In this document: piece by piece, positions 1 to 63,092 of the stretch
Layout of the letters: the number at the start of each line of letters is the position of its first letter
Numbering within the stretch: position 1 is the stretch's first letter
Virus record (IMG/VR): IMGVR_UViG_3300036852_000204
Coordinates: 1 to 63,092 of that record
DNA: 63,092 nucleotides
Strand: one strand, 5' to 3'
Source: a virus
Notes under the pieces: model-generated
What the model was told of the DNA's origin: nothing
The model's database searches: none
Seen by the model: the letters and a program-made list of their open reading frames with translations, nothing else
Made by a program: the position numbers and the translations under genes

Positions 1-106
1 CGTGCCTGCCCATCTGCCTGTGCCGATGGATGTTCGCTACAAGATGGTAGCGGAGCGCCTTCTGCGCAAGCTGCGTGATTTGCAGAAGAAACCTGTTACT
101 GATTGA
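1..106 (+). CDS. 3' part of gene crossing the window ends
   Basis: Continuation of the gene that starts at 62998. The two bases left over at 63091-63092 plus base 1 form a Pro codon. The frame then stays open for 34 codons and ends with TGA at 104-106. The joined product is 66 residues with a basic C-terminal helix (VAERLLRKLRDLQKK). Function not recognised. It is partial only because of where the circle was opened. Confidence 0.75.
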   Translation, partial: VPAHLPVPMDVRYKMVAERLLRKLRDLQKKPVTD

Positions 107-116
107 GGAGCGCATA

Positions 117-133
117 ACCAAAGAATCTTTGGT
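117..133. repeat. Perfect short palindrome between small genes
   Basis: ACCAAAGA and TCTTTGGT flank a single A, just after the stop of the junction-spanning gene and before the next ribosome binding site (AAAGGAGG). No T-run follows, so it may be an mRNA hairpin or a protein site rather than a terminator. Confidence 0.5.
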
Positions 134-156
134 CGTGCAGCGAAAGGAGGCGTGGC

Positions 157-273
157 ATGCCGACGCTCGATGAAATCCTAGACGACGCCCTCGTGGCCGT
201 TGCGCTCGATGGTGCAAACCCGGTTGCAGTACGTGAGAAGCTGAAAGCGGCGCTCGCGCCCTACCTGAAATAG
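157..273 (+). CDS. Small hypothetical protein, 38 aa
   Basis: ATG is preceded by a strong AAAGGAGG site 8 bases upstream. The product is a short acidic helical protein (MPTLDEILDDALVAVAL). The style (GGAGG site, tight packing) matches the rightward cluster at 59579-63092, supporting continuity across the window ends. Function unknown. Confidence 0.7.
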   Translation: MPTLDEILDDALVAVALDGANPVAVREKLKAALAPYLK

Positions 274-500
274 GAGGCGTCCTTACTAGCTCCAGGCGCT
301 TCGTAAAGAGGTCTTTACCAAGGAAGCGTTCCGGGTGCGGGGAGGTTGTATGAGCCCGCCGAGGCGTTCTTAACGATGAGAAAAAAGAGCACACAGGCAC
401 TGTGTCATTTTCTGTGCTACTGACCGACGATGTTTTCGGTGCGTTCTGGGTGCTCCTGATCGACTAAACCCATATTTATCAAGACTTGTAGCCATTGCCG
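274..500. other. Intergenic region with two hairpins before attP
   Basis: No convincing gene. GTAAAG-AGGT-CTTTAC lies at about 310-325 and ACACAG-GCA-CTGTGT at 391-405. The second is followed by CATTTT and could be a weak terminator for the rightward cluster where it meets the leftward integrase operon. Confidence 0.4.
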
Positions 501-551
501 GCTAGATTGTGGATCTAGAGGTCGCCCGTTCGATCCGGGCAGGCGGTACCA
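501..551 (+). other. attP: Probable attP: 3' part of a tRNA-His gene
   Basis: The sequence folds as an anticodon arm (CTAGA 502-506, loop TTGTGGA with anticodon GTG, TCTAG 514-518), a T arm (GCCCG-TTCGATC-CGGGC), a 3' acceptor strand AGGCGGT and ACCA. No matching 5' acceptor strand or D arm lies upstream, so it is a fragment and not a tRNA gene. It begins about 10 bp downstream of the integrase stop, the usual place for attP of a phage that integrates into the 3' end of a tRNA gene. Position 73 is A, as in alphaproteobacterial tRNA-His. Confidence 0.75.
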
Positions 552-559
552 CAGCAAAA

Positions 560-1741
560 TCAACGTCTTACCCACCGTTTCCGCTTCACTCGCTTTACGC
601 CGGGTGTGCTATTTTTTGTGTCACGAGCGCGGCCCTTTTCGAGTGCCTTATGCAAGTTATCGACGGTCAGGAACGCATAGTGTCGCTCCGTGACGCTGAT
701 CGATTTGTGGCCAAGCCACTTGCTCACCTCTTCCATAGACAACCCGTGCTCCTGCAACAATCGACACCCGCAGGTCCGCCGAAGGTCATGCCACGAGAAC
801 GGATCTAGCCCCGCTTTGATGACAGGGCCTCCCGCGAACTGGTTCGCGCGACCTTGCCGGCGGATGATGGCCGTGCCTGCGAAATGGCGCAGGGCCTTGT
901 CAAAATTTGAACGCGGACCTTTGCCGCCGAGGGCTGGGAATATCCACTCGCTAGCCGTCTCCTCCTGCATCTGCTTCAGAAGGGCCAGCGAACGGGGCAG
1001 GAGGGGCACCCAGCGGTCCTTCTTGGACTTGGCCACCTCCTTCCTCACCCGCACATTCCCCCGCTCAAAGCTGATATCCGGCCAGCGCATGTTGCACAGC
1101 TCGGCCAGGCGCAGCCCCGTGTCGATGGCGATGATGACGGCGCGCTTCAGGGTCAGCCGGCCGGCGTGGTCGGCGCTGCCGGCGGCGATCCAGGTATCCA
1201 GCAAGGCGAGGACGGCTTCCTCCTCGCCTCTGGTCAGCCAGCGCACGCGCGGCTCCCCACGCCTCACCTTGAGGGCGTTGGCCTTCATGTAGCGCTGCAC
1301 AGGGTTGCGGTCGATCAGGGACCACCCCTCGGCCTTGCTCATGATTGAACTGAGCACGGCCAGTTCGCTCCTGACCCCTCCGCTCGTGATCCCGTCGGCC
1401 AGCCTGGTCCTGACGAAGTTGTCGATCACGGCGTTGTCGATGTCCCGTACAACCTTATCGAACAGCCCGCCGACGGACAGCGCCTTGATGGCCCAGAAGT
1501 AGGTTTCCTGCGTGCCCGGCTTCAGGTGCTTGAAGTGCTCGCGCTTGTATCGCTCCGCTAGATCCTGCCAGAGCGTGTGGATGTCTCCGCCCGACTTGTG
1601 GGTGGAGAGGATGCTGGCGGCCCTGTTCTCGGCTTCGGCTCTGTTGCTGGTCTTGAGCGATAGCCGGTTGTACTTGCCCTTCGCCCCCGTAGGAACGCGG
1701 ACGTAGTAGTTGCCGTCTTCTCGCTGGTAGAGGCCGCGCAT
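560..1741 (-). CDS. int: Tyrosine recombinase integrase
   Basis: 393 residues, the usual size for phage integrases. It cuts and rejoins DNA at att sites. The N-terminal half is a SAM-like core-binding domain (YKREHFKHLKPGTQETYFWA). The catalytic domain shows TGLRLAEL with the first Arg near residue 213, HDLRR with His 318 and Arg 321, LGH with His 345, and the nucleophile Tyr at 355 (ERHYAFL). The C-terminus is Lys/Arg-rich. It is the last gene of the leftward operon and lies next to the tRNA-His fragment; an Xis-like gene lies four genes upstream. Confidence 0.95.
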   Translation of the reverse strand: MRGLYQREDGNYYVRVPTGAKGKYNRLSLKTSNRAEAENRAASILSTHKSGGDIHTLWQDLAERYKREHFKHLKPGTQETYFWAIKALSVGGLFDKVVRDIDNAVIDNFVRTRLADGITSGGVRSELAVLSSIMSKAEGWSLIDRNPVQRYMKANALKVRRGEPRVRWLTRGEEEAVLALLDTWIAAGSADHAGRLTLKRAVIIAIDTGLRLAELCNMRWPDISFERGNVRVRKEVAKSKKDRWVPLLPRSLALLKQMQEETASEWIFPALGGKGPRSNFDKALRHFAGTAIIRRQGRANQFAGGPVIKAGLDPFSWHDLRRTCGCRLLQEHGLSMEEVSKWLGHKSISVTERHYAFLTVDNLHKALEKGRARDTKNSTPGVKRVKRKRWVRR

Positions 1742-1742
1742 T

Positions 1743-2174
1743 TCAATCCCACGCTTTCATTGTCGCTGGCGTCGGCGCCGGTTCCCATGCCAGCCAGTGG
1801 GTTGGCCGCAACCCGCCGCAGCTCAGGCAGGCGTGCCAGGCATCTTCCTCTACTGGGCGCCACTCGCCGTGCTTGCACGCTATCACCGGCCAATCGCAGG
1901 GTGGAATTCCAGCCCATCGTTTCGGCTTTTCTCTGATCGGCTTTGAGTACCACCACGATGCGACCGGATACCCGAATACTTCGCCGTCCCACAGCAGCAC
2001 GACTGAGCCATCTTTAGGCGCCGTCTCTATCGGCTGCCAAGGCGCTTGCTCATGATGCTGCCGGTGCGACCGCCCTTGCGCTTGTGCTTGCGCGTCGCCT
2101 TCTCGCCGTGGCGCAGTCTCGCCTTTGCACCGCGACGTTTGCGGCGAGTGTGAGTCGTGTGGCTCGACATTCAT
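1743..2174 (-). CDS. DUF551-type small phage protein (start uncertain)
   Basis: Contains the WQPIETAPKDG signature of DUF551 followed by LWDGE and a C-terminal THWLAWEP, the typical frame of this uncharacterised phage family. Relatives in this genome (3185, 7110, 55796) begin one or two residues before the Trp, but no start codon exists there, so the first ATG (2174) is used. The resulting 45-residue N-terminal extension is probably not native because it overlaps the basic 47-residue reading frame at 2027-2170. The true 5' end may be damaged or use an unusual start. Ends 1 bp before int. Confidence 0.6.
   Translation of the reverse strand: MNVEPHDSHSPQTSRCKGETAPRREGDAQAQAQGRSHRQHHEQAPWQPIETAPKDGSVVLLWDGEVFGYPVASWWYSKPIREKPKRWAGIPPCDWPVIACKHGEWRPVEEDAWHACLSCGGLRPTHWLAWEPAPTPATMKAWD
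2027..2170 (-). CDS. Very basic 47-aa protein
   Basis: Starts with ATG inside the stop/start overlap that ends the preceding gene and is rich in Arg, Lys and His (HTRRKRRGAKARLRHGEK). It shares its DNA with the start of the DUF551 frame, so at most one of the two is fully real here. The composition suggests nucleic-acid binding. Function unknown. Confidence 0.45.
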   Translation of the reverse strand: MSSHTTHTRRKRRGAKARLRHGEKATRKHKRKGGRTGSIMSKRLGSR

Positions 2175-2266
2175 TTAGCTCTCTTGCGGTCTCGTTCACG
2201 AATACGCCGCTGCTTCTGCTTGCCCTTGTGGCGGGATGTCCGCTTTGGACTAGTCCTCTTACTCAT
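2171..2266 (-). CDS. Very basic 31-aa protein
   Basis: Short frame MSKRTSPKRTSRHKGK... with about half basic residues. Its TGA overlaps the ATG codons of both following frames (2174 and 2170), suggesting translational coupling. No family recognised. Confidence 0.45.
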   Translation of the reverse strand: MSKRTSPKRTSRHKGKQKQRRIRERDRKRAK

Positions 2267-2280
2267 TGATGTTGTTCCGT

Positions 2281-2330
2281 TATCGGAAAACCGATGACGA
2301 CCCGGAACTTTACGATTTTACCGTAAAGTT
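2281..2330. promoter_or_regulatory. Two adjacent dyads in an intergenic gap
   Basis: ATCGG-AAAA-CCGAT is followed by a perfect 9-bp dyad AACTTTACG / CGTAAAGTT (2306-2330, 7-base spacer). The pair lies between the disrupted HTH/RHH gene and the basic-peptide genes. The AT-rich 9-bp dyad could be an operator or, on the leftward transcript, a hairpin. No T-run of terminator quality is present. Confidence 0.45.
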
Positions 2331-2335
2331 CGCGC

Positions 2336-2621
2336 TCATTCAGCGTCTAGTCCCCATTGCAAGTAGGTCCGCACCTGCTCGGCAAGGCTAAGCCTATTAC
2401 GGCGCGCTGCTTCTCTGACGGCTAAATAAAGCTCAGTGTCCATTTCAACGCTCAGCTTTTTCAGCTCGCCGTCAATGAAGCCAGTGGCCCGGATGCGCGG
2501 GCTAGAGCCCTTCCGACTTGAGCATCCCCGCCGGCTCCAAACTGTGCGGACGTAAGCTGCGCTGGTTCCCAGTTCACGAGCCTGGCGATGTCGCCGCCAT
2601 GATCTGGTCGGACAGTTTCAT
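2336..2621 (-). pseudogene. Disrupted small DNA-binding protein (HTH plus RHH)
   Basis: The upstream gene ends in TGATG, so ATG at 2621 is translationally coupled (MKLSDQIMAA). This frame stops after 15 codons. The next frame (+1) is open to TGA at 2336-2338 and encodes RELGTSAAYVRTVW, similar to the HTH in the gene at 8040-8273, then a ribbon-helix-helix-like segment (ELKKLSVEMDTELYLAVREA). Neither part has its own good start. A single extra base near 2590 would explain it. Probable transcription regulator, now broken or frameshifted. Confidence 0.5.
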
Positions 2622-2938
2622 CACCCCGCCTTCCTGAACCCCTCCAGCCACTCGTTCATCTCCACATTACGTGGCTTACGTGGGCCGGACTTGCCTCTGG
2701 TCTTGCGCTTCGTTTCACGCGGAACCTTGCCGGCTCTGAGATCGCGAACGTACCTGTCGAAGGCGTCGGGATCAAAGCGCCAGTGTCCGGACTCACCCTG
2801 CGTCCTGTAGGCACCGGGAATCCCACCGTGCTCCTTGTCTGCCGCCTTCTGGATCACCCATGATCTGGATACGCCAAGGATCTTGGCGGCTTCCTCTGGG
2901 AGATAGGCGGGGCGAATTGATTCAAGGCTTTGTTTCAT
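2621..2938 (-). CDS. Excisionase-like HTH protein
   Basis: 105 residues. The N-terminus (YLPEEAAKILGVSRSWVIQKA) is a MerR/HTH_17-type helix-turn-helix, with GHWRFDPDAFDRYV as in Xis-like recombination directionality factors. The C-terminus is basic (KRKTRGKSGPRKPR). The position a few genes upstream of int in the same operon supports a role in excision, but a transcription-factor role is possible. Its start codon lies inside copy 1 of the dispersed repeat and it ends in a TGATG overlap. Confidence 0.7.
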   Translation of the reverse strand: MKQSLESIRPAYLPEEAAKILGVSRSWVIQKAADKEHGGIPGAYRTQGESGHWRFDPDAFDRYVRDLRAGKVPRETKRKTRGKSGPRKPRNVEMNEWLEGFRKAG

Positions 2939-2970
2939 CTGCCTGACCCTTGGAAATAGTCACCCCGGCG
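2921..2970 (-). repeat. Dispersed bipartite repeat, copy 1
   Basis: TTCAAGG, 25 bases, then GAAATAGTCACCCCGGCG on the plus strand. It encodes the C-terminal tail and stop of the gene at 2922-3188 and carries the start codon of the gene at 2621-2938. Confidence 0.85.
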
Positions 2971-3188
2971 TTGTCTTCCGCGCGACTGAACGACAGCGCC
3001 ATGCCGCCAATTTGGCCAGCGGCCAAACCAAGCACGAGTGCTGTGCGCAAGACGATGTCCTCGGGCATCGAAAACACCAACCAGCCGGCGCAAAACCCGC
3101 CACCCATTGCAAGGAAGACCGTCGCCATGGCCCGCAAGAATGCGGGAACCGGGACGGGTTTGTAGTTAACGACACCCTCATCTGTCAT
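2922..3188 (-). CDS. Small membrane protein, 88 aa
   Basis: Two hydrophobic helices (FLRAMATVFLAMGGGFCAGW and TALVLGLAAGQIGGMAL) joined by a short acidic loop predict an inner-membrane hairpin. The C-terminal tail AGVTISKGQADETKP is encoded by repeat copy 1 and resembles the tail of the unrelated protein at 4056-4328. Overlaps the DUF551 gene start by 4 bp. Function unknown. Confidence 0.7.
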   Translation of the reverse strand: MTDEGVVNYKPVPVPAFLRAMATVFLAMGGGFCAGWLVFSMPEDIVLRTALVLGLAAGQIGGMALSFSRAEDNAGVTISKGQADETKP

Positions 3189-3373
3189 GCTGGCGCCCCT
3201 CCGGCTGGAGGCTCAGGTAATGGCATCCAGTGTGTTGGCTCCGCATCAAACGAGACACCGTCGCAAAGCCAGCCGCGCCCGTTGTCGTAGCCAACCCGCA
3301 TTTCCGATGTGCCGGCCCAACACAGAAGAATGTCCCGACCGGCTGGAGCGGTCTTGATGGGCTGCCACGTCAT
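3185..3373 (-). CDS. DUF551 protein, 62 aa
   Basis: Starts MTWQPIKTAPAGRD and ends with THWMPLPEPP, the classic DUF551 pattern at normal length. Uncharacterised family, common as single small genes in phage early operons. ATGA overlap with the next gene. Confidence 0.75.
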   Translation of the reverse strand: MTWQPIKTAPAGRDILLCWAGTSEMRVGYDNGRGWLCDGVSFDAEPTHWMPLPEPPAGGAPA

Positions 3374-3408
3374 TCCACGTCCTCCCCGATCTTCACGACG
3401 CGCCGAGG

Positions 3409-3672
3409 TCATCCGGGTAGCCTTTTTTCCTCGCCGCACTTCAGGCACCTGCCGACGATACCGCCCTCCGGATGGCGCGCACCCTGCCAATCGTGCTCGC
3501 ACTCTTCATCCGTTGGTTGATCCTCTACGGCGATTGTTTCAAGACCGATCAAGGCGGCATCCTTGCCAACGAGCGTCGCCGCCCTCTGGCGTGCATTTTT
3601 CTCGCTGAAGAATGCCGCAACGCGCTCGATCTTTCCCGTCTCGTAGCGCTTGTAGACAACCCACATCTTCAT
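3409..3672 (-). CDS. Hypothetical protein, 87 aa
   Basis: Starts MKMWVVYKRYETGKIERVAAF with ATG overlapping the stop of the HNH gene (ATGA). An acidic segment and a possible half zinc site (ECEHDW, CLKCGEEK) lie near the C-terminus. No family recognised. Confidence 0.65.
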   Translation of the reverse strand: MKMWVVYKRYETGKIERVAAFFSEKNARQRAATLVGKDAALIGLETIAVEDQPTDEECEHDWQGARHPEGGIVGRCLKCGEEKRLPG

Positions 3673-4052
3673 GAATCCAACTCCTCTGCCTTGACGTACC
3701 TCTTGGCTCGCCAATCGAACACGTACCCCTCTGGGGGCTTCCTGAAGCCTTGCTTCCGGACGATGCCGTAGTGCTTGTCACGGACGCGTTTGCCTTTGCT
3801 GTTCTCAGTGATGTCGGTTTTTGTCTTAACGTCGTGGCAGGCTTCGTGCGCCGGCAGGACATTGGTTGGACTGTCGTCATCACTCAGAACGCGGCGAATG
3901 GTGTGCTCGGCGTCCCATTTCTCCCGCGCAGGGTCGATCTGCCCTTTGCAGATGTGACAGGTGAGCATGATCCGGCCGGTGACCGGATGAATCCACTTAT
4001 GTGCATCGAAGCACTCTCTTCTGACCTTCGTAGAGTTGGGACGGGAAGACAT
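3669..4052 (-). CDS. HNH endonuclease domain protein
   Basis: 127 residues with CHICKGQIDP, a W-x-AEHTI segment, and NVLPAHEACHDVKT, the expected order of the HNH/beta-beta-alpha-metal fold with paired Cys and His residues. Likely a DNA nickase or endonuclease. In phages such genes act in packaging, homing or host DNA breakdown; here the early operon and the repeat copy directly upstream would suit any of these. Starts just after the stop of the preceding gene. Confidence 0.75.
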   Translation of the reverse strand: MSSRPNSTKVRRECFDAHKWIHPVTGRIMLTCHICKGQIDPAREKWDAEHTIRRVLSDDDSPTNVLPAHEACHDVKTKTDITENSKGKRVRDKHYGIVRKQGFRKPPEGYVFDWRAKRYVKAEELDS

Positions 4053-4054
4053 GA

Positions 4055-4104
4055 TTCAAGGCTTCGTTGCAGTTGACGGATTGTTGGAGATAGTCACCCC
4101 GGCG
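4055..4104 (-). repeat. Dispersed bipartite repeat, copy 2
   Basis: TTCAAGG, 25 bases, then GAGATAGTCACCCCGGC on the plus strand. It forms an inverted pair with copy 3 around the gene at 4056-4328 and encodes that gene's last codons and stop. Confidence 0.9.
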
Positions 4105-4328
4105 TCTCCTCGTTTCATCAGGAGAATGTAACTGTCCATGCAGTCGCTAATGATCTCAAACAGCGTCTCGCGGTCTGGCTCACCGGTCGCGAGCGTCTCC
4201 ATGTAGCCGAGCGTGTTTGCAATCGCGGTGTAGATGATTGCCGTGTGGTGACCCGCGCACACGCTCATGATTTTCATCTGAAGTTCGTCGGCTTCTATTG
4301 CGCCGTTCGTCAGGTCCATCGGCATCAT
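4056..4328 (-). CDS. Small helical protein in a repeat-flanked cassette
   Basis: About 90 residues from MMPMDLTNGAIEADELQ. The start could also be the ATG at 4319, which has better AAGGA spacing. Mostly helical, with a weakly hydrophobic segment (HHTAIIYTAIANTLGYMETL). The tail AGVTISNNPSTATKP is repeat-encoded. The gene fills the space between inverted copies 2 and 3, as if carried as a unit. No family recognised. Confidence 0.65.
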   Translation of the reverse strand: MMPMDLTNGAIEADELQMKIMSVCAGHHTAIIYTAIANTLGYMETLATGEPDRETLFEIISDCMDSYILLMKRGDAGVTISNNPSTATKP

Positions 4329-4340
4329 CCTTGTTCTAAG

Positions 4341-4391
4341 CGCCGGGGTGACTATCTCGATTGGTCCGGCATGCAATGCGCACGCCTTGAT
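4341..4391 (+). repeat. Dispersed bipartite repeat, copy 3 (inverted to copy 2)
   Basis: GCCGGGGTGACTATCTC, 26 bases, then CCTTGAT. The outer end abuts the stop codon of the gene at 4392-4505. Confidence 0.9.
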
Positions 4392-4505
4392 TCAAAATGG
4401 TGGTTCCACATCGAACTTCTTCTGTTTCCGGTCTCTCCGGTTGAGTTCGTAAATTATGCCAAGGGCGATGATGAGAAGGGCTAGGCCGATGATGATGGGT
4501 TCCAT
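4392..4505 (-). CDS. 37-aa single-pass membrane peptide
   Basis: MEPIIIGLALLIIALGIIY is one strong transmembrane helix followed by a basic cytoplasmic tail (NRRDRKQKK). Follows the gene at 4511-4948 by 5 bp. Function unknown. Confidence 0.6.
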   Translation of the reverse strand: MEPIIIGLALLIIALGIIYELNRRDRKQKKFDVEPPF

Positions 4506-4510
4506 GGCGG

Positions 4511-4948
4511 CTATGCTGCTTCTGCTTTCAGTTGATCGATAGGCCTTGTGTGGCCGTCCGTGAGAATTTCTGCCGCCTCCAAGAGCGCATGGAATTTGTC
4601 CGATGGCAAAGCGGCCCTGATCATGTCGATCACAGCGCGGTCTTTGGTGGCGTGGGCGCGCTGCTTTTCGATGCCGGCGAGACGCCCCTGCCTGTTCTGG
4701 CATTCGTCGCGATACAGCTTAGACCACTTGAGAGCGGCCTTGGCACGTGGAAGCCAGTCTAGCGGCTTGGCTGCGTTTTCCGTGGGATACGCCACCGCTT
4801 CGTGAAGATCGATTTGCAGTTCAATGTCGATGATCTTCTCTGACAGCGCATACTTCAACTCCATGAGGTCATCGACGCCCTTGCAGAGCGCGAAGTCTGG
4901 CCGGTCAATGTCGATGGTCGTGCCAGACGGCAAAGTAAAGTTGGGCAT
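4511..4948 (-). CDS. Hypothetical helical protein, 145 aa
   Basis: Starts MPNFTLPSGTTIDIDRPDF in a TGATG overlap with the upstream gene. The rest is long helices (MELKYALSEKIIDIELQIDL) without a recognised domain. The position next to recombination genes suggests an accessory role in early DNA metabolism, which is inference only. Confidence 0.7.
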   Translation of the reverse strand: MPNFTLPSGTTIDIDRPDFALCKGVDDLMELKYALSEKIIDIELQIDLHEAVAYPTENAAKPLDWLPRAKAALKWSKLYRDECQNRQGRLAGIEKQRAHATKDRAVIDMIRAALPSDKFHALLEAAEILTDGHTRPIDQLKAEAA

Positions 4949-5433
4949 CACGCCGCTTCCTCTCGTAGCAACTGGTCCGCCCTTACCCCTAGTGCAGACT
5001 CGATTTCCGTCTCGATGGCCTCTCGGATCGGGCCGAACGCTTTTTGATCGAGCGTTGACCACGAGATCGACCGCGGCCTGAAGACCGCAATCGCGTCTCC
5101 ATGTACGCGAGTGAACGCGTAACTTCCCTCCGCAAGAGCCGCCTTAACTGCAGCTTCGACGGCGAGCGCAACCAGCTTGAACGCAACATCACGCTTCTCC
5201 TTGGGGAATAACTCGATGTCTTCAACGAAAATTGGAGTGGAGTCGTAGTGGCCTGCGCGACAGGTCAACCAAGCCCGAAGCTGGTCGACGGAGGCCGGCT
5301 GAAATTCGTGGGCCTCGGGCCACTGGTCGAACGCCTTCCCGATCATCCCGAACAGGCGCCTATGGTCGGCAGCGCTGCGGCCCTTGGTGAGCATCGAACC
5401 GCAATGCGGGCAAGAACGCTCGTGCCGTGTCAC
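4948..5433 (-). CDS. DUF1367-like phage protein with N-terminal CxxC
   Basis: 161 residues from a GTG that overlaps the preceding stop (GTGA) and has GGAGG five bases upstream. CPHC near the N-terminus may be a zinc half-site. The core (SAADHRRLFGMIGKAFDQWP ... PRSISWSTLDQKAF) resembles DUF1367/NinX-like proteins found beside phage recombinases. Assignment is by pattern memory only. Confidence 0.6.
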   Translation of the reverse strand: MTRHERSCPHCGSMLTKGRSAADHRRLFGMIGKAFDQWPEAHEFQPASVDQLRAWLTCRAGHYDSTPIFVEDIELFPKEKRDVAFKLVALAVEAAVKAALAEGSYAFTRVHGDAIAVFRPRSISWSTLDQKAFGPIREAIETEIESALGVRADQLLREEAA

Positions 5434-5576
5434 TTCTTCCTCCCGATCACGAAGGGCCGGACCCATTCCATATTCAGCTTCAGTTCGACGGAAATGTCCT
5501 CGTAGCCCCAGCCCTTGGCGGCCAGACGGTTGATCTCAGCAATGATGCCGGTCGTTGGAGCTTCCGTGGCTTTCAT
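5430..5576 (-). CDS. 48-aa HTH-like small protein
   Basis: MKATEAPTTGIIAEINRLAA followed by KGWGYEDISVELKLNMEWVR, which reads as a small helix-turn-helix of the kind used to sense sequence in phage small regulators. Ends with a GTGA overlap into the next gene. Confidence 0.6.
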   Translation of the reverse strand: MKATEAPTTGIIAEINRLAAKGWGYEDISVELKLNMEWVRPFVIGRKK

Positions 5577-5649
5577 GGGGTGGTGATCCTTTAAGCCCTC
5601 GGCTTCCGAATTTGCCGTATGGGGACCGATGTTGCGTGAGGCGCATGGC

Positions 5650-6588
5650 TCACTCCGCTGCCTGAACGGCTTCGGCTGTTACTTTCTCCAACTCCTTCTT
5701 GAGCGCGAGCGCGCCGTCCTTGTCGCGTGCCCAATACTCGTTGAGGCCATGCCTGTTGCGCTCGCGCCAGAGCAGCACGACGGACGGCTCATCCGAGTGT
5801 TTCTTGATGAACTCCAACACACGGTCGCCGAACTTGCCGATGGGAACTGGCGTCAACGCCGCAGTCGGTTCCCACGATACGAGGATGGCATTCGAGCCGC
5901 CGACCGCCGCAAGCCGGCGCTCCGTCTCAACCGTTTCGATGATCTCAGTGGCGCTCAGTTCCAGCGTCTTGCCGGCGTCAAGGTCGCCGTCCACGTAGGA
6001 GCCCGCCGTCTCATTTGGCCAGCCCTTGCGGATAGCATCGGCCTCCACGCACTTTGCCAGCATGGTTTCCGGCATCGTGATCCAGTTGGTCTTTTTTGGG
6101 TCGAGCTGAAACTTGCCGCTCGGGCGGCGCTTGCCGTCTTCGCCGTTCTCCCAAATCTCCTTGATGGGAGCGCGCTCTTCCCACTTGAGGCGCGACACGC
6201 AAGGGAACCACTCACCGTGCGCGAAGCGATAGACTGCCACCTCGCAATCAACGATGCCCTTGGGGTTGAGCGGCCCAATCGCCTCCGGGTCGTATGTAAA
6301 GCGGGGCGGCTTGTCGTCTGGGCGGTAGTCGCGGGAGCGTGCGGCTATCTTGCGATAGAGGCCGATGCCCAGCACCGGAACCACGCGGCGCGTGGGCTTG
6401 TCGGCGTCGAACACAAAGAAGTAAATGTCCCGCGTGAACGGGTTGGCGCCGTACAGCTCGCACCACTCGATAGCCTCATCCACTTCTGGTCCGCGCAACT
6501 CCTTGCCGACCGTCTTGGTAAACAGCGACAACCGGCGCGGGTCGCTGCGCGAAAGGCCGCCGCTCTTAGCTAGAACGAGATTTGGCAT
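5650..6588 (-). CDS. bet: Bet/RecT-family single-strand annealing protein
   Basis: 312 residues from ATG 6588 (MPNLVLAKSG); a GTG at 6603 is possible but gives less good spacing. YGANPFTRDIYFFVF and PVLGIGLYRKIAARS are hallmarks of the lambda Bet/RecT superfamily. These proteins bind ssDNA, anneal complementary strands and promote recombination and concatemer formation. It follows the Gp157-like gene by 5 bp. No exonuclease partner (Exo/RecE) is seen nearby, so it may use a host nuclease. Confidence 0.85.
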   Translation of the reverse strand: MPNLVLAKSGGLSRSDPRRLSLFTKTVGKELRGPEVDEAIEWCELYGANPFTRDIYFFVFDADKPTRRVVPVLGIGLYRKIAARSRDYRPDDKPPRFTYDPEAIGPLNPKGIVDCEVAVYRFAHGEWFPCVSRLKWEERAPIKEIWENGEDGKRRPSGKFQLDPKKTNWITMPETMLAKCVEADAIRKGWPNETAGSYVDGDLDAGKTLELSATEIIETVETERRLAAVGGSNAILVSWEPTAALTPVPIGKFGDRVLEFIKKHSDEPSVVLLWRERNRHGLNEYWARDKDGALALKKELEKVTAEAVQAAE

Positions 6589-6593
6589 CGTAC

Positions 6594-7103
6594 TCACTCC
6601 CACCTGACTTGAAGGGTTTCGCCACCGTTGGAAAGCTGAGCGCCCGGTATCGCATCGCCGCCCTTGAGCGCATCCAATAGAGCCCGTTTGTCCAGCTTCG
6701 GGTCTGAAGGCTTCCAGAACATGCTTGGAATGTCGGCTTCCTCGACAACGACCACGCTGGGCGGTGTGCGCTTGCGCGTGATGGTGCCAACGTCGGTTTC
6801 GAACTTCGGCAAGCCGGCAAGCTCCATGGCCAGCAAGATCGCCTCGCGCAAGCTCCCCTGCTGGCCAGCAAGGCGTTCTCGCCTGCTCTTGAGCCTGTCG
6901 ATCATGTCGTCAATGCCGACGCCCATGGCGCGAATTTCAGCCAGCCGCACTAGGCCCGCGCGGATCGCCTCTTGGATGTTGGTCTCGCCCTCGACCATGT
7001 CCATCTTGGCCTGGTCGTCGTCGGCCAGGATGTCGCGATAGGTTGCAAGGAGAACCTTGGCGGCCTCAGTTTCCTTGTGCAGGGCGTGTGCCGGCTCTGA
7101 CAT
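6594..7103 (-). CDS. Siphovirus Gp157-like protein
   Basis: 169 residues: a long N-terminal coiled coil (LKSRRERLAGQQGSLREAIL), then TITRKRTPPSVVVVEEADIP and a C-terminal ALKGGDAIPGAQLSNGG, the conserved order of the Gp157 family. Members lie beside recombinases in many phages. Some are described as affecting phage resistance or nuclease inhibition, but the biochemical role is not settled. Confidence 0.85.
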   Translation of the reverse strand: MSEPAHALHKETEAAKVLLATYRDILADDDQAKMDMVEGETNIQEAIRAGLVRLAEIRAMGVGIDDMIDRLKSRRERLAGQQGSLREAILLAMELAGLPKFETDVGTITRKRTPPSVVVVEEADIPSMFWKPSDPKLDKRALLDALKGGDAIPGAQLSNGGETLQVRWE

Positions 7104-7109
7104 GACTGG

Positions 7110-7301
7110 CTACTCCTTGACTTGTTTCGGTGGCTTCGGCAGTGGCAACCAGTGGGTAGGCTTACGTGGATGCCCCACCGGATGATGATCAACGCGGATC
7201 ATCTCGGGCTGTACGCTCTTCTGCCAACCCGTCACCGTCTCCGGGTAGAACAGGATCAGCAGCTTTCCTGTCGGCGCAGTTTCGATGGGCTGCCATTCCA
7301 T
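7110..7301 (-). CDS. DUF551 protein, 63 aa
   Basis: Starts MEWQPIETAPTGKLLILF and ends THWLPLPKPP. Normal family length. Third of four DUF551 members in this genome; packed 6 bp before the Gp157-like gene. Confidence 0.75.
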   Translation of the reverse strand: MEWQPIETAPTGKLLILFYPETVTGWQKSVQPEMIRVDHHPVGHPRKPTHWLPLPKPPKQVKE

Positions 7302-7304
7302 CGC

Positions 7305-7667
7305 TCAAAACTCCGTCCCTGAGTTCTCCGGCAGATCGACCGCCATCAGAACCTCGCGCAGATGCTGGATCGCTGCATCCGCGCTCTCGTTATCCCGTAT
7401 CAAGGCCAAGCCGTTGGTGATCAGCTCCTTGCCCTGCTGGATTTTCAGAAGGCGGAACTGTTCTTCGCGTTCGGCGCGTTCCTTCGGGGTGCGGGCGTTG
7501 AGGATGGAGATCGAGCCTTGCAGGTCAGCCATGAGGTAGGGCCTCGACAGGTTGACGATGCAGTCCTTCGCCATCGCATCGATCCTCGCCTTGCTCTCTG
7601 GCGTCTTTGGCTCCTGGCGCTCGATGGATGTCACAGGACCACGCATAAAGGTGACGACGTTGCTCAT
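7305..7667 (-). CDS. Hypothetical protein, 120 aa
   Basis: Soluble and mostly helical, with a short N-terminal strand region (MSNVVTFMRGPVTS) and an amphipathic helix (KERAEREEQFRLLKIQQG). ATGA overlap with the upstream gene. No family recognised. Confidence 0.7.
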   Translation of the reverse strand: MSNVVTFMRGPVTSIERQEPKTPESKARIDAMAKDCIVNLSRPYLMADLQGSISILNARTPKERAEREEQFRLLKIQQGKELITNGLALIRDNESADAAIQHLREVLMAVDLPENSGTEF

Positions 7668-7867
7668 GGGCGTGAGACCTTCTCGACAGGAGCGCCGTTC
7701 GAATACTCAACGATCTTGGTGTTGATGCAGGCGATCATCTCGCGTGCCGCCCACTCGACACCCGCATAGAACTCAGCCGTTTGCGGTATCGTCTTTCGGC
7801 CAGGATCGATCATGTCGCACGCAAAGCGGTAGGCGACGCGCAGGCCATCTTCGTAAGTGGCGCTCAT
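7664..7867 (-). CDS. Hypothetical protein, 67 aa
   Basis: Compact acidic protein (MSATYEDGLRVAYRFACDMI ... FYAGVEWAAREMI). Overlaps both neighbours by 4 bp, so it is surely co-translated. Function unknown. Confidence 0.65.
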   Translation of the reverse strand: MSATYEDGLRVAYRFACDMIDPGRKTIPQTAEFYAGVEWAAREMIACINTKIVEYSNGAPVEKVSRP

Positions 7868-8043
7868 TGCACGGTCTCCGTCTCATGGGCGGTCTTTTCG
7901 ACCGGCGCGAACACTTCCAACTCTCCAATCTCAGCCAACTCGTCTTTGGAGAATTGCGACACGAAGTGGTGCGCTTCCTCTGGGCTGTCGGCCTTGACCT
8001 CAACCTCGCCGTCGATGGAGAAGTGGACCTTGTAGGTGATCAT
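7864..8043 (-). CDS. Hypothetical protein, 59 aa
   Basis: MITYKVHFSIDGEVEVKADSPEEA suggests a small alpha/beta protein with acidic C-terminus, of a type common in phage early operons. ATGA overlaps on both sides. Confidence 0.65.
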   Translation of the reverse strand: MITYKVHFSIDGEVEVKADSPEEAHHFVSQFSKDELAEIGELEVFAPVEKTAHETETVQ

Positions 8044-8273
8044 GGGCTTGCCTCCGCACGTTTGCGCCGCCTGTAATCTCGCTGCCAGCGCCGTTCCTTC
8101 GCGCAAAAGGCTGGATTGCGGGCTCGCTTCTGCCTCACCCATTCTGCGTGGTAGCCGGGCGGGGTTGCGCGAGTGACCCTGACGTATTGAAGCGAGCAGC
8201 CAACCTCTTCGGCGATAGCAGCGACGGACCAACCAAGGGCCAGAAACCCGCGAATGCGCTCCTTTTTGGTCAT
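8040..8273 (-). CDS. HTH DNA-binding protein, 77 aa
   Basis: An N-terminal helix-turn-helix (KKERIRGFLALGWSVAAIAE, then EVGCSLQYVRV) is followed by a strongly basic region (RRWQRDYRRRKRA). The recognition segment resembles that in the broken gene at 2336-2621. Likely a small transcription regulator of the early operon. Confidence 0.65.
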   Translation of the reverse strand: MTKKERIRGFLALGWSVAAIAEEVGCSLQYVRVTRATPPGYHAEWVRQKRARNPAFCAKERRWQRDYRRRKRAEASP

Positions 8274-8392
8274 CGGTGCAGCACTCCATAAAGAGCCACG
8301 GTCAAGGCCACGGACCCGAAAGTCAGCAAGAGGCTCATCGCTAGCCAGAAGGCGACGGGTCGGATGCCGTGTTGATTGATGTCGTCGGTCAT
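8270..8392 (-). CDS. 40-aa single-pass membrane protein
   Basis: MTDDINQHGIRPVAFWLAMS then LLLTFGSVALTVALYGVL: one transmembrane helix with an acidic N-terminus. Overlaps the next gene as ATGA; its ATG lies just outside repeat copy 4. Confidence 0.6.
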   Translation of the reverse strand: MTDDINQHGIRPVAFWLAMSLLLTFGSVALTVALYGVLHR

Positions 8393-8394
8393 GG

Positions 8395-8444
8395 TTCACG
8401 GCTTCGTTGGTTGATGACGCGCACTTGGAGATAGTCACCCCGGC
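8395..8444 (-). repeat. Dispersed bipartite repeat, copy 4
   Basis: TTCACGG, 26 bases, then GAGATAGTCACCCCGGC. Inverted relative to copy 5; the stop codon of the enclosed gene starts directly beside it. Confidence 0.85.
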
Positions 8445-8783
8445 CTAGTACGAAGTGCTTCCGTCCGGTCCCGGTGGGCGCTCCATGTAGTGCGTGACGT
8501 ATTCTGCCCGCAGTTCAAGTTCCTCCATCTTCAGAATGTGGAACCACCTGCCGCACGGCTTTCTGTAGGCGTCGGTAATCCGCCACGCGTCTGACATTCC
8601 GAACGATGAAGGCGAGGCGCCCACGCTTAGCCAGAGGTCCACGCGGTCAAGTTGCGAACGCTCAGCGTCGAATTCCCTGATCGATTTCCAAGCCCCCATG
8701 TTCTTCCGTGATTTGGTGGCTTCGCCGGCTTCCCTGGCCCTTTCTTCCCAAGGCCTCTCCTGGTCGTCCATTACGCTGCCCAT
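8445..8783 (-). CDS. Hypothetical protein in a repeat-flanked cassette, 112 aa
   Basis: MGSVMDDQERPWEERAREAG then a basic segment and WLSVGASPSSFGMSDAWRIT. Mixed charge, no membrane helix, no family recognised. An AGGAG site lies 8 bases before ATG. The gene occupies the interior between inverted repeat copies 4 and 5. Confidence 0.6.
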   Translation of the reverse strand: MGSVMDDQERPWEERAREAGEATKSRKNMGAWKSIREFDAERSQLDRVDLWLSVGASPSSFGMSDAWRITDAYRKPCGRWFHILKMEELELRAEYVTHYMERPPGPDGSTSY

Positions 8784-8798
8784 CTTCCTCGCTCCTAT

Positions 8799-8909
8799 TC
8801 ACCATTTGGCCGGGGTGACTATCTCTGCTGGTCCGGCAAAATCTTCGCTGGCCTTGAATTCAATCTGGAACCGGGAGTACCCGGCAGCGTTTGGAGAGAA
8901 GCCATTCAC
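8799..8909 (-). CDS. Possible 36-aa peptide
   Basis: GTG-initiated frame (NGFSPNAAGYSRFQIEFKAS) that ends inside repeat copy 5 with GPAEIVTPAKW. It looks protein-like but has no clear ribosome binding site. It may be the 5' remnant of a gene cut by the repeat. Confidence 0.35.
   Translation of the reverse strand: MNGFSPNAAGYSRFQIEFKASEDFAGPAEIVTPAKW
8809..8858 (+). repeat. Dispersed bipartite repeat, copy 5 (inverted to copy 4)
   Basis: GCCGGGGTGACTATCTC, 26 bases, then CCTTGAA. Shares the GGTCCGGC block with copy 3 in the variable middle. Confidence 0.9.
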
Positions 8910-8995
8910 CTACAAACGCCACCGGGTTCCCCCCGCATCACCTGACGGACCCTCGGACGGACGACCCCGCGCGCCCAACCGTCAGGCAAACTGGT

Positions 8996-9244
8996 TCAAG
9001 CGCTGATGCGCTCTTCATTCTTGCTGCTGACGGTGTGGATCTTCCGATCCGCAGGCCAGTCGATCTCCTGGCAAACATCAGCAAAGAGTTCGTGGATCGC
9101 ATCGCAGTGGTGGGCGATGGCATCGATCTTGGTCTGATCTCTGAGGCTGTAGGCGTCGGCCCAGCGCTTGGTGAGCAGCGCTATGAGGTCGTCTCTGCCG
9201 ATGGCGATGGCGGACTCGGCGTCTGGGTGGGACTTGGGTTGCAT
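8996..9244 (-). CDS. First gene of the leftward operon, 82 aa
   Basis: MQPKSHPDAESAIAIGRDDL then an alpha-helical, His-rich middle (KIDAIAHHCDAIHELFADVC). Start chosen for the GAGAGG site 5 bases upstream; an upstream in-frame ATG lacks one. It lies about 100 bp downstream of pL. Function unknown. Confidence 0.65.
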   Translation of the reverse strand: MQPKSHPDAESAIAIGRDDLIALLTKRWADAYSLRDQTKIDAIAHHCDAIHELFADVCQEIDWPADRKIHTVSSKNEERISA

Positions 9245-9342
9245 TAGCCTCTCCCGTGGAATTTCGTGTCGCTGAACCTGCACCGTTGATTGCCACTAGG
9301 GCGGTTGCGTTGGGGTTCGGTGCGGCTCAGCGACGATTGGAC

Positions 9343-9390
9343 AGTACAAAACGTACAGCGCGTCGTCAAGTACATTTTGTACAGTTGTAC
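9343..9390 (-). promoter_or_regulatory. pL: Leftward early promoter pL with GTAC operators
   Basis: On the minus strand TTGACG (9364-9369) and TGTACT (9343-9348) are 15 bp apart. Overlapping dyads: GTAC-5-GTAC at 9344-9356 and GTACA-TTT-TGTAC at 9370-9382, with a further GTAC at 9387. The block CGCGCTGTACGT between the hexamers is identical in pR. It lies between the repressor and the first leftward gene, where repressor binding would silence the early operon. Confidence 0.7.
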
Positions 9391-9430
9391 GGGGTGCGCA
9401 AGTTTTTGTGGAAAAGTGTGGCGCGGTTGC

Positions 9431-10097
9431 CTAGTTGGACCGGCGGTAGAAGGCGGCCATCACGCCGACGATGAAATCGTCCGTCGTTTCTTTGGTCGCG
9501 AAGTCCGGATTGAGCGGCACAAGCGCAATGCGCGAGCCGTGGTCGTTCTCGGCAACAATGCGCAACTTTCGGATCATCGCCTTCTTGCCGTCACGCGCCA
9601 GAACCATATTACCGGGCTGCGCTTTGCGGTCGGGATCAACGATCACGGTATCGCCCGGATAAAGGGAGTACGGCGACCCGCCAGGGTCAACCATGCTGTC
9701 GTCCTGTACCTCAAGGGCGAAGGCATCGACAGACAAGTTTTCTCCTTCCGGCACCACAACAAATCCCCGCGCTTCGGCACTTAGAAGCGTTGCTCGAAAT
9801 GTATCAGCACTGCTGATGGCCGTCCAACGCACGATCGGAATCTGGCGCAGGCCACTTCCGCTTTTCGCTGTCAGTGCGCCGGGGCTTTTTTGCTCCGCGG
9901 CCTGTCAGTAACCAGTCGACACTCACGCGATACGCCCTTGCGTACTTTACTGCGGCTTGGCGACTCGGGGGCCGCTGCCCGTTCTCGTTGGACCTGTAGG
10001 TATTCTCGTTCCAACCAAATGCCCTCGCCGCATCCGTGGCCGTTTTGTAGCCGGCTTCTTTGCGCGCTTCCTGCAGTCTGTCTGCGATCTCTTTCAT
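9431..10097 (-). pseudogene. CI-like repressor split by a +1 frameshift
   Basis: The N-terminal frame from ATG 10097 encodes an HTH_XRE domain (RLQEARKEAGYKTATDAARA ... VDWLLTGRG) and stops at 9804. The C-terminal frame encodes an S24/LexA-like fold (QDDSMVDPG with the expected Ser, then YPGDTVIVDP and ARDGKKAMIRKL) and is open upstream through IPIVRW. Both would join as one protein of about 220 residues if the A6 run (T6 on plus, 9886-9891) had five bases. As given, a full repressor would need a +1 shift. It should bind the GTAC operators at pL and pR. Confidence 0.75.
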
Positions 10098-10106
10098 AGC
10101 CGCTAC

Positions 10107-10161
10107 GTACAGGCTTGTACAGTACGGAGGGCGTTGACAAACGCGCTGTACGTGTTGTACC
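10107..10161 (+). promoter_or_regulatory. pR: Rightward early promoter pR with GTAC operators
   Basis: TTGACA (10134-10139), then TGTACC 16 bp on (10156-10161). GTACA-GGCT-TGTAC at 10107-10120 lies upstream, and GTAC-5-GTAC at 10148-10160 sits between the hexamers. It is the mirror of pL with near-identical sequence. It drives the Cro-like gene and, on the other strand, the same gap must carry the repressor promoter. Confidence 0.7.
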
Positions 10162-10194
10162 GTTGCGCGAAATGAACTGCGCGGAGAGGCATCC

Positions 10195-10437
10195 TTGCAG
10201 ACCTTTCGAGACCTGATCGCGCGCTGGCCAACTGTCGCTGAATTCGGGCGGGATATTGGGGTTGAGTACCAGGCCGCCCGCAAGATGCACGAACGGGACA
10301 GCATCCGCGACGTGCATTGGACGGCCGTTGTGGCGGCGGCCCGTAAGCGTGGCATCCGCGTCACAGTGGAGGCGCTTGCTGCGATGAAGTCCCGCGGGGG
10401 AAACGAAGGCCGGGGCGGCGGTCGCGTAGCCGCCTGA
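10195..10437 (+). CDS. Cro-like regulator
   Basis: 80 residues from TTG (GGAGAGG nine bases or fewer upstream). LIARWPTVAEFGRDIGVEYQ ... HERDSIRDVHWTAVVAAARK is a small helix-turn-helix of the type often found in the Cro position of alphaproteobacterial prophages. Divergent from the repressor and first gene after pR, so it likely represses repressor synthesis during lytic growth. Confidence 0.7.
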   Translation: MQTFRDLIARWPTVAEFGRDIGVEYQAARKMHERDSIRDVHWTAVVAAARKRGIRVTVEALAAMKSRGGNEGRGGGRVAA

Positions 10438-11393
10438 GTTAGTACCCAGTCCCACTACGCGTCACCCCTCTACGCTTACGAATGTGGCAAAGTTGTGTAG
10501 TCAATTAACCACGTTGCCGCGCTGTGCACAAGTGAAATGCTCGCTTCCGTACAAACACTTACGTGACGAGTCCTCTAGCTAACCTGTGCGTTTCTTGGCG
10601 TTTGTGGACGGCGGGTCCGGTTTTGCTGCCCTACAGCAAGATGTGGCCTTCGCGATTGCCCTGCATCTCCAAGCCGGGCCTGCCTCCCACAGATGCCGCA
10701 AGGCACACAGTAAAGCGCTGCTGTTGGGGTTCATCGCCCATAGGTGGCGCAGGCCGAAGGTCACCGGCCCAGGTAGCTCGGGTGATGCTGGGCGAAGCGG
10801 GCTGGCGGACGCGGCAAGTTCAGGGTTCAGCGTGTTCGAGCGCCGGTCGGCTTACGTCAAGCGAGGTCTAAAGCGCGGGCGTCCCGGTCGCCCACCTCGG
10901 GCCGCTGACCCCTGCCAAGCTAGTTTAGTGCGGTAGCGTTCTGCGGATCACCCGCGCCGTACCCAGGTAGGTCGAAGGGACGACTGAACTGGCTCTGTGG
11001 CGTGGCTCCTGACCAGCAATAGTCGTGGGCTTTCGAGCGTCACGTGAGCGGGTGAAGGCCTCGGCCGAGGCTGACGCTCTTGGTCCGCAGAATCCTGCCG
11101 CAGTTTTCGTTGCGTCACGCGTCTCACTAGAAAATTTGGGGGATTTGCCGTGCGCAATCGTCGCTACGATGCCGACCTATTCCTGCGTGAGCGCTTCCAT
11201 GCGCTCCGCCCGTCCATCAATCAGATATCGGAACAGCCTGGCGAAATCATGACGCGCCAGCACCCATCAGCTTGTAGCGCTGATGCGGGGCCTGCAAGTC
11301 AGCGGCCCCGGAACCCTTCTCGGGTTCTTTCCTCCCTAGACTCGGGCGCTGGGCTCACGCCTGGCGCCCCTCTTTCGGGGGAGGGCGAGTAAA
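10438..11393 (+). other. Long leader without a convincing gene
   Basis: About 950 bp. Open frames exist (10586-10936 plus; 11150-11392 plus) but lack good ribosome sites and recognisable domains. The 3' part is rich in hairpins, ending with one whose right arm contains the Shine-Dalgarno of the GcrA-like gene. It may contain the antitermination or sRNA functions that the early rightward operon otherwise lacks. Confidence 0.45.
11311..11333 (+). terminator. Terminator-like hairpin in the leader
   Basis: GAACCC-TTCTC-GGGTTC followed by TTTCC. Two more hairpins follow (GGGCGC/GCGCCC at 11344-11369 and CCCC/GGGG at 11367-11380) that share bases and so exclude each other. Confidence 0.4.
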
Positions 11394-11912
11394 ATGGAAA
11401 AGGGCTCAACCTGGTCCGGCCCAAAACGCGAGCGCATGTACGCTCTGTGGATCGGTGGCTGCAGCGCCGCCACCGTTGCGCGCATTCTCAACAATGAGTT
11501 CGGTTCCGCACACACGCGCAACTCCATCATCGGCCAAATGAACCGGCACTACCCGGATGCGCCGAGCCACAAAATCCACGAGAACAAGGCTCGCAAACGC
11601 AAGCCGCGGCCCCGCCCGACGCGCGTACCCCTATCGCCGCTGCAGGCCATTATGGCGCAGAAGGCCCCGATGCCGCCGCGTTCGGAGACGGATGTTGCGC
11701 GCGTGTCCTTTGCGGACCTAGAGAACGGCAAGCACTGTAAGTTCATCCCCGGCAATCCAGGCGACGATTTTCGCCTCGACAAACCGATATACTGCGGCAT
11801 GCCGCCCGTGCCCGGAACGCACTATTGCGAGCCGCACCTTGTCCGCTGCCACTCTCCGCCTGAGCTGAGAATCCGCGTGCGCGTCTCCGACAAGACCAAG
11901 GAGTTCGCGTGA
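11394..11912 (+). CDS. GcrA-like cell-cycle regulator
   Basis: 172 residues. The N-terminal WSGPKRERMYALWIGGCSAA then TVARILNNEFG and TRNSIIGQMNR matches the GcrA HTH with its conserved TRNxxIGK pattern. The C-terminal GKHCKFIPGNP ... YCGMPPVPGTHYCEPHLVRC matches the conserved CxWPxGxP/CG/YC..H end. Host GcrA is a sigma-70 cofactor that acts at promoters methylated at GAnTC. A phage copy early in the pR operon may redirect host transcription. Confidence 0.85.
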   Translation: MEKGSTWSGPKRERMYALWIGGCSAATVARILNNEFGSAHTRNSIIGQMNRHYPDAPSHKIHENKARKRKPRPRPTRVPLSPLQAIMAQKAPMPPRSETDVARVSFADLENGKHCKFIPGNPGDDFRLDKPIYCGMPPVPGTHYCEPHLVRCHSPPELRIRVRVSDKTKEFA

Positions 11913-12175
11913 CCAAATCCACCAAAGCCGATCAGGTCCGCGCATGGCTCAATGGCAGCGACCTTAACTCGCGAGAGATCGCCGAGGCGGTCGAATGCCA
12001 TCAAGGGTTCGTTCTGGCGATCAAGCAGCGGATGCTGCACCCAGAACGGGAGCGCAAGCGGAACCGCGATCGCAACGCCGCGCGTTGGCAGAACCCAGAG
12101 TGCCGCAAGAAGGCGGCATCATGGAATAGCCGTCGGCGAAAGCGAGCGATCGAGGATACCCACGTCAATGGATGA
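11909..12175 (+). CDS. HTH small basic protein, 88 aa
   Basis: GTG start overlaps the preceding stop (GTGA). SDLNSREIAEAVECHQGFVL is a likely helix-turn-helix; the rest is very basic (ERERKRNRDRNAARW). Co-transcribed with the GcrA-like gene; may be a DNA-binding partner. Function unknown. Confidence 0.6.
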   Translation: MTKSTKADQVRAWLNGSDLNSREIAEAVECHQGFVLAIKQRMLHPERERKRNRDRNAARWQNPECRKKAASWNSRRRKRAIEDTHVNG

Positions 12176-12314
12176 CCTCCGCACGATCCTGATGGCTGCT
12201 TCCTTCGGCTTACTCGTAGCTGTCGGAGCTATTTATTCCACCGGCTATGGCGGAAAGGTTGCTGGATTTGAGATCGGGCCTTCGGTGCCTTGGCTACGGG
12301 TGGCCGCACACTAG
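12168..12314 (+). CDS. 48-aa single-pass membrane protein
   Basis: MDDLRTILMAASFGLLVAVG is one hydrophobic helix, followed by a small polar and hydrophobic tail. Its start overlaps the end of the preceding gene by 8 bp. Confidence 0.55.
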   Translation: MDDLRTILMAASFGLLVAVGAIYSTGYGGKVAGFEIGPSVPWLRVAAH

Positions 12315-12316
12315 CC

Positions 12317-13303
12317 ATGGAAAACCGGAAGACCAGATTCGAGTTGGCGAAGTCCCTTTGTGTGCTTGCCGTGCTTGTCGGCGTTGCGGCTGCCGCCATC
12401 CAACTCGCCATCGACATTAGGCAGGGTGTGACAGCTGACATGACGGACCATGAGCGCCTTATCCAGATTGGGCAGATGTCCCTGATCACGGTGTTTGTCG
12501 TGATCCTGGGGGCGATCGCCGGCACGTGGGTCAGCAACGGTCACTGGAAGTGGGCAGCATGCCTCTACGCCGTAGCCAGCGTCTGCATGGCGGTCACAGC
12601 GTCGAACGGCATGGACTTCCTCGCCAACAAGACGGTTGCCCGCACGCAGGCACAGATCAAGAAAGCCACGGCAGAGCGCGACATCACCGACATCAAAAAC
12701 AAGCTCACCCTGGATGAGCGCAAGGAAAAGCAGGAAAACCTCTGGCGAACCTACCTTTCCGCAAGGGGTAGCGAGAAGGACAAGGTTCTTTCCGAGATCA
12801 AGGCCGCCACGCAGGAGGCTGTAGACCTGAAATCAGACGTGGATGTCGTGCAATTGGGTGTCGGCGGTTCGATCAGCTACCACTTCGGGTGGCGCCCGGA
12901 GGCTATCCAGGAAGCCAGGGCCATCGCCATACCGATCGTCACCATGGTCTTGAAGGCGTTGCTGATTTCCATCGGCTTCGGCTGCTGGCCGAACACAGCA
13001 GCGAAGCAATGGGAAACCTCGCCGCCAACACGGCTTGCCGTCGCTCATTTCCAGGAAAGCCCCCAGAAACTTTCTAAGGATGACGCGCGCAAGGACATCA
13101 TTTCCATGATCCACGCCGGGGCCAGTATCCGCTCGGGGCGAGAGCTATCGGAAAGGTGGGGCGTAGGCGAGGGCACAGTCAGCAAATGGCTGGGTGATTT
13201 TCGCAGGGAAGGGCTGATCAAGCGTCAACCAAACGGCAACGCACGGGGGGTCATCGCGGCTCCGCATGTGAACGGCAATGGGCGCGTGGCGGGTACGGCC
13301 TGA
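12317..13303 (+). CDS. Membrane protein with C-terminal winged helix
   Basis: 328 residues. Three or four N-terminal transmembrane helices (LCVLAVLVGVAAAAIQLAID; LITVFVVILGAIAGTWV; AACLYAVASVCMAVTA), a coiled coil (QAQIKKATAERDITDIKNKL), another hydrophobic stretch (IVTMVLKALLISIGFGCW), and a C-terminal GntR-like winged helix (RSGRELSERWGVGEGTVSKW). This layout suggests a membrane-tethered DNA-binding protein, for example anchoring the phage replicon or repressing from the membrane. No named family recognised. Confidence 0.7.
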   Translation: MENRKTRFELAKSLCVLAVLVGVAAAAIQLAIDIRQGVTADMTDHERLIQIGQMSLITVFVVILGAIAGTWVSNGHWKWAACLYAVASVCMAVTASNGMDFLANKTVARTQAQIKKATAERDITDIKNKLTLDERKEKQENLWRTYLSARGSEKDKVLSEIKAATQEAVDLKSDVDVVQLGVGGSISYHFGWRPEAIQEARAIAIPIVTMVLKALLISIGFGCWPNTAAKQWETSPPTRLAVAHFQESPQKLSKDDARKDIISMIHAGASIRSGRELSERWGVGEGTVSKWLGDFRREGLIKRQPNGNARGVIAAPHVNGNGRVAGTA

Positions 13304-13313
13304 AAAGCAGTAA

Positions 13314-13334
13314 GCCCGCCGGATCAGGGCGGGC
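13314..13334 (+). terminator. GC-rich hairpin after the membrane-HTH gene
   Basis: GCCCGCC - 7 bases - GGCGGGC, 10 bp after the stop codon. There is no immediate T-run, so it may be a weak or Rho-aided terminator or an mRNA-stabilising hairpin. Confidence 0.45.
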
Positions 13335-13416
13335 ACTTGGGTGGGCGTCTCTTGATTTTATCCGCTCTCGAACCGCTCGCAACGGGGAAAGAGCAACGCA
13401 CGAAGGAAAATGAACA

Positions 13417-13575
13417 ATGCACTTATACCCTAGAAATCCACTGAGTGTCAACAGCAACCCCTCGGTGTTCGACACGCTTGTCAAGCGCGCCGTTATCGCC
13501 GCTTACGTGTGGGGCCTGCTGTCCGTCGACACGACCCAGCATCTCGTCAACCGCTTCCAACTGTGGAGCGCGTGA
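13417..13575 (+). CDS. Hypothetical protein, 52 aa
   Basis: MHLYPRNPLSVNSNPSVFDT then RAVIAAYVWGLLSVDTTQHL. AAGGA lies about ten bases before ATG and the stop is 1 bp from the next ATG. Weakly hydrophobic middle; function unknown. Confidence 0.6.
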   Translation: MHLYPRNPLSVNSNPSVFDTLVKRAVIAAYVWGLLSVDTTQHLVNRFQLWSA

Positions 13576-13576
13576 G

Positions 13577-14524
13577 ATGAGCACGACCACAGCAACCAGC
13601 GTCACCGCACTGAATGCCGCCGCTGAGGCGAACGTCACCACAGCCATCCTGATGCTCATCAAGGAGGCGCTGATCACCGCGATTGCGGATCGGCGTCTCG
13701 AAAGGGGACACCTTCGGGTTCTGGCTGCCATCGCCACCGTCATGAAGGGCAGCGCCAAGGCTTGGCCAAGTCGGGCGTATCTTGCTGAACTTAGCGGGCT
13801 CTCTCTCGCATCCGTTTCCAACAGCCTGCACGAGCTGCGCGCGTGGGGCTACTTGATCGCCGACAAGGAGACGGTCGAGGAGGCCAGTAACCGCCGTCTG
13901 ACGGTCTACACCTTCGGCAATATCGACCACGACACCATCCGCAAGGAAATCACGTCCTTCGTCCAGAAAGCCCGCGAGGCCCGTGATCCTGCGAAGTTCA
14001 CCGCCCACGGTGATGATAGTTCACCGCCCACGGTGAAGAAGGAGTTCACCGCCCACGGTGATGGTTCACCGCCCACGGTGAAGGAATCCAAGAAAAGTTC
14101 ACCGCAGACGGTGCCCCGTATAGATAATAATAATATACCCCCAAACGCTGGCGAGGGTGACGATACAACCCCCTCGCGCAAGCGCGAGGCAACCACCAGG
14201 ACTAAATTAAGGGAAGATTGGATTCCTGCCCCAGAGACCGTCGCATGGGTCAGGGAGAACTACGTTGCGAGCGATCAGCAGATCGCGAACGAAGCCCAGA
14301 AGTTTCGCGACTACCACGTCAGCAAGGGCTCCAAGATGGCCGACTGGCGTGCGGCTTGGCGCACATGGTGGGGCAATGGGTGGCACAAGTGTCCACGCCG
14401 CATGGGCGCCCACGCTCAGATGGCGATTTCAGCGGCCGGCCAGACAGCAACAGACCAAGCCCTGCACGACGCCTTTGAGCGCGCCCGCCTCATGGACGAG
14501 GAGGACGCCAAATGCCGACGTTAG
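13577..14524 (+). CDS. Replication initiation protein (lambda O-like role)
   Basis: 315 residues. The N-terminus is a winged helix (KAWPSRAYLAELSGLSLASV, then SNSLHELRAWGYL). A low-complexity middle (FTAHGDDSSPPTVK, repeated) is encoded by the iterons. The C-terminus (WVRENYVASDQQIANEAQKF, then MADWRAAWRTWWGNG) is the DnaT/O-like segment common in phage initiators that recruit helicase. An initiator carrying its own origin in mid-gene and followed by primase-helicase matches the lambda O arrangement. Confidence 0.8.
   Translation: MSTTTATSVTALNAAAEANVTTAILMLIKEALITAIADRRLERGHLRVLAAIATVMKGSAKAWPSRAYLAELSGLSLASVSNSLHELRAWGYLIADKETVEEASNRRLTVYTFGNIDHDTIRKEITSFVQKAREARDPAKFTAHGDDSSPPTVKKEFTAHGDGSPPTVKESKKSSPQTVPRIDNNNIPPNAGEGDDTTPSRKREATTRTKLREDWIPAPETVAWVRENYVASDQQIANEAQKFRDYHVSKGSKMADWRAAWRTWWGNGWHKCPRRMGAHAQMAISAAGQTATDQALHDAFERARLMDEEDAKCRR
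13997..14137 (+). other. ori: Putative origin: five iterons plus AT-rich stretch
   Basis: TTCACCGCCCACGGTGA occurs at 13997, 14020, 14045 and 14065, with a variant (TTCACCGCAGACGGTG) at 14098. Each contains the dyad TCACCG/CGGTGA with a 4-base centre. Directly after comes an AT-rich run (14119-14137) that would be the unwinding element. The whole lies within the initiator gene, as in lambda. Confidence 0.8.
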
Positions 14525-15063
14525 CGGACCTGCTTCACGAGGAGGGCGTCACCCTCCGCAAGCAGAACGACGGGCGCCATTACACGGTCTGCCCGAAGTG
14601 CTCCGCAGGTCGCAAAAAACACAACCGCCGCAAGCCGTGCCTGAAGGTTGAGATCGATGGCCGGGGGGTCCGGTTCGGATGCTTCAACTGCTCCTGGCAC
14701 ACGGCGCGGTTCTACGACGAAGGAAGTTGGAATGCTGGCCAAACTGCAGTTGTCCATCGAGCACGCAAAGTGGCTCGAAGCCGTGCGCAAGATCCCATGC
14801 GAGATTGCAGCGGAGGCGGGCGTCGTGTCGAAGGGGGAGAACTTGGCGTTCGAGTACCGGCAGAACGGCGTGTCGTCGTTCCTGAAGGTCCGCACGCCGC
14901 AAAAAGGCTTTTGGATCGAGCCGAAGGGCGCCGCGTTGTGCTTGTGGAACGAGGACACGCTGAGCGAACCGTGCGGCTCGGCGCCGCTGATCATAACGGA
15001 GGGCGAGTTCGACGCGTTGTCATTCCTAGCTGCAGGGGGCACGCGCGTGGTTTCCGTACCTAA
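14512..15063 (+). CDS. Primase zinc-binding domain (likely ends near 14735)
   Basis: The first 70 residues are a T7-type primase zinc ribbon: YTVCPKCSAGRKKHNRRKPC then FGCFNCSWHTARFYDE with four Cys. The frame continues to 15063, but that part overlaps the Toprim gene in another frame and looks non-native (Arg-rich, no domain). Either this is a short separate zinc protein with a run-on tail, or a +1 shift near 14720-14735 fuses it to the next gene to give a T7 gp4-like protein. Confidence 0.6.
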   Translation: MPTLADLLHEEGVTLRKQNDGRHYTVCPKCSAGRKKHNRRKPCLKVEIDGRGVRFGCFNCSWHTARFYDEGSWNAGQTAVVHRARKVARSRAQDPMRDCSGGGRRVEGGELGVRVPAERRVVVPEGPHAAKRLLDRAEGRRVVLVERGHAERTVRLGAADHNGGRVRRVVIPSCRGHARGFRT

Positions 15064-16180
15064 CGGCGCCGCCGGCCGCCCCGGCAAGGATGAGATTATC
15101 CCCTCAGAGGATGCGCAGTTCGCATACCTCTGGGAGGGCGGTCGTCTGCGCAAAGGGCTGCAGCAGTTCACCAAGATCATTCTCGCCACCGACGCCGACC
15201 AGCCTGGGCAGATCCTGCGCGACGAGCTGGCCATCAGGTTGGGGCGCAACCGCTGCTGGTTCGTGGCCTATCCCGGCAACTGCAAGGACGCCAACGATGT
15301 GTTGGTGCAGTTCGGACCCGACGCACTGCAGGACGTGATTGCCGAAGCGCGGCCGATGGTGCCGAGCCGTCTCGTATCGTTCTCCGACATCCCGTCGCGC
15401 TCCGAGCTGCCGCGGTATTCCTCGGGTTGGGCTGGTCTTGACGGCAACCTGATGATTGTGCCGCCAGAGCTGATCGTGGTGACGGGCACGCCCGGCGCCG
15501 GCAAGAGCCAATGGACGCTAGCGCTATGCGCCAATCTCGCCCGCATCCATGGGCTGAAGGGCGCAATCCTACAGTTCGAGGACAAGCCCGACCGCAACCG
15601 CAACGACCTTCTGCGCTACGCCCGTTCTTGGGAGGGGCAGGACAAGTCAATCGGACAGGGAGGCGCCAGCGCGTGGGTCGACCGCATGTTCAAGACGATC
15701 GCCCCAGCCGAGGACGACGACGGAGACACGGATTTCAATCTGGCTTGGCTGCAGTCCACCATCGAGGAAGCGGCCACACGCCACGACGCAAAGTGGGTGT
15801 TGGTCGACCCGTGGAATGAGGTCGAGCACGTCTGGAAGGTCAGCGAGACGGAGACTGGCTACACGAACCAAGCCCTTCGCGAACTGAAGCGCCTGACGCG
15901 CCGGTATCAGATAGGCTTGATCATCGTCACTCACCCCAGCAAGGGCGGCGGCGCCAAACCTCCCAGCGAAATGTCCCTCTACGACATCAGCGGCTCGGCT
16001 GCGTGGAAGAACAAGGCCGACCACGGGATCATCATAGCGCGAGAGAGCCCGACGGCCATCGAGACGCTGGTCAAGATCGACAAATCCAAGGACTTCAAAA
16101 CCATGGGGCGACCCGGCGTCGTCCGCATGAAGTTCGAGCCAGAGCGTGCGTCGTTCTCATTCGTCGCAGCGGGGATGTGA
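14732..16180 (+). CDS. Primase-helicase (Toprim and RecA-fold domains)
   Basis: 482 residues from ATG 14732 (GAAGGA upstream). Toprim domain: PLIITEGEFDALSFLAAGG with the catalytic Glu, then ILATDADQPGQ. The helicase domain has Walker A GTPGAGKSQWT, a probable Walker B (KWVLVDPWNEVE) and LIIVTHPSK. It synthesises primers and unwinds DNA at the phage fork. The zinc-binding domain expected at its N-terminus lies in the preceding, overlapping frame. Confidence 0.85.
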   Translation: MLAKLQLSIEHAKWLEAVRKIPCEIAAEAGVVSKGENLAFEYRQNGVSSFLKVRTPQKGFWIEPKGAALCLWNEDTLSEPCGSAPLIITEGEFDALSFLAAGGTRVVSVPNGAAGRPGKDEIIPSEDAQFAYLWEGGRLRKGLQQFTKIILATDADQPGQILRDELAIRLGRNRCWFVAYPGNCKDANDVLVQFGPDALQDVIAEARPMVPSRLVSFSDIPSRSELPRYSSGWAGLDGNLMIVPPELIVVTGTPGAGKSQWTLALCANLARIHGLKGAILQFEDKPDRNRNDLLRYARSWEGQDKSIGQGGASAWVDRMFKTIAPAEDDDGDTDFNLAWLQSTIEEAATRHDAKWVLVDPWNEVEHVWKVSETETGYTNQALRELKRLTRRYQIGLIIVTHPSKGGGAKPPSEMSLYDISGSAAWKNKADHGIIIARESPTAIETLVKIDKSKDFKTMGRPGVVRMKFEPERASFSFVAAGM

Positions 16181-16623
16181 TGGAGCACATCTCCGCTGCG
16201 CTATCCCGCGCAATTGAAACCATCGCAGCCAACTACAGAGGAGCAACCATGTTCAACTTCGACAAATCGCAACTGCCAGACATCATGGAACGCGAGAAGG
16301 CATTCGAACTGCGCAGGGCTTACGAGGCCTTGAACGACGCGCTTTACGAACAAGAGCACGACGGCGAAGAGGCGTTCAACCTGGCCAAGGCGAGGGAGAA
16401 CGAAGCCGAGGAGGCATACGACGCCTGCGGCGTTGAATTGCTACTGGACCCACACGGCAACGCCGTTCGTTGCGCGGTCAGCGGTGCGCCTGTTCTCACA
16501 TCCGACGAAGCCGTGACCGACACCATGACGGATGAAGTGTTCCTCCGCATCGCCATCGGCCTTCCTCCCCGTCCATCAGAACCAGAAGAACAAATGCTCC
16601 CGGATATGGAGGACGTGGCGTGA
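16180..16623 (+). CDS. Hypothetical acidic protein, 147 aa
   Basis: TGATG overlap with the helicase gene. Highly acidic helices (EALNDALYEQEHDGEEAFNL). An internal ATG with GAGG (MFNFDKSQL) is an alternative start. Function unknown. Confidence 0.65.
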   Translation: MEHISAALSRAIETIAANYRGATMFNFDKSQLPDIMEREKAFELRRAYEALNDALYEQEHDGEEAFNLAKARENEAEEAYDACGVELLLDPHGNAVRCAVSGAPVLTSDEAVTDTMTDEVFLRIAIGLPPRPSEPEEQMLPDMEDVA

Positions 16624-16949
16624 GCAGAGATTATGATCCCGAGCTTGACGGCCCGCTGCCAGCTTCATCGCAGGAACCGGATCTGCCGGCAACGAAGCGC
16701 TATCCGATTTGCCCCGAGTGCGGGTGCAATACGCTGGTGATGTTCTCGCCGCCGCGCGAGGGGATTGTTGGCACCGAAGAAGGATACCGCCTGTGGGCGC
16801 TGCATTCGGCCGACTACGTCGATTGGGACAAGGCGCACCTCTACTGCTGCAACGGGCAGACGAATTGCCAAATCAATATCCCTGTGCGCGGCGGCATGAC
16901 GACGCCAGTCAAGGAGAAGCGGCGCCGGTTCGTGGAGGACGTTGCGTGA
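16620..16949 (+). CDS. Zinc-ribbon-like hypothetical protein, 109 aa
   Basis: GTG start overlapping the previous stop. YPICPECGCNTLVMF and HLYCCNGQTNCQINI give two Cys pairs as in a zinc ribbon. Function unknown. Confidence 0.65.
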   Translation: MSRDYDPELDGPLPASSQEPDLPATKRYPICPECGCNTLVMFSPPREGIVGTEEGYRLWALHSADYVDWDKAHLYCCNGQTNCQINIPVRGGMTTPVKEKRRRFVEDVA

Positions 16950-17197
16950 GGCTCCTATCCGGCATGTTCGGTGGAGGCGGCAACGGTGCTGAGGGTCGCT
17001 CTGCGAGTGCATGCGGCAGCACATCTCACGAACTCAATTTCGACCTTCCCAATCTTCCATGGAACGTCTGGATCGACGGCAAGAACCTGATCGTCAGGGA
17101 TGCCTGCAACGAATACGTCGGGACGTTTAGAGCCGAGAGCAAATGCCTTGTGTCTGATGTGGCGAAACTGATCGAACAGGCGACGAGGGCACGATGA
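16946..17197 (+). CDS. Hypothetical protein, 83 aa
   Basis: GTG start in a GTGA overlap. The Gly-rich N-terminus is followed by a beta-rich section (WNVWIDGKNLIVRDACNEYV). ATGA overlap with the helicase gene. Confidence 0.6.
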   Translation: MRLLSGMFGGGGNGAEGRSASACGSTSHELNFDLPNLPWNVWIDGKNLIVRDACNEYVGTFRAESKCLVSDVAKLIEQATRAR

Positions 17198-18603
17198 ATT
17201 TGCAGCTTGCCAGTTACGACAAGTTTTTGATGGCCAAGGCGGTCACGGCGCCCCCGTGTGGGTTCGAACCGAGTTCGACCATGCCGAGGGGCATCAAGCC
17301 GTTTCAGCGTGACATCGTGAAATGGGCCTGCCGGCGTGGGCGTGCGGCGATCTTTGCGGCAACCGGCCTCGGCAAGACCCTGCAGGAGCTCGCGTGGGCG
17401 GCGCAGGTCGCCAAACATACGCAGGGTGAGGTTCTGTTGTTCACGCCGCTGGCGGTGGCCGAGCAGACCGTTCAGGAGGCCGCCAAATTCGGCGTCAAAG
17501 GCGTCGCCTACGCGCCCGACGCGAGCTCAATCACGGGGCGGATCACCGTCACCAACTACGATCGCCGCGACAAGTTCGACCTGTCCCGCTTTGCCGGCGT
17601 CGTTTGTGATGAGAGCGGCATTCTGAAGGATCACGCCAGCAAGACACGGCTGGAGCTCACCGAAGCGTGTCAGGACATCGCCTATCTCCTGTGCGGCTCA
17701 GCGACGCCGGCACCGAATGATTGGACTGAGCTCGGGCAGCACGCCGAGTTCCTGGGGGTCATGTCAGCCAAAGAAATGCTCGCCATGTTCTTCGTGCACG
17801 ATGGCGCCGTGCGGGCCAATGCCGAGGAAGACTGGCGCCTGAAGGGCCACGCCCAAGACGAGTTCTGGCGCTGGGTGTCGTCATGGGCCGTTATGATCCG
17901 GCATCCCCGCGATCTTGGCTACGACGATCCCGGCTACGACTTGCCACCGCTGCGGATGGAGCAGGTGACGGTACAGGTCGACGGCACGCCCGCAGACGGC
18001 ATGTTGTTCGCGATGGAGGCCAACACGCTGCAGGAGCGCATTGCCGCGCGCCGAAGCTCAATCAGTCAGCGCGTAGCAGCTGCCCGCCAAATCGTAGCCA
18101 GCAAGCCGGATGAGCCGTGGTTGATCTGGTGCAACCTCAATGCCGAGGCCGCCGAGCTCCTGGAAGCCATCCCAGGCGCCGTCAATGTCGAAGGTAGCGA
18201 TAGCATCGAGTTCAAGACGAAGAACTTGCTTGGCTTCTGCAATGGCGACCCGCTGCGGCTGATTTCAAAGCCCAGCATCGCCGGCCGCGGCATGAACTAT
18301 CAGCACTGCGCAAACATGGTGTTCGTGGGTCTCAACGATAGCTTTGAGAGCTTATTCCAAGCCGTGCGCCGCTGCTGGCGGTTCGGGCAAGCGCGCGAGG
18401 TGACGGCTTACCTGATCGCCTCTGAGCTCGAGGGCGCCGTGGTCGCCAACCTGCAGAAGAAAGAACGCAAATACGAGGCTATGGCCGATGCTATGGCCGG
18501 GCACATGAAAGAGTTGACCCGTTCGGCAGTTCGGGGTGGTCGCGTTGCGTCGTCGAAGTACGAACCCAAGCAAGCGATGGAGTTGCCGACATGGTGGCAG
18601 TGA
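17194..18603 (+). CDS. SF2 DNA helicase (SNF2/SSL2-like)
   Basis: 469 residues. Walker A ATGLGKT near residue 58, a DEAH-like box VVCDESGILKD, motif III LCGSATPAPNDW, and a second RecA domain ending in motif VI QAVRRCWRFGQ. It is a DNA-dependent ATPase that should translocate on DNA. It overlaps the methyltransferase gene by 13 bp; this helicase-methylase pair suggests a joint role in replication or in marking phage DNA. No nuclease domain is seen, so it is not a complete restriction system. Confidence 0.85.
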   Translation: MNLQLASYDKFLMAKAVTAPPCGFEPSSTMPRGIKPFQRDIVKWACRRGRAAIFAATGLGKTLQELAWAAQVAKHTQGEVLLFTPLAVAEQTVQEAAKFGVKGVAYAPDASSITGRITVTNYDRRDKFDLSRFAGVVCDESGILKDHASKTRLELTEACQDIAYLLCGSATPAPNDWTELGQHAEFLGVMSAKEMLAMFFVHDGAVRANAEEDWRLKGHAQDEFWRWVSSWAVMIRHPRDLGYDDPGYDLPPLRMEQVTVQVDGTPADGMLFAMEANTLQERIAARRSSISQRVAAARQIVASKPDEPWLIWCNLNAEAAELLEAIPGAVNVEGSDSIEFKTKNLLGFCNGDPLRLISKPSIAGRGMNYQHCANMVFVGLNDSFESLFQAVRRCWRFGQAREVTAYLIASELEGAVVANLQKKERKYEAMADAMAGHMKELTRSAVRGGRVASSKYEPKQAMELPTWWQ

Positions 18604-19577
18604 TCGAGCAGGCCGAAGGCGACGGCTGGAAGGTCTGGAACGCCGATTGCGTGGATGTCACGCGCGGCCTGCCAGACGATAAGTTGCACTACACGGTGTT
18701 TTCCCCGCCGTTCGAGAGCCTGTACACGTTCTCGGATGATCCGCGCGATATGTCGAACTGCAACGACACCAAGACGTTCTGGGCGCACTTCAGTTTCCTG
18801 ATTGCCGAGCTCTACCGCGCGACAATGCCGGGGCGGCTGTGTTCGATCCACTGCATGCAGCTGCCAACGTCCAAGCTGCGCGATGGGTTTATTGGGCTGC
18901 GCGACTTCCGCGGCGAAATCATTCGCGCTTTCCAGGCGGCCGGATGGCTCTATCACTCCGAGGTGTGCATCCGAAAGGACCCTGTTGCAGCCATGCAGCG
19001 CTCGAAGTCGATCGGGCTCCTGCACAAGCAAATCTGCAAGGACTCCACCATCTCCCGGATGGCCGTTGCCGATTACGTCGTGACGATGCGCAAGCCAGGC
19101 GATAACCCCGAGCGCGTGGATGGCCCGTTCGACTGCTACTACGGCAGCGAGACGACACCACTTGGGCCGCTGGTGACGGAAACCGGAAAGAGCAAAAGCA
19201 CCAACCTGCCTGGGGACGAATGGTACTCAGTCGCGGTGTGGCAGCGATATGCCGAGCCGGTTTGGATGGACATCAATCAGGGCGATGTTCTCTCGCGCAA
19301 CGCTGTCCGCGCCGAGGCCGACGAACGCCATATCTCGCCCCTGCAGCTGACCGTCATTCGCCGCTGTATCGACTTATGGAGCAATCCAGGCGACGTGGTC
19401 TACAGCCCGTTCGCAGGCATCGGGTCAGAGCTCTACTGCGCCATTGAGATGGGCCGCAAGGCACTCGGCGCCGAGCTCAAGCCCAGCTACTTCCGCCAAG
19501 CCGCGGCGAACCTCCGCCTGGCCGTCGAGAACAAATCGCGGGTGACGCTGCTGGATCACATGGAGGCAGCCGAATGA
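18591..19577 (+). CDS. Beta-class DNA methyltransferase (N4-C or N6-A)
   Basis: 328 residues. The catalytic motif IV FSPPF lies near residue 39 and the SAM-binding motif (PFAGIGSELYCAIEMGRKAL) near the C-terminus: the IV-before-I order of beta-class enzymes. SPP- rather than NPP- or DPP- leans to N4-cytosine, but N6-adenine cannot be excluded. Likely protects phage DNA from host restriction or tunes GcrA-type regulation. Target not predictable from sequence alone. Confidence 0.85.
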   Translation: MVAVIEQAEGDGWKVWNADCVDVTRGLPDDKLHYTVFSPPFESLYTFSDDPRDMSNCNDTKTFWAHFSFLIAELYRATMPGRLCSIHCMQLPTSKLRDGFIGLRDFRGEIIRAFQAAGWLYHSEVCIRKDPVAAMQRSKSIGLLHKQICKDSTISRMAVADYVVTMRKPGDNPERVDGPFDCYYGSETTPLGPLVTETGKSKSTNLPGDEWYSVAVWQRYAEPVWMDINQGDVLSRNAVRAEADERHISPLQLTVIRRCIDLWSNPGDVVYSPFAGIGSELYCAIEMGRKALGAELKPSYFRQAAANLRLAVENKSRVTLLDHMEAAE

Positions 19578-19771
19578 AGCCCATCATCGCCTCATCCCCC
19601 GAAGACAAGGACAGGGAAATCATCCGTCTCCGCAGGCGCAATGAATACCTGCAGAGAAGGGTCGATGTCCTCGAAGGCCAAGAGCGTGAATTCGCCAACA
19701 GAGACCAGAGGAATGCTCAGAGAGCAGCACAGAAACACGGGAACGGTTTTGCGGGGTGCAACAATGATTAG
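19574..19771 (+). CDS. Short coiled-coil protein, 65 aa
   Basis: EIIRLRRRNEYLQRRVDVLE is a heptad coiled coil; the rest is polar. ATGA overlap with the methyltransferase gene. Function unknown. Confidence 0.6.
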   Translation: MKPIIASSPEDKDREIIRLRRRNEYLQRRVDVLEGQEREFANRDQRNAQRAAQKHGNGFAGCNND

Positions 19772-19821
19772 TTCAAGGCGAGACCATGCGATGACGGACG
19801 GTCGAGAAAGTCACCCCGGCG
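19772..19821 (-). repeat. Dispersed bipartite repeat, copy 6
   Basis: TTCAAGG, 25 bases, then GAGAAAGTCACCCCGGC, starting right after the stop of the coiled-coil gene. One base differs in the right half (AAAG for ATAG). No inverted partner is seen nearby. Confidence 0.8.
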
Positions 19822-19838
19822 TTGGGATGGAGAGAAAT

Positions 19839-19934
19839 ATGAGGTGGTGCGATGTGTTTGAGACCCTGGTCGGGATGGCCATCTTCGCCGCGCTTGGGTT
19901 TGTCGCCTATGCCGTCTACCTGGCTTTCCAATGA
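19839..19934 (+). CDS. 31-aa single-pass membrane protein
   Basis: MRWCDVFETLVGMAIFAALG then FVAYAVYLAFQ: one transmembrane helix. GGAGAG lies six bases before the ATG. A longer version from 19764 would translate the repeat and is less likely. Confidence 0.55.
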   Translation: MRWCDVFETLVGMAIFAALGFVAYAVYLAFQ

Positions 19935-20461
19935 GGTCTGCCATGCTCCGACTTTCCCTAGCCCTCCTTCTGCTGCTGGTCGCGTGGCCGGCACAGGCCG
20001 ACACCACGCGGGAAGAGATCCGCCGTCAGCTTATATCCTCCTGCAAGTTCTGGGGGACGTGCGGGCAGTATTTCAGGCCGAAGCATCGGGCTCCGTATCG
20101 GCATTACGAGCTGAGGGCGGAGAGGGTCTACGGGTATCGCCGCGACGGGGACGACGAGCGCCACCGCGTGCCGAGCTATTGCCCGGACCGCTATGTCAGC
20201 AAGGCTGGCGAAGAGAGATACGGCAGGGACCGCGCAAAGCAGGCCGCCGCCCAAGCGTGGGCCGAGGAAGTCCGCAACCAGTGTGGCGTTTTGTGGATGG
20301 ATGTCCGCAATGTCCGCGAAGGCACCTACGAGTGCGTCGAGAGCGCGACCGGCAATCGCAAGTCAGAGCAGGGCGTCGCCACGGTTGGGCAAGTGCTTGA
20401 GCAATGCGTGCTCAGAGCAAAGCCCGGCCGCGCGAAGCTTGAGCCAGTGAACAGGGAGTGA
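19931..20461 (+). CDS. Exported hypothetical protein, 176 aa
   Basis: Signal peptide MLRLSLALLLLLVAWPAQA (second ATG at 19943) with a likely cut after AQA. The mature part is basic and Cys-containing (SCKFWGTCGQYF, CGVLWMDV) and probably periplasmic. A moron or virion role cannot be told from sequence. Confidence 0.65.
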   Translation: MRSAMLRLSLALLLLLVAWPAQADTTREEIRRQLISSCKFWGTCGQYFRPKHRAPYRHYELRAERVYGYRRDGDDERHRVPSYCPDRYVSKAGEERYGRDRAKQAAAQAWAEEVRNQCGVLWMDVRNVREGTYECVESATGNRKSEQGVATVGQVLEQCVLRAKPGRAKLEPVNRE

Positions 20462-20688
20462 TGACTATGATCCTGCACGTCGCCAACGCTTACGGCTTCA
20501 CGCCATCGACCGCCAAGGCCGCGTTGAAGGGGTTTAGCGAAGCCGACATACAGGCTCTTCGAGCCCCGCAGCGAGAGATATCTGACCGAGAGCTTGCGGC
20601 CTACTTGGCTCATGTGTGGCTGGGTGCGCGAGCGAAGGTGTTCGGGCGCGAGGCAGAGATCATTCCCATCAAAAGGCGAGCCAAATGA
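20461..20688 (+). CDS. Hypothetical protein, 75 aa
   Basis: TGATG overlap start. ANAYGFTPSTAKAALKGFSE then REISDRELAAYLAHVWLGAR. Soluble and helical; function unknown. Confidence 0.6.
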   Translation: MTMILHVANAYGFTPSTAKAALKGFSEADIQALRAPQREISDRELAAYLAHVWLGARAKVFGREAEIIPIKRRAK

Positions 20689-20834
20689 CCCGACAGATCG
20701 CCATCAAGGGCTACCGTCTCAAAGACGGCTTGCTCGTCAAGTGCACCAAGCACCTGGATGCGTCGGCTCGTGCCCGTCGGCGAGGTTCCAAGAAGATCAC
20801 CGTCAAGCGCAAGACCGCGCAAAGGCCTTTCTGA
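20685..20834 (+). CDS. Basic protein, 49 aa
   Basis: ATGA overlap start. About one third Lys/Arg (HLDASARARRRGSKKITVKR). Possible nucleic-acid binder. Confidence 0.55.
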   Translation: MTRQIAIKGYRLKDGLLVKCTKHLDASARARRRGSKKITVKRKTAQRPF

Positions 20835-20894
20835 GTTTCTTTCTGTTGCGTCCCCGAGTGCGTTTTCAACCTTCAACAACGGAGACGTAACGTC

Positions 20895-21533
20895 ATGTCA
20901 TTCCTTCAGAGAGACTTCCGAGACACGCATCCCAAGCTAGGCAGGCAGATGCTGGCCTGGCTTCTGGCCATCGCAGCCTTCGTTGCCCTGTTCGGGTATT
21001 TCTCCAAGGCCAAGGCCGACACGCCATACAATTGGACCGGCATGTACGTCGGCGGTTCGGTCGGCGCCACGTCAGCCGTAGGCAATGGACTGGGTGCTGA
21101 CGGGCACAGCTTCGGCGCGACGGCCGGCGCCGGCATCCAGATGGGCATGCTCTACTTCGGCGGCTTCATTGACTACGACCATAAGAAGCTCGACTGGGCT
21201 GGCATGCCCTTCGAAGTGCAGGAGATCACGGCCGGCGGACGTGGCGGCATTCTCGTGACCAACGCAACCCTGCTCTATGCGCTGGTCGGCCACGTCTGGC
21301 TGGACGCGAAGGACTTCGACTTCAAGACAACCGGACTTGCTATCGGCGGCGGTGTGGAGACGCGGGTTTCCGAGCACGTCTCCATCGGCCTCGAATACCG
21401 CCAGCAGACCTTCGATGACCTGCCCAACGGCACCGAGCATGTCGTCAAGGCCCGCCTCAACTGGAACATCCCAGCATCCATGTATCAGGCGTTGGATGCT
21501 CCGGTGAAGGGCGCCAAGAAGCTGGCACCGTAA
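20895..21533 (+). CDS. Outer-membrane beta-barrel protein (Omp25/Omp31-like)
   Basis: 212 residues. An N-terminal export signal (QMLAWLLAIAAFVALFGYFS, KAKA) is followed by YNWTGMYVGGSVG, the typical first strand of alphaproteobacterial Omp25/RopB-type barrels, and alternating strands (VSIGLEYRQQTFDDL; VKARLNWNI). An outer-membrane protein carried in the early region would suit a receptor-masking or host-surface-change role. Length fits an 8-strand barrel. Confidence 0.75.
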   Translation: MSFLQRDFRDTHPKLGRQMLAWLLAIAAFVALFGYFSKAKADTPYNWTGMYVGGSVGATSAVGNGLGADGHSFGATAGAGIQMGMLYFGGFIDYDHKKLDWAGMPFEVQEITAGGRGGILVTNATLLYALVGHVWLDAKDFDFKTTGLAIGGGVETRVSEHVSIGLEYRQQTFDDLPNGTEHVVKARLNWNIPASMYQALDAPVKGAKKLAP

Positions 21534-21539
21534 GGTGAA

Positions 21540-21566
21540 CGAACTATCCGAAAATACGAGATAGTT
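21540..21566 (+). terminator. Hairpin after the beta-barrel gene
   Basis: GAACTATC - 11 bases - GATAGTTC, 6 bp after the stop. No T-run; weak terminator or processing site. Confidence 0.35.
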
Positions 21567-21627
21567 CGCACGAGGTATCCGGTCGGTGGTTCAACACTAA
21601 GCGCGTGGCCTCGATAAGAGGCGGGAC

Positions 21628-21642
21628 CGCCGGCCGGGTAAT
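21628..21642 (+). repeat. 15-bp direct repeat, left copy
   Basis: CGCCGGCCGGGTAAT, identical to 21877-21891. The two copies flank one small gene. Confidence 0.8.
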
Positions 21643-21661
21643 TTGAAAGAGGAAGAGCATC

Positions 21662-21871
21662 ATGGGCTACGAAATTAGCGTGTCGGTGAATGCCAAGACC
21701 AAAGACGAGGCGGCGTCCGCCATCCAGCGCATCATTGCGAACCTCCAGGAAACGGGGTGGCAGGATACAGCGTATGGCAGCGCGGGTGGAGGCGGGCCGT
21801 CTTCGCTCGTTTACGCCGGGCATCGACGCATGACTCTTGAGGAACGGGTTAGGCGACTTGAGGGGCGCTAA
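21662..21871 (+). CDS. Hypothetical protein, 69 aa
   Basis: MGYEISVSVNAKTKDEAASA then a helix and a Gly-rich loop, ending in LEERVRRLEGR. A GAGGAAGAG site precedes ATG. Alpha/beta fold likely; function unknown. The gene is bracketed by identical 15-bp direct repeats. Confidence 0.65.
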   Translation: MGYEISVSVNAKTKDEAASAIQRIIANLQETGWQDTAYGSAGGGGPSSLVYAGHRRMTLEERVRRLEGR

Positions 21872-21876
21872 TAATT

Positions 21877-21891
21877 CGCCGGCCGGGTAAT
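21877..21891 (+). repeat. 15-bp direct repeat, right copy
   Basis: Second CGCCGGCCGGGTAAT. Lies just before the ribosome site of the NusG-like gene. Confidence 0.8.
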
Positions 21892-21909
21892 GCACCAAAA
21901 GGACAAGCA

Positions 21910-22461
21910 GTGAACGCAGAAGCCGCTATCAATTGGTACGTGCTGAAGACGATCCCGGTGCATCGCCTGGAGTTCCAGGTTCTGCACGCCCTCCATCAGC
22001 TCGAATACCAAGCCATGGTGCCGTTTGAGACGCGCTGCGTTCCAATCCGCAACAGCCAATTGTGGGACCAAGTCAAGTACCCGCTGTTCCCGCGCTACGT
22101 CATGGTCGCCCTGCACAGCCACATGGAGTTTCCCTACATCAAGGCCAAGATCAACCAGGCCGCCGAGGACCGTGGCAAGAGTCCGCCCGTCATGGGGCTG
22201 ATCGGACCCAACAGCGAGCCCGGCAAGCTCAAGCCCAAGGAAGTCGAGATCATGCGAACCTACTCGGTGGAGGAGGCAACCGAAGTCAACATCCACAAAA
22301 CCATGCAGATCGGCAGCGAGATCGACATCTTTCGCGGCGCATGGGCAGGCAGGAAAAGCCACATCGAGGCCTTCACAAGGAAGGGCGTCAAGGCGATGGT
22401 GGAGGTGTTCAGCTCATGGCACGTGGTAGAGATACCCATGCGAGACGTGAGGGCGGCGTGA
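21910..22461 (+). CDS. NusG/RfaH-like transcription factor
   Basis: 183 residues from GTG. The NGN domain is visible as NWYVLKTIPVHRLEFQVLHA and YPLFPRYVMVAL. The C-terminal part (IGSEIDIFRGAWAGRKSHIE, then VKAMVEVF) fits a KOW domain. Such proteins bind RNA polymerase and reduce pausing or termination. Being the penultimate gene before the late region, it may act as the antiterminator for late genes. Confidence 0.8.
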   Translation: MNAEAAINWYVLKTIPVHRLEFQVLHALHQLEYQAMVPFETRCVPIRNSQLWDQVKYPLFPRYVMVALHSHMEFPYIKAKINQAAEDRGKSPPVMGLIGPNSEPGKLKPKEVEIMRTYSVEEATEVNIHKTMQIGSEIDIFRGAWAGRKSHIEAFTRKGVKAMVEVFSSWHVVEIPMRDVRAA

Positions 22462-22685
22462 TGTTTGGAAAGCTGAGAAAGCTGTTTTCGTGCAGGCACC
22501 GGAAGGGTGAGCAAAAAACCTACCTACAGGGTGGCGATGACGGACTGCTGATCGTGCACTTTGTGTGCGCCAAGTGCGGCGAGACTGTTCCAAATGGAGC
22601 ATTTATCGCCACGTTCGATGGTCTGGATCGTTTGGCGAAGCGCGGCCGTGAAATGCGGCACGGGGCGGTTGAGCGGGTCGTCTAA
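22461..22685 (+). CDS. Zinc-finger-like small protein, 74 aa
   Basis: TGATG overlap with the NusG-like gene. FSCRHRKGEQ and FVCAKCGETVPNG form a likely zinc site (C-x-H and CxxC). Co-translated with the NusG-like protein, so it may be a partner. Confidence 0.6.
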   Translation: MFGKLRKLFSCRHRKGEQKTYLQGGDDGLLIVHFVCAKCGETVPNGAFIATFDGLDRLAKRGREMRHGAVERVV

Positions 22686-23162
22686 TCGATTGTTCGTGTG
22701 CGAACGAGCAACGAACGGAAACAAAATGCGCAACAAAATGACCAAACCGCGAAATAACAGTTGAACTTACTGGTGAGATTTGAGACAAGAAGGCGTGATT
22801 TGGTGATTGGCGTCAGGGCTACCCTGGCCGATAAGCCACAGGGCAGTGCTCTGAAAAGACCCCAAATCAACGTGGGCACCAAAGCCCTCCGTGTCCCCAA
22901 AGCAACCTGCTACCCTGAACTGATTTGCGCTCCCGCGCAATCCCAAACTCAGCGCCATATACAACGCTTATTACCATGACGCGCTGATCGAGGCGTCAAC
23001 GCCACCATGAAATAGCAACGCCCGACTGCCAGTTCTCACTAGCTAGCCGAGCGTTTGTTACGCAACACAAACTCACCAACTCTCACTTGGGCAACATACA
23101 GGCGAACATCGCGCTCGCGCTCGTAAGCGGTCCGACCAAACTCAATCCCAAGGTACAATAAC
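22686..23162 (+). other. Gap with hairpins between early and late genes
   Basis: About 475 bp with no convincing gene. It contains GTTCG-TGTG-CGAAC (about 22690-22703) and a hairpin pairing GATT(T)GCGC with GCGCAATC (about 22920-22940). Candidate home of a late promoter or of the site used by the NusG-like protein, but no clear -35/-10 pair is seen. Confidence 0.4.
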
Positions 23163-23648
23163 ATGCGCGTGCACACTGACGTGGGCGCGGGCCTTCCCAG
23201 GGCCCGCACGATGCCTTCCCGCTATTCGCTCGTTGTTAGCCAAAAGGGCCAAGAGGTCGTTGGGGAAGCCGCGACTGTATTCTCGGGCGGCCCCTCAGAC
23301 ATGCAGGGCGACACTCGTGGGATGCCTTGTGTGCGTTTTACGAGTGCAGCCGATTGGCTGGAGTTCCAACGTCATGTTGCGCAGTGGAAGACTGAGACCG
23401 CATACCAATCCATGATTGAGGATATGGTTCTCTCTGAGTCGTACCAGCGCATCATCGGCATGGGCGCTCGCGCCATACCCTTGATCATATGGCAGATCGA
23501 AATTGAGGGGTCCAACCCTGATCATTGGTGGTGGGCTTTGCGCGTCCTTGCTCAGCACGACCCAGTACCGGCAGAGCACAAGGGCAACGTTGCCGAAATG
23601 GCAAAGCGTTGGGTGGAGTGGTACCGTGAAAATCAGCTGGCCAGCTAA
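23163..23648 (+). CDS. Conserved hypothetical protein, 161 aa
   Basis: SYQRIIGMGARAIPLIIWQI then NPDHWWWALRVLAQHDPVPA and GNVAEMAKRWVEWY. This pattern (YQ.II.MG..A.P, DHW..AL) recurs in bacterial proteins of unknown function found with a short partner gene. It may have been acquired with its partner as a pair. An internal Met (MPSRYSLVV) is an alternative start. Confidence 0.6.
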   Translation: MRVHTDVGAGLPRARTMPSRYSLVVSQKGQEVVGEAATVFSGGPSDMQGDTRGMPCVRFTSAADWLEFQRHVAQWKTETAYQSMIEDMVLSESYQRIIGMGARAIPLIIWQIEIEGSNPDHWWWALRVLAQHDPVPAEHKGNVAEMAKRWVEWYRENQLAS

Positions 23649-23835
23649 GGAATTTCCTCACCTGAACGCAGCACCTCATGCCGTCACTCGGCAACTCCGT
23701 GATGGTGGGTGGACGAGCAAGATGGGTAAAGCAGAGGACATTACCCACACGAGCGCTAAAGACGTTTCCGGGCCCTTTTATGGACAGGTCGTTCTTTATC
23801 TGAAGAGAACGCGCGGCCAGCCACTGGTTGCCTAA
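23626..23835 (+). CDS. Partner hypothetical protein, 69 aa
   Basis: GTG start inside the end of the upstream gene (23-bp overlap). ISWPAKEFPHLNAAPHAVTR then LRDGGWTSKMG. Short compared with what the opening suggests, so it may be the truncated partner of the preceding protein. Last gene before the transposon. Confidence 0.5.
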   Translation: MKISWPAKEFPHLNAAPHAVTRQLRDGGWTSKMGKAEDITHTSAKDVSGPFYGQVVLYLKRTRGQPLVA

Positions 23836-23913
23836 CGACTGAGTCAAGTATATTGTTGCCCTCACTTGCCCTAACGTGTAACCCAACATCGTGATCGTTT
23901 GATGGCATAAACG

Positions 23914-23921
23914 CAGAAGGC
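23914..23921 (+). repeat. Left 8-bp target duplication of the transposon
   Basis: CAGAAGGC directly outside the left inverted repeat; identical to 26426-26433. Confidence 0.9.
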
Positions 23922-23950
23922 GGGAAGTGTATACATAACATAGAAAAGGT

Positions 23951-24190
23951 TTGACGGTTTTGCCCGAAGCAGCGAATGATGGCCCCGACAGGCCGGCGCT
24001 CGAATGCAGAATGCTGATCAGCCACGAAATGATCGAGGCTGGGCTTGATGAGTTGTTTGCAAGCTCGGCAATGCTTGGTGAGTCGAACAAGGATGAACTG
24101 CGCGGCCCCTTAGCCCGCGCCCTGTGCGCAATGCTTAGCGCTTCTTCTTTCGGATTTCGATTTCATCCAGAATGTCCGCCCGAAGCTTAG
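23951..24190 (+). CDS. Possible passenger protein, 79 aa
   Basis: TTG-started frame; the convincing part is MLISHEMIEAGLDELFASSA. It overlaps the 3' end of the HEPN-like gene by 56 bp (convergent), so its last residues are probably run-on. Function unknown. Confidence 0.4.
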   Translation: MTVLPEAANDGPDRPALECRMLISHEMIEAGLDELFASSAMLGESNKDELRGPLARALCAMLSASSFGFRFHPECPPEA

Positions 24191-24662
24191 AGACTTTGTC
24201 GCGCAGTTTTCGGATGTCTTCGATCGCCTTTGTGATCTCTGCATCCTCAATGTCTTTCATGCCGTAGGTGGGCGTCTTAGACGGCATGCTTCGGAACTGA
24301 GCTGGCCGCTTGGATGTTTTTTCCATGTACCACGGGTCGTGGATTATCCTGTTGCGTGCCTCGTTGGGCGTTATGCCCTGCAGCCCGTTAATCCGCTCCA
24401 CTAGTCTTTTCTTGAGACCCATTTGCTGAGCAAGAGTTGAGATCGCTCTGTAGCGCGGAGCCGTACCCATCAGTTGGGCCGTGATGCACGCGCCCTTCTG
24501 AGGCACAAGATCCGCCAGTTCCCAGATGATTAAGTCCAATACGTGCTCAACGTGCGCCCACTCCGATGCGACTCGGCCTATCATCTGATAAAAGGGGTGG
24601 TCGTCAGGCAGCGGCTCATGAACTCGAAGCTGTGCGTTGCCGAGCAGAAGAAGAAGCGTCAT
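24135..24662 (-). CDS. HEPN-like passenger protein
   Basis: 175 residues from ATG 24662 (GGGAG upstream). SEWAHVEHVLDLIIWELADL is an N-terminal helix like those of HEPN folds, and NEARNRIIHDPWYMEK carries the R-x4-H catalytic motif of HEPN ribonucleases. The C-terminus is a coiled coil (DIRKLRDKVSKLRADIL). HEPN proteins often act as toxins or defence RNases. As transposon cargo it could give addiction or anti-phage function. Activity is inferred from one motif. Confidence 0.6.
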   Translation of the reverse strand: MTLLLLLGNAQLRVHEPLPDDHPFYQMIGRVASEWAHVEHVLDLIIWELADLVPQKGACITAQLMGTAPRYRAISTLAQQMGLKKRLVERINGLQGITPNEARNRIIHDPWYMEKTSKRPAQFRSMPSKTPTYGMKDIEDAEITKAIEDIRKLRDKVSKLRADILDEIEIRKKKR

Positions 24663-24834
24663 GCGAAATTCTCCCAAGCAATCAAAAGAACCGGATCAGC
24701 ACAGCGAGCAAGAGACTGCGCGCCGTCGCGACGAATGGTTGCGCCGAACCCTCAACAGTCCGCCGAAGCCGCACAAGGATGTCGTTGCGGAGCGGAAGAC
24801 GAAGCGCGCAGGGCGCGAGACCAAGAAACGATGA
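24661..24834 (+). CDS. Possible passenger protein, 57 aa, basic
   Basis: MRNSPKQSKEPDQHSEQETA, then a Lys/Arg-rich tail. Its ATG overlaps the ATG of the divergent HEPN-like gene by 2 bp, an odd arrangement, so one of the two starts may be wrong. Confidence 0.45.
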   Translation: MRNSPKQSKEPDQHSEQETARRRDEWLRRTLNSPPKPHKDVVAERKTKRAGRETKKR

Positions 24835-24891
24835 AGTGCGAGTGCTCAGATATCGCTGCGTCGTGCAATGTCTTGCGCGCGCAACGCACGT

Positions 24892-25296
24892 CTAGTGGCT
24901 ACTTGGTCCAACTTGGAGCTTCGGAATTTCGTCCCGTACCGCTTGTTGAAGTGAAGCTGCCCGTCCCGCATCAAGCGCGAACCATTTCAGAACCTTGCCA
25001 GAGTGCAGACCGAGGAAAACGCACGGAGCCCCGTTCACATGACCGTTCATCACGCGGTGTTCGTCGACGATAGCAGCGCGCAACGATCCACGCTCACCAG
25101 GAGCAATGCCGGCGACGGGGTCGTGCAGTGACGAAAGGTGCTCCAGATCATTCAAGACGGTGATGAGATGGTCTAAGTGTTCGACTTGCAACGATAGATC
25201 AAGTGATCCCTGGCTCGTGCGAAACCTGAATTCGAACGCGGTCCTGTCCGCAGAAATTGTCGCGCTCTCAATGCCGGTCAACTGGAATGCTGGCAT
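24892..25296 (-). CDS. Passenger hypothetical protein, 134 aa
   Basis: GGAGAA precedes ATG. Two beta-rich halves (ATISADRTAFEFRFRTSQGS; GAPCVFLGLHSGKVLKWFAL) joined by helices. No family recognised. Lies between transposase and HEPN-like gene on the same strand, so the three may be co-transcribed. Confidence 0.6.
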   Translation of the reverse strand: MPAFQLTGIESATISADRTAFEFRFRTSQGSLDLSLQVEHLDHLITVLNDLEHLSSLHDPVAGIAPGERGSLRAAIVDEHRVMNGHVNGAPCVFLGLHSGKVLKWFALDAGRAASLQQAVRDEIPKLQVGPSSH

Positions 25297-25403
25297 GTTT
25301 GTTCTCCGCGTGGTTGATTCGTCGCAGAACCAGCTTACACGGAGAGGGGCCGCTAGGTGACTAGCGGCCCGCCTTCTCTCGCTTCCACTTCCGGAAAGCT
25401 TCC

Positions 25404-26360
25404 CTAAGCTCCCGTGTCATCTTCACGGGGCTTGGCTGCTTTGTCAGGCTGTCGATAAGTAAGCCTCTTGCCGACGGCACCCTTCATCAACAGTGACGCG
25501 CGTTCCGTATCCTCGACGCCCAGCGCAGATCGGGTGTTCCAGCGGAAGGCAAACTCGTCAATGTAGCGCTGCAAATGCTGCTCGCTGATTGAGTGAAAGC
25601 TTCCCATGACGCCGCGCTTCAGGATGGCAAAGAACGCTTCGGCGGATTGAATGTGCGTCTTGCCATCCTTGGACACGTATTCGTCTTTGGAGTGGTTCAC
25701 GACACCATGCGCGGCGAACTCTTTGCTCATATGGTAGTAAGCCAGCGCGTCGTCGGTGTTCATGGTTGTGCCCTTGGCGACATGCTTGGCGATCGCCTTG
25801 CGCAGCGTCTTGGCCGATACATCAGCAACGTGCGTTGCGCGCACCTGACCGCCACGCTCTACTAGCGCATGGACGGCGTGCTTCTTGGGCTCAGGCTTGC
25901 CCTTGTGGACGTTTTTCTTCTTGCCGCCGACAAACGTCTCGTCGCTCTCGACAGTCTTGCCCTCGCCACCAATCGGGCCAGCCTTCAGATCAGGGCCAGC
26001 GGCCTCGCGAATGCGCATGGTGAGAAACCAAGCGGTCTTGTATGTGACGCCAAGCATGCGCTGGAGCTGCTTAGAGGACATACCCTTCTTGCTGGCGGCC
26101 ATCAGGTGGTAGGCCAGTACCCACTTGGTCAGCGGGATTTTGGACCGCTCCATCACGCTACCAACCGTCACGGTGAAGGCTTGCAGGCATGAATTGCACT
26201 GGAATAGACCGGGGCGGTGGCTTTTGCCTTCGAGGCGGTGAATGTTTTCGGTTTCGCCGCAATGAGGACAGAACGGGCCGTCGGGCCAGCGCTGAGCTTC
26301 TAAATGCTCGCGAGCTTTGTCTTCATCGTGAAAAATCGGGTTAGTGAGATTGACGGACAC
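25404..26360 (-). CDS. tnp: IS1595-family transposase
   Basis: 318 residues. An N-terminal zinc ribbon (FCPHCGETENIH ... FQCNSC), TVGSVMERSKIPLTKWVLAY, and a DDE-type core with ESDETFVGGKKK, NTDDALAYY and FHSISEQHLQRYIDEFAFRW, as in ISXO2-like transposases. It cuts at the terminal inverted repeats and inserts with 8-bp duplications. The frame appears intact. Confidence 0.93.
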   Translation of the reverse strand: MSVNLTNPIFHDEDKAREHLEAQRWPDGPFCPHCGETENIHRLEGKSHRPGLFQCNSCLQAFTVTVGSVMERSKIPLTKWVLAYHLMAASKKGMSSKQLQRMLGVTYKTAWFLTMRIREAAGPDLKAGPIGGEGKTVESDETFVGGKKKNVHKGKPEPKKHAVHALVERGGQVRATHVADVSAKTLRKAIAKHVAKGTTMNTDDALAYYHMSKEFAAHGVVNHSKDEYVSKDGKTHIQSAEAFFAILKRGVMGSFHSISEQHLQRYIDEFAFRWNTRSALGVEDTERASLLMKGAVGKRLTYRQPDKAAKPREDDTGA

Positions 26361-26403
26361 AATGCACCTCGCTTTCTGAGGTGAATATGGCCTCGCAATC
26401 TCA

Positions 26404-26425
26404 CTATGTCAAGTATACACTTCCC
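26404..26425 (-). repeat. Right terminal inverted repeat of the transposon
   Basis: Complement begins GGGAAGTGTATAC, matching the left end at 23922-23943 in 20 of 22 bp. Confidence 0.92.
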
Positions 26426-26433
26426 CAGAAGGC
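26426..26433 (+). repeat. Right 8-bp target duplication
   Basis: CAGAAGGC, identical to 23914-23921. It now also contains the AGAAGG that serves as ribosome binding site for the terminase gene at 26436. Confidence 0.9.
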
Positions 26434-26435
26434 GC

Positions 26436-26924
26436 ATGAAGGGGCTTCCATCCAAATATACCGAGGCGCTAGGCGTTCGGATTTGTGAATTGCTGGCTGA
26501 AGGCAAAACGCTCCGCTCAATATGCGAAGCAGAGGGAATGCCTTCCGAGGTCACAATTCGTAGATGGGCCATAGACTTAGATCATCCGTTCGCGGCGCAA
26601 TACGCGCGTGCGCGTGAGGTCGGCTATCAGAGGATGGCCGATGATCTCGTTGATATTGCTGACGGAAAGCGGGTCGATTGGGTTGCGGCGGCCGGGGATG
26701 CTGAAAGCGCAGACGGTCCAAAGGACGCCGTGCAGCGTGATCGACTACGAGTTGATACCCGTAAGTGGCTGCTTTCCAAGGCGCTGCCCAAAATATACGG
26801 CGACAAGGTCACCAACGAGATCACGGGCAAAGATGGTGCGGATTTAATCCCGGTTTTGAATGTCACCATCGGCAACGCTAAATCTGGACCTGCACCCAAA
26901 GCAGGGGGTGGCACTACAGACTAA
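26436..26924 (+). CDS. terS: Terminase small subunit
   Basis: 162 residues from ATG 26436; the longer frame to 26406 lies in transposon sequence. YTEALGVRICELLAEGKTLR then SICEAEGMPSEVTIRRW is the DNA-recognition HTH of small terminases, followed by a helical region (RVDTRKWLLSKALPKIYG) typical of this subunit in phages of Proteobacteria. It recognises phage DNA for packaging with the large subunit. The transposon has replaced everything more than 10 bp upstream. Confidence 0.8.
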   Translation: MKGLPSKYTEALGVRICELLAEGKTLRSICEAEGMPSEVTIRRWAIDLDHPFAAQYARAREVGYQRMADDLVDIADGKRVDWVAAAGDAESADGPKDAVQRDRLRVDTRKWLLSKALPKIYGDKVTNEITGKDGADLIPVLNVTIGNAKSGPAPKAGGGTTD

Positions 26925-28437
26925 GGCGACGGAGGTTCTGTATGGCGGCGCCGCCGGGGGCGGCAAAAGCCATCTGATGCGGGTGGCGTCGATCCTCTGG
27001 TGCACGGCCATACCGGGGCTGCAGGTTTATCTGTTTCGTCGCATCCGGGACGACCTATTCAAAAACCACATGGAAGGCCCCAAGGGCTTCCGGGCCATCC
27101 TGGCGGGCTGGTCGCTGAGTGGGTTCGTCAAGATCGTCGAGGACGAAATCCGCTTCTGGAACGGCTCGAAAATCTATCTTTGCCACTGCAAGGATGAGAA
27201 GGACATCTACAAATACCAGGGCGCCGAGATCCACGTCCTTCTGATCGACGAGCTGACCCACTTTACCGAGACCATGTACCGCTTCCTGCGCAACCGCGTG
27301 CGCATGGTCGGCATTTCCCTGGCCAAGCAGTTTGCCGGCATGTTTCCCCGCATCTTGTGCGGTGCCAACCCCGGCAACATCGGCCACCTCTGGGTCAAGC
27401 GCACCTTTGTTGATGGGGTGCAGGATACTCAGGTACGCAAGGCGCCGCCCAGTGAGGGCGGCATGCTGCGCCAGTTCATTCGCGCAGTGCTCGAAGACAA
27501 CCCGAGCATGGCGTCGGATGATCCGGGCTACGAGAACAGGCTGCAAGGCCTAGGCTCCAAGGCCCTTGTTCAGGCCATGCGGTATGGGGACTGGGATGTC
27601 GTAGAGGGCGCGTTCTTCGATTGCTGGGAGCCGCAGCGCCACATCCTTCGTCCATTCCCGGTGCCCAAGGACTGGAAGCGGTTCAGATCCGGCGATTGGG
27701 GCTCAGCCAAGCCGTTCTCAATCGGTTGGTGGACGATCGTTCCAGACGATTACCCGGCGCTCAACGTGTTCGATGCGCCGCTGATCGTGCCCCGCGGTGC
27801 TCTGGTCCGTTACCGAGAGTGGTATGGCGCTGCCAAGGACGAGGGCGGCAACACCATTCCCGATGCCGGACTGAAGATGGACGCCATGGAGGTTGGGCGC
27901 CGCATCGCTGAGATTGAGGGCGCCAAGTTTGACGAAACGCGCACCAAGATGATCGCCCCAAAAACGGAACTCGTGACCGGGGGCGTAATGGACCCGGCGG
28001 TGTTCTCGAACCATGGCGGCCCGTCAATCGGCGAGATGCTGTCACGGGGCGGGGCCGGGTTTGGTCCAGCCGACAATACCCGCGTTCCGCAACGCGGGGC
28101 CATGAGCGGTTGGAACCAGATGCGCCAGCGCATGCAGGGCGACGGTGAGGGCCGGGCGATGCTGTACTGCTTCTCGACCTGCACGGACTCAATACGCACC
28201 ATACCCGTTCTGCAGCACGACACGGATCGCCCCGAAGATCTCAATACGGACATGGAAGACCACGCGGCGGACGACTGGCGCTACGCCTGCAACTCCCGCC
28301 CGTTCCTGCCCGAAGCGCCTCGCGAGAAGCCCAAGAACTTCACCTACATTGCCGATCCCGTAACCGGCACCGTCTCCTCCACCTGGACCATGAACGACAT
28401 CATCAAGCGCAAGGAACGCGCTCGGAAAGGGGCTTGA
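26860..28437 (+). CDS. terL: Terminase large subunit
   Basis: 525 residues, overlapping terS by 65 bp. Walker A GGAAGGGKSHLMRVAS near residue 35, Walker B VLLIDELTHF, and a C-terminal RNase H-like nuclease (FRSGDWGSAKPFSIGWW). It is the ATP-driven motor that cuts concatemers and pumps DNA into the head. Closest in pattern to the Terminase_6 type. Length is normal. Confidence 0.93.
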   Translation: MSPSATLNLDLHPKQGVALQTKATEVLYGGAAGGGKSHLMRVASILWCTAIPGLQVYLFRRIRDDLFKNHMEGPKGFRAILAGWSLSGFVKIVEDEIRFWNGSKIYLCHCKDEKDIYKYQGAEIHVLLIDELTHFTETMYRFLRNRVRMVGISLAKQFAGMFPRILCGANPGNIGHLWVKRTFVDGVQDTQVRKAPPSEGGMLRQFIRAVLEDNPSMASDDPGYENRLQGLGSKALVQAMRYGDWDVVEGAFFDCWEPQRHILRPFPVPKDWKRFRSGDWGSAKPFSIGWWTIVPDDYPALNVFDAPLIVPRGALVRYREWYGAAKDEGGNTIPDAGLKMDAMEVGRRIAEIEGAKFDETRTKMIAPKTELVTGGVMDPAVFSNHGGPSIGEMLSRGGAGFGPADNTRVPQRGAMSGWNQMRQRMQGDGEGRAMLYCFSTCTDSIRTIPVLQHDTDRPEDLNTDMEDHAADDWRYACNSRPFLPEAPREKPKNFTYIADPVTGTVSSTWTMNDIIKRKERARKGA

Positions 28438-28438
28438 T

Positions 28439-28810
28439 ATGGCGGTCACGGAGACAATGCCGGCATCGGCCGGGTGGTCCTATGTCGCTGGCTCAGGTGG
28501 CATAGCCGATACCAGCGACGTGACGCTGGCCGCAGCGCCAACTGCCGGCATGCGCAATTATCTCTGCGCCCTGCAGTTCATCAATACGGATGCCACGGTC
28601 GGCACGGAAATCGTCGTCAAGGACGGTGCCACTGTGCTGTGGCGGGGTTATGCGCAGCATTCAGTGGCAGCCGTCACGCAGCCCGGCATGGTCAGCGTCG
28701 TCTTCCCGGTGGCGATCCGCCAGCCGAGCACGGCTACGGCCCTGACCGCCGCGTGCATCACGACCAGCAGCCAGACCTACATCAACGCGCAAGGTTATAC
28801 GGGCATCTGA
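28439..28810 (+). CDS. Small structural-type protein, 123 aa
   Basis: Beta-rich and Ala/Thr/Gly-rich (GIADTSDVTLAAAPTAGMRN; LQFINTDATVGTEIVVKDGA). Starts 1 bp after terL and belongs to a run of similar proteins up to the portal gene; likely virion or decoration protein. Confidence 0.6.
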   Translation: MAVTETMPASAGWSYVAGSGGIADTSDVTLAAAPTAGMRNYLCALQFINTDATVGTEIVVKDGATVLWRGYAQHSVAAVTQPGMVSVVFPVAIRQPSTATALTAACITTSSQTYINAQGYTGI

Positions 28811-28811
28811 C

Positions 28812-29471
28812 ATGGCCGATGATCTGACCATCACGCAAGGCACCGGCACGACCATTGCCGCCGACGAGATTTCCAGCGTCAAATACCAGCGGATCAAGCT
28901 ATCGCTGGGTGCCGATGGAACGGCGGTCGATGCCATAGCTGGTGCGGGCGTCGTTGGAACTGGTGTTCAGCGCACGACGCTGGCATCTGATGATCCCGCC
29001 GTTACCGCCCTTCAGGTCGTCGATGATTGGGATGAGTCAGATCGCGCCAAGGTCAATCTGATTGTTGGCCAGGCGGGCATTGCGGCAGGGGCCGGGGCGG
29101 TCGGCGCTACCGTTCCGCGCGTTACCCACGCTTCCGATGATCCCGCGGTCACCGCTCTGCAGTTGGTTGATGACTTCGGCGTCGGTGAATACGAAACCGT
29201 GGCCGCCTCACAGACCGCTCAGGTGATCGGGGCCACAGGCGCGGCCGGGGATTTCATATCTGGTCTACTGGTCACGCCAGCCAATACCTCGCCCGGCAAC
29301 GTCATCATTCTCGACAATGCCACCTCGATCACCGTGTTTGCCGGCGGCGCATCCAGTGTCTCCAACCTGGTGCCGTTCTTCATTCCGCTCGGCATGCGCA
29401 GCGTGTCGGGGGCGTGGAAGGTGACGACCGGCGCCGATGTGTCCGTTATCGCTATGGGGAACTTCACATGA
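28812..29471 (+). CDS. Structural-type protein, paralogue A, 219 aa
   Basis: MADDLTITQGTGTTIAADEI, then repeated blocks of the type TLASDDPAVTALQVVDDWDE. The opening 110 residues match the protein at 29625 closely. The C-terminal half (ANTSPGNVIILDNATSITVF) is separate. Likely capsid decoration or fibre-like protein. Confidence 0.65.
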   Translation: MADDLTITQGTGTTIAADEISSVKYQRIKLSLGADGTAVDAIAGAGVVGTGVQRTTLASDDPAVTALQVVDDWDESDRAKVNLIVGQAGIAAGAGAVGATVPRVTHASDDPAVTALQLVDDFGVGEYETVAASQTAQVIGATGAAGDFISGLLVTPANTSPGNVIILDNATSITVFAGGASSVSNLVPFFIPLGMRSVSGAWKVTTGADVSVIAMGNFT

Positions 29472-29623
29472 GATGGCTGCTGGAAAATTCGCTGTTTCTG
29501 GGTGTGTTTGCCATGCTGCCGTTCTATCGCGCCACAACCCGCGCCGCTCTGGACGCATCTGGTGGTCTTCCTACCGGCACTGGCAAGTTTGGCTTTCTGA
29601 TGCTGTTCCCAAGGGCGCCCTGA
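29468..29623 (+). CDS. 51-aa membrane-type peptide
   Basis: ATGA overlap with paralogue A. MRWLLENSLFLGVFAMLPFY is hydrophobic; the remainder is Gly-rich. Ends 1 bp before paralogue B. Confidence 0.5.
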   Translation: MRWLLENSLFLGVFAMLPFYRATTRAALDASGGLPTGTGKFGFLMLFPRAP

Positions 29624-29624
29624 T

Positions 29625-30530
29625 ATGGCAGACAACGCAAATGCAACGGCTGGAGATGGTTCGGTCGTCGTGGCTGCCGATGACATCGGCGGCGTCCACT
29701 ACCAGCGGGTCAAGCTTGCGCTGGGGGCCGATGGTGCTGGCGTCGATGCGGTGGCCGGGGCCGGGGCCGTAAGCACCGCCGTGCAGCGCGTCACGCTGGC
29801 CAGCGACGATCCCGTCACGACATCCGTGCAGATCATGGATGATTGGGACGAAACCGATCGCGCCAAGGTCAACGTCATTGTCGGCCAGGCGGGCATTGCT
29901 GCCGGCACGGGCGTAGATGGGGTCACGGTGCCGCGCGTGTCGCTTGCCACCGACGTGCCATTGCCAGCCGGCACCAACGGCATCGGCAAGCTGACCGCCA
30001 ACTCGGGCGTAGACATTGGCGACGTTGATGTCACCTCGATTTCGGCTGGTGAAAACCACTTGGGCGAGGTCGGCGGCAAGACGGCGGTGGTTGCTGTCAC
30101 GCTCAGCACAGACACATCAGCTTATGCCTCGGGCGATCTGATCGCCGACACGCAGCAGATTGACACCTTCTTCCGCAAGGCGGATGGCACTGGCGTCATC
30201 AATTCCATCAACATCATCGATGAGGATGCCCAGGGCGTTGCCCTTTACATCATCTTCATGAGCACCAGCACCAGCCTTGGCACTGAGAACAGCGCACCGA
30301 ACATCTCCGACGCCAACCTGACGGCGGGCTTCCAAGGCATCGTGTCGGTCGGGACTTCAGATTACGTTACGATCAGCGGCGCCAAGGTTGCCACCATCCG
30401 CAACATCGGCCTTCCCGTCAAAGCTGTCTCCGGCACGGATGACATCTACATCGCCGTGCTGAACTCTACGGGCACGCCGACCTTCACGGCATCCGGCTTA
30501 GAGATGCGTATCGGCGTGTTGTTGGATTAG
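29625..30530 (+). CDS. Structural-type protein, paralogue B, 301 aa
   Basis: Shares the block GADGAGVDAVAGAGAV / RVTLASDD / MDDWDETDRAKVNVIVGQAG with the protein at 28812, so the two arose by duplication. The C-terminal part (LSTDTSAYASGDLIADTQQI) resembles a common phage structural domain. Likely on the virion surface. Confidence 0.65.
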   Translation: MADNANATAGDGSVVVAADDIGGVHYQRVKLALGADGAGVDAVAGAGAVSTAVQRVTLASDDPVTTSVQIMDDWDETDRAKVNVIVGQAGIAAGTGVDGVTVPRVSLATDVPLPAGTNGIGKLTANSGVDIGDVDVTSISAGENHLGEVGGKTAVVAVTLSTDTSAYASGDLIADTQQIDTFFRKADGTGVINSINIIDEDAQGVALYIIFMSTSTSLGTENSAPNISDANLTAGFQGIVSVGTSDYVTISGAKVATIRNIGLPVKAVSGTDDIYIAVLNSTGTPTFTASGLEMRIGVLLD

Positions 30531-30534
30531 GCCG

Positions 30535-31440
30535 ATGCCGGTCTTTCAAGGTTCGCGCTTTGCGCTGTTGAATAGGGTCTCTGCTGGCAGCCTCTCCGCA
30601 AGCACGGGTGGCACGATCAGCGAGGCAGGCGGCTATCGCATCCACACCTTCACGTCGAACGGCACGTTCACGGCGAGCGGGTCCGGGACTATCGAAGTCC
30701 TGATTGTCGCTGGCGGCGCCAGTGGCGGTTCTGACGACGGCGGCGGTGGCGGTGCTGGTGGTCTTCTGTACTACGGTGCAGAGACACCCAAGACGCCAAA
30801 CGGCGCCGCGCTGGCGGTGTCAGCGGGCGCGCATGCCGTCGTGGTCGGAGGCGGCGGCGCTGCGGTTGCGACCGGCACACATGGCAACAACGGCAGTGAC
30901 AGCTCGGCGACGATCAACGACGTCCCGTACACAGCGACCGGCGGCGGTGGCGGCGGCTTCCGCAGCGATACCGATACATCCGCTGGCCGCCGAGGCGCGA
31001 ACGGCGGGTCGGCTGGCGGCGGCTCCATCAATATCGGCGGTACTGCCTCGGGCGCGGGCGGTACAGGAACGGCAGATCAGGGCAATAACGGCGGAACATC
31101 GGCCAGCGGCAGCCCTTACGGCGGCGGCGGCGGCGGCGGCGCTAGCGCTGTTGGCACAAACGGAACCAACGGCGGGCCTGCCGGCAGCGGCGGCAATGGC
31201 CTCGCCTACTCGATTACGGGCTCATCTGTAACCTACGCGGGCGGCGGCGGTGGCTCTCAGCGCGGAGGCACCGCAGGCTCCGGTGGCACGGGTGGCGGCG
31301 GAGCCGGTTCCAACACCTCCGGCGTAAACGCTACATCTGGTACAGCAGAGACCGGTGGTGGCGGCGGCGGATGTCCGTTCAGCGCCGGCAACAGCGGCGC
31401 AGGCGGCTCCGGTATCGTGATTATCCGCTATCTGCTGTGA
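30535..31440 (+). CDS. Glycine-rich tail fibre-type protein
   Basis: 301 residues, about one third Gly (GGGGGAGGLLYYGAETPKTP and similar). GGYRIHTFTSNGTFTASGSG followed by a polyglycine domain is a pattern of receptor-binding or fibre-tip proteins, which can form polyglycine sandwiches. Upstream of the portal rather than with the fibre genes. Confidence 0.7.
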   Translation: MPVFQGSRFALLNRVSAGSLSASTGGTISEAGGYRIHTFTSNGTFTASGSGTIEVLIVAGGASGGSDDGGGGGAGGLLYYGAETPKTPNGAALAVSAGAHAVVVGGGGAAVATGTHGNNGSDSSATINDVPYTATGGGGGGFRSDTDTSAGRRGANGGSAGGGSINIGGTASGAGGTGTADQGNNGGTSASGSPYGGGGGGGASAVGTNGTNGGPAGSGGNGLAYSITGSSVTYAGGGGGSQRGGTAGSGGTGGGGAGSNTSGVNATSGTAETGGGGGGCPFSAGNSGAGGSGIVIIRYLL

Positions 31441-31613
31441 GTCTGGCGAACTTGCTCCACGAGGGCCGCCCATCTCTGTGCCTCTCTTTCGACTATCTCG
31501 GCACTCCGATCATCCGCCATCTGTGCGCTCTCCTGCAGGCGCCTCGCATGCTCCATGGCCGCCTCTGCAAGCGCATCGACGGCCTCTTGTGAATAGGTGG
31601 CCTGTTTCATCAT
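31428..31613 (-). CDS. Antisense small helical protein, 61 aa
   Basis: The only minus-strand gene between terminase and portal. Begins MMKQATYSQEAVDALAEAAM with an AGGAG site 8 bases upstream. All-helical and acidic. Its 3' end overlaps the fibre-type gene by 13 bp. Possibly a moron transcribed on its own. Confidence 0.5.
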   Translation of the reverse strand: MMKQATYSQEAVDALAEAAMEHARRLQESAQMADDRSAEIVEREAQRWAALVEQVRQTHSR

Positions 31614-31693
31614 TCGTGTCTCCTGCGTGATCCACAGAAACCAGCATGCCACTGAAGTGGCCCACCTGACAACAGCCCTAGCGAAGCGACCAA

Positions 31694-33934
31694 ATGATTG
31701 ACACCGAAGTCGCCGCCTCGGGCACCTACGAGTCCGAGAAGGAAGCCCAGGCCAGCAAGGCGGCGACCGTCAAGCGGTGGCTGGATGAGATCGCGCTTGC
31801 CGACTCCACGGAGAAGGACTGGCGCAAGGAAGCCCAGGAAGCCGTCAACATCTACCGAGCCGAGAAGGAAGGCGACCAGCGCCGCTTCAACATCGTCTAT
31901 TCCAACACGCAGACAAGAGCGCCCTCGCTTTACAATTCGACGCCCATCCCCGATGTCCGCCCGCGCTACAACGATCCCAACGAGACCTCGCGCCTTACAT
32001 CACAGACCATCGAGCGGGCGCTGTCCTATTCGCTGGACGCCTACGATTTCGACTCCACCATGAAGGCCGTGGTGCAGGACATGGTGTTGCCGGGCCGAGG
32101 AACCGCCAGGGTGCGCTACTCCCCGTACACAGACCCGCAGACCAACAGCGTCTATGACGAGGTCGTCTGCGAGCACGTGCTGTGGAAGAACCGCCGGCAG
32201 GGGCAGGCTGATCGCTGGGCCGACGTGCCGTGGCTCGGCTACGAGCTGTTTCTGACCCGCGACCAGATGGTGCAGCTCAACCCGGGGCTAGGCGCCAGCG
32301 TCAATCTGGACGTGGCAGTAGAGGGCATCGACAAGGACAAGGCCACCATTCAGCCCAACGTCTTCAAACGCGCCCGCGTCTGGGAGATCTGGGACAAGGC
32401 CACCCGCAAGGTTCTGTTCATCGCCCCGGCCCACACCGCCGAGCCGATCCGGGTGGAGGACGATCCCCTAGGCCTGATCAACTTCTTTCCCGAGCCGGAG
32501 CCGCTGTGCGCGGCCAGAACCTCCGACAGCCAGATACCCATCTGCACCTACAAGATCATCAAGCCGCTGGTCGATGAGCTTGAAGAGATCACCAAGCGCA
32601 TTCAGGCGTTGATCCGCGTCATTCGCTGGAGGGGCTACCAGCACCCCAACCTGCCGTCCTTCGAGCGCCTGCAGGATGCCGAGGATGGCGAGCTGGTGCC
32701 GGCCACGGACGATCTGCTGGCCCTTGCCCAGGCCGGCGGCCTCGACAAGTTCATTTGGCTGATGCCGATCGACGTGGCCATCAAGGCCCTGCAGCAGCTC
32801 TACGTGCAGCGCGAGCAGATCAAGCAGACCATATTCGAGGTCGACGGACTATCGGACATCCTGCGCGGCTCCACCGACCCCAACGAGACCCTTGGTGCCC
32901 AGGAGATCAAAGCCAACTTCGGCTCGATGCGCCTGCAGGACCAGCAGAAGGACGTACAGCGGTTCTGTCGCGACCTGATGCGCCTCAAGGCCGAGATCAT
33001 CTGCACGCATTTCAGCCCGGAGAACATCGCCGCTATCACCGGCATGGCGCTGCCCTCCAAGCAGGAGGTCGAGCAGGCCAAGGCCCGCCTGGCACAACTG
33101 GAGCAGGTGCAGAAGCAGGCCAGCATGCAGCCGCAGCTTGGTCAGCCGGGTGCTCCGCAGATGGGCGGCGGCATGAACGGCGTCGGCGCCACGCAGACCA
33201 CCATGCCGGTCGATCCGGCGCTGATGGAGCAGCTGAAGAAAACCGCCGAGTCCGTATCATGGGACGACGTGGTCGGCATGCTGCGCTCCGGCGTCACCCG
33301 CCAGTACCGCATCGATATCGAGACGGACAGCACCATCCGTGGTGAAATCCGTACCCAGCAGCAGAGCGCCTCGGCCTTCCTGGAGGGGACGGCCAAGTTC
33401 TTCGAGGCGATCGGACCAGGTGTGCAGTCGGGCTTCATGCCGGGGGATGTGGCGGTCGATCTTTACGCGGCGTTCACGCGGTTCTTCAAGCTCGGCAAGC
33501 AGGCCGAAGACGCGCTGTCGCGCATGTCGCATGCGGCGCAGGAAGCCGCCAAAAACCCGCAGGAGCAGCCGCCAGACCCGGAGGTTGTCAAGGCCCAGCT
33601 TGCCGCCAAGCAGGCCGACCAGCAGATGGCACACGACAAGGAGCGCCACAGCATGGACATGCAGTCCAAGCAGGCGGACTTGGCCATGAATAAGCAGATG
33701 AAGGAAATGGAGATCGGCGCCAAGCAGCAGGAAGCCGAGATGGATTTTGCCATCGAAGCCAAGAAGGCCGACATGGAGATGGAGTCCGAAGGCCGCCGCA
33801 TGCAAATGGAAGAGGCGGCCCAGCGCAGGGAGCTGCAGGGCAGCTATGAGACGGCGGCCTTGGATGAGTTTATGGCGCGGCAGAAGGCCAAGCGGGAGTT
33901 GGAGAAGCCAGCAGCACGGGGGAGGCCGAATTGA
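31694..33934 (+). CDS. Portal protein
   Basis: 746 residues. The N-terminal KDWRKEAQEAVNIYRAEKEG and TRAPSLYNSTPIPDVRPRYN, a middle VVCEHVLWKNRRQGQADRWA, and a long C-terminal coiled coil rich in Lys, Glu, Met and Gln (barrel helix) match the large P22-like portals of podoviruses. Forms the dodecameric vertex for DNA entry and tail attachment. Follows terminase and precedes scaffold and capsid, the normal order. Confidence 0.88.
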   Translation: MIDTEVAASGTYESEKEAQASKAATVKRWLDEIALADSTEKDWRKEAQEAVNIYRAEKEGDQRRFNIVYSNTQTRAPSLYNSTPIPDVRPRYNDPNETSRLTSQTIERALSYSLDAYDFDSTMKAVVQDMVLPGRGTARVRYSPYTDPQTNSVYDEVVCEHVLWKNRRQGQADRWADVPWLGYELFLTRDQMVQLNPGLGASVNLDVAVEGIDKDKATIQPNVFKRARVWEIWDKATRKVLFIAPAHTAEPIRVEDDPLGLINFFPEPEPLCAARTSDSQIPICTYKIIKPLVDELEEITKRIQALIRVIRWRGYQHPNLPSFERLQDAEDGELVPATDDLLALAQAGGLDKFIWLMPIDVAIKALQQLYVQREQIKQTIFEVDGLSDILRGSTDPNETLGAQEIKANFGSMRLQDQQKDVQRFCRDLMRLKAEIICTHFSPENIAAITGMALPSKQEVEQAKARLAQLEQVQKQASMQPQLGQPGAPQMGGGMNGVGATQTTMPVDPALMEQLKKTAESVSWDDVVGMLRSGVTRQYRIDIETDSTIRGEIRTQQQSASAFLEGTAKFFEAIGPGVQSGFMPGDVAVDLYAAFTRFFKLGKQAEDALSRMSHAAQEAAKNPQEQPPDPEVVKAQLAAKQADQQMAHDKERHSMDMQSKQADLAMNKQMKEMEIGAKQQEAEMDFAIEAKKADMEMESEGRRMQMEEAAQRRELQGSYETAALDEFMARQKAKRELEKPAARGRPN

Positions 33935-34083
33935 TCGAACTGTCTAAGTCGCAAATGGTCGTTCTGGCCGCGCTATCGCTATCGTTGGCGGTGTCGCTGA
34001 GCTACGGGATTTTTCTGGTCGCCTGTACCCACAGCGACTGGCCGACGTTCGTGCGTTGGATGTTGCGCGCTGGGTGCCTCTAA
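33931..34083 (+). CDS. 50-aa single-pass membrane protein
   Basis: TTG start overlapping the portal stop (TTGA). VVLAALSLSLAVSLSYGIFL is one transmembrane helix. TAATG junction with the next gene. Function unknown. Confidence 0.5.
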   Translation: MIELSKSQMVVLAALSLSLAVSLSYGIFLVACTHSDWPTFVRWMLRAGCL

Positions 34084-34487
34084 TGCCTTCCTACGTCTAC
34101 GACCCGCAAGACGGTAAACTCGTCGACAAAGCTACCTACTATGCCACGAAGGCCGCCAGAACGCCCAGCAAGGCCGCTGACGGCCTTCCCATGCCCTACG
34201 TGCGGGGTGACATCCCCTCCTACGTCTCGCCCGTCACGGGCAAGCCTGTAGAAGGCAGGGCGGCAAGGCGGGAAGACCTCGCTCGTACAGGTTGCCGGGA
34301 GGTTGACCCCTCCGAGTACAAGCCCGTCTACAAGAACTACGAGTTCTGCCAGAAGCACCGCAAGCCCTACATGGGCGGCGATGTGCCCCCACCGATGACG
34401 AAGGATCAGCGAGTGGCGGCGAAGGAGCGGCGGGCCAAACAGGTTGCCGCTGAGAATGCAGTAGGCGCGAAGCCTAAAGAGGGGTGA
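34083..34487 (+). CDS. Hypothetical protein, 134 aa
   Basis: MPSYVYDPQDGKLVDKATYY, then PMPYVRGDIPSYVSPVTGKP and FCQKHRKPYMGGDVPPP. Pro/Tyr-rich sequence of a type seen next to portal genes in phages; probably virion-associated. Function unknown. Confidence 0.65.
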   Translation: MPSYVYDPQDGKLVDKATYYATKAARTPSKAADGLPMPYVRGDIPSYVSPVTGKPVEGRAARREDLARTGCREVDPSEYKPVYKNYEFCQKHRKPYMGGDVPPPMTKDQRVAAKERRAKQVAAENAVGAKPKEG

Positions 34488-34490
34488 GCC

Positions 34491-34871
34491 GTGACGATGG
34501 TTCTTGAGCGCATTGCCGCCTCTCTGGAAAAGATCGCGAGCGTCCTTGAGGGAAGGCAGCGCGATGAGGACGAGGCGAAAGACTTTGCGAAGAAGGCGAG
34601 AGCCTTCTGGTCGAAGGTCGAAAGCGATAAGAGGTATCCCAGTGGTCTTCGAGATCGCTTCCGAGACATCGCTTTTCAAGATGCGCTTTGCAGCGCGGTC
34701 ATAGAGCACGATGACCCGGTGGCTCTGGTCCATGCGCTAACGCTTCCCGCCAACAAGGCATTTGTGGCTCGCCTCAACTCCCTTCCCGACGCGGAGGCTG
34801 TTGCGGAGCTAGAGAGGTTTGCTTCCACCCTTTCAGAGAGCGGCCGAGTTCTCAGGCTCATGCCTGACTGA
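34491..34871 (+). CDS. Hypothetical helical protein, 126 aa
   Basis: GTG start, ATG 6 bp in is possible. LERIAASLEKIASVLEGRQR opens a coiled coil; the rest is helical. Between portal and scaffold genes; could be a chaperone, but no family recognised. Confidence 0.6.
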   Translation: MTMVLERIAASLEKIASVLEGRQRDEDEAKDFAKKARAFWSKVESDKRYPSGLRDRFRDIAFQDALCSAVIEHDDPVALVHALTLPANKAFVARLNSLPDAEAVAELERFASTLSESGRVLRLMPD

Positions 34872-34897
34872 TGGCCATCAAGTCACTCAGAGGCTAA

Positions 34898-36088
34898 ATG
34901 ACCGAACAAGTCGCGAATGCCGAACCGGCCCCGACCACGGGCGCTGGAGGCCAAACTGCGCCTGAGCAGGCCACCACAACCGCTACTCCAGCCGCCGCCC
35001 CATCCCTCGATGACGAGCTTTCCGCCGTCTACGACCGGATGCAGGCCAAGGGTGCCGAGCAGGAGCAGGCCAAGAACGCGCTCGCCAAGGAGCTGAGCAC
35101 ACCAATTGCACCTGAGAAGACCGAGGATGAGGTCTTCAAGGAGCTAACCGTTTCCGACGAGCCCGCGAAGGCGGAAGGCGAACCGGCTTTGTCCCCGGCC
35201 ATCGCCCCTCCAAATTCAGCGTCGGCGGAGATCAAGGCCCTATGGGCAACCCTTCCACCCAAAGCGCAGGAATTCATTGCGCAGCGGGAGAAGGATTCCC
35301 ACGCCAAGATCTCCGAGCAGGGCAATGAGTTGGCGACGTTCCAGCCACTTCGCCCAGTCTACGAAGCAATGCGACATGAGCTAGGGGTGCACCCAGGCCG
35401 CGAGGCAGAGGTGATCACCAACTACCTCAAGGCGGATCTGTACCTGCGTAACGATCCGATCGGTTGCCTTCGTTGGCTCGCGGAATCTGCAGGCGTCGAT
35501 CTCGCTCAGGCGTTCGGCCAAAAGTCACAGCAGGCAGCGCAACCACCCAGCGAAACTCTGGATGGTCTCTTCCGAGACGAACGTCTCGATCGGGACATCA
35601 ATCCAAAAGTTCAAAAGTTGGAAGCGACGGTTGCTCGGCTCGAAGGCCACCTAACTGCCCGTGAGCGTGCGGACATAGCGCACCGAGAGTCGACTGCCCA
35701 AGAGATCATCACCAAGTTCTCTGCTGACAAGCCGTACTGGGCTGATGTGAAGGATGATGTCACCCGCGAGGTGGCCATCCTGAAGCAATCCAACCCTCGC
35801 ACCCCCATGGAGCAGCTTATCCAGGAAGGGTACGACCGTGCCATCTGGGCCAACAAGGGCGTGCGCGAGCGCCTCCTTGCCGACCAGAGGCACGAGGCCG
35901 ACACCAAAGCCGAAGCCGCCCGCAAGGCGGCCGAAGCCGAGAAGCAAAAGCAGGCGGACAAGGCCAAGAAGATGGCTTCCCTCAACCAGCGGACGGGCTC
36001 AAGTGCCTCAGCTCCGTCGGTCGGAGGCTTTCTCGATGACGCGGCACTCGGTGCCATCTATGACCGCGCGGTTTCGGGCTCCCGATAA
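34898..36088 (+). CDS. Scaffolding-type protein
   Basis: 396 residues, Ala/Glu/Lys-rich, with an unstructured N-terminus (TTGAGGQTAPEQATTTATPA) and long coiled coils (KVQKLEATVARLEGHLTARE). Immediately before the capsid gene, where scaffold genes lie. It would guide procapsid assembly and then leave. GAGGCTAA-ATG start matches the late ribosome site. Confidence 0.75.
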   Translation: MTEQVANAEPAPTTGAGGQTAPEQATTTATPAAAPSLDDELSAVYDRMQAKGAEQEQAKNALAKELSTPIAPEKTEDEVFKELTVSDEPAKAEGEPALSPAIAPPNSASAEIKALWATLPPKAQEFIAQREKDSHAKISEQGNELATFQPLRPVYEAMRHELGVHPGREAEVITNYLKADLYLRNDPIGCLRWLAESAGVDLAQAFGQKSQQAAQPPSETLDGLFRDERLDRDINPKVQKLEATVARLEGHLTARERADIAHRESTAQEIITKFSADKPYWADVKDDVTREVAILKQSNPRTPMEQLIQEGYDRAIWANKGVRERLLADQRHEADTKAEAARKAAEAEKQKQADKAKKMASLNQRTGSSASAPSVGGFLDDAALGAIYDRAVSGSR

Positions 36089-36112
36089 TCCCAATCAGGG
36101 GACCAAACCAAA

Positions 36113-37087
36113 ATGGCAAGCCCAAACTCTACCTTTACGGAGCTGGTATCCACCACGCTCCGCAACCATCCCAACGAGGTGGCCGACAACGTCAGCACCC
36201 ACAACGCGTTCTATCGGCGCCTGAAGGACAAGGGCAAGATCCAGCTCTACTCCGGTGGCTACGAGATCGCGCGGCCGTTGGACTATTCGGAGAACTCCAC
36301 GTACCAGAGGTTCTCCGGCTTCGACGTGCTGAACGTCGGTTCCAGCAACGTCATCAGCGCCGCCAAATTCGACACCGTGCAGGCGGCCGTGCACGTGGCC
36401 GCTTCCGGCGAAGAGCTGCGCAAAAACGCCGGCAAGGAGCAGTTGATCAACCTTGCCAAGGCGAAGCTCACCAATGCTCGTCGCACCGCGGCGAACAACA
36501 TGAGCATCGACCTGTACTCGTCGGGCTCGCTGACCAACCAGATGGGCGGGCTGGGTCACATCATCCAGACCAACGGTCAGGGTACGGTAGGCGGCATTGA
36601 CTCAGGTACGTACACTTTTTGGAGGAATCAGTTCCGCGAGATTTCCGGCACCAACACGTGGACGAAGTCGACCATCAAGGGCGAGATGAACGCCATCTGG
36701 TTGACGCTCAACCGCGGCACGGACAAGCCGGATCTCATCCTGTCCACCCAGGACTTCTATGCGGCGTACTGGGAGAGCCTGCAGGATCTGACCCGCTATA
36801 ACGATCCGGGTATGGACACTAAGGCAGTGGCTGGCTTCTCGGCGCTGAAGTACGCCACGGCTGACGTGGTCTACGACAGCAACTCCAACTTCACGGCCAC
36901 TGGCGAGAAGATGCTCTTTCTCAACTCGGAGTATCTGTGGCTGCAGGTTCACCGCGAGGCGAACTGGAGCCAGGTCGACGAGAAGGTTCCCGTCAACCAG
37001 GACGCCGTGCTCATCCCGCTGATCTGGATGGGTCAGATGATCTGCAGCAACCGCTCGCTGCAGGGCATCCTGCTCGACGCCTCGTAA
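36113..37087 (+). CDS. Major capsid protein
   Basis: 324 residues. YRRLKDKGKIQLYSGGYEIA, LNVGSSNVISAAKFDTVQAA and KPDLILSTQDFYAAYWESLQ are typical of HK97-fold capsid proteins of this podovirus type. Position after the scaffold and before the decoration-like gene supports this. Confidence 0.88.
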   Translation: MASPNSTFTELVSTTLRNHPNEVADNVSTHNAFYRRLKDKGKIQLYSGGYEIARPLDYSENSTYQRFSGFDVLNVGSSNVISAAKFDTVQAAVHVAASGEELRKNAGKEQLINLAKAKLTNARRTAANNMSIDLYSSGSLTNQMGGLGHIIQTNGQGTVGGIDSGTYTFWRNQFREISGTNTWTKSTIKGEMNAIWLTLNRGTDKPDLILSTQDFYAAYWESLQDLTRYNDPGMDTKAVAGFSALKYATADVVYDSNSNFTATGEKMLFLNSEYLWLQVHREANWSQVDEKVPVNQDAVLIPLIWMGQMICSNRSLQGILLDAS

Positions 37088-37102
37088 GAAGGAGATACGC
37101 AC

Positions 37103-37594
37103 ATGACCTCACTTGTTGGCGCCAATCTCAGCGCCCCCCTGACCGCAACGGAAGTTGCCAACGGAAAAGGCCACAGTCTCGGCGACCGTCTTACGGACCA
37201 CAGCGGCAATACGTGGGTGTTCGTGCAGGCCTCTGCGGCCTGTGCGATCTACGACGTGTTGACGATCAAGAACGGCTACGAGACCACGCCCATCACCGCA
37301 GCCACGGCCAAGACGCCTATGGAAGTTGGGTTCGCTCAATTTGCATTCGCGGCTGACGAGTACGGCTGGGTGATGACCAACGGTCGGCCGACCATCAACG
37401 TGCTGGTGGATGCCGCCGTCAACGTGCCCCTGTACACGTCCGGCACCGCCGGCAAGCTCGACGATGCCACGACCTCGCAGGCAATCCGTGGCCTCGTGCT
37501 CACCGACACCATGACGGCAACCACCTCGGGGCCGTGCTCGGCAGTGGCGAACTTCCCGCAGGTCGAGTGGGGCGCAACCCTGAGCCAGATCTAA
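37103..37594 (+). CDS. Capsid-adjacent protein, 163 aa
   Basis: AGGAG ribosome site seven bases before ATG. Beta-rich (GDRLTDHSGNTWVFVQASAA; GWVMTNGRPTINVLVDAAVN). Small size and place right after the capsid gene suggest a head decoration protein. Confidence 0.65.
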   Translation: MTSLVGANLSAPLTATEVANGKGHSLGDRLTDHSGNTWVFVQASAACAIYDVLTIKNGYETTPITAATAKTPMEVGFAQFAFAADEYGWVMTNGRPTINVLVDAAVNVPLYTSGTAGKLDDATTSQAIRGLVLTDTMTATTSGPCSAVANFPQVEWGATLSQI

Positions 37595-37604
37595 CAGGCA
37601 CAAG

Positions 37605-37631
37605 AGCCGGGCGACGTTGTGTCGCCCGGCT
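37605..37631 (+). terminator. Strong hairpin after the capsid genes
   Basis: AGCCGGGCGAC - GTTGT - GTCGCCCGGCT: a perfect 11-bp stem. No T-run follows, so it may limit read-through or stabilise the capsid mRNA. Confidence 0.6.
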
Positions 37632-37652
37632 GCTCCAGTTACGCGAGGTCAA

Positions 37653-39014
37653 ATGCTGCAAACCATTACACCCGAGTACGCGGCGCTCAATCGCCATCTG
37701 CACGGCTCAACAACCGAGCCCTATGGTGGCGGGGGCTTCCGCTTTTCCGACATGGTGGCTGGGCTGCGCGCACAGACGGACTCGGAAACCGTGCTCGACT
37801 ACGGGTGCGGCAAGGGCACGCTTGGTAATGCGCTGGGGCGCCCAGACTGGTTGCGTGAGTACGATCCGGCCGTCGATGGCAAAGAGGCAAAGCCCGACCG
37901 GGCGGACATCGTGGTTTGCACTGATGTTCTGGAGCACATCGAGCCGGACCTGCTGGACAACGTCCTCTCCCATATCGCCGATCTGGCCAGCAAGGCGGCC
38001 CTGCTCGTCATCTCGACCGTGCCGGCTATCAAGACGCTTGCGGACGGCCGCAACGCGCATCTGATCGTCAGGCCGGCAGCATGGTGGAAGGAGAAGCTGG
38101 AGAAGTATTTCCTGGTCTCGTCATGGAATGCAACCGCACACGAGATCGTCGCCGTTGGCGCAACGGTGCGCCAGATCAACGACCTGGTGGCACAGAGTGC
38201 CGTCTCCGAAACGCTTCGCTTCGAGAACTCGCTGCGCAACTGCGGGCTGGTCAAGGAGCGCGTGCGCGAGGCGCCGCGCCATGAGCGCAGGGTGGCCATC
38301 GTATGCTATGGCCCGTCGCTCGCCCACACGTGGCGCACGCTGCACGCCGAGCGAAAGCTGTTCGGCGCAATGATCGTCTCTGTATCCGGCGCGCACGACT
38401 TCCTGATCGAGCGCGGCATCGTCCCAGACATTCACATCGAGTGCGACCCGCGCGAGCACAAGGCGTTCTTCACCCGCAATCCGCATCCCGATGTTACCTA
38501 TTGGATTGCCTCCTGCTGCCACCCGAAGCTGATCGATCAGCTCGCCAGCCAAAAATTGGCGCTGTGGCATGTCTACAATTCGGAGACGGACAAGGGGATC
38601 ATCGCGCCGGACGGGCCTGACCCTGACAACTTCCTGCTGGCCGGGGCCGGCACAGTCGGGAGCCGTGCCGTGAACCTCATGTACGTCGCAGGCTACCGCA
38701 TCTTTTCCGTGTACGGGATGGACTGCTCGTTCGCCAACGATGGCCTTCAGCACGCGGGCGTGCACTCCGGCAAGCAACAGCACGAGATCCCCATTCGTAT
38801 CGGCAATCGCTGGTTCAAGAGTTCCGGCAATCTCGCCTACACCGCGCGCGGCTTCATGGACAACATGCGGGTGCTCTCCCAGGCATCAGAGGCAAAGGGC
38901 GAGCCATTCATCGACGGCACAACGGTGCGGGTCGAGATGTTCCTGCACGGCGACGGCCTGTTGCAGGAAATGTATCAGCAGGCGGCCCAGCAGCAAGCAA
39001 AGGACGCGGCATGA
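37653..39014 (+). CDS. SAM methyltransferase fused to a DUF115/MptE-like domain
   Basis: 453 residues. The N-terminal third is a class I methyltransferase (VLDYGCGKGTLGNALG; DIVVCTDVLEHIEPDLLDNV). From about residue 220 comes a DUF115-like domain (RRVAIVCYGPSLAHTWRTLH; IPDIHIECDPREHKAFF; LLAGAGTVGSRAVNLMYVAG), a family linked to sugar or pterin transfer in bacterial surface-glycan clusters. Overlaps a glycosyltransferase gene by 4 bp. May modify virion proteins or host glycans. Confidence 0.75.
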   Translation: MLQTITPEYAALNRHLHGSTTEPYGGGGFRFSDMVAGLRAQTDSETVLDYGCGKGTLGNALGRPDWLREYDPAVDGKEAKPDRADIVVCTDVLEHIEPDLLDNVLSHIADLASKAALLVISTVPAIKTLADGRNAHLIVRPAAWWKEKLEKYFLVSSWNATAHEIVAVGATVRQINDLVAQSAVSETLRFENSLRNCGLVKERVREAPRHERRVAIVCYGPSLAHTWRTLHAERKLFGAMIVSVSGAHDFLIERGIVPDIHIECDPREHKAFFTRNPHPDVTYWIASCCHPKLIDQLASQKLALWHVYNSETDKGIIAPDGPDPDNFLLAGAGTVGSRAVNLMYVAGYRIFSVYGMDCSFANDGLQHAGVHSGKQQHEIPIRIGNRWFKSSGNLAYTARGFMDNMRVLSQASEAKGEPFIDGTTVRVEMFLHGDGLLQEMYQQAAQQQAKDAA

Positions 39015-39757
39015 GGAGCATTTGGGTAGGCTACGACCCCAGGGAAAGCGAAGCGTTTGCGGTGTGTCGGCATTCGCTGCGCCGCCGTTCCGGCAACGTG
39101 CCCATCCATGCGGTTGTGCTGGGTGATCTGAGGGCTGCCGGCCTCTACTCCCGTCCCACATCCAAGCGCGACAGCAAGCTATGGGATGACATCTCGGATG
39201 CGCCGATGTCGACTGAGTTTGCAATCAGCCGGTTTCTGGTGCCGCACCTCGCTAAGCGCGGTTGGGCACTGTTCATGGACTGCGACATCCTTGCCCGCAC
39301 GGATGTCAACGAACTGTTCGACATGGCCGACCCTCGCTATGCCATGATGTGCGTAAAGCACCCGAACTACATCCCCAAAGAGGCCGTCAAGATGGATGGC
39401 CAGGAGCAGACCAGATATCTGCGCAAGAACTGGTCGTCGGTGATGCTGTTCAACTGCGAGCATCCGTGGAACCAAAACCTGACCGTCGATCTGATCAACA
39501 GCGTACCTGGGCGTGATCTGCACCGTTTTTGCTGGTTGCAGAATGATCTGATCGGCGATCTGCCGATGAGCTGGAACTGGCTGGTTGGAACGTCGGACCC
39601 GGAGATTGTGCCAGATCTGGTGCACTTCACGTCCGGCGGGCCGTGGTTCGAAGGCTATCGCAACGTACCTTATGCCGACGAGTGGCTCGCCGAGCGCGGC
39701 GCTTGGTTGCGCGACACAACCGAGCGCGCCGCAGATATAACTGAGAGGGCAGCATAG
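39011..39757 (+). CDS. Glycosyltransferase (GT8-like)
   Basis: 248 residues. SIWVGYDPRESEAFAVCRHS at the start and LFMDCDILARTDVNELFDMA with the D-x-D metal site are typical of GT8-like nucleotide-sugar transferases. A partner of the preceding methyltransferase/DUF115 protein by overlap. Likely adds a sugar to a capsid protein or a cell surface polymer; the target is unknown. Confidence 0.75.
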   Translation: MRSIWVGYDPRESEAFAVCRHSLRRRSGNVPIHAVVLGDLRAAGLYSRPTSKRDSKLWDDISDAPMSTEFAISRFLVPHLAKRGWALFMDCDILARTDVNELFDMADPRYAMMCVKHPNYIPKEAVKMDGQEQTRYLRKNWSSVMLFNCEHPWNQNLTVDLINSVPGRDLHRFCWLQNDLIGDLPMSWNWLVGTSDPEIVPDLVHFTSGGPWFEGYRNVPYADEWLAERGAWLRDTTERAADITERAA

Positions 39758-40477
39758 ATGGGCAATCTCTACACCGACCCCCTTTTGCAAGGCAGGCTCG
39801 GCATCCGCGAAAGCGACAATGCGCTGCTATTATCGGGTGGGGCGGCGGTCATACCCAATGCGGTGGAGGTGACCCTGCCAGCAACCGCCGGCACACTGGC
39901 TGGGTTGGCGGCGACTAATGCGTTCACGGGCGCCAATTCATTCGCTACGGCCGTTACCCCGACGGGCGGCGTCGCCGCAGCTGGTGGGTTCAGCGCGACG
40001 CCGCGCAATGTGCACACGGGAGGCAACCCTGCGTCGCTTTCGACCGACGGCACCAACCTCGATATCGTCGTTACCGAACTGTACGTTGCCGAGGTATTCA
40101 TCCCCTGCAACATGACAGTCACTGGAGTGGCCGTGTTCTGGGGCGCTGCCACCAACGGCAATGCCAAAGTGATGCTGTTTGATTCGGCCGGTGCGCGAGT
40201 GGCGATCTCCGCTTCTACCGATGTGTCTGGGTTCACGGCCGACTCCTACGGCACACGCATCCCCTTCACGGCGACCTATGCCGCCAAGGGTCCGGCCACC
40301 TACTACGTCGGCGTGATCTGCGACGACAACACCAACGACATCAACACGCACATTCTCGGCAACTTCGGTGCCGGCAAGATTGAATCCCTCGTTTACGCCA
40401 CCGAGGCAGGCTACGCGACCATAACCGTTCCTACCACCTTCACGACGGGCCTCGGGCCAATCGCCACCCTCTACTGA
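39758..40477 (+). CDS. Structural-type protein, 239 aa
   Basis: MGNLYTDPLLQGRLGIRESD, then Ala/Thr/Gly-rich beta-rich sequence (ATAGTLAGLAATNAFTGANS). C-terminal half resembles a fibre or decoration domain. Virion role inferred from context. Confidence 0.6.
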   Translation: MGNLYTDPLLQGRLGIRESDNALLLSGGAAVIPNAVEVTLPATAGTLAGLAATNAFTGANSFATAVTPTGGVAAAGGFSATPRNVHTGGNPASLSTDGTNLDIVVTELYVAEVFIPCNMTVTGVAVFWGAATNGNAKVMLFDSAGARVAISASTDVSGFTADSYGTRIPFTATYAAKGPATYYVGVICDDNTNDINTHILGNFGAGKIESLVYATEAGYATITVPTTFTTGLGPIATLY

Positions 40478-40480
40478 GCC

Positions 40481-40897
40481 ATGCCCGATCAATCACTGAT
40501 CGAGCTGCTGAGCGGGTACGACGTAACCGACGGAACCGGCGGTCTGGTTGCTCGACTGAAGGTTCACCCAGACAACAGTGTCGGGAACGTCATGGTGATG
40601 GACCATTCGCTTCGTCGCCAAGGCATCGCCACGGCGCTTTACGACTATGCCGCCAAGGATAGAGGCGTTCCACGCCTAGAGGCCGGCAGCTATCAGACAG
40701 CGGAGGGAGTGGCACTTCGCACTGCTTACGACCGCCGGGGTGACTATCTCGGCGGCGAGGCAAAAGACGCGGCTTCCTTGAATAAAGCCGCCGCCGTAAA
40801 GGAACTCTACGCCAAGCAAGGAATGCCAGTTTCTGGGGAAGACAGAGAGAATAAGCGTTCCCGCCTCAATGGCTTTGGCGGCCCAGTCCCCAACTAA
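40481..40897 (+). CDS. GNAT-like acetyltransferase domain protein
   Basis: 138 residues. NVMVMDHSLRRQGIATALYD is the acetyl-CoA binding motif A (R/Q-x-x-G-x-A) of GNAT enzymes; the flanks are short for a full GNAT fold. Its C-terminal half carries repeat copy 7. Could be a virion-associated or moron enzyme. Confidence 0.6.
   Translation: MPDQSLIELLSGYDVTDGTGGLVARLKVHPDNSVGNVMVMDHSLRRQGIATALYDYAAKDRGVPRLEAGSYQTAEGVALRTAYDRRGDYLGGEAKDAASLNKAAAVKELYAKQGMPVSGEDRENKRSRLNGFGGPVPN
40733..40782 (+). repeat. Dispersed bipartite repeat, copy 7
   Basis: GCCGGGGTGACTATCTC, 25 bases, then CCTTGAA, inside the GNAT-like gene, where it encodes RRGDYLGG. No inverted partner seen nearby. Confidence 0.8.
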
Positions 40898-40938
40898 ACA
40901 GCATCCCCCCCCCATCACCAGTAAGAAACGGAGAACCC
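40898..40938. other. Intergenic gap with a nine-C run
   Basis: A run of nine C lies at about 40904-40913. Such runs slip in replication and are prone to sequence errors. Confidence 0.5.
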
Positions 40939-41583
40939 ATGTCTTCCATTCCCATGCCTATGGTCGAAGGCCCCCAGCAGGTCGCCGCCATCCATCCCTT
41001 GCGGTTCTACATCGCCTACAAGGAGAGGAAGGTGGCAAACCCGGATAATCCTCTGGTGCCGAAGACCGTCACCGTCCCCGTCGAATGGTGCGACTGGGCC
41101 AAGAAGGGCGTCGAGCGTCCGACCACCGGAGGCGACGCCATCTCCCGGCTCATGAAGAGCCCGCCGGATTGGGCCGCCATCGAGCCCTACTACAAGAACT
41201 GGAAGGCGGGCGGAAACGATGTGGTCGTCAACGGCATGCCGCTCACCGTCTGGGCCGGCATCTCTGCCGACATGGTCGAACTGCTGAAGCCCTACCGGAT
41301 CTATTCGGTGGAGGACTTGGGCAGCATGTCGGACTCCGTCATGCAGAAGATCCCGCACCCCGACATCGTCCGCGTCAGGGACCGCGCCAAGAAGTACCTG
41401 ACCACCAAGGATCTGGCGGATGCCGTGCGCGCGATTGACGACAGGGACGACGCGGTCAAGCAACTGCAGGAGCAGAACGCGAAACTGCAGGCTCAGATGC
41501 AGGCCCTAATGGAGGCCAATGCGATCACGTCGCAGGCGGTGGCCGGCAAAGGCCGGCGCAAGGTGGCAGAGGCGGCGGAGTAG
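40939..41583 (+). CDS. Hypothetical virion-type protein, 214 aa
   Basis: QVAAIHPLRFYIAYKERKVA, a helical middle, and a C-terminal coiled coil (AVKQLQEQNAKLQAQMQALM). Position before the neck genes suggests a head or assembly role. Function unknown. Confidence 0.65.
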   Translation: MSSIPMPMVEGPQQVAAIHPLRFYIAYKERKVANPDNPLVPKTVTVPVEWCDWAKKGVERPTTGGDAISRLMKSPPDWAAIEPYYKNWKAGGNDVVVNGMPLTVWAGISADMVELLKPYRIYSVEDLGSMSDSVMQKIPHPDIVRVRDRAKKYLTTKDLADAVRAIDDRDDAVKQLQEQNAKLQAQMQALMEANAITSQAVAGKGRRKVAEAAE

Positions 41584-41814
41584 TCACGCCTTGGCCTCTA
41601 AGTACGCCTGAATAGCCGCGTATGCATCGCCTTTCAGTCGCTCCACTTTTTCGAGTGGGCCGCTGATATCAAAGCGAACCGTCTCGCGTATGAGGCCCTT
41701 GTCTACCTCGATCTCAATTTTGAGGTGCCGTTCCCAGCACTCATCCTTCAAGAACTTCGGGATGCGCAGCCAGCGCGGCCCCTCGAATACGTCTATCCAG
41801 TGTGCGTCGCCCAT
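41584..41814 (-). CDS. Antisense hypothetical protein, 76 aa
   Basis: Second lone minus-strand gene in the late region. MGDAHWIDVFEGPRWLRIPK, then beta-rich (HLKIEIEVDKGLIRETVRFD). Starts and ends in the gap between two late genes; looks like a real coding sequence of moron type. Confidence 0.6.
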   Translation of the reverse strand: MGDAHWIDVFEGPRWLRIPKFLKDECWERHLKIEIEVDKGLIRETVRFDISGPLEKVERLKGDAYAAIQAYLEAKA

Positions 41815-41879
41815 CTCAACCTCATGCTGATTTGCAAGCGGAAATCATACCACGGACGACCACGCGGTAGGAGGCTAAA

Positions 41880-42587
41880 CTGAGTTTGCTCACCCTTATC
41901 CAGGCGGCAACCGACCGCATCGGCATCGTCCGCCCGCAGAGCGTCATAGGCTCAGCTGACGGACAGGTGCGCCAGTTGCTGGCCTTGGCCCAGCAGGAGG
42001 GCAAGGAGCTGGCACGTCGCTGGCCGTGGCAGGCCCTCGTCAAGGAAAAGACCATCACCGCCACGGCCACGGAAACCCAGACCAGCGCCATCCCGACCGA
42101 TTTCGACCGCTTCATTGATGAGACATTCTACAACCGCACGCAGAAGCGGAAGGTGGAGGGCCCGCTCAATGCCCAGGAATGGGCCGACTACAAGGGGCGC
42201 ACGGCAACGGTGGTCTGGGATGCGTTTCGGGTCAGGGGCAATTCCATCCTGCTGGCGCCGACGCCGACGGCCAACGACAGCTACGTCTACGAGTACGTCA
42301 GCACCTATTGGGCAACGACCATCGGCAGCACGACTCCTAGTCTTGCGGCATGGGCGGCCGATACCGATGAAGGCATCCTGTCCGAAGAGCTGATGACGGA
42401 TGGCGTTGTCTGGCGGTTCAAGAAAGCCAAAGGCCTCGACTATGCGGAAGAATTCCGTACCTACGAGGCGCAGCTTGCCTTGAGGATCGGCCGGGATGGG
42501 GGAAGGCGACGGGTCAACATGGCCTCCAGCCGCTACCCGATGAAGCCTGGCGTGACGGTGCCTGAAGGCAGCTGGAACCTGCCGTGA
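41880..42587 (+). CDS. Neck/tail adaptor protein (apparent CTG start)
   Basis: 235 residues: SLLTLIQAATDRIGIVRPQS, QLLALAQQEGKELARRWPWQ, and ITATATETQTSAIPTDFDRF are typical of podovirus head-to-tail adaptor proteins. GGAGGCTAAA precedes CTG exactly as it precedes other late starts (for example GAGGCTAA-ATG at 34898), so CTG 41880 is favoured over the TTG at 41886. Confidence 0.75.
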   Translation: MSLLTLIQAATDRIGIVRPQSVIGSADGQVRQLLALAQQEGKELARRWPWQALVKEKTITATATETQTSAIPTDFDRFIDETFYNRTQKRKVEGPLNAQEWADYKGRTATVVWDAFRVRGNSILLAPTPTANDSYVYEYVSTYWATTIGSTTPSLAAWAADTDEGILSEELMTDGVVWRFKKAKGLDYAEEFRTYEAQLALRIGRDGGRRRVNMASSRYPMKPGVTVPEGSWNLP

Positions 42588-43198
42588 GCACGAAGGACCA
42601 GCGCACCATCAACATGGTGCACTATCCGCTGGGGGACTCGACAAACCCGCAGGAGCTTGGCGACTATCTCGATGCGATCGACACGACCGCAGCGGCCAAG
42701 ATTGGCGGATCGACTGGTGGCACTGACAATCTCCTGCTGCGCTCGGACGGCACGGGCGGCAAGACGCTGCAGAACTCAACCATTGCCGTAACGGATGCGG
42801 GGGCATTATCCGGCATCACAACTCTGGCAACGACGGGCGCCATCACTCGGGATAACGGCGTTGCCATCCCCGTTCCAACGCAGACGGTTGGCGCGTCGTT
42901 CGTGTTCAAGTTCCCGGAAGACGAAACCGTTACCTTGATCCTCAAGTGCCCGTTTGCGTGGACGATCACAGAAACCACAACAAAAACCGAAGTCGGCACG
43001 GCGACCTGCACCTTTAAGATCGACGGCGTATCGTTGGGCGGAACGGCCAATGCCGCATCTACGTCAGAGCAGAGCCAGGCCCATTCGTCGGCTAACGCGG
43101 TAGCGGCAGATACGGATGTGCAGGCGACGCTATCGTCGACATCTTCCGACTGCGAAAATCTTTCGATCACCTTCAAGGGCACAAGGACGCTTTCTTGA
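42584..43198 (+). CDS. Tail fibre-like protein, 204 aa
   Basis: GTG start overlapping the adaptor stop (GTGA). GGTDNLLLRSDGTGGKTLQN, then ITRDNGVAIPVPTQTVGASF. Resembles short fibre or baseplate-like proteins in podoviruses. Confidence 0.6.
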   Translation: MSTKDQRTINMVHYPLGDSTNPQELGDYLDAIDTTAAAKIGGSTGGTDNLLLRSDGTGGKTLQNSTIAVTDAGALSGITTLATTGAITRDNGVAIPVPTQTVGASFVFKFPEDETVTLILKCPFAWTITETTTKTEVGTATCTFKIDGVSLGGTANAASTSEQSQAHSSANAVAADTDVQATLSSTSSDCENLSITFKGTRTLS

Positions 43199-43843
43199 AT
43201 GTTCGTGGCAACCGCAGCAATTGGTGGCCGCAACACGTTTGTCGAGTTCACGGCAAACTCTGACGATACGGTAGACAGAACCACCTATACGTTTGGGTCG
43301 CTGGCTGCTGGAGACGCGCATCCACGCCGGCAGATATTTGTTGGCACCTTTGTGGCACCGCAGGGCGCCGACGTTTCGACCACGCAAACCGTCACCATCA
43401 ACGGCAGCGCCACGACACTTGTATCTGGCGTCTCGTTTCTGCGCATTTTCAGGTTGGCTGTCCCGACCGGGTCAACGGTATCCGTTGAGGTCACGCGCGG
43501 CGGCAACAATATGTCGTCATGCAATGTCGTGGTGTGGGCCGGCTACGATCTGATCAGCACAACTCCGGTCGATACGGCTGCTTTGGCCAGCGTGAGTAAT
43601 CCGGTATCCGCGGACGTGGACACCTCATCGGGCGGCTTTGTGATCGGCATGGCAGTCCCGAATTCCGGGGCGGCTACATTCACATGGTCAGGGCTGACAG
43701 AGGATGTGGATACGTCGCCGGCTAGCGGCACGGCATACACGGCAGCCAGCGCCAGCAAGGTTTCCGCAGAAACACCGCGTGCCATCAGCGTAACCCGCAG
43801 CGCTGGCGCATCAACAACCATCGTCACGGCATCTTTCCGGTAA
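43199..43843 (+). CDS. Structural-type protein, 214 aa
   Basis: Beta-rich and Thr/Ser/Ala-rich (FGSLAAGDAHPRRQIFVGTF; VTINGSATTLVSGVSFLRIF). Probably virion-associated in the tail region; start directly after the previous stop. Confidence 0.6.
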   Translation: MFVATAAIGGRNTFVEFTANSDDTVDRTTYTFGSLAAGDAHPRRQIFVGTFVAPQGADVSTTQTVTINGSATTLVSGVSFLRIFRLAVPTGSTVSVEVTRGGNNMSSCNVVVWAGYDLISTTPVDTAALASVSNPVSADVDTSSGGFVIGMAVPNSGAATFTWSGLTEDVDTSPASGTAYTAASASKVSAETPRAISVTRSAGASTTIVTASFR

Positions 43844-43847
43844 GGGA

Positions 43848-45491
43848 ATGCTCGCACCACTCGCCCCCAATGCCCGACGCGCCGCCGTCGTAAGGCCAGC
43901 GACCGTCCTGGCCCCGGTGGATGGTTGGTATTCGGAAGCGGTGTTTTCCGACACCAGGAAGCGCCGCGCCAAACAGCTCAAGAACTGGTTCCCGCAGAAA
44001 GACTATGTTGAGATGCGGCGCGGCCACTTGGCGCACTCTCTCGATCTTGGCACATCCTCCACGCCGGTCGAAACGTTGATGCCGTGGAACGGGCCGGGCG
44101 CAACGCGCAAGATGTTCGCAGCGGCCGGCGGCGTCATCTATGACGCGACCAGTTCTGGCGTGGCGGCAACGTCATCGCTGACCGGCCTGAGTGAGGACCG
44201 CTGGCAGTGGGTCAACTTCACCACGTCGGCCGGGGCTTACTTGTGGATATGCAACGGCACCGATGCGCCGCGGCACTACGACGGCTCGGCTTGGGCGACG
44301 CCTGCCATCACCGGCATCACCGAAGAAGATGCCATCCATGTCTGCGTGCATAAGAAACGTATCTGGCTCACCCTAAAGGATTCAACCAAGGCGGCCTACC
44401 TCGGAACGGAGGCGGTGGCCGGAGCCGCGACCACCTTTGAGCTTGGCTCCAATTTCTCCGAGGGCGGCTACCTACTCGGTATGGCCACCTGGACGCGCGA
44501 TGGCGGCACCGGGGCCGACGACTTTGCGGCCTTCATCTCCTCCAAGGGACAGGTGGCTATCTATCAGGGCACCGACCCATCTTCGGCCCTGACCTGGGAA
44601 CTGGTCGGCGTGTTCAAGATACCGACGCCGCTGGGTCGTCGCTGTTTCGCCAATTGGGGCGCGGATGTCCTGATCGCCACCGAGTCCGGCGTCTACCCGC
44701 TGAGCAAAATCCTGGGCGCCGATCGCTCGCAGCAGGAACTGGCTGCCCTGACGGAGAACATCGCACCAGACATCAACGCCGCGGCGCGCTCCTACGGGTC
44801 CAATTTCGGCTGGGAGATTAATATTTATCCGCGCGGCACGCGGATGATGCTGAACATTCCCACCGCCGAAGGATCGACCGCCATCCAGTACGTCATGAAC
44901 ACCTTGACGGGGGCATGGTGCGAGTTCGATGCCCACAACGCGCTGTGCTGGCTGACCTTCAATGGGCTGCAGTATTTTGGCGGGCCGGACGGGACTGTGT
45001 ACCGGGCGGATACGTCGGCGCAGGACGGCACCACGGCCATCACGGCGGTTGGGCAGACCGCATGGCAAGCGTTCGGATCACCTGGCTCCCTGAAGCGCTT
45101 CTGCATGGTGCAGCCGCTGGTGCGCAGCCAGGGCGTTGCCAGACCATCGGTCGGCATCAGCGTGGACTTCGTGGAAACGACATCCATGTCCACGCCGAGC
45201 GCCAGCAGTGCGGCACAGGCTCTCTACGGCACGGCCGTCTACGGCGTGGATGTCTATGGTTCAACCGACGTGTTCGTTGCGGACTGGACCTCGACGCCGG
45301 CCCTGGGTCGTTTTGCCAGCGTCAAGTTCCAGGCCAGCACGGATGGGGCGGATGTCGAAAGCGAAGCCGGCACACCGATCGGCCTGCTGCTGGCACTGAC
45401 GGTCAGCGAAGATGTCTACGAAGAAACGCCGGACCCTCTCATGCAGGTCAACGGCTTTGTGGTGCTGGCGGAGAGCGGCGGCTACTTGTGA
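43848..45491 (+). CDS. P22 gp10-like tail nozzle / DNA stabilisation protein
   Basis: 547 residues. Begins APLAPNARRAAVVRPATVLA and KRRAKQLKNWFPQKDYVEMR, with repeated beta-propeller-like blades (GDGTVYRADTSAQ-type). Size and position between adaptor and ejection proteins match P22 gp10 homologues that close the portal and form the tail nozzle. Confidence 0.75.
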   Translation: MLAPLAPNARRAAVVRPATVLAPVDGWYSEAVFSDTRKRRAKQLKNWFPQKDYVEMRRGHLAHSLDLGTSSTPVETLMPWNGPGATRKMFAAAGGVIYDATSSGVAATSSLTGLSEDRWQWVNFTTSAGAYLWICNGTDAPRHYDGSAWATPAITGITEEDAIHVCVHKKRIWLTLKDSTKAAYLGTEAVAGAATTFELGSNFSEGGYLLGMATWTRDGGTGADDFAAFISSKGQVAIYQGTDPSSALTWELVGVFKIPTPLGRRCFANWGADVLIATESGVYPLSKILGADRSQQELAALTENIAPDINAAARSYGSNFGWEINIYPRGTRMMLNIPTAEGSTAIQYVMNTLTGAWCEFDAHNALCWLTFNGLQYFGGPDGTVYRADTSAQDGTTAITAVGQTAWQAFGSPGSLKRFCMVQPLVRSQGVARPSVGISVDFVETTSMSTPSASSAAQALYGTAVYGVDVYGSTDVFVADWTSTPALGRFASVKFQASTDGADVESEAGTPIGLLLALTVSEDVYEETPDPLMQVNGFVVLAESGGYL

Positions 45492-46073
45492 ATGGAGCTG
45501 ATCTGGGGCCATGACGAAACCGTCTGGCGGTGGGCTTCGCGACGGTTCGAGGGCGGGCTTGATCGCCCGACGTGGGCAGTCGGCATCGTTGATCGGCGCG
45601 GGGTTCTGAGGGGCGGCCTGCTCGGCGACGAGGTCAACACGTGGACGGTGGAAGTCACCATCTGCGCCGATAGCGCCATCAGCAACGACATCGCCAAGGC
45701 GTTCTTTCGCGCGGTGTTTGCCCGCTACTGGCGGATACAGGTTTCGACCACCAGGGACAACAAAAGCGTCAAGCAGAACGCCCCCAAGTGGGGTTTTGCG
45801 TTCGAGGGTACGGCCAAGGGCTACTACGGCCCCGGCCGGGATGCGTTGCGCTACCGCATGACGGCGGCCGAATGCCGCTGGCTCCATCCCCAACAAAGAG
45901 AGACGATCCATGGGTTCGAAGCCGAAGGCGCCAGCGCCGATCGACGTGGGCAAGGTCGCAGGCGAGCAGAGCGCGCAAAACACCGCGAACCTGCAAACCC
46001 AGCAGGCCTACAACCGCCCGGACCAAACCAATCAGTTCGGCAGCCAGTCGCAATGGCGGCAGACGGGCACTGA
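45492..46073 (+). CDS. GNAT-like or tail-associated protein (3' end overlaps next gene)
   Basis: The first 140 residues (VEVTICADSAISNDIAKAFF; VFARYWRIQVSTTRDNKSVK; GTAKGYYGPGRDALRYRMTA) resemble the GNAT-type proteins found in tail regions of related phages. The last 50 are Arg-rich run-on over the start of the gene at 45910. A stop lost or shifted near 45905 would explain it. Confidence 0.6.
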   Translation: MELIWGHDETVWRWASRRFEGGLDRPTWAVGIVDRRGVLRGGLLGDEVNTWTVEVTICADSAISNDIAKAFFRAVFARYWRIQVSTTRDNKSVKQNAPKWGFAFEGTAKGYYGPGRDALRYRMTAAECRWLHPQQRETIHGFEAEGASADRRGQGRRRAERAKHREPANPAGLQPPGPNQSVRQPVAMAADGH

Positions 46074-46746
46074 TGCCAGCGGCAACCCGACCTTCGAGCA
46101 GTCAACAAGCCTCGGGCAGGAAGGCCAGCAGTTCGCGTCCGGGTTCTCCGGGCTGGGGCAGCAGTACATCGACCAGGCCGGACAATTCGTCGGCAACCGC
46201 CCGGATATGTCGAGCAGTGCTGCATTCGATCAGGCGGATCAGTTCTGGCGGCAGCGCGAGGAGCCGCGCCTACAGCAGCAACAGGACGCGCTCGACAACC
46301 AGCTCGCCAACAAAGGGTTTGCGGCGGGTTCGGAAGGCTACACACGCGCCAAGGATGATCTTGCCCGCCAGCAGGGCGACCAGCGTGCCGGCTTCCTCAA
46401 CAGCGCGCAGAATCAGTTCTTCAATCAGGGCCTCGCCGATCGCAACCAACAGGCGGGCGAGTTCGGGTTGCTCAATCCCGGTGTGAACTACGGCAACCAG
46501 GCCATCAATTCCGGTTTCTCCAGCGTGCCCGGCGTCAACGTCCAGAACGTCGACCTGACCCAGCTCTATAATCAAAACCAGCAGCAGCAACAGCAGAACT
46601 ATCAGAACGAATTGGCCAGCTACAATGGCATGCTGGGCGGCGTTGCCGGGCTTGGCGGGACGATCCTGGGCGGCGCGTTGGGGTCGCCGTGGCTGGGCAC
46701 GGCCTTGGGCTACGGAACGCAGCGCAAACCGAGCGGGATAGCCTGA
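45910..46746 (+). CDS. Ejection-type internal virion protein, 278 aa
   Basis: Gln/Asn/Gly-rich (QQAYNRPDQTNQFGSQSQWR; NQNQQQQQQNYQNELASYNG) with a C-terminal Gly-rich hydrophobic segment (GVAGLGGTILGGALG). Such composition marks pilot proteins that enter the cell envelope with DNA. First of four in a row. Confidence 0.7.
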   Translation: MGSKPKAPAPIDVGKVAGEQSAQNTANLQTQQAYNRPDQTNQFGSQSQWRQTGTDASGNPTFEQSTSLGQEGQQFASGFSGLGQQYIDQAGQFVGNRPDMSSSAAFDQADQFWRQREEPRLQQQQDALDNQLANKGFAAGSEGYTRAKDDLARQQGDQRAGFLNSAQNQFFNQGLADRNQQAGEFGLLNPGVNYGNQAINSGFSSVPGVNVQNVDLTQLYNQNQQQQQQNYQNELASYNGMLGGVAGLGGTILGGALGSPWLGTALGYGTQRKPSGIA

Positions 46747-46747
46747 C

Positions 46748-47983
46748 ATGGCCGACCTATCCTCCATCCTCGCCGGCACCGACGAACTCCAGACGCCGGA
46801 GGAAGTCGAGCGACGCCGCCGGCAGGGCACAGCCCTGTTCAACCAGGGCACGTCCGTGGCCCCGTTGCAGCACTGGACACAGGCGCTGGCTCGGGGCGTA
46901 CAGGGAGGTCTTGGCGGCTACGAGATCGGCCAGGCACGCGATCAGGAGGCCAGAGGCAAGGGGGCTGCAAATTCGGCGCTGGTGGAGGCTTTGACAGGCG
47001 GCAAGTCGCCTACCGACACCATAGGAACCATGCTGAAAAACCCGTGGTCGGCGGACGCTGGGCAGAAGATGGCGACAAGCCACCTGTCGAGCCAAATGCA
47101 GCAGAACACGCCGCAGGCGCAAATGGCGTTGAAGCTGCAGCAGGCGCAAATCCGCAACCTCGACCGACGCGAGGAACCCGAGATTGTTCGCACGCTGCGC
47201 GCGGCCGGCATCGATCCCAAGTCGCCGGAAGGCCAGCAAGCCATCATGGGCACCGTAAAGCATCGCCCGGAATCCGCGCTGGACAAGAAGGTCGCAAACG
47301 AGACTGCGGAAATTGCCGTCAAGTATATCCAATCGGGCGACGCGGCTGGGGACATGATGGGTGCAGTCAATGAATTGAAGCAGATCGCCCAAGATCCCAG
47401 CCTTGTTTCGGCGATCGGTCCGGTGATGGGCGACAGCCGCTACCAGAGCACCATCGGGCGCCTTCCGCTGGCCAGCGGAAACCCAGAGCTTAACGCTCGC
47501 ATCAATCGGCTACAGCAGGCGCTTTCGCTTGGCGGTACGCAGGCGTTCCTAAAGGGACTCGGCTCAGCGTCCGATGCGGAGGGCAGGCGGGTTGAGCAGG
47601 CCGTGTCAAATCTAACCACGTCGCGCGATGCCAAAGAGTTCAACAGCAATTTGCGCATTATCGAGACCGGTCTGCAGCGAACACTGGCTCGGGCCTCTGC
47701 AGCCAAGCAGCGCTTCCCACAGCTTGACGTGGCTGGATACGGACAGCCGCAAGTGCCGGGCTCAACAACTCAAGGCTCTGGCGCTGGCGGCGTGACTACC
47801 CCCACACCTGGCAAGCGCCAGTTCAACGACCTGCCGAGGGCCGACCAGAGAACGGCCATTATGCGCATGGCCAAGGATTCGAGCCCGGAAACGCTGAAGA
47901 ACTTCGAAGAAGAGTTTGGGTCGGAGGCGCTTGGGCGAGCGCTCGACGCGATTAAGAAACTCAAATCCGGGACGGCATTCTGA
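46748..47983 (+). CDS. Ejection-type internal virion protein, 411 aa
   Basis: Helical, Gln/Ala-rich (QMALKLQQAQIRNLDRREEP) with long coiled-coil stretches. Follows the first by 1 bp. No enzymatic motif seen. Confidence 0.65.
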   Translation: MADLSSILAGTDELQTPEEVERRRRQGTALFNQGTSVAPLQHWTQALARGVQGGLGGYEIGQARDQEARGKGAANSALVEALTGGKSPTDTIGTMLKNPWSADAGQKMATSHLSSQMQQNTPQAQMALKLQQAQIRNLDRREEPEIVRTLRAAGIDPKSPEGQQAIMGTVKHRPESALDKKVANETAEIAVKYIQSGDAAGDMMGAVNELKQIAQDPSLVSAIGPVMGDSRYQSTIGRLPLASGNPELNARINRLQQALSLGGTQAFLKGLGSASDAEGRRVEQAVSNLTTSRDAKEFNSNLRIIETGLQRTLARASAAKQRFPQLDVAGYGQPQVPGSTTQGSGAGGVTTPTPGKRQFNDLPRADQRTAIMRMAKDSSPETLKNFEEEFGSEALGRALDAIKKLKSGTAF

Positions 47984-50127
47984 TGGCCTTCCGGTTCGAC
48001 GATCTTGGCAGCAGTGCAAAGCCGGAGGCGGCGGCCGGCGGAGGCACGACGTTCTCCGATCTTGGGGCGAAGCAGACCGGCGGCGCCAATCAGGAGTACC
48101 AGGACTGGGGGTCTTGGGTGCTTGACTTGGCGCGCACGGGTGGCGGGCAGGGCGTCCTGCTCGGCTTCGGCGACGAGATCATCGGCGCGGCGCGCTCCCT
48201 GGCGTCTGGCCGGCCGTATGCAGAGTTGCGGGACGAAGAGCGCGATGCTGTTGACCGCTTCCGCAAGCAGAACCCCAAAACGGCGTTCGGGGCTGAATTG
48301 GCTGGCGGGTTGCTGACGCCAGGCCTGGGCACCGCGGCGGCTGTTGCCAAGGCGCCGACGCTGCTAGGCAAGGCAGCACGCGCCGTGCCTGTCGGGTACG
48401 GGTTTGGTGGCGTTGCCGGTATCGGCGCGTCTGAGAGCGAGGACCCGCGTGAAATGCTGCAGGCCGGTCACGAGGCCGGCAAGACAGGCGCAATGATCGC
48501 GCCGGCTCTTCCGATCGCGGGTCGCGTGCTCGGCAATGCGTTGCAGAAAGGTGATACGGCAGCCCAAAATCTCGTCAATAAAGAGGGGTCGGCACAGCTC
48601 TATCTAGCCGATAAGCTGCGCTCACGCGGCACGACGGAAGCGGCTCTTGCTGACGATCTTGCTAGGGGGCAGAGGGCGGCAGATTTTCATGTCGGCAAAT
48701 CCCCAGATCAGGTCGCCGAAGATGCGCTGCTGCGCGGTCGGTCGGATGCAGAGACACTGAAGCAGATCAAGGCGGCTCAGACAAAACAAGCTAACGCGCA
48801 GGCGCCCCTGCCAGAGACTATTGCGGATGTTTCGCCAGCCACGCAGAGAACTCTACGCGGCATCAAGGTCGGCGGGGAGGCCGACGACATAATTGAGCCG
48901 TTTCTCGGCCAGCGCCAAGCCGGCTCTATTGACTTTGCGAAGGGCGCGGAGCAAGGCGGACAGTTCTCTAGGCTTGGAGACCAGCTAAGACTGTCTCTGA
49001 AGCTGAAGGATGAAGACCTAGCCGACAAACTCAGTGCTCTGACCGGCAAGCGCAGCGCTGAAGCTGACAAGCTGTTTGATGCAGCACGCAAGGGGTCGGA
49101 ACCATTTGACCTTAGCCGCACGCTGGAGAAATACAACCTGCTGGCCATGGATATGGCTGACCCGCGGCAGGGCAACATTCTGAGGCGAGCGATCGCCTTA
49201 TTCGACCAGTCGGGTACGGCTGGTGAAAAGCTCAAAGGAAGGTTTCCGGTCGACAACATAGCGCGCTTCCATAACGGCAAGCAGGCGCTCGATGATTTGC
49301 TGGGCAGTGAGTCCATACAGCAGGCAGGCAACTTGCGTCGTCTGCTGACGGGCCTCAAACACGACCTTATGGATGGCGTGTTCGACGGTGGGCGCAATCA
49401 AGCCTACCGCACGGCCTTGGATCGTTACGCCTCCAAGTCGGAACTCTTGAATGCGGCAAAGCTTGGCGAAGGGTTCGCGCGCGGCACGGAAGAGGTGACG
49501 GACAAAATGTTCCGCAGCCTATCGGAGGGCGAGCGGACCATGTTCCGAGCCGCGTGGCTTAGAACCACGCAACGAGATATGGGCGGCAAGGCAGCTGGAC
49601 CTACGACTGATTTTACGCAGGAGCTGCGGAAGCCGAACACAGCGCAGGATCTGCGCATGATCTTGCCGCCCACGGCCGGCAAGTCAGCAGACTTCCCCGG
49701 TGGCAACCGCGAGCGCATCGGCGAGCTTGTGAGCCGCGAAGCTCGTATGTCGGACACGTCCCGCAAGGTACTAGGCAACAGCTCCACTGCGGAGAAGGCA
49801 GCCGACGCGATCGACATTGGCCGCATTGCTCGCGTGACGCGCTATATCAAAGATACTGGCGGACTGGTGCAGGCCGCGGCGGCGTCCCTATCTGATGCCC
49901 TTGAGAAGATGTCAGCGATCAAGGGTGATCGCGCCCGCTACCTGGCGACCAAGCTTCTGGAAACAGACTCCGCCAAACAGCAGGCGTTCCTGCGCGAAGT
50001 CGAGAAGCGCTACGGTGCCAACGCGGTGCGCCAGATTAACGATACCTTCTCGAATTGGTTGGTGAGGTTCGAGGCTTCGTTCGCTGGTCAGTCCGGCCGA
50101 GACGCCGAAGTCAAGGGGAGGCAGTGA
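47983..50127 (+). CDS. Large internal virion protein, 714 aa
   Basis: Largest ejection-type protein. A hydrophobic Gly/Ala region near residues 105-165 (AELAGGLLTPGLGTAAAVAK; APALPIAGRVLGNA) suggests membrane insertion; the rest is helical. Overlaps the upstream stop by 1 bp. Likely helps form a channel for DNA through the envelope. Confidence 0.7.
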   Translation: MAFRFDDLGSSAKPEAAAGGGTTFSDLGAKQTGGANQEYQDWGSWVLDLARTGGGQGVLLGFGDEIIGAARSLASGRPYAELRDEERDAVDRFRKQNPKTAFGAELAGGLLTPGLGTAAAVAKAPTLLGKAARAVPVGYGFGGVAGIGASESEDPREMLQAGHEAGKTGAMIAPALPIAGRVLGNALQKGDTAAQNLVNKEGSAQLYLADKLRSRGTTEAALADDLARGQRAADFHVGKSPDQVAEDALLRGRSDAETLKQIKAAQTKQANAQAPLPETIADVSPATQRTLRGIKVGGEADDIIEPFLGQRQAGSIDFAKGAEQGGQFSRLGDQLRLSLKLKDEDLADKLSALTGKRSAEADKLFDAARKGSEPFDLSRTLEKYNLLAMDMADPRQGNILRRAIALFDQSGTAGEKLKGRFPVDNIARFHNGKQALDDLLGSESIQQAGNLRRLLTGLKHDLMDGVFDGGRNQAYRTALDRYASKSELLNAAKLGEGFARGTEEVTDKMFRSLSEGERTMFRAAWLRTTQRDMGGKAAGPTTDFTQELRKPNTAQDLRMILPPTAGKSADFPGGNRERIGELVSREARMSDTSRKVLGNSSTAEKAADAIDIGRIARVTRYIKDTGGLVQAAAASLSDALEKMSAIKGDRARYLATKLLETDSAKQQAFLREVEKRYGANAVRQINDTFSNWLVRFEASFAGQSGRDAEVKGRQ

Positions 50128-50128
50128 G

Positions 50129-51718
50129 ATGGCCGATCAGGGGCAGGACATTGATCCGAGGCTGCTGGCCATTCTGTCCGGCGTAATCGACAGCAACGAC
50201 GAGTTGACGCCGGAAGCCATGGCGCGTCTGCCGAAGACTACGCCTGGCACGCCCCAGTACCCTTGGTCGGACCCGTTGAAGAACATCATGGCCGGCGTCG
50301 AGGGAATGCCAATTGGGCGCGGCATGATGGCCGCACCAGGTGCAGCCAAGATGGCCTTAACTGAAATCCTGGCGAGAACGCCGAAATCTGCTGCGGCCGG
50401 CGTGCCTGCTCTCGCGGCGACTCTTGCGGGCACAAATGAAGCTGGCTCACAAGACCAAGCGCCTTTGCAGAGGCTCTATGAGCAGCAGGCCGCCATACAG
50501 CGCCAAGCCGAAGACGCGAGGACCCGACGCGAGGCGATGCGCCCGAAAGGCCGAGCCCCCAATGCACAGCAGGACCCTCAGTTCACGGCAGCCGATCAGG
50601 AATATAGCCGGTTAAGCGGGCAGTTGGAGGGGGTCGGCCGCGCGATCGAAGCGGAGAACCAGCGCAGCTCGCCGGAATGGCGGCGCAGGCAAGAGGAGGC
50701 GGACCAACTTGCCAAGCAGACACGCGAACAGCAGGCCGCAAAGCGACCATGGCGCGAGCGCAACCCAGAGCTTGCCGCCGATTGGAGCAAGTACACCATC
50801 CTCGCGTCGATCATGGCGGGCCTAGGCTTCAAAGGAGCAGAGAAGGCCGCGAAGTACGTCGGCAACATGCCTTGGCACAAGACCGTTGGTGAGGCCAAGG
50901 ATATGGTTGCGAAGGGCGACGCAGGTGTGACGCCACTACTTCGCGAGCTTGCGGAACGCAATAAGGGTTACGTCGCACAGCCGCCTAGCGGCTCGGGAGC
51001 GGCCATGATGGGTGGCGCGGCGGCGGGCGCAGAAATGGGAATGTATCCGCTGCAAAGCGACATAGCCAATCTGGGATTTGCAGAAGCCGTCAAAGACCCG
51101 TGGGAGCTTGGCAAGGTCGGCATCAATATGGGCTTAGGAGCCCTTACGGGCGGCACAGCAGCCAAATTCGGTCAGGTGGCAATTCCAGACAGCAAGCCGC
51201 CGATCGAATCTTCGCGCGCTCTTGCAAGCATCCTATCTGCGACCAGTGCGCAGGATGCGGGGAAAGTTGCCACTAATCTTGAGAGAATGGGGCTTAGGTC
51301 GCCCGGCGGAGGCTTCGGCTCCGATTTTGCCACAGCCCAAGGCAGAACCCAGCTGCCCACGTCGCCAGCAACACAGGGCCAGCAATTTTCCCAGCCTCAA
51401 CAATCCCTGTCGGGTGCTCTAGCGAATACAGGAGGCCCGTCACAAGGGCCAGAAGACCTAGCCAAAGTATTGTCCTCATCGCGCGCATCTCCTTCTGCAA
51501 CTCCAAAGACTCCCACGGCCGACCCAAAGCGTCAAGCGGAGACGGAATGGCGCAAGGCAACTGGTACGCACCACATTAACGACCAGAACCGCGGGCCGGA
51601 CGGAAAACTCTTGCCTGGCAAGAGGAAGATAAACGGATCGTTGTCGAGCATCCTAGCCGGCACCGCTGGGTACGAGTCCCTTTCCGACGGGCCGTCCAGC
51701 GACTATGGCGACTTCTAA
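50129..51718 (+). CDS. Internal virion protein, 529 aa
   Basis: Helical Arg/Glu/Gln-rich middle (QAAIQRQAEDARTRREAMRP) with a hydrophobic Gly/Met section (GAAMMGGAAAGAEMGMYPL). C-terminal ATGTHHINDQNRGPDGKLLP is unlike the rest. Completes the ejection set of four. Confidence 0.65.
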   Translation: MADQGQDIDPRLLAILSGVIDSNDELTPEAMARLPKTTPGTPQYPWSDPLKNIMAGVEGMPIGRGMMAAPGAAKMALTEILARTPKSAAAGVPALAATLAGTNEAGSQDQAPLQRLYEQQAAIQRQAEDARTRREAMRPKGRAPNAQQDPQFTAADQEYSRLSGQLEGVGRAIEAENQRSSPEWRRRQEEADQLAKQTREQQAAKRPWRERNPELAADWSKYTILASIMAGLGFKGAEKAAKYVGNMPWHKTVGEAKDMVAKGDAGVTPLLRELAERNKGYVAQPPSGSGAAMMGGAAAGAEMGMYPLQSDIANLGFAEAVKDPWELGKVGINMGLGALTGGTAAKFGQVAIPDSKPPIESSRALASILSATSAQDAGKVATNLERMGLRSPGGGFGSDFATAQGRTQLPTSPATQGQQFSQPQQSLSGALANTGGPSQGPEDLAKVLSSSRASPSATPKTPTADPKRQAETEWRKATGTHHINDQNRGPDGKLLPGKRKINGSLSSILAGTAGYESLSDGPSSDYGDF

Positions 51719-51811
51719 AAGTATCAACCAAGCGCCCGCGTCCATGGTGCGCATCCTGCCGGATCAATGCGGCGGATTTGAAGCAATCTAGCCAGATATC
51801 AGGAGGCTAAA

Positions 51812-52798
51812 ATTCCTCGCAACGGATCAGGCGTATACGCCGTGCCAAACACGCTGGTCACGGCCACGGCTATCGAGGTCGCGCCGCACAATGCCAACTA
51901 TGCGGACCTCGGCGCTGAGATTTCAGGCAGCCTCGCCACCGACGGCCAATCGCAGATGATCGGCCAGCTCAAGATTGCCAGCGGGACGGTGGGCGCTCCG
52001 GGGCTTGCGCCGGCCTCCGATCTGGATACGGGCATCTATCGCATCGGAGGCGACAATCTTGGCGTGGCTTGTGCCGGCGCCAAGGTGCTGGACATCGCGA
52101 CGACGGGGCTTGGTGTTACAGGCACATTGACGGCATCCGGCGCACTGACGGCTGCGTCTGCGTCGATCACAACCCCGTTGCCTGTCGCAAGCGGCGGCAC
52201 GAGCGGTGCTACGGCCACAGCGGCTTTCAACGCGCTGTCTCCCGTTACCACGCGCGGAGACATCATCACGCGCGATGCGACGAACAATGTGCGGCTTGCG
52301 GTTGGTGCTGCAGATACCGTTCTAAAGTCAGACGGCACCGATCCGTCATGGGCCAAGATCGTCAACGCCAACATCACGGATGCAACGATTGCGCACGGCA
52401 AGCTGGCAAGCGCCGTCACGGCTGATCAAACGGCTATGGAGGCGGCATCAGCAACCGACAGCTTCGCCTCGCCAGGCAACCTGAAATACCACCCCGGCGT
52501 AGCGAAGTTCTGGGCCTATATCACAGTGAGTGGAGGTACGCCGACTTTGGTGGCGAGTCACAACGTGTCCGGCATCACCGACCACGCGGCTGGCGACATC
52601 ACCATCACATTCAGCACTCCTTTCTCCAGCGCGAACTACGCCGTGATCGGCACTGGTGGACTCAACGGAGACTATGGCGTCGTGACCGTGGCCCCGACAG
52701 GAAGGGCTGCGGGCTCCATACGCCTGCACTATGGCCTCTCCGGTTTTGGGACTATCGAGCCCTCTCAGTGGAACGTAATGGGCTTCGGAGACCAGTAG
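51812..52798 (+). CDS. Tail fibre protein (apparent ATT start)
   Basis: 328 residues. The common opening MPRNGSG of phage tail fibres appears as PRNGSGVYAVPNT after ATT at 51812, behind GGAGGCTAA at the normal late spacing. The first in-frame conventional start (GTG 51842) would remove this motif. The C-terminal half is beta-rich (PTGRAAGSIRLHYGLSGFGT) and probably binds the receptor. Confidence 0.75.
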   Translation: MPRNGSGVYAVPNTLVTATAIEVAPHNANYADLGAEISGSLATDGQSQMIGQLKIASGTVGAPGLAPASDLDTGIYRIGGDNLGVACAGAKVLDIATTGLGVTGTLTASGALTAASASITTPLPVASGGTSGATATAAFNALSPVTTRGDIITRDATNNVRLAVGAADTVLKSDGTDPSWAKIVNANITDATIAHGKLASAVTADQTAMEAASATDSFASPGNLKYHPGVAKFWAYITVSGGTPTLVASHNVSGITDHAAGDITITFSTPFSSANYAVIGTGGLNGDYGVVTVAPTGRAAGSIRLHYGLSGFGTIEPSQWNVMGFGDQ

Positions 52799-52849
52799 GC
52801 GCTGACAAACGCTTCTTCCCAGTTTCATTCCACTAGATAGAGCCAGAAC

Positions 52850-53689
52850 ATGCCAACACTCCTGGAAGTATGGGAATCTCGCCTCGGTATCGAGGAGGTT
52901 TCCGGCAAGAAGCACAACCCAGTGATCCTGGAGTGGTGGATGGATGCCGGCCACCCCGAGATTATCGATGATGAGACGGCCTGGTGTTCCGGGGCGATGT
53001 GTTCGGCAGCGAAGGCGGCTGGCCTGCCGTTCCCGCCGGTCAACGTCAATACCATGGCGCGCTCGTGGCTCACCATGGGCAAGGGCGTCTCGCCGGCAGA
53101 GGTGCAGCCCGGCGATGTGGTGGTATGGCCCCGCGGCAAACCCAACAGCGGCAGCGGGCACGTCAACTGTGTGAAGGAGGTTCGCCGCACCAAGACATCG
53201 GTCAAGGTGAAGTGCATAGGCGGCAACCAATCGCATCCGTCCGGGGGCGCCGTAACGGTCACGGATTGGACCGATCTGTCCGGTGCCTTGTCGAACGGCA
53301 TCCGCCGCCTAGTGCCGGCCACAGTGCCAGCCCTACGCGAGGCAGGATCGACCACAATCAAGAACGCTGACCGCAAGGAAAAACTCGGCATCCTCGCCGT
53401 GTTCTTCGCGCCCATCGTTAAGGGCATCGAGTACGTCGCCAACATGTTTGGGCCACCCGACGTGCCGACGTTCGCCACTCTGCCCGAAGGGCTGACTTGG
53501 TGGCAAACCGTGCTGGGGGCCGCAAATGGCATATGGGGCTATGCTGTCGACCATCCGTACCTGGCCGCTACGCTGGTTGCCGGTCTTGCGCTCTGGGGCA
53601 TCAGCCGCATTGAGAAGGCTGGGCGGGTTGCCGAGCACGCCGCAGGCATTCCCATCGCTGCGGAAGTGGCGAAGCTGGAGGCCGCCTAA
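52850..53689 (+). CDS. Endolysin with C-terminal membrane segment
   Basis: 279 residues. TAWCSGAMCSAAKAAG gives the catalytic Cys, and GHVNCVKEVRRTKTSVKVKC the His, of a CHAP/NlpC-like amidase (TIGR02594 type). The C-terminus has hydrophobic segments (LGILAVFFAPIVKGIEYVAN; YLAATLVAGLALWGI) not usual for this family. Could be a membrane-tethered or self-releasing endolysin. First lysis gene. Confidence 0.8.
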   Translation: MPTLLEVWESRLGIEEVSGKKHNPVILEWWMDAGHPEIIDDETAWCSGAMCSAAKAAGLPFPPVNVNTMARSWLTMGKGVSPAEVQPGDVVVWPRGKPNSGSGHVNCVKEVRRTKTSVKVKCIGGNQSHPSGGAVTVTDWTDLSGALSNGIRRLVPATVPALREAGSTTIKNADRKEKLGILAVFFAPIVKGIEYVANMFGPPDVPTFATLPEGLTWWQTVLGAANGIWGYAVDHPYLAATLVAGLALWGISRIEKAGRVAEHAAGIPIAAEVAKLEAA

Positions 53690-53690
53690 C

Positions 53691-53972
53691 ATGACGCCCT
53701 CCATGTGGCTTGGCGGGGCCGTAGCGGGCTGCCTGGCGCTATTTGCAGCGGGGGTGACTATCAAGCACCGGACGCAGCTGGCAGACGCTGTAGAGACGGG
53801 GAAGGCCATTGGGACGGGGGAGGCCTCTACAGCCGCCGTAACGGCCGCCACGGAGACCGCCACAGCCCTCCGAGAGGCGGAAGCAGAGACGCCGTTGCCC
53901 GTAGACAAACAGGCCATACTGGACCTCTGCAAGCGCAGGGCGTCTTGTCGCGAACGTGGAGCCATCAAATGA
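53691..53972 (+). CDS. Inner-membrane spanin-like protein
   Basis: 93 residues: an N-terminal transmembrane helix (GGAVAGCLALFAAGVTI), then a periplasmic coiled region (AVTAATETATALREAEAETP) and a Cys-containing end. An Rz-like role follows from structure and position after the endolysin. Confidence 0.65.
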   Translation: MTPSMWLGGAVAGCLALFAAGVTIKHRTQLADAVETGKAIGTGEASTAAVTAATETATALREAEAETPLPVDKQAILDLCKRRASCRERGAIK

Positions 53973-54196
53973 AGGTCGCCCTGAGCCTTGTCCTTCTCGC
54001 GCCCCTGTTGATGGGCGCCAAGGGCGGCTGCCAGTTGTTCGGTGGCGGAGATCCGCAAGTGACCGCCGTCGATACCTTCTGTCTCAGTGCGCAGAAGCGC
54101 AAATGGTCGGTCAACGACACTCCTGAGACCATTCGCGATGCGGAGGCATGGAATACGGCGGTGGACAAGAAGTGCGGAGTAAGGAAGGCGACCTGA
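53969..54196 (+). CDS. Outer-membrane spanin-like protein
   Basis: 75 residues, ATGA overlap with the previous gene. Signal peptide MKVALSLVLLAPLLMGAKGG then CQLFGGG; the Cys could be lipidated though the lipobox is weak. VDTFCLSAQKRKWSVNDTPE resembles Rz1A-type lipoproteins. The overlapping pair fits a spanin complex. Confidence 0.65.
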   Translation: MKVALSLVLLAPLLMGAKGGCQLFGGGDPQVTAVDTFCLSAQKRKWSVNDTPETIRDAEAWNTAVDKKCGVRKAT

Positions 54197-54226
54197 CGGT
54201 CTAAGCTGAGAGGGAAGCAATGGACG

Positions 54227-54487
54227 ATGGATCAGCGGCACTCGCCAAGGTGGCAATCGCCCTCGCCGGGGTACTCGACCAACGATCTCAGCAACGAGCG
54301 CAGGATCACGGTTCTAGAAATCTCCGACCAGCACCAACAGAAATTCAATACCAAGGTGAAGACCAGGCTGTCGCGGATCGAGAAGATCATCTTAGCCGTC
54401 ATCGCCGCCCTCAACATCCTAGCCCACGACAAGCTGCCGGACTGGGCCAAAGGGATGTCCCTGATCTTGAAGGCAGTGATGGGATGA
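54227..54487 (+). CDS. Holin-like protein, 86 aa
   Basis: TKVKTRLSRIEKIILAVIAA then LNILAHDKLPDWAKGM: an amphipathic region and one transmembrane helix, as in haemolysin XhlA-like or phage holin accessory proteins. Part of the lysis block. Another frame from 54220 is judged spurious. Confidence 0.6.
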   Translation: MDQRHSPRWQSPSPGYSTNDLSNERRITVLEISDQHQQKFNTKVKTRLSRIEKIILAVIAALNILAHDKLPDWAKGMSLILKAVMG

Positions 54488-54576
54488 GCCGCACGTTTGC
54501 GATCACCATCCTCGTGCTGGCCGTGCTGTTCCTTGCGCGGCTGAGTTGGCATCTGGTGATGATCTGGGTTGGTTGA
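54484..54576 (+). CDS. 30-aa membrane peptide
   Basis: ATGA overlap with the holin-like gene. MSRTFAITILVLAVLFLARL is a single transmembrane helix. Possible second holin or antiholin. Confidence 0.5.
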   Translation: MSRTFAITILVLAVLFLARLSWHLVMIWVG

Positions 54577-54660
54577 ACTTGCGATGCTGATTGCTGGGTG
54601 AACGGCGAATGGGCAAGGCCTTGTGTCGTTCTGGGCCTTGTAGATACAGGATGCCGGGCT
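54577..54660 (+). terminator. Convergent gap with hairpin
   Basis: CAAGGCC - 12 bases - GGCCTTG at about 54613-54640 between the end of the rightward late operon and the end of the leftward cluster. No strong T-run on either side. Confidence 0.4.
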
Positions 54661-54804
54661 TCAATCAGTAGTTTCGCCGCGCGCCTTCGCCAGCGCAGCT
54701 TTCGCTTCGATCCATGTATCGTAATCCGTACCCGGAGGCTCTGGCGCCCAGGCGTTCACCATCCGGTGCAAGGCCGCATAGAGGTCGGGCGCAGCGGCGA
54801 TCAT
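54661..54804 (-). CDS. Small protein with AAAPDLYAAL motif, 47 aa
   Basis: MIAAAPDLYAALHRMVNAWA, then EPPGTDYDTWIEAKAALAKA. The AAAPDLYAAL segment is a widespread phage motif and recurs as AAAPAMLLAL at 56876-57226. ATGA overlap with the upstream gene. Confidence 0.6.
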   Translation of the reverse strand: MIAAAPDLYAALHRMVNAWAPEPPGTDYDTWIEAKAALAKARGETTD

Positions 54805-55049
54805 GTTGGCAACGCGGTGTAAAGCGTGGCTCGATAGTCAGAGCCATCCTGCACGATTGGCAGCTTGGCGTGCAAGACTGGCAGGTCTAAGCCGGTGGTG
54901 ACCGATATTGGCAGGCCAGTGACCGGATTGGGCCGATGAACCGGAAAAATGACCAGATTGGGCTTGTGCGGGAGTTTAGGGGTTCGCCGCTCCCAGAGAT
55001 GGCCGTCTTGGCAGGCTATAGCGCTCTGATAGATCGCTTTGACCTTCAG
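54801..55049 (-). CDS. Hypothetical protein, 82 aa (apparent CTG start)
   Basis: KVKAIYQSAIACQDGHLWER, then PNLVIFPVHRPNPVTGLPIS. No ATG, GTG or TTG lies at the 5' end, but CTG at 55049 overlaps the upstream TGA (CTGA) just as ATGA joins do elsewhere, and GGGAGG precedes it. Function unknown. Confidence 0.55.
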   Translation of the reverse strand: MKVKAIYQSAIACQDGHLWERRTPKLPHKPNLVIFPVHRPNPVTGLPISVTTGLDLPVLHAKLPIVQDGSDYRATLYTALPT

Positions 55050-55261
55050 ATCCCGCTCCCTCCCTTTTTAGCCGCGGTCGGCATGCGCCGGAACCCGACC
55101 TCTTCGGAGCAATGGCAACTCATCACGAACCGACAGGCCGTGCCGACCGATTTGGCGGGACATCTCGCAAGCTTTTTGATCCCCTCCGCAATCGAGGTGA
55201 GCGCATCTGCGATGACCTCAACGGGCACCTCGTCTGCGATGCGCTGCGCGTATCCGTGCAT
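55046..55261 (-). CDS. Hypothetical protein, 71 aa
   Basis: MHGYAQRIADEVPVEVIADA then TSIAEGIKKLARC. AAGGCC site precedes ATG. Compact helical protein with Cys residues; function unknown. Confidence 0.6.
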   Translation of the reverse strand: MHGYAQRIADEVPVEVIADALTSIAEGIKKLARCPAKSVGTACRFVMSCHCSEEVGFRRMPTAAKKGGSGI

Positions 55262-55276
55262 CTGCGTGGCCTTCCC

Positions 55277-55420
55277 CTAGACTGCGCCGATGGCGCGAAG
55301 CGCAGCATACCCACCTAGCGCATACAGCGCTCCAGATGTGAGCATGCGAAGCGCCCACCCGACGACCCAACCAGCGAACGTCCTCGTCGCGGCAATGGTG
55401 TATTCTGCGTCGGTCGTCAT
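55277..55420 (-). CDS. 47-aa membrane protein
   Basis: RTFAGWVVGWALRMLTSGAL is amphipathic or membrane helix, followed by YALGGYAALRAIGAV. GAGGCCGGG precedes the ATG. Function unknown. Confidence 0.5.
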   Translation of the reverse strand: MTTDAEYTIAATRTFAGWVVGWALRMLTSGALYALGGYAALRAIGAV

Positions 55421-55431
55421 CTTGCCCGGCC

Positions 55432-55533
55432 TCATCTTTGACGGTTGATCTGCGCGCGGAGCGCGGCGTTTTCTTCTCTCAGCTTGAGCGTCTCGCGGAT
55501 GAACTCAACAACTAAATCCGCCAGTTGCTCCAC
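55432..55533 (-). CDS. 33-aa coiled-coil peptide
   Basis: GTG-started (AGGGA upstream). EFIRETLKLREENAALRAQI is a coiled coil. The reading frame extends upstream but has no start with better context. Confidence 0.4.
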   Translation of the reverse strand: MEQLADLVVEFIRETLKLREENAALRAQINRQR

Positions 55534-55558
55534 GCATCCCTGCGAGACACGTGCGCGG

Positions 55559-55783
55559 TCACTCTTGGGCATGGCCGGCCATCTGGTTGAAAGGGTTTTC
55601 GGAAACCTTGAAGTGCCGTTGCGCACCGAGCGGCAAGTTGAACACATCATCGGCAACGGTCGGTTTGCCGTGCGCCATCGCGAACAGCACCGGAACCGCC
55701 GTTGCCAATTCGTAGGCCGTGATGTCCTCCAGGGGCACCCACTGCACGAGTTTGGGGAAATGAAGCTGCGCTGTGCCTGACAT
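55559..55783 (-). CDS. Hypothetical protein, 74 aa
   Basis: MSGTAQLHFPKLVQWVPLED then ITAYELATAVPVLFAMAHGK. AAAGGCCG precedes ATG. Soluble; function unknown. Confidence 0.6.
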   Translation of the reverse strand: MSGTAQLHFPKLVQWVPLEDITAYELATAVPVLFAMAHGKPTVADDVFNLPLGAQRHFKVSENPFNQMAGHAQE

Positions 55784-55795
55784 CGGGGCGGCCTT

Positions 55796-56080
55796 TCAGT
55801 TGCTCTTGAGCGCCATCCACTGGCGCGGCTTAAACGGTCCATAGTTTCCGTGTAGAAAGTATTCGCCGTGGCCGCGCCCTGGCATGAGAACGCGCCAGCC
55901 AGTTTCGCGGGCGACCTCCACCGTCTCCCATGTGGAGAGTTGCCACCACTTCCTTTCGACTTGCCGCGTCTCTTTGTGCGGCACATCGCTTACCCATGCC
56001 ATCATGACCGGCCAGCCGTCGAAGTCGCCGAGAACAATCTCGCCGGTCGTTGGTGCTGTCTCCATCGACTGCCAGCACAT
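55796..56080 (-). CDS. DUF551-like protein, 94 aa
   Basis: Starts MCWQSMETAPTTGEIVLGDF and ends RQWMALKSN, the DUF551 frame with a larger insert. Fourth family member here and the only one in this cluster. Confidence 0.65.
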   Translation of the reverse strand: MCWQSMETAPTTGEIVLGDFDGWPVMMAWVSDVPHKETRQVERKWWQLSTWETVEVARETGWRVLMPGRGHGEYFLHGNYGPFKPRQWMALKSN

Positions 56081-56093
56081 AGGGCGGCCCCTT

Positions 56094-56306
56094 CTAGGCT
56101 TCAGCGGTCAGTTCACGGAGTGCCTTACGACCCTCCGTCGTGATCATGTAGCAATCGTCGCCTCGGTAGACGGCCCAGCCCTTGCCGACGCAGTACCCCA
56201 TCCCGAGCCAGATAGTGCGCCCATCATCGAGCGCAGACAGCTTCACTTCTCGATCGGTGCTAGCCAGCCGCTTGAGAGCATCGATCTTCGCGTTCTCTAG
56301 TCGCAT
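56094..56306 (-). CDS. Hypothetical protein, 70 aa
   Basis: MRLENAKIDALKRLASTDRE, then TIWLGMGYCVGKGWAVYRGD and ITTEGRKALRELTAEA: small winged-helix-like fold possible. Start chosen for AAAGGCCG 6 bases before it. Confidence 0.55.
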   Translation of the reverse strand: MRLENAKIDALKRLASTDREVKLSALDDGRTIWLGMGYCVGKGWAVYRGDDCYMITTEGRKALRELTAEA

Positions 56307-56323
56307 GCTGGCGGCCTTTCCGT

Positions 56324-56614
56324 TCACTCAAGCGGGTGAGTGACTTCGTGAAAATTGTTGATGCAGTCGAGGCCAAGCACGCAGTACCCGTCCTTTAGCC
56401 CAAAGTCTCCGTCTGCCGCCATGAGCTTGTGGCACACGCGCGCCCTGACATAGCGACCCGAGAAAGCGTGAGTCTTCGGATCATATTCACGGAGCATCAG
56501 CAGGTCGTCCACCTGATAGTCGCGGTCGTTCTTGCGAACCTCGTATTGCTTGATGCCGCCAGCAACATCGCGGAATGGCGCGGGCCACGTCTTCAGGTGG
56601 TGGATGTTCCTCAC
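56324..56614 (-). CDS. DUF3850-like (PUA/ASCH-fold) protein
   Basis: 96 residues from GTG (AAAGGCCG upstream). HHLKTWPAPFRDVAGGIKQY, EVRKNDRDYQVDDLLMLREY, then VCHKLMA are typical of DUF3850, a PUA-like domain that may bind modified bases or RNA. Role in phages unknown. Confidence 0.75.
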   Translation of the reverse strand: MRNIHHLKTWPAPFRDVAGGIKQYEVRKNDRDYQVDDLLMLREYDPKTHAFSGRYVRARVCHKLMAADGDFGLKDGYCVLGLDCINNFHEVTHPLE

Positions 56615-56623
56615 TGTCGGCCT

Positions 56624-56863
56624 TTACGTTGTCGGTTTCGGTAGGCTGCAATAGCCCTTGAGTGAGGCGTTCATTAGCGGCTCGCGGACTAAGTTAAAAA
56701 CGACCTCGGAGTGGTCAAGCCCCCAGATGCCGGTTGCCTTGAGCTGATCGATCATCGCCCACACCTGCGACGGCAGATTGACCTCTCGCACGTCACCGTC
56801 TACCGGCTCCTGTGTCTCTGGTTCGCGTGGCTTGTGCTCAAAGCCGCCGTAGGTCGTTGCCAT
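56624..56863 (-). CDS. RHH-like small protein, 79 aa
   Basis: VNLPSQVWAMIDQLKATGIW then DHSEVVFNLVREPLM fits a ribbon-helix-helix DNA-binding domain. GGGCCGGG precedes the ATG. Could regulate this cluster. Confidence 0.55.
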   Translation of the reverse strand: MATTYGGFEHKPREPETQEPVDGDVREVNLPSQVWAMIDQLKATGIWGLDHSEVVFNLVREPLMNASLKGYCSLPKPTT

Positions 56864-56875
56864 GGTCCCGGCCCT

Positions 56876-57226
56876 TTATTGGTTGTGATCGGTGGCCTGC
56901 GCAATGGCTTGGCGCATCTGCTCGCGCAGGGCGTCGTATCGGGCCTCGCATCTGCTCGCCATCTCGCGTTCCATCGCCTCAAGCGCCAACAGCATCGCAG
57001 GCGCGGCGGCGGCTAGTCGTGAGCCGTGCCCGCTGTCGAGATTGAACTTGGCGAGGCAGGCGCCCATGTTGTCGTAGAGATACCAACGGCCCGCGTCCGG
57101 CTTCGCCTTCCAAGGGAAGTGGCTGCGCATCATGGCCAGCATCTTCTCGTGCCAGATTTGCCCATCCGTCTTGCCTGCGTCTTCCGGTTTGCGCGGCGGC
57201 GTGTTGTCGATGTGCAGAACGCTCAT
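56876..57226 (-). CDS. Hypothetical protein, 116 aa
   Basis: DAGKTDGQIWHEKMLAMMRS, then RLAAAAPAMLLALEAMEREM, sharing the AAAPxxxxAL motif with 54661-54804. Helical end. AAAGGCCG precedes ATG. Function unknown. Confidence 0.6.
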   Translation of the reverse strand: MSVLHIDNTPPRKPEDAGKTDGQIWHEKMLAMMRSHFPWKAKPDAGRWYLYDNMGACLAKFNLDSGHGSRLAAAAPAMLLALEAMEREMASRCEARYDALREQMRQAIAQATDHNQ

Positions 57227-57247
57227 GGTTCCGGCCTTTCGTTTGAT

Positions 57248-57533
57248 CTAAAACTCGCTGAACCCGCGCCACGTTAGCGCTTGCACATCGTCCGTATTGT
57301 GCTCAACGGCGAGCTTGAGCGCCTGATCGCGCGTTACCTTCCCCGCCTTCTTTGCGCCGCATCAAGCGCGGCGCAAAGAAGGCCTGCGCTTGCTCTAGCG
57401 TGATTTCGCCGGAGTGGACGCGAGCCATGAGGGCCTTGCGAACCTCCATCGAGTCTGCGACGGCGCCACGCGCCTCTGCTTGCTTCAGCGCCTCGCGCCG
57501 CAAGCGCCAGCGGTCATATCGGTTGTTCGGCAT
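57248..57533 (-). pseudogene. Helical protein gene broken at an inverted repeat
   Basis: ATG 57533 gives RWRLRREALKQAEARGAVAD ... GEITLEQAQAFFAPR, then reads through the 57346-57382 palindrome and stops at 57303. In the +1 frame a protein-like tail (GKVTRDQALKLAVEHNTDDV, then QALTWRGFSEF) continues to TAG at 57248, directly before the next ribosome site, where this gene should end in the tight operon spacing. So it is frameshifted by one base near the palindrome. Confidence 0.6.
57346..57382. repeat. Perfect 15-bp inverted repeat inside a gene
   Basis: CCTTCTTTGCGCCGC and GCGGCGCAAAGAAGG around ATCAAGC. Lies at the point where the surrounding gene loses its frame. Confidence 0.9.
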
Positions 57534-57543
57534 GCTCTGGGCC

Positions 57544-57864
57544 TCATCTTTGCTTTAGAGCTTGGCTGATGTTCCACTGATTTTTGAACAGGCGGTCAGC
57601 CCACGTCCCATCAGTAGGAACGAACCCCCGCAGGGCGCCTTCTGAGATCAGTTTGTGGGTGGCGTCGAGGACGCTGCGCAACTTGTTGATCTCGTCCGCA
57701 GCGCCGCCAAGAGCAACGCTCAGGTCCGCGCACTCGCCTTGTGAGATTTCGCGCGTTGTTGGCGTCTTGCCAAGCTCGACGCACGGGCGGTTGCCGTAGA
57801 ACTCCGCCATCTCGCGAAGTTGCTTCGGGTCTCTGATTTGGAACTCGCTGTCGGGGTCTGACAT
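57544..57864 (-). CDS. Hypothetical protein, 106 aa
   Basis: MSDPDSEFQIRDPKQLREMA, then SVALGGAADEINKLRSVLDA and a WADRLFKNQ segment. GAGGCCGCC precedes ATG. Helical; function unknown. Confidence 0.6.
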   Translation of the reverse strand: MSDPDSEFQIRDPKQLREMAEFYGNRPCVELGKTPTTREISQGECADLSVALGGAADEINKLRSVLDATHKLISEGALRGFVPTDGTWADRLFKNQWNISQALKQR

Positions 57865-57871
57865 GGCGGCC

Positions 57872-58117
57872 TCAATTTGACAAAAAGTCTTTGATCTTAG
57901 TTTCGTACTCAATGAGATACCAATCTAGCAGTTCGGCCATTACGCGGCGCGTCTCTGGCGAGTGAGCAGAACCGAGCTTTCCTGGTCCGGGTTTCTCCCT
58001 CAGCGCGTCCCGCTGCTGACGCATCATGGCAAACATATCGGTCACGCCTTCGCGCAGTTCAACCAGATCAAGCTCGTTCGCAAGCGTGGCCTCATCTATG
58101 TGCGTTTGCTTCGGCAT
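57872..58117 (-). CDS. Hypothetical protein, 81 aa
   Basis: MPKQTHIDEATLANELDLVE and EKPGPGKLGSAHSPETRRVM. GAGGCCGGG precedes ATG. Helical, acidic; function unknown. Confidence 0.6.
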   Translation of the reverse strand: MPKQTHIDEATLANELDLVELREGVTDMFAMMRQQRDALREKPGPGKLGSAHSPETRRVMAELLDWYLIEYETKIKDFLSN

Positions 58118-58129
58118 CTTGCCCGGCCT

Positions 58130-58330
58130 CTACGTTGACGTTTCGGGGATGACGGAAAAGCCCGTTCGCCTGGGCTTACCGTCCGTGTAGATACGTTTGG
58201 CGCTGATGCGCACGATGCGCGGGCCGCGCTGACACACGAGCGGGTCCACATCGCCGTGGATGACCTCGACAACAGTGCCTTCCGGCACTCGTGGGTCATT
58301 GTCTTTGAGCTTGGTTCCCGACTTCAGCAT
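58130..58330 (-). CDS. Hypothetical protein, 66 aa
   Basis: MLKSGTKLKDNDPRVPEGTV then RGPRIVRISAKRIYTDGKPR: beta-rich with basic loops, perhaps a small OB- or SH3-like fold. GAGGCCGG precedes ATG. Confidence 0.6.
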   Translation of the reverse strand: MLKSGTKLKDNDPRVPEGTVVEVIHGDVDPLVCQRGPRIVRISAKRIYTDGKPRRTGFSVIPETST

Positions 58331-58341
58331 TGTGTCCGGCC

Positions 58342-58644
58342 TCAATTTGGTGTTTCGGGGAACGCTTCTGGGATGATCTTTTGCCACTCTTCCTCGGGGT
58401 TGTGCCCGCGCTCAAGAAACTCTGGGCGCTCAATGTCCCGCACATACTCAATCAAGCCGTGCGGGTCAGTGTCCCCATCTACGATGATGCGCTCGATATC
58501 GCGAAGCCAGTTTGTTGGGCATGAGTTTTCGTCCACCATGAACTCCCCCACTTCGGACTCCGGGTGAACTCGCGGAACGACAAAATAGACCGGCTTGTCC
58601 TGGGGTGGCAGGCAGACGATCGTGTACCCTTCATGCTTCGCCAC
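58342..58644 (-). CDS. Hypothetical acidic protein, 100 aa
   Basis: GTG 58644 is preferred over the ATG at 58674 because GAAAGGCCG lies just before it, as with its neighbours. AKHEGYTIVCLPPQDKPVYF, then DGDTDPHGLIEYVRDIERPE. Function unknown. Confidence 0.6.
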   Translation of the reverse strand: MAKHEGYTIVCLPPQDKPVYFVVPRVHPESEVGEFMVDENSCPTNWLRDIERIIVDGDTDPHGLIEYVRDIERPEFLERGHNPEEEWQKIIPEAFPETPN

Positions 58645-58663
58645 GGTCGCGGCCTTTCTCTTC

Positions 58664-58891
58664 TCAGAGCACATCTTGGCTTGAGCGGCACTCTACAGCG
58701 ATAACGTCCGGGCTGCCTTTGCCCCATGTCTCAAGGCGTGCCGCCACCAGTTCAGGGCGGCCGACGCACGATGCGATCTTCCACGTCTCGCCCCGCTTGT
58801 GCAGGATTGCGTGGGTGTATTGGCGGGCCGCGCTGGTGCGGTGGAGGGCCTTGCCGTCCGGTGCCACGAAGGTGAAGATTTGTTTTGCCAT
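58664..58891 (-). CDS. First gene of the leftward small-gene cluster, 75 aa
   Basis: MAKQIFTFVAPDGKALHRTS, then AILHKRGETWKIASCVGRPE: beta-rich. ATG lies 7 bp from the likely -10 (TACATA), so it may be leaderless. Function unknown. Confidence 0.6.
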   Translation of the reverse strand: MAKQIFTFVAPDGKALHRTSAARQYTHAILHKRGETWKIASCVGRPELVAARLETWGKGSPDVIAVECRSSQDVL

Positions 58892-58897
58892 GACCAA

Positions 58898-58943
58898 TAT
58901 GTAGCACACGTCTCTTGACTTTACAATACCTGTCGTGTAGATT
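58898..58943. promoter_or_regulatory. Divergent promoter pair
   Basis: Rightward: TTGACT (58915-58920), 17 bp, TAGATT (58938-58943), with ATG at 58951. Leftward (minus strand): TTGTAA (58921-58926 complement), 17 bp, TACATA (58898-58903 complement), with ATG at 58891. The -35 boxes abut, and ACACG/CGTGT half-sites flank them, so one protein could control both clusters. Confidence 0.6.
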
Positions 58944-58950
58944 TTCGGAA

Positions 58951-59571
58951 ATGAACACTGGAGACGTATTTGTCATTGTTCGCGGCCATCGTTGGATGTC
59001 GGCCGACAAGCAGGCCGACGCCATGCGGGAGCCCAAACCCAAGGCGGTCTGGTCGCTCGACGGTGGTAAAAAGCTGCCGGCATGCACGCTCCGCGATCTT
59101 GAGAAGTGGGCGACGCCAGGTCGAGTGTTCCGCGTCTATCACCTGTTTCTGCTGGCCGACCCGGCGAAGCGTACTCCGCTCATGGTCGAGCGGCTTCTAG
59201 CTCTGGTGCACAAACTTGTGGATAGGCGCGGCGTTGTGATCGAGGACGCATTCTGCGGGCTAAGTACCGCGCACAAAGGGCAAAAGAGCGCGATGCTAGC
59301 GCTGGCGAAAGAAATGATTGCGCGCAGTTGCAAGGGCGCCCGGTCGGCCGTGAACGGCAAAAAGAGCAAGGGCCGCCCGCTCGCGTTCTCGGCCGCGCAG
59401 ATTGATATTGTCGAGGCCGAATGGTTCAACGCGCGGCACGCCACGAACGAAGCAGCGCTGAAGGCGATGGCCAAGCAAGGCGTCAAGATCAGCGAGACAC
59501 AGGCATGGCGCGAGATGGAAAAGCGCCGAGGTAGAGGCAAGGGCGGCAGCGGCCGACCCTATCAACGCTAG
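58951..59571 (+). CDS. Resolvase-like protein, 206 aa
   Basis: ATG 58951 lies about 8 bp from the -10, so the mRNA is likely leaderless. The C-terminus (KGRPLAFSAAQIDIVEAEWF ... ETQAWREMEKR) resembles the HTH end of serine resolvases; the N-terminal part has a resolvase-like pattern (LLALVHKLVDRRGVVIEDAF) but no catalytic Ser motif is visible. It may be a DNA-binding derivative. First gene of the rightward cluster. Confidence 0.6.
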   Translation: MNTGDVFVIVRGHRWMSADKQADAMREPKPKAVWSLDGGKKLPACTLRDLEKWATPGRVFRVYHLFLLADPAKRTPLMVERLLALVHKLVDRRGVVIEDAFCGLSTAHKGQKSAMLALAKEMIARSCKGARSAVNGKKSKGRPLAFSAAQIDIVEAEWFNARHATNEAALKAMAKQGVKISETQAWREMEKRRGRGKGGSGRPYQR

Positions 59572-59578
59572 GAGGCGT

Positions 59579-59872
59579 GTGGATAACGTCGTGAAGATCA
59601 AGCGCAAGGTCCGCCCGCTGCGGGCTACATATCAGCCAGACGCGCCTTATGTGGTGGAACGGGAAGATCAGGACGACGGATCGATCCGCTACATGGTGTT
59701 CGATCACCGGCCGGACACGTACCGTTTTGTATGCAGCACGAATGACGATTGTGGCGCCGACCCGAGCGCAAAGCACGATGCAGAACAGATTGCGCGCGGT
59801 CTAAACCTGCTGGTGCAGCACGGCCTAGAGAAAGCGCCACTGATTGTTGACTTGCCTAATCAGGAAGAATGA
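59579..59872 (+). CDS. Hypothetical protein, 97 aa
   Basis: GTG after GGAGGCGT. KRKVRPLRATYQPDAPYVVE, then VFDHRPDTYRFVCSTNDDCG. Beta-rich start, helical end; function unknown. Confidence 0.65.
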   Translation: MDNVVKIKRKVRPLRATYQPDAPYVVEREDQDDGSIRYMVFDHRPDTYRFVCSTNDDCGADPSAKHDAEQIARGLNLLVQHGLEKAPLIVDLPNQEE

Positions 59873-59884
59873 AGAGGAGCGGTT

Positions 59885-60061
59885 GTGCGCGTTGACATCA
59901 ACGATACGATCATCGCGGATCAGGGGCGTCAGCTACGTCGCGCCCGCCAGACGCTGCAGCGCATACTGCAGTTTGCGGACGACGCGACGCTCACGACGGA
60001 AAAGGCAGTTGAGAAGATCGCCGCCCTATGTCGTGAGCGACTTGAAGACTTGGAAAAGTAG
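59885..60061 (+). CDS. Hypothetical helical protein, 58 aa
   Basis: GTG after GAGGAG. VDINDTIIADQGRQLRRARQ then LQFADDATLTTEKAVEKIAA. Helical; function unknown. Confidence 0.6.
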   Translation: MRVDINDTIIADQGRQLRRARQTLQRILQFADDATLTTEKAVEKIAALCRERLEDLEK

Positions 60062-60069
60062 GATCTGAA

Positions 60070-60288
60070 ATGCAGGTGCGCCGGAGAGACATTAAACCGG
60101 GGGCCGTGATCCAACAGGCCGGGACCAATCACGTGCGCATCGTGCGCTCCATAGAGTATGGCCGGGCTACGTTCTTTGACAGCCTCTTTGGCGAAGGCGA
60201 GTGCCTGTGTACGTCGATGGTCGCGTGGGCCAACTGGCCGCTTAAACGAGAGCGCATCAAGAAGATAGTCCGTGAACAGAAGCAATAA
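60070..60288 (+). CDS. Hypothetical protein, 72 aa
   Basis: QVRRRDIKPGAVIQQAGTNH then ATFFDSLFGEGECLCTSMVA: mostly beta. Ends 17 bp into the upstream frame of the following gene. Function unknown. Confidence 0.6.
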   Translation: MQVRRRDIKPGAVIQQAGTNHVRIVRSIEYGRATFFDSLFGEGECLCTSMVAWANWPLKRERIKKIVREQKQ

Positions 60289-60301
60289 ACGAACGGAGCG
60301 G

Positions 60302-60532
60302 ATGGTGGTCAACATTGCGCAGGGGATGCCTGGCATCGTTGCTGACATTCTCGCGGAGGCCAGGCGCCCCATGACTATCAAAGAGATCGCCACGGAGGTT
60401 GACCGTCTCGGTCGGACGCATGCGAGGTACACATCGTACAAAGCTGCGATTGGCGCGCTGCAGAAGCGGAAGAAGAAAGTGGGCGATGTGCGTGTCGTGT
60501 CGCCGGGTGTTTGGGAAACAGCGAAGCCGTAA
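60302..60532 (+). CDS. Winged-helix (HARE-HTH-like) protein, 76 aa
   Basis: RRPMTIKEIATEVDRLGRTH, then YTSYKAAIGALQKRKKKVG and VVSPGVWETAKP: reads as a HARE-HTH or winged helix. A GTG at 60272 is an alternative start. Possible regulator. Confidence 0.55.
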   Translation: MVVNIAQGMPGIVADILAEARRPMTIKEIATEVDRLGRTHARYTSYKAAIGALQKRKKKVGDVRVVSPGVWETAKP

Positions 60533-60543
60533 AGGAGGCGCAC

Positions 60544-60699
60544 ATGATCAACACCGAAGAGATGGACCGGGAGCTGTTGGCAGCCGGCCACATCACGAAA
60601 GAGCAATTCGAAGCGAACCAGATGGCACGCGCTCGGCAGGCGGAATACTCGGCCATGATCGCGATGCTGGCGTATGGACGAACGTGGCGCACACGCTAA
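60544..60699 (+). CDS. Small protein, 51 aa
   Basis: AGGAGGCGCAC before ATG. MINTEEMDRELLAAGHITKE then FEANQMARARQAEYSAMIAM: helical; function unknown. Confidence 0.6.
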   Translation: MINTEEMDRELLAAGHITKEQFEANQMARARQAEYSAMIAMLAYGRTWRTR

Positions 60700-60769
60700 C
60701 GGTCAGGAATTTATCAGGTACGCGCTTTCGCCAGACGGCCTCCGCGCCCTGGCCGAAGCGCTGCAATAA
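60674..60769 (+). CDS. Small protein, 31 aa
   Basis: Overlaps the previous gene by 26 bp. MDERGAHANGQEFIRYALSP then DGLRALAEALQ. Protein-like but tiny. Confidence 0.4.
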   Translation: MDERGAHANGQEFIRYALSPDGLRALAEALQ

Positions 60770-60782
60770 TAGGGAGAGGCGC

Positions 60783-61037
60783 GTGGACGATATCAGGATG
60801 GAAGTCATCTACGGTCACAAGATCATAGAGCCGAAGTTTCACGCCCGGCTTACCTATGTTGAGCCGACGCGGTGGCAGCGGTTCAGGTGGTTCGTCAGTC
60901 GCAATTGGTACGTGCCGATCTGCATGGCGGTGGCGGTATTCGTCGGTATGCACGCGCCGGGCCTACTGGCTATCGGAGTGGCTTCATTCGTCACATCGTT
61001 TCTTCTTGTCACCCTGTTTGGACGGTTACTGAAATAG
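60783..61037 (+). CDS. Two-helix membrane protein, 84 aa
   Basis: GTG after GGAGAGGC. VIYGHKIIEPKFHARLTYVE, then two transmembrane helices (YVPICMAVAVFVGMHA; LLAIGVASFVTSFLLVTLFG). Function unknown. Confidence 0.6.
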   Translation: MDDIRMEVIYGHKIIEPKFHARLTYVEPTRWQRFRWFVSRNWYVPICMAVAVFVGMHAPGLLAIGVASFVTSFLLVTLFGRLLK

Positions 61038-61047
61038 GAGGGAGACC

Positions 61048-61248
61048 GTGGCCAATACGATCCGATGGCTGATGGCGTGGTCCTGCTATTGGGTTGGCCA
61101 CTGCGTTTGGAAAGTCGGGGACATGATTCTCGGAAAGCACATGCCGGGAGGGTGGTATCGCATCTACAGCACGTGCATGGTGTGGTCTGACTACTGGCAG
61201 GGCGACACGACGCACGGGCCGTGGAAAGCGGTCGAAGGCGATAGCTGA
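61048..61248 (+). CDS. Trp/Tyr-rich protein, 66 aa
   Basis: GTG after GGAGGGAGA. RWLMAWSCYWVGHCVWKVGD then GGWYRIYSTCMVWSDYW: unusually rich in Trp and Tyr, perhaps membrane-associated. Confidence 0.6.
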   Translation: MANTIRWLMAWSCYWVGHCVWKVGDMILGKHMPGGWYRIYSTCMVWSDYWQGDTTHGPWKAVEGDS

Positions 61249-61262
61249 AAAGGAGGCACAGC

Positions 61263-61481
61263 GTGCCGGAAACTTGGGGCAACTACGACGTGACCTACTC
61301 GCTTGACGGCAAGCAATGGGCGTTGCCCGTGCGTGCCACGAGTGCCGAGGATGCGATGCGCCGCGTTCGGCGTGCGGCGGCCTTCGGGAAGGCAGATGGG
61401 CCGTGGAGCCGACCAATCGCGGCGTGGCACGGCTGGCTGTGGGTTCCTCTCTATGTGTGGTGGCGCAATGCCCGTACTTAG
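61263..61481 (+). CDS. Hypothetical protein, 72 aa
   Basis: GTG after AGGAGGCAC. YDVTYSLDGKQWALPVRATS then AAWHGWLWVPLYVWWRNART: aromatic-rich C-terminus. Function unknown. Confidence 0.6.
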   Translation: MPETWGNYDVTYSLDGKQWALPVRATSAEDAMRRVRRAAAFGKADGPWSRPIAAWHGWLWVPLYVWWRNART

Positions 61482-61863
61482 GCCACGCATCGACATGAGC
61501 CGCTTTACCAAGACGCGCTTTCTGGCCATCGCCAAGAGCCGCAGCAAGCGCCATCAGTTCGTGGACGACTACACGGGAGCGAACCTAGCCGCGCAACTGC
61601 GAGCCTTGCGCGAGGATCGCGGTCTATCGCAGCACGAGATGGCGAAGCTAAGCGGCATAGCCCAGCCGACCATCAGCGAGTGCGAGACGCCCGAGCGGTG
61701 TAGCCATGTGACCATCGCTACGCTTCTGCGGTTCGCGGCGTTCTTTGACGTGGCACTGATCATCCGGTTTGTCGGCTGGCCAACCTTCGTGGCTCTACTG
61801 CCGGATGGAAACGTCGTTGATGTGCCGCCAGCGTTCGCAGGCGATTTGCCGAAGTTGGCATAA
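61468..61863 (+). CDS. XRE-family HTH regulator
   Basis: 131 residues. NLAAQLRALREDRGLSQHEM, AKLSGIAQPTISECETPE, TIATLLRFAAFFDVALIIRF is a complete XRE-type helix-turn-helix. It begins within the end of the preceding gene (14-bp overlap); ATG 61495 is an alternative. Could regulate the divergent clusters or act as a secondary repressor. Confidence 0.75.
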   Translation: MPVLRPRIDMSRFTKTRFLAIAKSRSKRHQFVDDYTGANLAAQLRALREDRGLSQHEMAKLSGIAQPTISECETPERCSHVTIATLLRFAAFFDVALIIRFVGWPTFVALLPDGNVVDVPPAFAGDLPKLA

Positions 61864-61882
61864 AACGAAGGGAGGAGTGGCA

Positions 61883-62128
61883 GTGCAGAGCCTCGTGGAT
61901 GCCATCGCCGCGCTGGAGAAGGACGACCGCTTTCCCAAGCACGTTCGCGATGAAGCAATCTGGGCGCTGCGCAAGGTGATTGAGGAAGCCGACCGGCGTC
62001 CAGTTTACGTCAAGACCGAGGATGCCGCAGACCTCATGAAGGAACTTGCTACTGCGCCCGAGTGCGGCCCGGTGGCGCGCGTGCTGAGTAAATTGATCGC
62101 CCTTCTGGGCGGCGTGAAGCTCAAATAA
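61883..62128 (+). CDS. Hypothetical helical protein, 81 aa
   Basis: GTG after GGGAGGAG. QSLVDAIAALEKDDRFPKHV, then EDAADLMKELATAPECGPVA. All-helical; function unknown. Confidence 0.6.
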   Translation: MQSLVDAIAALEKDDRFPKHVRDEAIWALRKVIEEADRRPVYVKTEDAADLMKELATAPECGPVARVLSKLIALLGGVKLK

Positions 62129-62141
62129 ACGGAGCATCGCA

Positions 62142-62462
62142 GTGGATGATGATAGTCGCCTCTATCGGGCACTTAGGGCTGGGACGAGCCAGCCGGGCGA
62201 CATCGAGCGCGTCGTTCAGTGTCTACGAGATGCAGGCTTCGCGATCACCCGCAATCCAGACCCGAACGAAGAGGTGATATGGGCCACCTCAATGACCGGG
62301 GACGACTTTCGGTGCGTTCACGCTGACGACTGGCGCATTGCGCAGGTACGCATCGCCGAGCTTGAAGCGGCGCTGCGCAAGATTGTAGAGCACAGCAAAA
62401 TGACGCCGCCCGATTGGATGTACGCGTCCATCGAGGAAGCGGCGAAGATGGTCAAGAAATAG
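62142..62462 (+). CDS. Hypothetical protein, 106 aa
   Basis: GTG after ACGGAGC. RLYRALRAGTSQPGDIERVV, then DWRIAQVRIAELEAALRKIV. Function unknown. Confidence 0.6.
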   Translation: MDDDSRLYRALRAGTSQPGDIERVVQCLRDAGFAITRNPDPNEEVIWATSMTGDDFRCVHADDWRIAQVRIAELEAALRKIVEHSKMTPPDWMYASIEEAAKMVKK

Positions 62463-62468
62463 GAGGCG

Positions 62469-62786
62469 ATGATGTCCGAAGCACACATGGTGACGATGGA
62501 TGACCTGCACGAAGAAATGCGTGGAGGTCATCACTGGCGCGGCGAGGCAAAGCGGTATGAGGCGTTGTGGCGTAGTGCGCTCAGCAAGCAGGCCATGTGC
62601 TCCGACCACGTGAAGGGTGATGTTGAAATCACCTACACCTGGGATGACGGAAAGCAGGACACTCGAAAGATGCATAGCGACGAAGCCGAGCGTCTGCTCA
62701 GCCAGATTGCGCACGCTGCAGTGTTCCACGGCAGAACACGCGATGTCGCTACCGTCACGTTGACGGTGCGGCGCGCTGTCAAATAA
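62469..62786 (+). CDS. Hypothetical protein, 105 aa
   Basis: AGGAGGCG before ATG. MVTMDDLHEEMRGGHHWRGE, then GDVEITYTWDDGKQDTRKMH, with a C-terminal strand-rich end. Function unknown. Confidence 0.6.
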   Translation: MMSEAHMVTMDDLHEEMRGGHHWRGEAKRYEALWRSALSKQAMCSDHVKGDVEITYTWDDGKQDTRKMHSDEAERLLSQIAHAAVFHGRTRDVATVTLTVRRAVK

Positions 62787-62797
62787 CGGAGCCACAG

Positions 62798-62914
62798 ATG
62801 TTGCAACCCGAGACGACACTTTTGATCGGACTGTTCGCAGGCGGCATCGTTGGGTACGCGCTCGGCTTTCTGCTGGCGCGTGCAATCTATCGCAGGGATT
62901 GCGCAGCGCTGTAG
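62798..62914 (+). CDS. 38-aa single-pass membrane protein
   Basis: MLQPETTLLIGLFAGGIVGY then ALGFLLARAIYRR: one transmembrane helix with a basic tail. GGAGC precedes ATG. Function unknown. Confidence 0.6.
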   Translation: MLQPETTLLIGLFAGGIVGYALGFLLARAIYRRDCAAL

Positions 62915-62920
62915 TTACCT

Positions 62921-62940
62921 CATCCCACCTTGGTGGGATG
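62921..62940. repeat. Perfect hairpin before the last gene
   Basis: CATCCCACC-TT-GGTGGGATG, just downstream of the membrane-peptide stop. No T-run; probably an mRNA structure or a protein site. Confidence 0.6.
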
Positions 62941-62997
62941 TCGCTATCCGTGAGGACGCGACCCAGCGCTGCGCAACTGAATTGGGAGTAGAGGACC

Positions 62998-63092
62998 ATG
63001 AGCGGCAACATCACGATCAACGTGTCGGATAACGTAGTTGGCATCAGCGAAACTGCCTGCGAGATCGACCGCATGGCCAATGATATCGTGCC
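62998..63092 (+). CDS. 5' part of gene crossing the window ends
   Basis: ATG after GGGAGTAGAGG. MSGNITINVSDNVVGISETA, then CEIDRMANDIV and the first two bases of a Pro codon completed by base 1 of the window. Joined to 1-106 it makes 66 residues. Function unknown. Confidence 0.75.
   Translation, partial: MSGNITINVSDNVVGISETACEIDRMANDIV

Follow-up and report, generated by a model that had tools for sequence, protein, structure and literature searches.

A temperate phage genome of 63,092 bases, an IMG/VR record analysed here over its full length (the window), carries exactly seven copies of a short, tripartite DNA element, and two facing pairs of these copies each enclose a single small gene. 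Our tentative preference is for a gene-junction element acting at the DNA level, each copy marking a place where small accessory genes became attached to the phage genome; phages would seem to share this junction and to swap small genes there. Unrelated genes are linked to the element in four phages, that of the window included.

The element and its two cassettes

In its short form the element is TCAAGGC-N24/25-GAGATAGTCACCCCGGC, 48-49 bp long. Alignment of all copies gives a fuller consensus which, read towards the A block, consists of the B block [A/T]TGRWTCAAGGC, 11-12 variable bases, T(G/C)(A/C)C, 8-9 variable bases, and the A block GAGAWAGTCACCCCGGC, comprising 17 bases and lacking dyad symmetry. 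The A blocks are located at 2953, 4087, 4342, 8428, 8809, 19804 and 40734.

The repeat is not due to chance. Across the A block and the core of the B block the seven copies have 0-1 mismatches, with six at the next-best site of the window, and a weight matrix scores them at 52-56 bits and the rest of the window at no more than 14 bits throughout. The 13-mer TAGTCACCCCGGC, allowing up to two mismatches, is found at 9 sites against 1.5 expected, a count matched by none of 100 shuffles, and the 12-mer GGGGTGACTATC occurs six times in the window and never in 200 Markov genomes. The copies, and the genes that two pairs of them enclose, are as follows.

Copy 1, 2922..2969, minus strand: 3'-end type; codes for the C-terminal tail AGVTISKGQADETKP and stop of ORF 2922-3188; also overlaps the HTH/excisionase-like gene 2621-2938 at its start; without a partner of its own.
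Copy 2, 4056..4103, minus strand: 3'-end type; codes for the C-terminal tail AGVTISNNPSTATKP and stop of the cassette-1 ORF; the HNH gene starts 3 bases further on.
Cassette-1 ORF, 4056..4376, minus strand: up to 106 amino acids; unrelated to the cassette-2 gene.
Copy 3, 4342..4390, plus strand: 5'-end type, upstream of the cassette-1 ORF; abuts the stop codon of ORF 4392-4703.
Copy 4, 8396..8444, minus strand: 3'-end type; A block 8428-8444, B block 8396-8402; separates the cassette-2 stop codon from the ATG (8392) of a 40-codon ORF.
Cassette-2 gene, 8445..8783, minus strand: 112 amino acids; no family and no detectable relatives.
Copy 5, 8809..8857, plus strand: 5'-end type, reading towards the minus-strand gene; A block 8809-8825, B block 8851-8857.
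Copy 6, 19773..19820, minus strand: 5'-end type, GAGAAAG variant; flanked by the stop of ORF 19574-19771 and by a plus-strand small membrane ORF; no nearby partner.
Copy 7, 40734..40781, plus strand: within the 3' part of the GNAT-like ORF 40481-40897; no nearby partner.

Facing each other across ORF 4056-4376 are copies 2 and 3, forming a unit of 335 bp (cassette 1, 4056-4390), and across ORF 8445-8783 are copies 4 and 5, forming a unit of 462 bp (cassette 2, 8396-8857) with exact inverted arms of 18 nt. The preliminary description had placed the latter pair correctly to within one base and had noted that the stop codon touches the repeat; this stop ends at 8445, beside the A block of copy 4. 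It had also called the two enclosed genes unrelated, and BLASTP indeed returns no alignment between their proteins at E<=100. The cassette-2 protein has no relatives in IMG/VR, phage records, Pfam or PHROGs, and weak hits only in 298 genomes; AlphaFold models of the two cassette proteins have pLDDT values of 38 and 40. No target-site duplication is present at either cassette (flanks GTCATGGT / ATTCAATC and GACATGAT / TTCAAAAT).

For five of the seven copies a predicted gene boundary lies no more than 5 bases away, against 0.13-0.22 per random site, and five of seven are in the early operon. The element is inverted at or within the 3' ends of genes in four cases, of which copies 1 and 2 form the end of their ORFs, coding for the final 15 residues (AGVTIS........P) and the stop; copies 3 and 6 begin where the preceding gene's stop codon lies. 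Relative to transcription, three copies are sense and four antisense.

Only five of the seven copies were listed originally, all of them real; copies 6 and 7 had been missed. This bears on the proposal that left and right ends form two sub-types, as in an element with distinct ends and differing genes. The shared middle bases on which it was built are there (GGTCCGGC in copies 3 and 5, CTTCGTTG in copies 2 and 4), inverted pairs do abut two unrelated single genes, and the proposed division is the best of 10 possible splits with five copies; with all seven it ranks fourth of 35, so that alignment by end type over the larger set leaves the association suggestive only. Copies 1, 2 and 4, at 3' ends, agree at 13-15 of 24 spacer positions, and copies 3 and 5, at 5' ends, share other bases, agreeing at 13 of 24, where the 95th percentile for random pairs is 10. 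For the left region, this similarity argues for common descent of the two end types, and for no more than that. Two obligate ends are a different matter: copies 1, 6 and 7 have no partner nearby, solo copies occur in other phages (below), no target-site duplication is visible, and the window encodes no transposase matching the repeat.

In the left 9 kb, the minus strand encodes a tyrosine integrase, the HTH/excisionase-like gene, the HNH gene, NinB and RecT, and the phage also encodes an S24-type repressor. Its RecT and terminase have relatives in IMG/VR; at the DNA level the early region has no match in the phage and plasmid records searched. No close relative that might reveal an empty cassette site was found: contig L043 has RecT, NinB, HNH, HTH and integrase genes in the same order, without elements, and is syntenic but too diverged to reveal such a site.

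Several other features of the genome were recorded. Adjoining the integrase gene is the 3' part of a tRNA-like sequence (480-552, anticodon GTG, ACCA end), a probable attachment site, where 51 bases match sites in two alphaproteobacterial genomes at 88% identity. Repeated TGTAC/GTACA motifs, unrelated to the element, flank the S24-type repressor region at 9341-9390 and 10106-10163 and are likely to be operators of that repressor. Four head-to-tail, iteron-like copies of TTCACCGCCCACGGTGA lie at 13991-14083 inside the HTH gene 13445-14524, possibly forming a replication origin within its own initiator gene. An IS1595-type insertion element at 23922-26425, with 22-bp terminal inverted repeats GGGAAGTGTATACATAACATAG, encodes an ISXO2-like transposase with a zinc ribbon (25404-26360, minus strand) and carries extra ORFs. 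The structural region contains a duplicated gene segment (28857-29137 and 29673-29953, 71% identical). Small DUF551-like genes with the motif W-Q-P-I-E-T-A-P are found on the minus strand at 1743-2174, 3185-3502, 7110-7301 and 55796-56080, the Pfam comparison among these covering 3185-3502.

The element in other genomes

Outside the window, pattern scans followed by re-scoring with the matrix yielded true elements in three phage contigs, L027, L015 and L232, at 39-51 bits (next best, 28). Each carries one full element, which in every case has the same orientation and sits at the 5' end of a small gene, and the linked proteins are mutually unlike: a 74-residue protein in L027 (MDQGNATGSRSAEIVTPA..), a DUF551 protein in L015, preceded by ..LDHRAVSGSPAPEIVTPA.., and a 76-residue protein in L232 (MDHRNATGSPTAEKVTPA..). 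A DUF551-like gene thus occurs beside the element in L015, as such genes also occur in the window. In L027 and L232 translation starts within the B block, upstream of the A block. Because the spacers of the three outside elements resemble one another, we read them as a DNA piece of shared descent that has become joined to different genes. The three contigs share hardly any proteins with the window, and no protein that could be the recogniser is common to all four phages, although the contigs may be fragments.

L027 and L232 have no second copy, and none lies close to copy 6 or copy 7. L015 has, besides its perfect 5' copy, a decayed and inverted site, GCCGGGGTGACC, at the 3' end of the gene that follows (..SEAGVTAQSDVTGSSEVNQ and stop). 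This site closes a bracket around two genes different from those of the window and has a chance expectation of 0.002, given how often such sites occur in 4.7 Mb of fetched sequence; this bracket speaks for the distinct-ends proposal. A homologue of the L027 gene in contig L199 lacks the element and starts MTDPIAKLAAD, with its start codon just past the point where the element ends, a single comparison that would also fit a replaced N-terminus. Among 298 genomes each, homologues of the L027 and L232 genes gave no further usable comparison of this type. Other phage contigs contain exact inverted repeats of 31-37 bp, different in sequence, enclosing 0.2-0.7 kb (L074:3359-3659, L056:1232-1663 and L131:13290-14080), which could be other bracketed genes.

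A conserved peptide motif was considered and rejected. Most codon differences between the outside copies alter the amino acid (5 against 2 silent, 9 against 0 and 7 against 4), and the third positions of GTC ACC CCG stay fixed while the amino acids change, the fixed positions in L015, L027 and L232 being partly an artefact of how these copies were searched for. In the window copies the A block is the same in every frame, on both strands and in non-coding DNA. Judged by these comparisons, the conserved entity is DNA, not peptide. A search for the EIVTP-coding pattern with synonymous codons allowed found no true element beyond L027, and Rfam gave no match to a known structured RNA.

In bacteria, the element is absent from 398 genomes belonging to a single order, which were selected around a Rhizobiales genome; in the two pattern matches from this set the A block is missing its second half. 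A scan of the GTDB genome collection found no element with a B block. Bare 17-mer matches in bacterial genomes were rejected, as none has a B block; many share an RRGDYLG-type reading, which we take to be pyrG coding sequence. Most 15-mer matches in viral contigs look like chance.

Weighing the explanations

Under the gene-junction explanation, an element pointing at a gene, with its A block nearest, would sit at the 5' end, where the B block can supply the start codon. At the opposite end of the gene the element would be inverted, its B block giving a TGA stop and leading into the ATG of the next gene, and two facing copies would yield a single-gene cassette. A DNA-binding protein or the phage's RecT-type annealing recombinase may use the element as an exchange point, by which small genes would be gained or swapped. 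That the element marks gene-exchange joints is suggested by its linkage to small genes that are unrelated, whether its copies are solitary or form inverted pairs. Recognition by a protein is suggested by the fixed blocks and by a spacer of variable sequence whose length differs by one base. RecT and other SSAP-type recombinases are reported to promote exchange at short or diverged homologies (PMC3945230, PMC5499656); but separate blocks would not be maintained by simple homology, and a specific protein is therefore probably involved and recognises the element. No direct recombination event was seen, nor a close-relative pair with and without a cassette, and copy 7, lying inside a gene, counts against the junction. 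A more elaborate version, a phage gene-cassette system in which a recombinase would recognise the 48-bp element and take up, invert or exchange the single small genes that lie between facing copies, is improbable; it would be somewhat alike in role to the integrons of bacteria, with the difference that the phage sites are inverted and bear starts and stops.

The main rival, itself unlikely, is that the copies are stoperator-like sites, at which a phage regulator binds at gene boundaries and blocks prophage transcription, the brackets being a by-product. A short, strongly conserved multi-block site tolerating one base of spacing, placed at boundaries and concentrated in the early operon, is what such an operator would look like; it could function in either orientation, and the three other phages have solo copies near early-gene starts. 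Yet Cluster A stoperators point one way with respect to transcription (PMC3029335), whereas the orientations here are mixed; the repressor region has a different repeated motif (TGTAC); each other phage has one copy only; and attachment to unrelated genes and the spacer similarity of L027, L232 and L015 are left unexplained. If the repeats were instead the ends of a very small, non-autonomous transposon of the MPME or MITE kind that is mobilised in trans, which we consider rather improbable, units of 462 and 335 bp with inverted ends of 48-49 bp, near the size of an MPME (PMC4351075), the end sub-types and the L015 bracket with one decayed end would all be accounted for. The two cargo genes are unrelated, however, where MPMEs share one ORF, and a plain mini-transposon is disfavoured because of the solo copies, the lack of target-site duplications at both cassettes and the lack of a matching transposase. 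The sole recognised transposase is of the IS1595 type; its element has ends GGGAAGTGTATAC.. that, like its terminal repeats, differ from those described here, and both identity with that repeat and mobilisation by that transposase were rejected.

It is very doubtful that the element is an expression signal of early genes, whether promoter, leader or conserved N-terminal peptide, even though all six gene-sense copies (3, 5, 6, L027, L015 and L232) are at 5' gene ends and two have a start codon within the B block. Those start codons place transcription initiation upstream of the element, for which reason a promoter of the L027 and L232 genes was rejected; a sigma-70 promoter-like site (-35/-10 hexamers) is absent at copies 1-5, between 2500 and 9400; four copies are antisense at 3' ends; and third codon positions are fixed while amino acids vary. 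Least credible is an RNA element in which facing copies pair in the mRNA and close the gene off in a long stem. The 18 perfect pairs of copies 4 and 5 do appear in the predicted minimum-energy fold, but the fold energy of the cassette is unexceptional (z = -1.55, with 7 of 100 shuffles as stable), and copies 6 and 7 and the solo copies of L027 and L232 have no partner with which to pair.

Relation to known phage repeats

The element belongs to a loose kind that may be called the dispersed phage gene-boundary repeat, and four known systems each resemble it in one aspect. Nearest in distribution are the 17-bp repeats of Cluster O mycobacteriophages, whose function is unknown (PMC4351075): they too are short, phage-specific, dispersed sites located between ORFs, at 5' ends and inside ORFs, and are absent from the host genomes checked, as the element with its B block is from the bacterial genomes scanned here. 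Genes are inserted or deleted at Cluster O repeats, as in a segment of ~550 bp between two of them, but those repeats are palindromic and number 34 per genome (PMC4351075), in contrast to an asymmetric, tripartite element of 48-49 bp with seven copies and facing pairs around single genes. Nearest in relation to starts are the start-associated sequences (SAS/ESAS) of Cluster K mycobacteriophages (PMC3203893), a conserved block tied to the translation starts of some small genes and accompanied, in the ESAS, by inverted repeats of 17 bp. Almost all SAS precede starts in a single orientation, unlike the element with its four inverted copies at or in 3' ends, and the ESAS inverted repeats stand together upstream of one gene (PMC3203893), whereas the inverted copies described here are on opposite sides of a gene.

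The mycobacteriophage mobile elements MPME1 and MPME2 (PMC4351075, PMC3029335) are nearest in size and shape, having inverted repeats around one small ORF in a unit of ~0.4 kb (about 440 bp, with an ORF of 123 residues; PMC4351075). They share that ORF and occur as insertions whose pre-integration sites are seen (PMC4351075, PMC3029335), whereas the cargo genes of the cassettes differ and an empty site was not found. Cluster A stoperators (PMC3029335) are nearest as asymmetric, dispersed protein sites, mainly intergenic, but number 24-34 in one orientation, against seven copies in both orientations with no known binder. Because a defining feature of each fails, the element is filed under none of the four systems.

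Phage genomes are mosaics with joints between genes, and the clean gain of small genes is largely an open question. If the gene-junction reading is true, one route of gene exchange would become directly testable through a short element that bears starts and stops, lies at such joints in four phages and, in pairs, brackets unrelated genes. If the element is a dispersed operator instead, it would be a new asymmetric, non-mycobacterial case of genome-wide regulatory sites.
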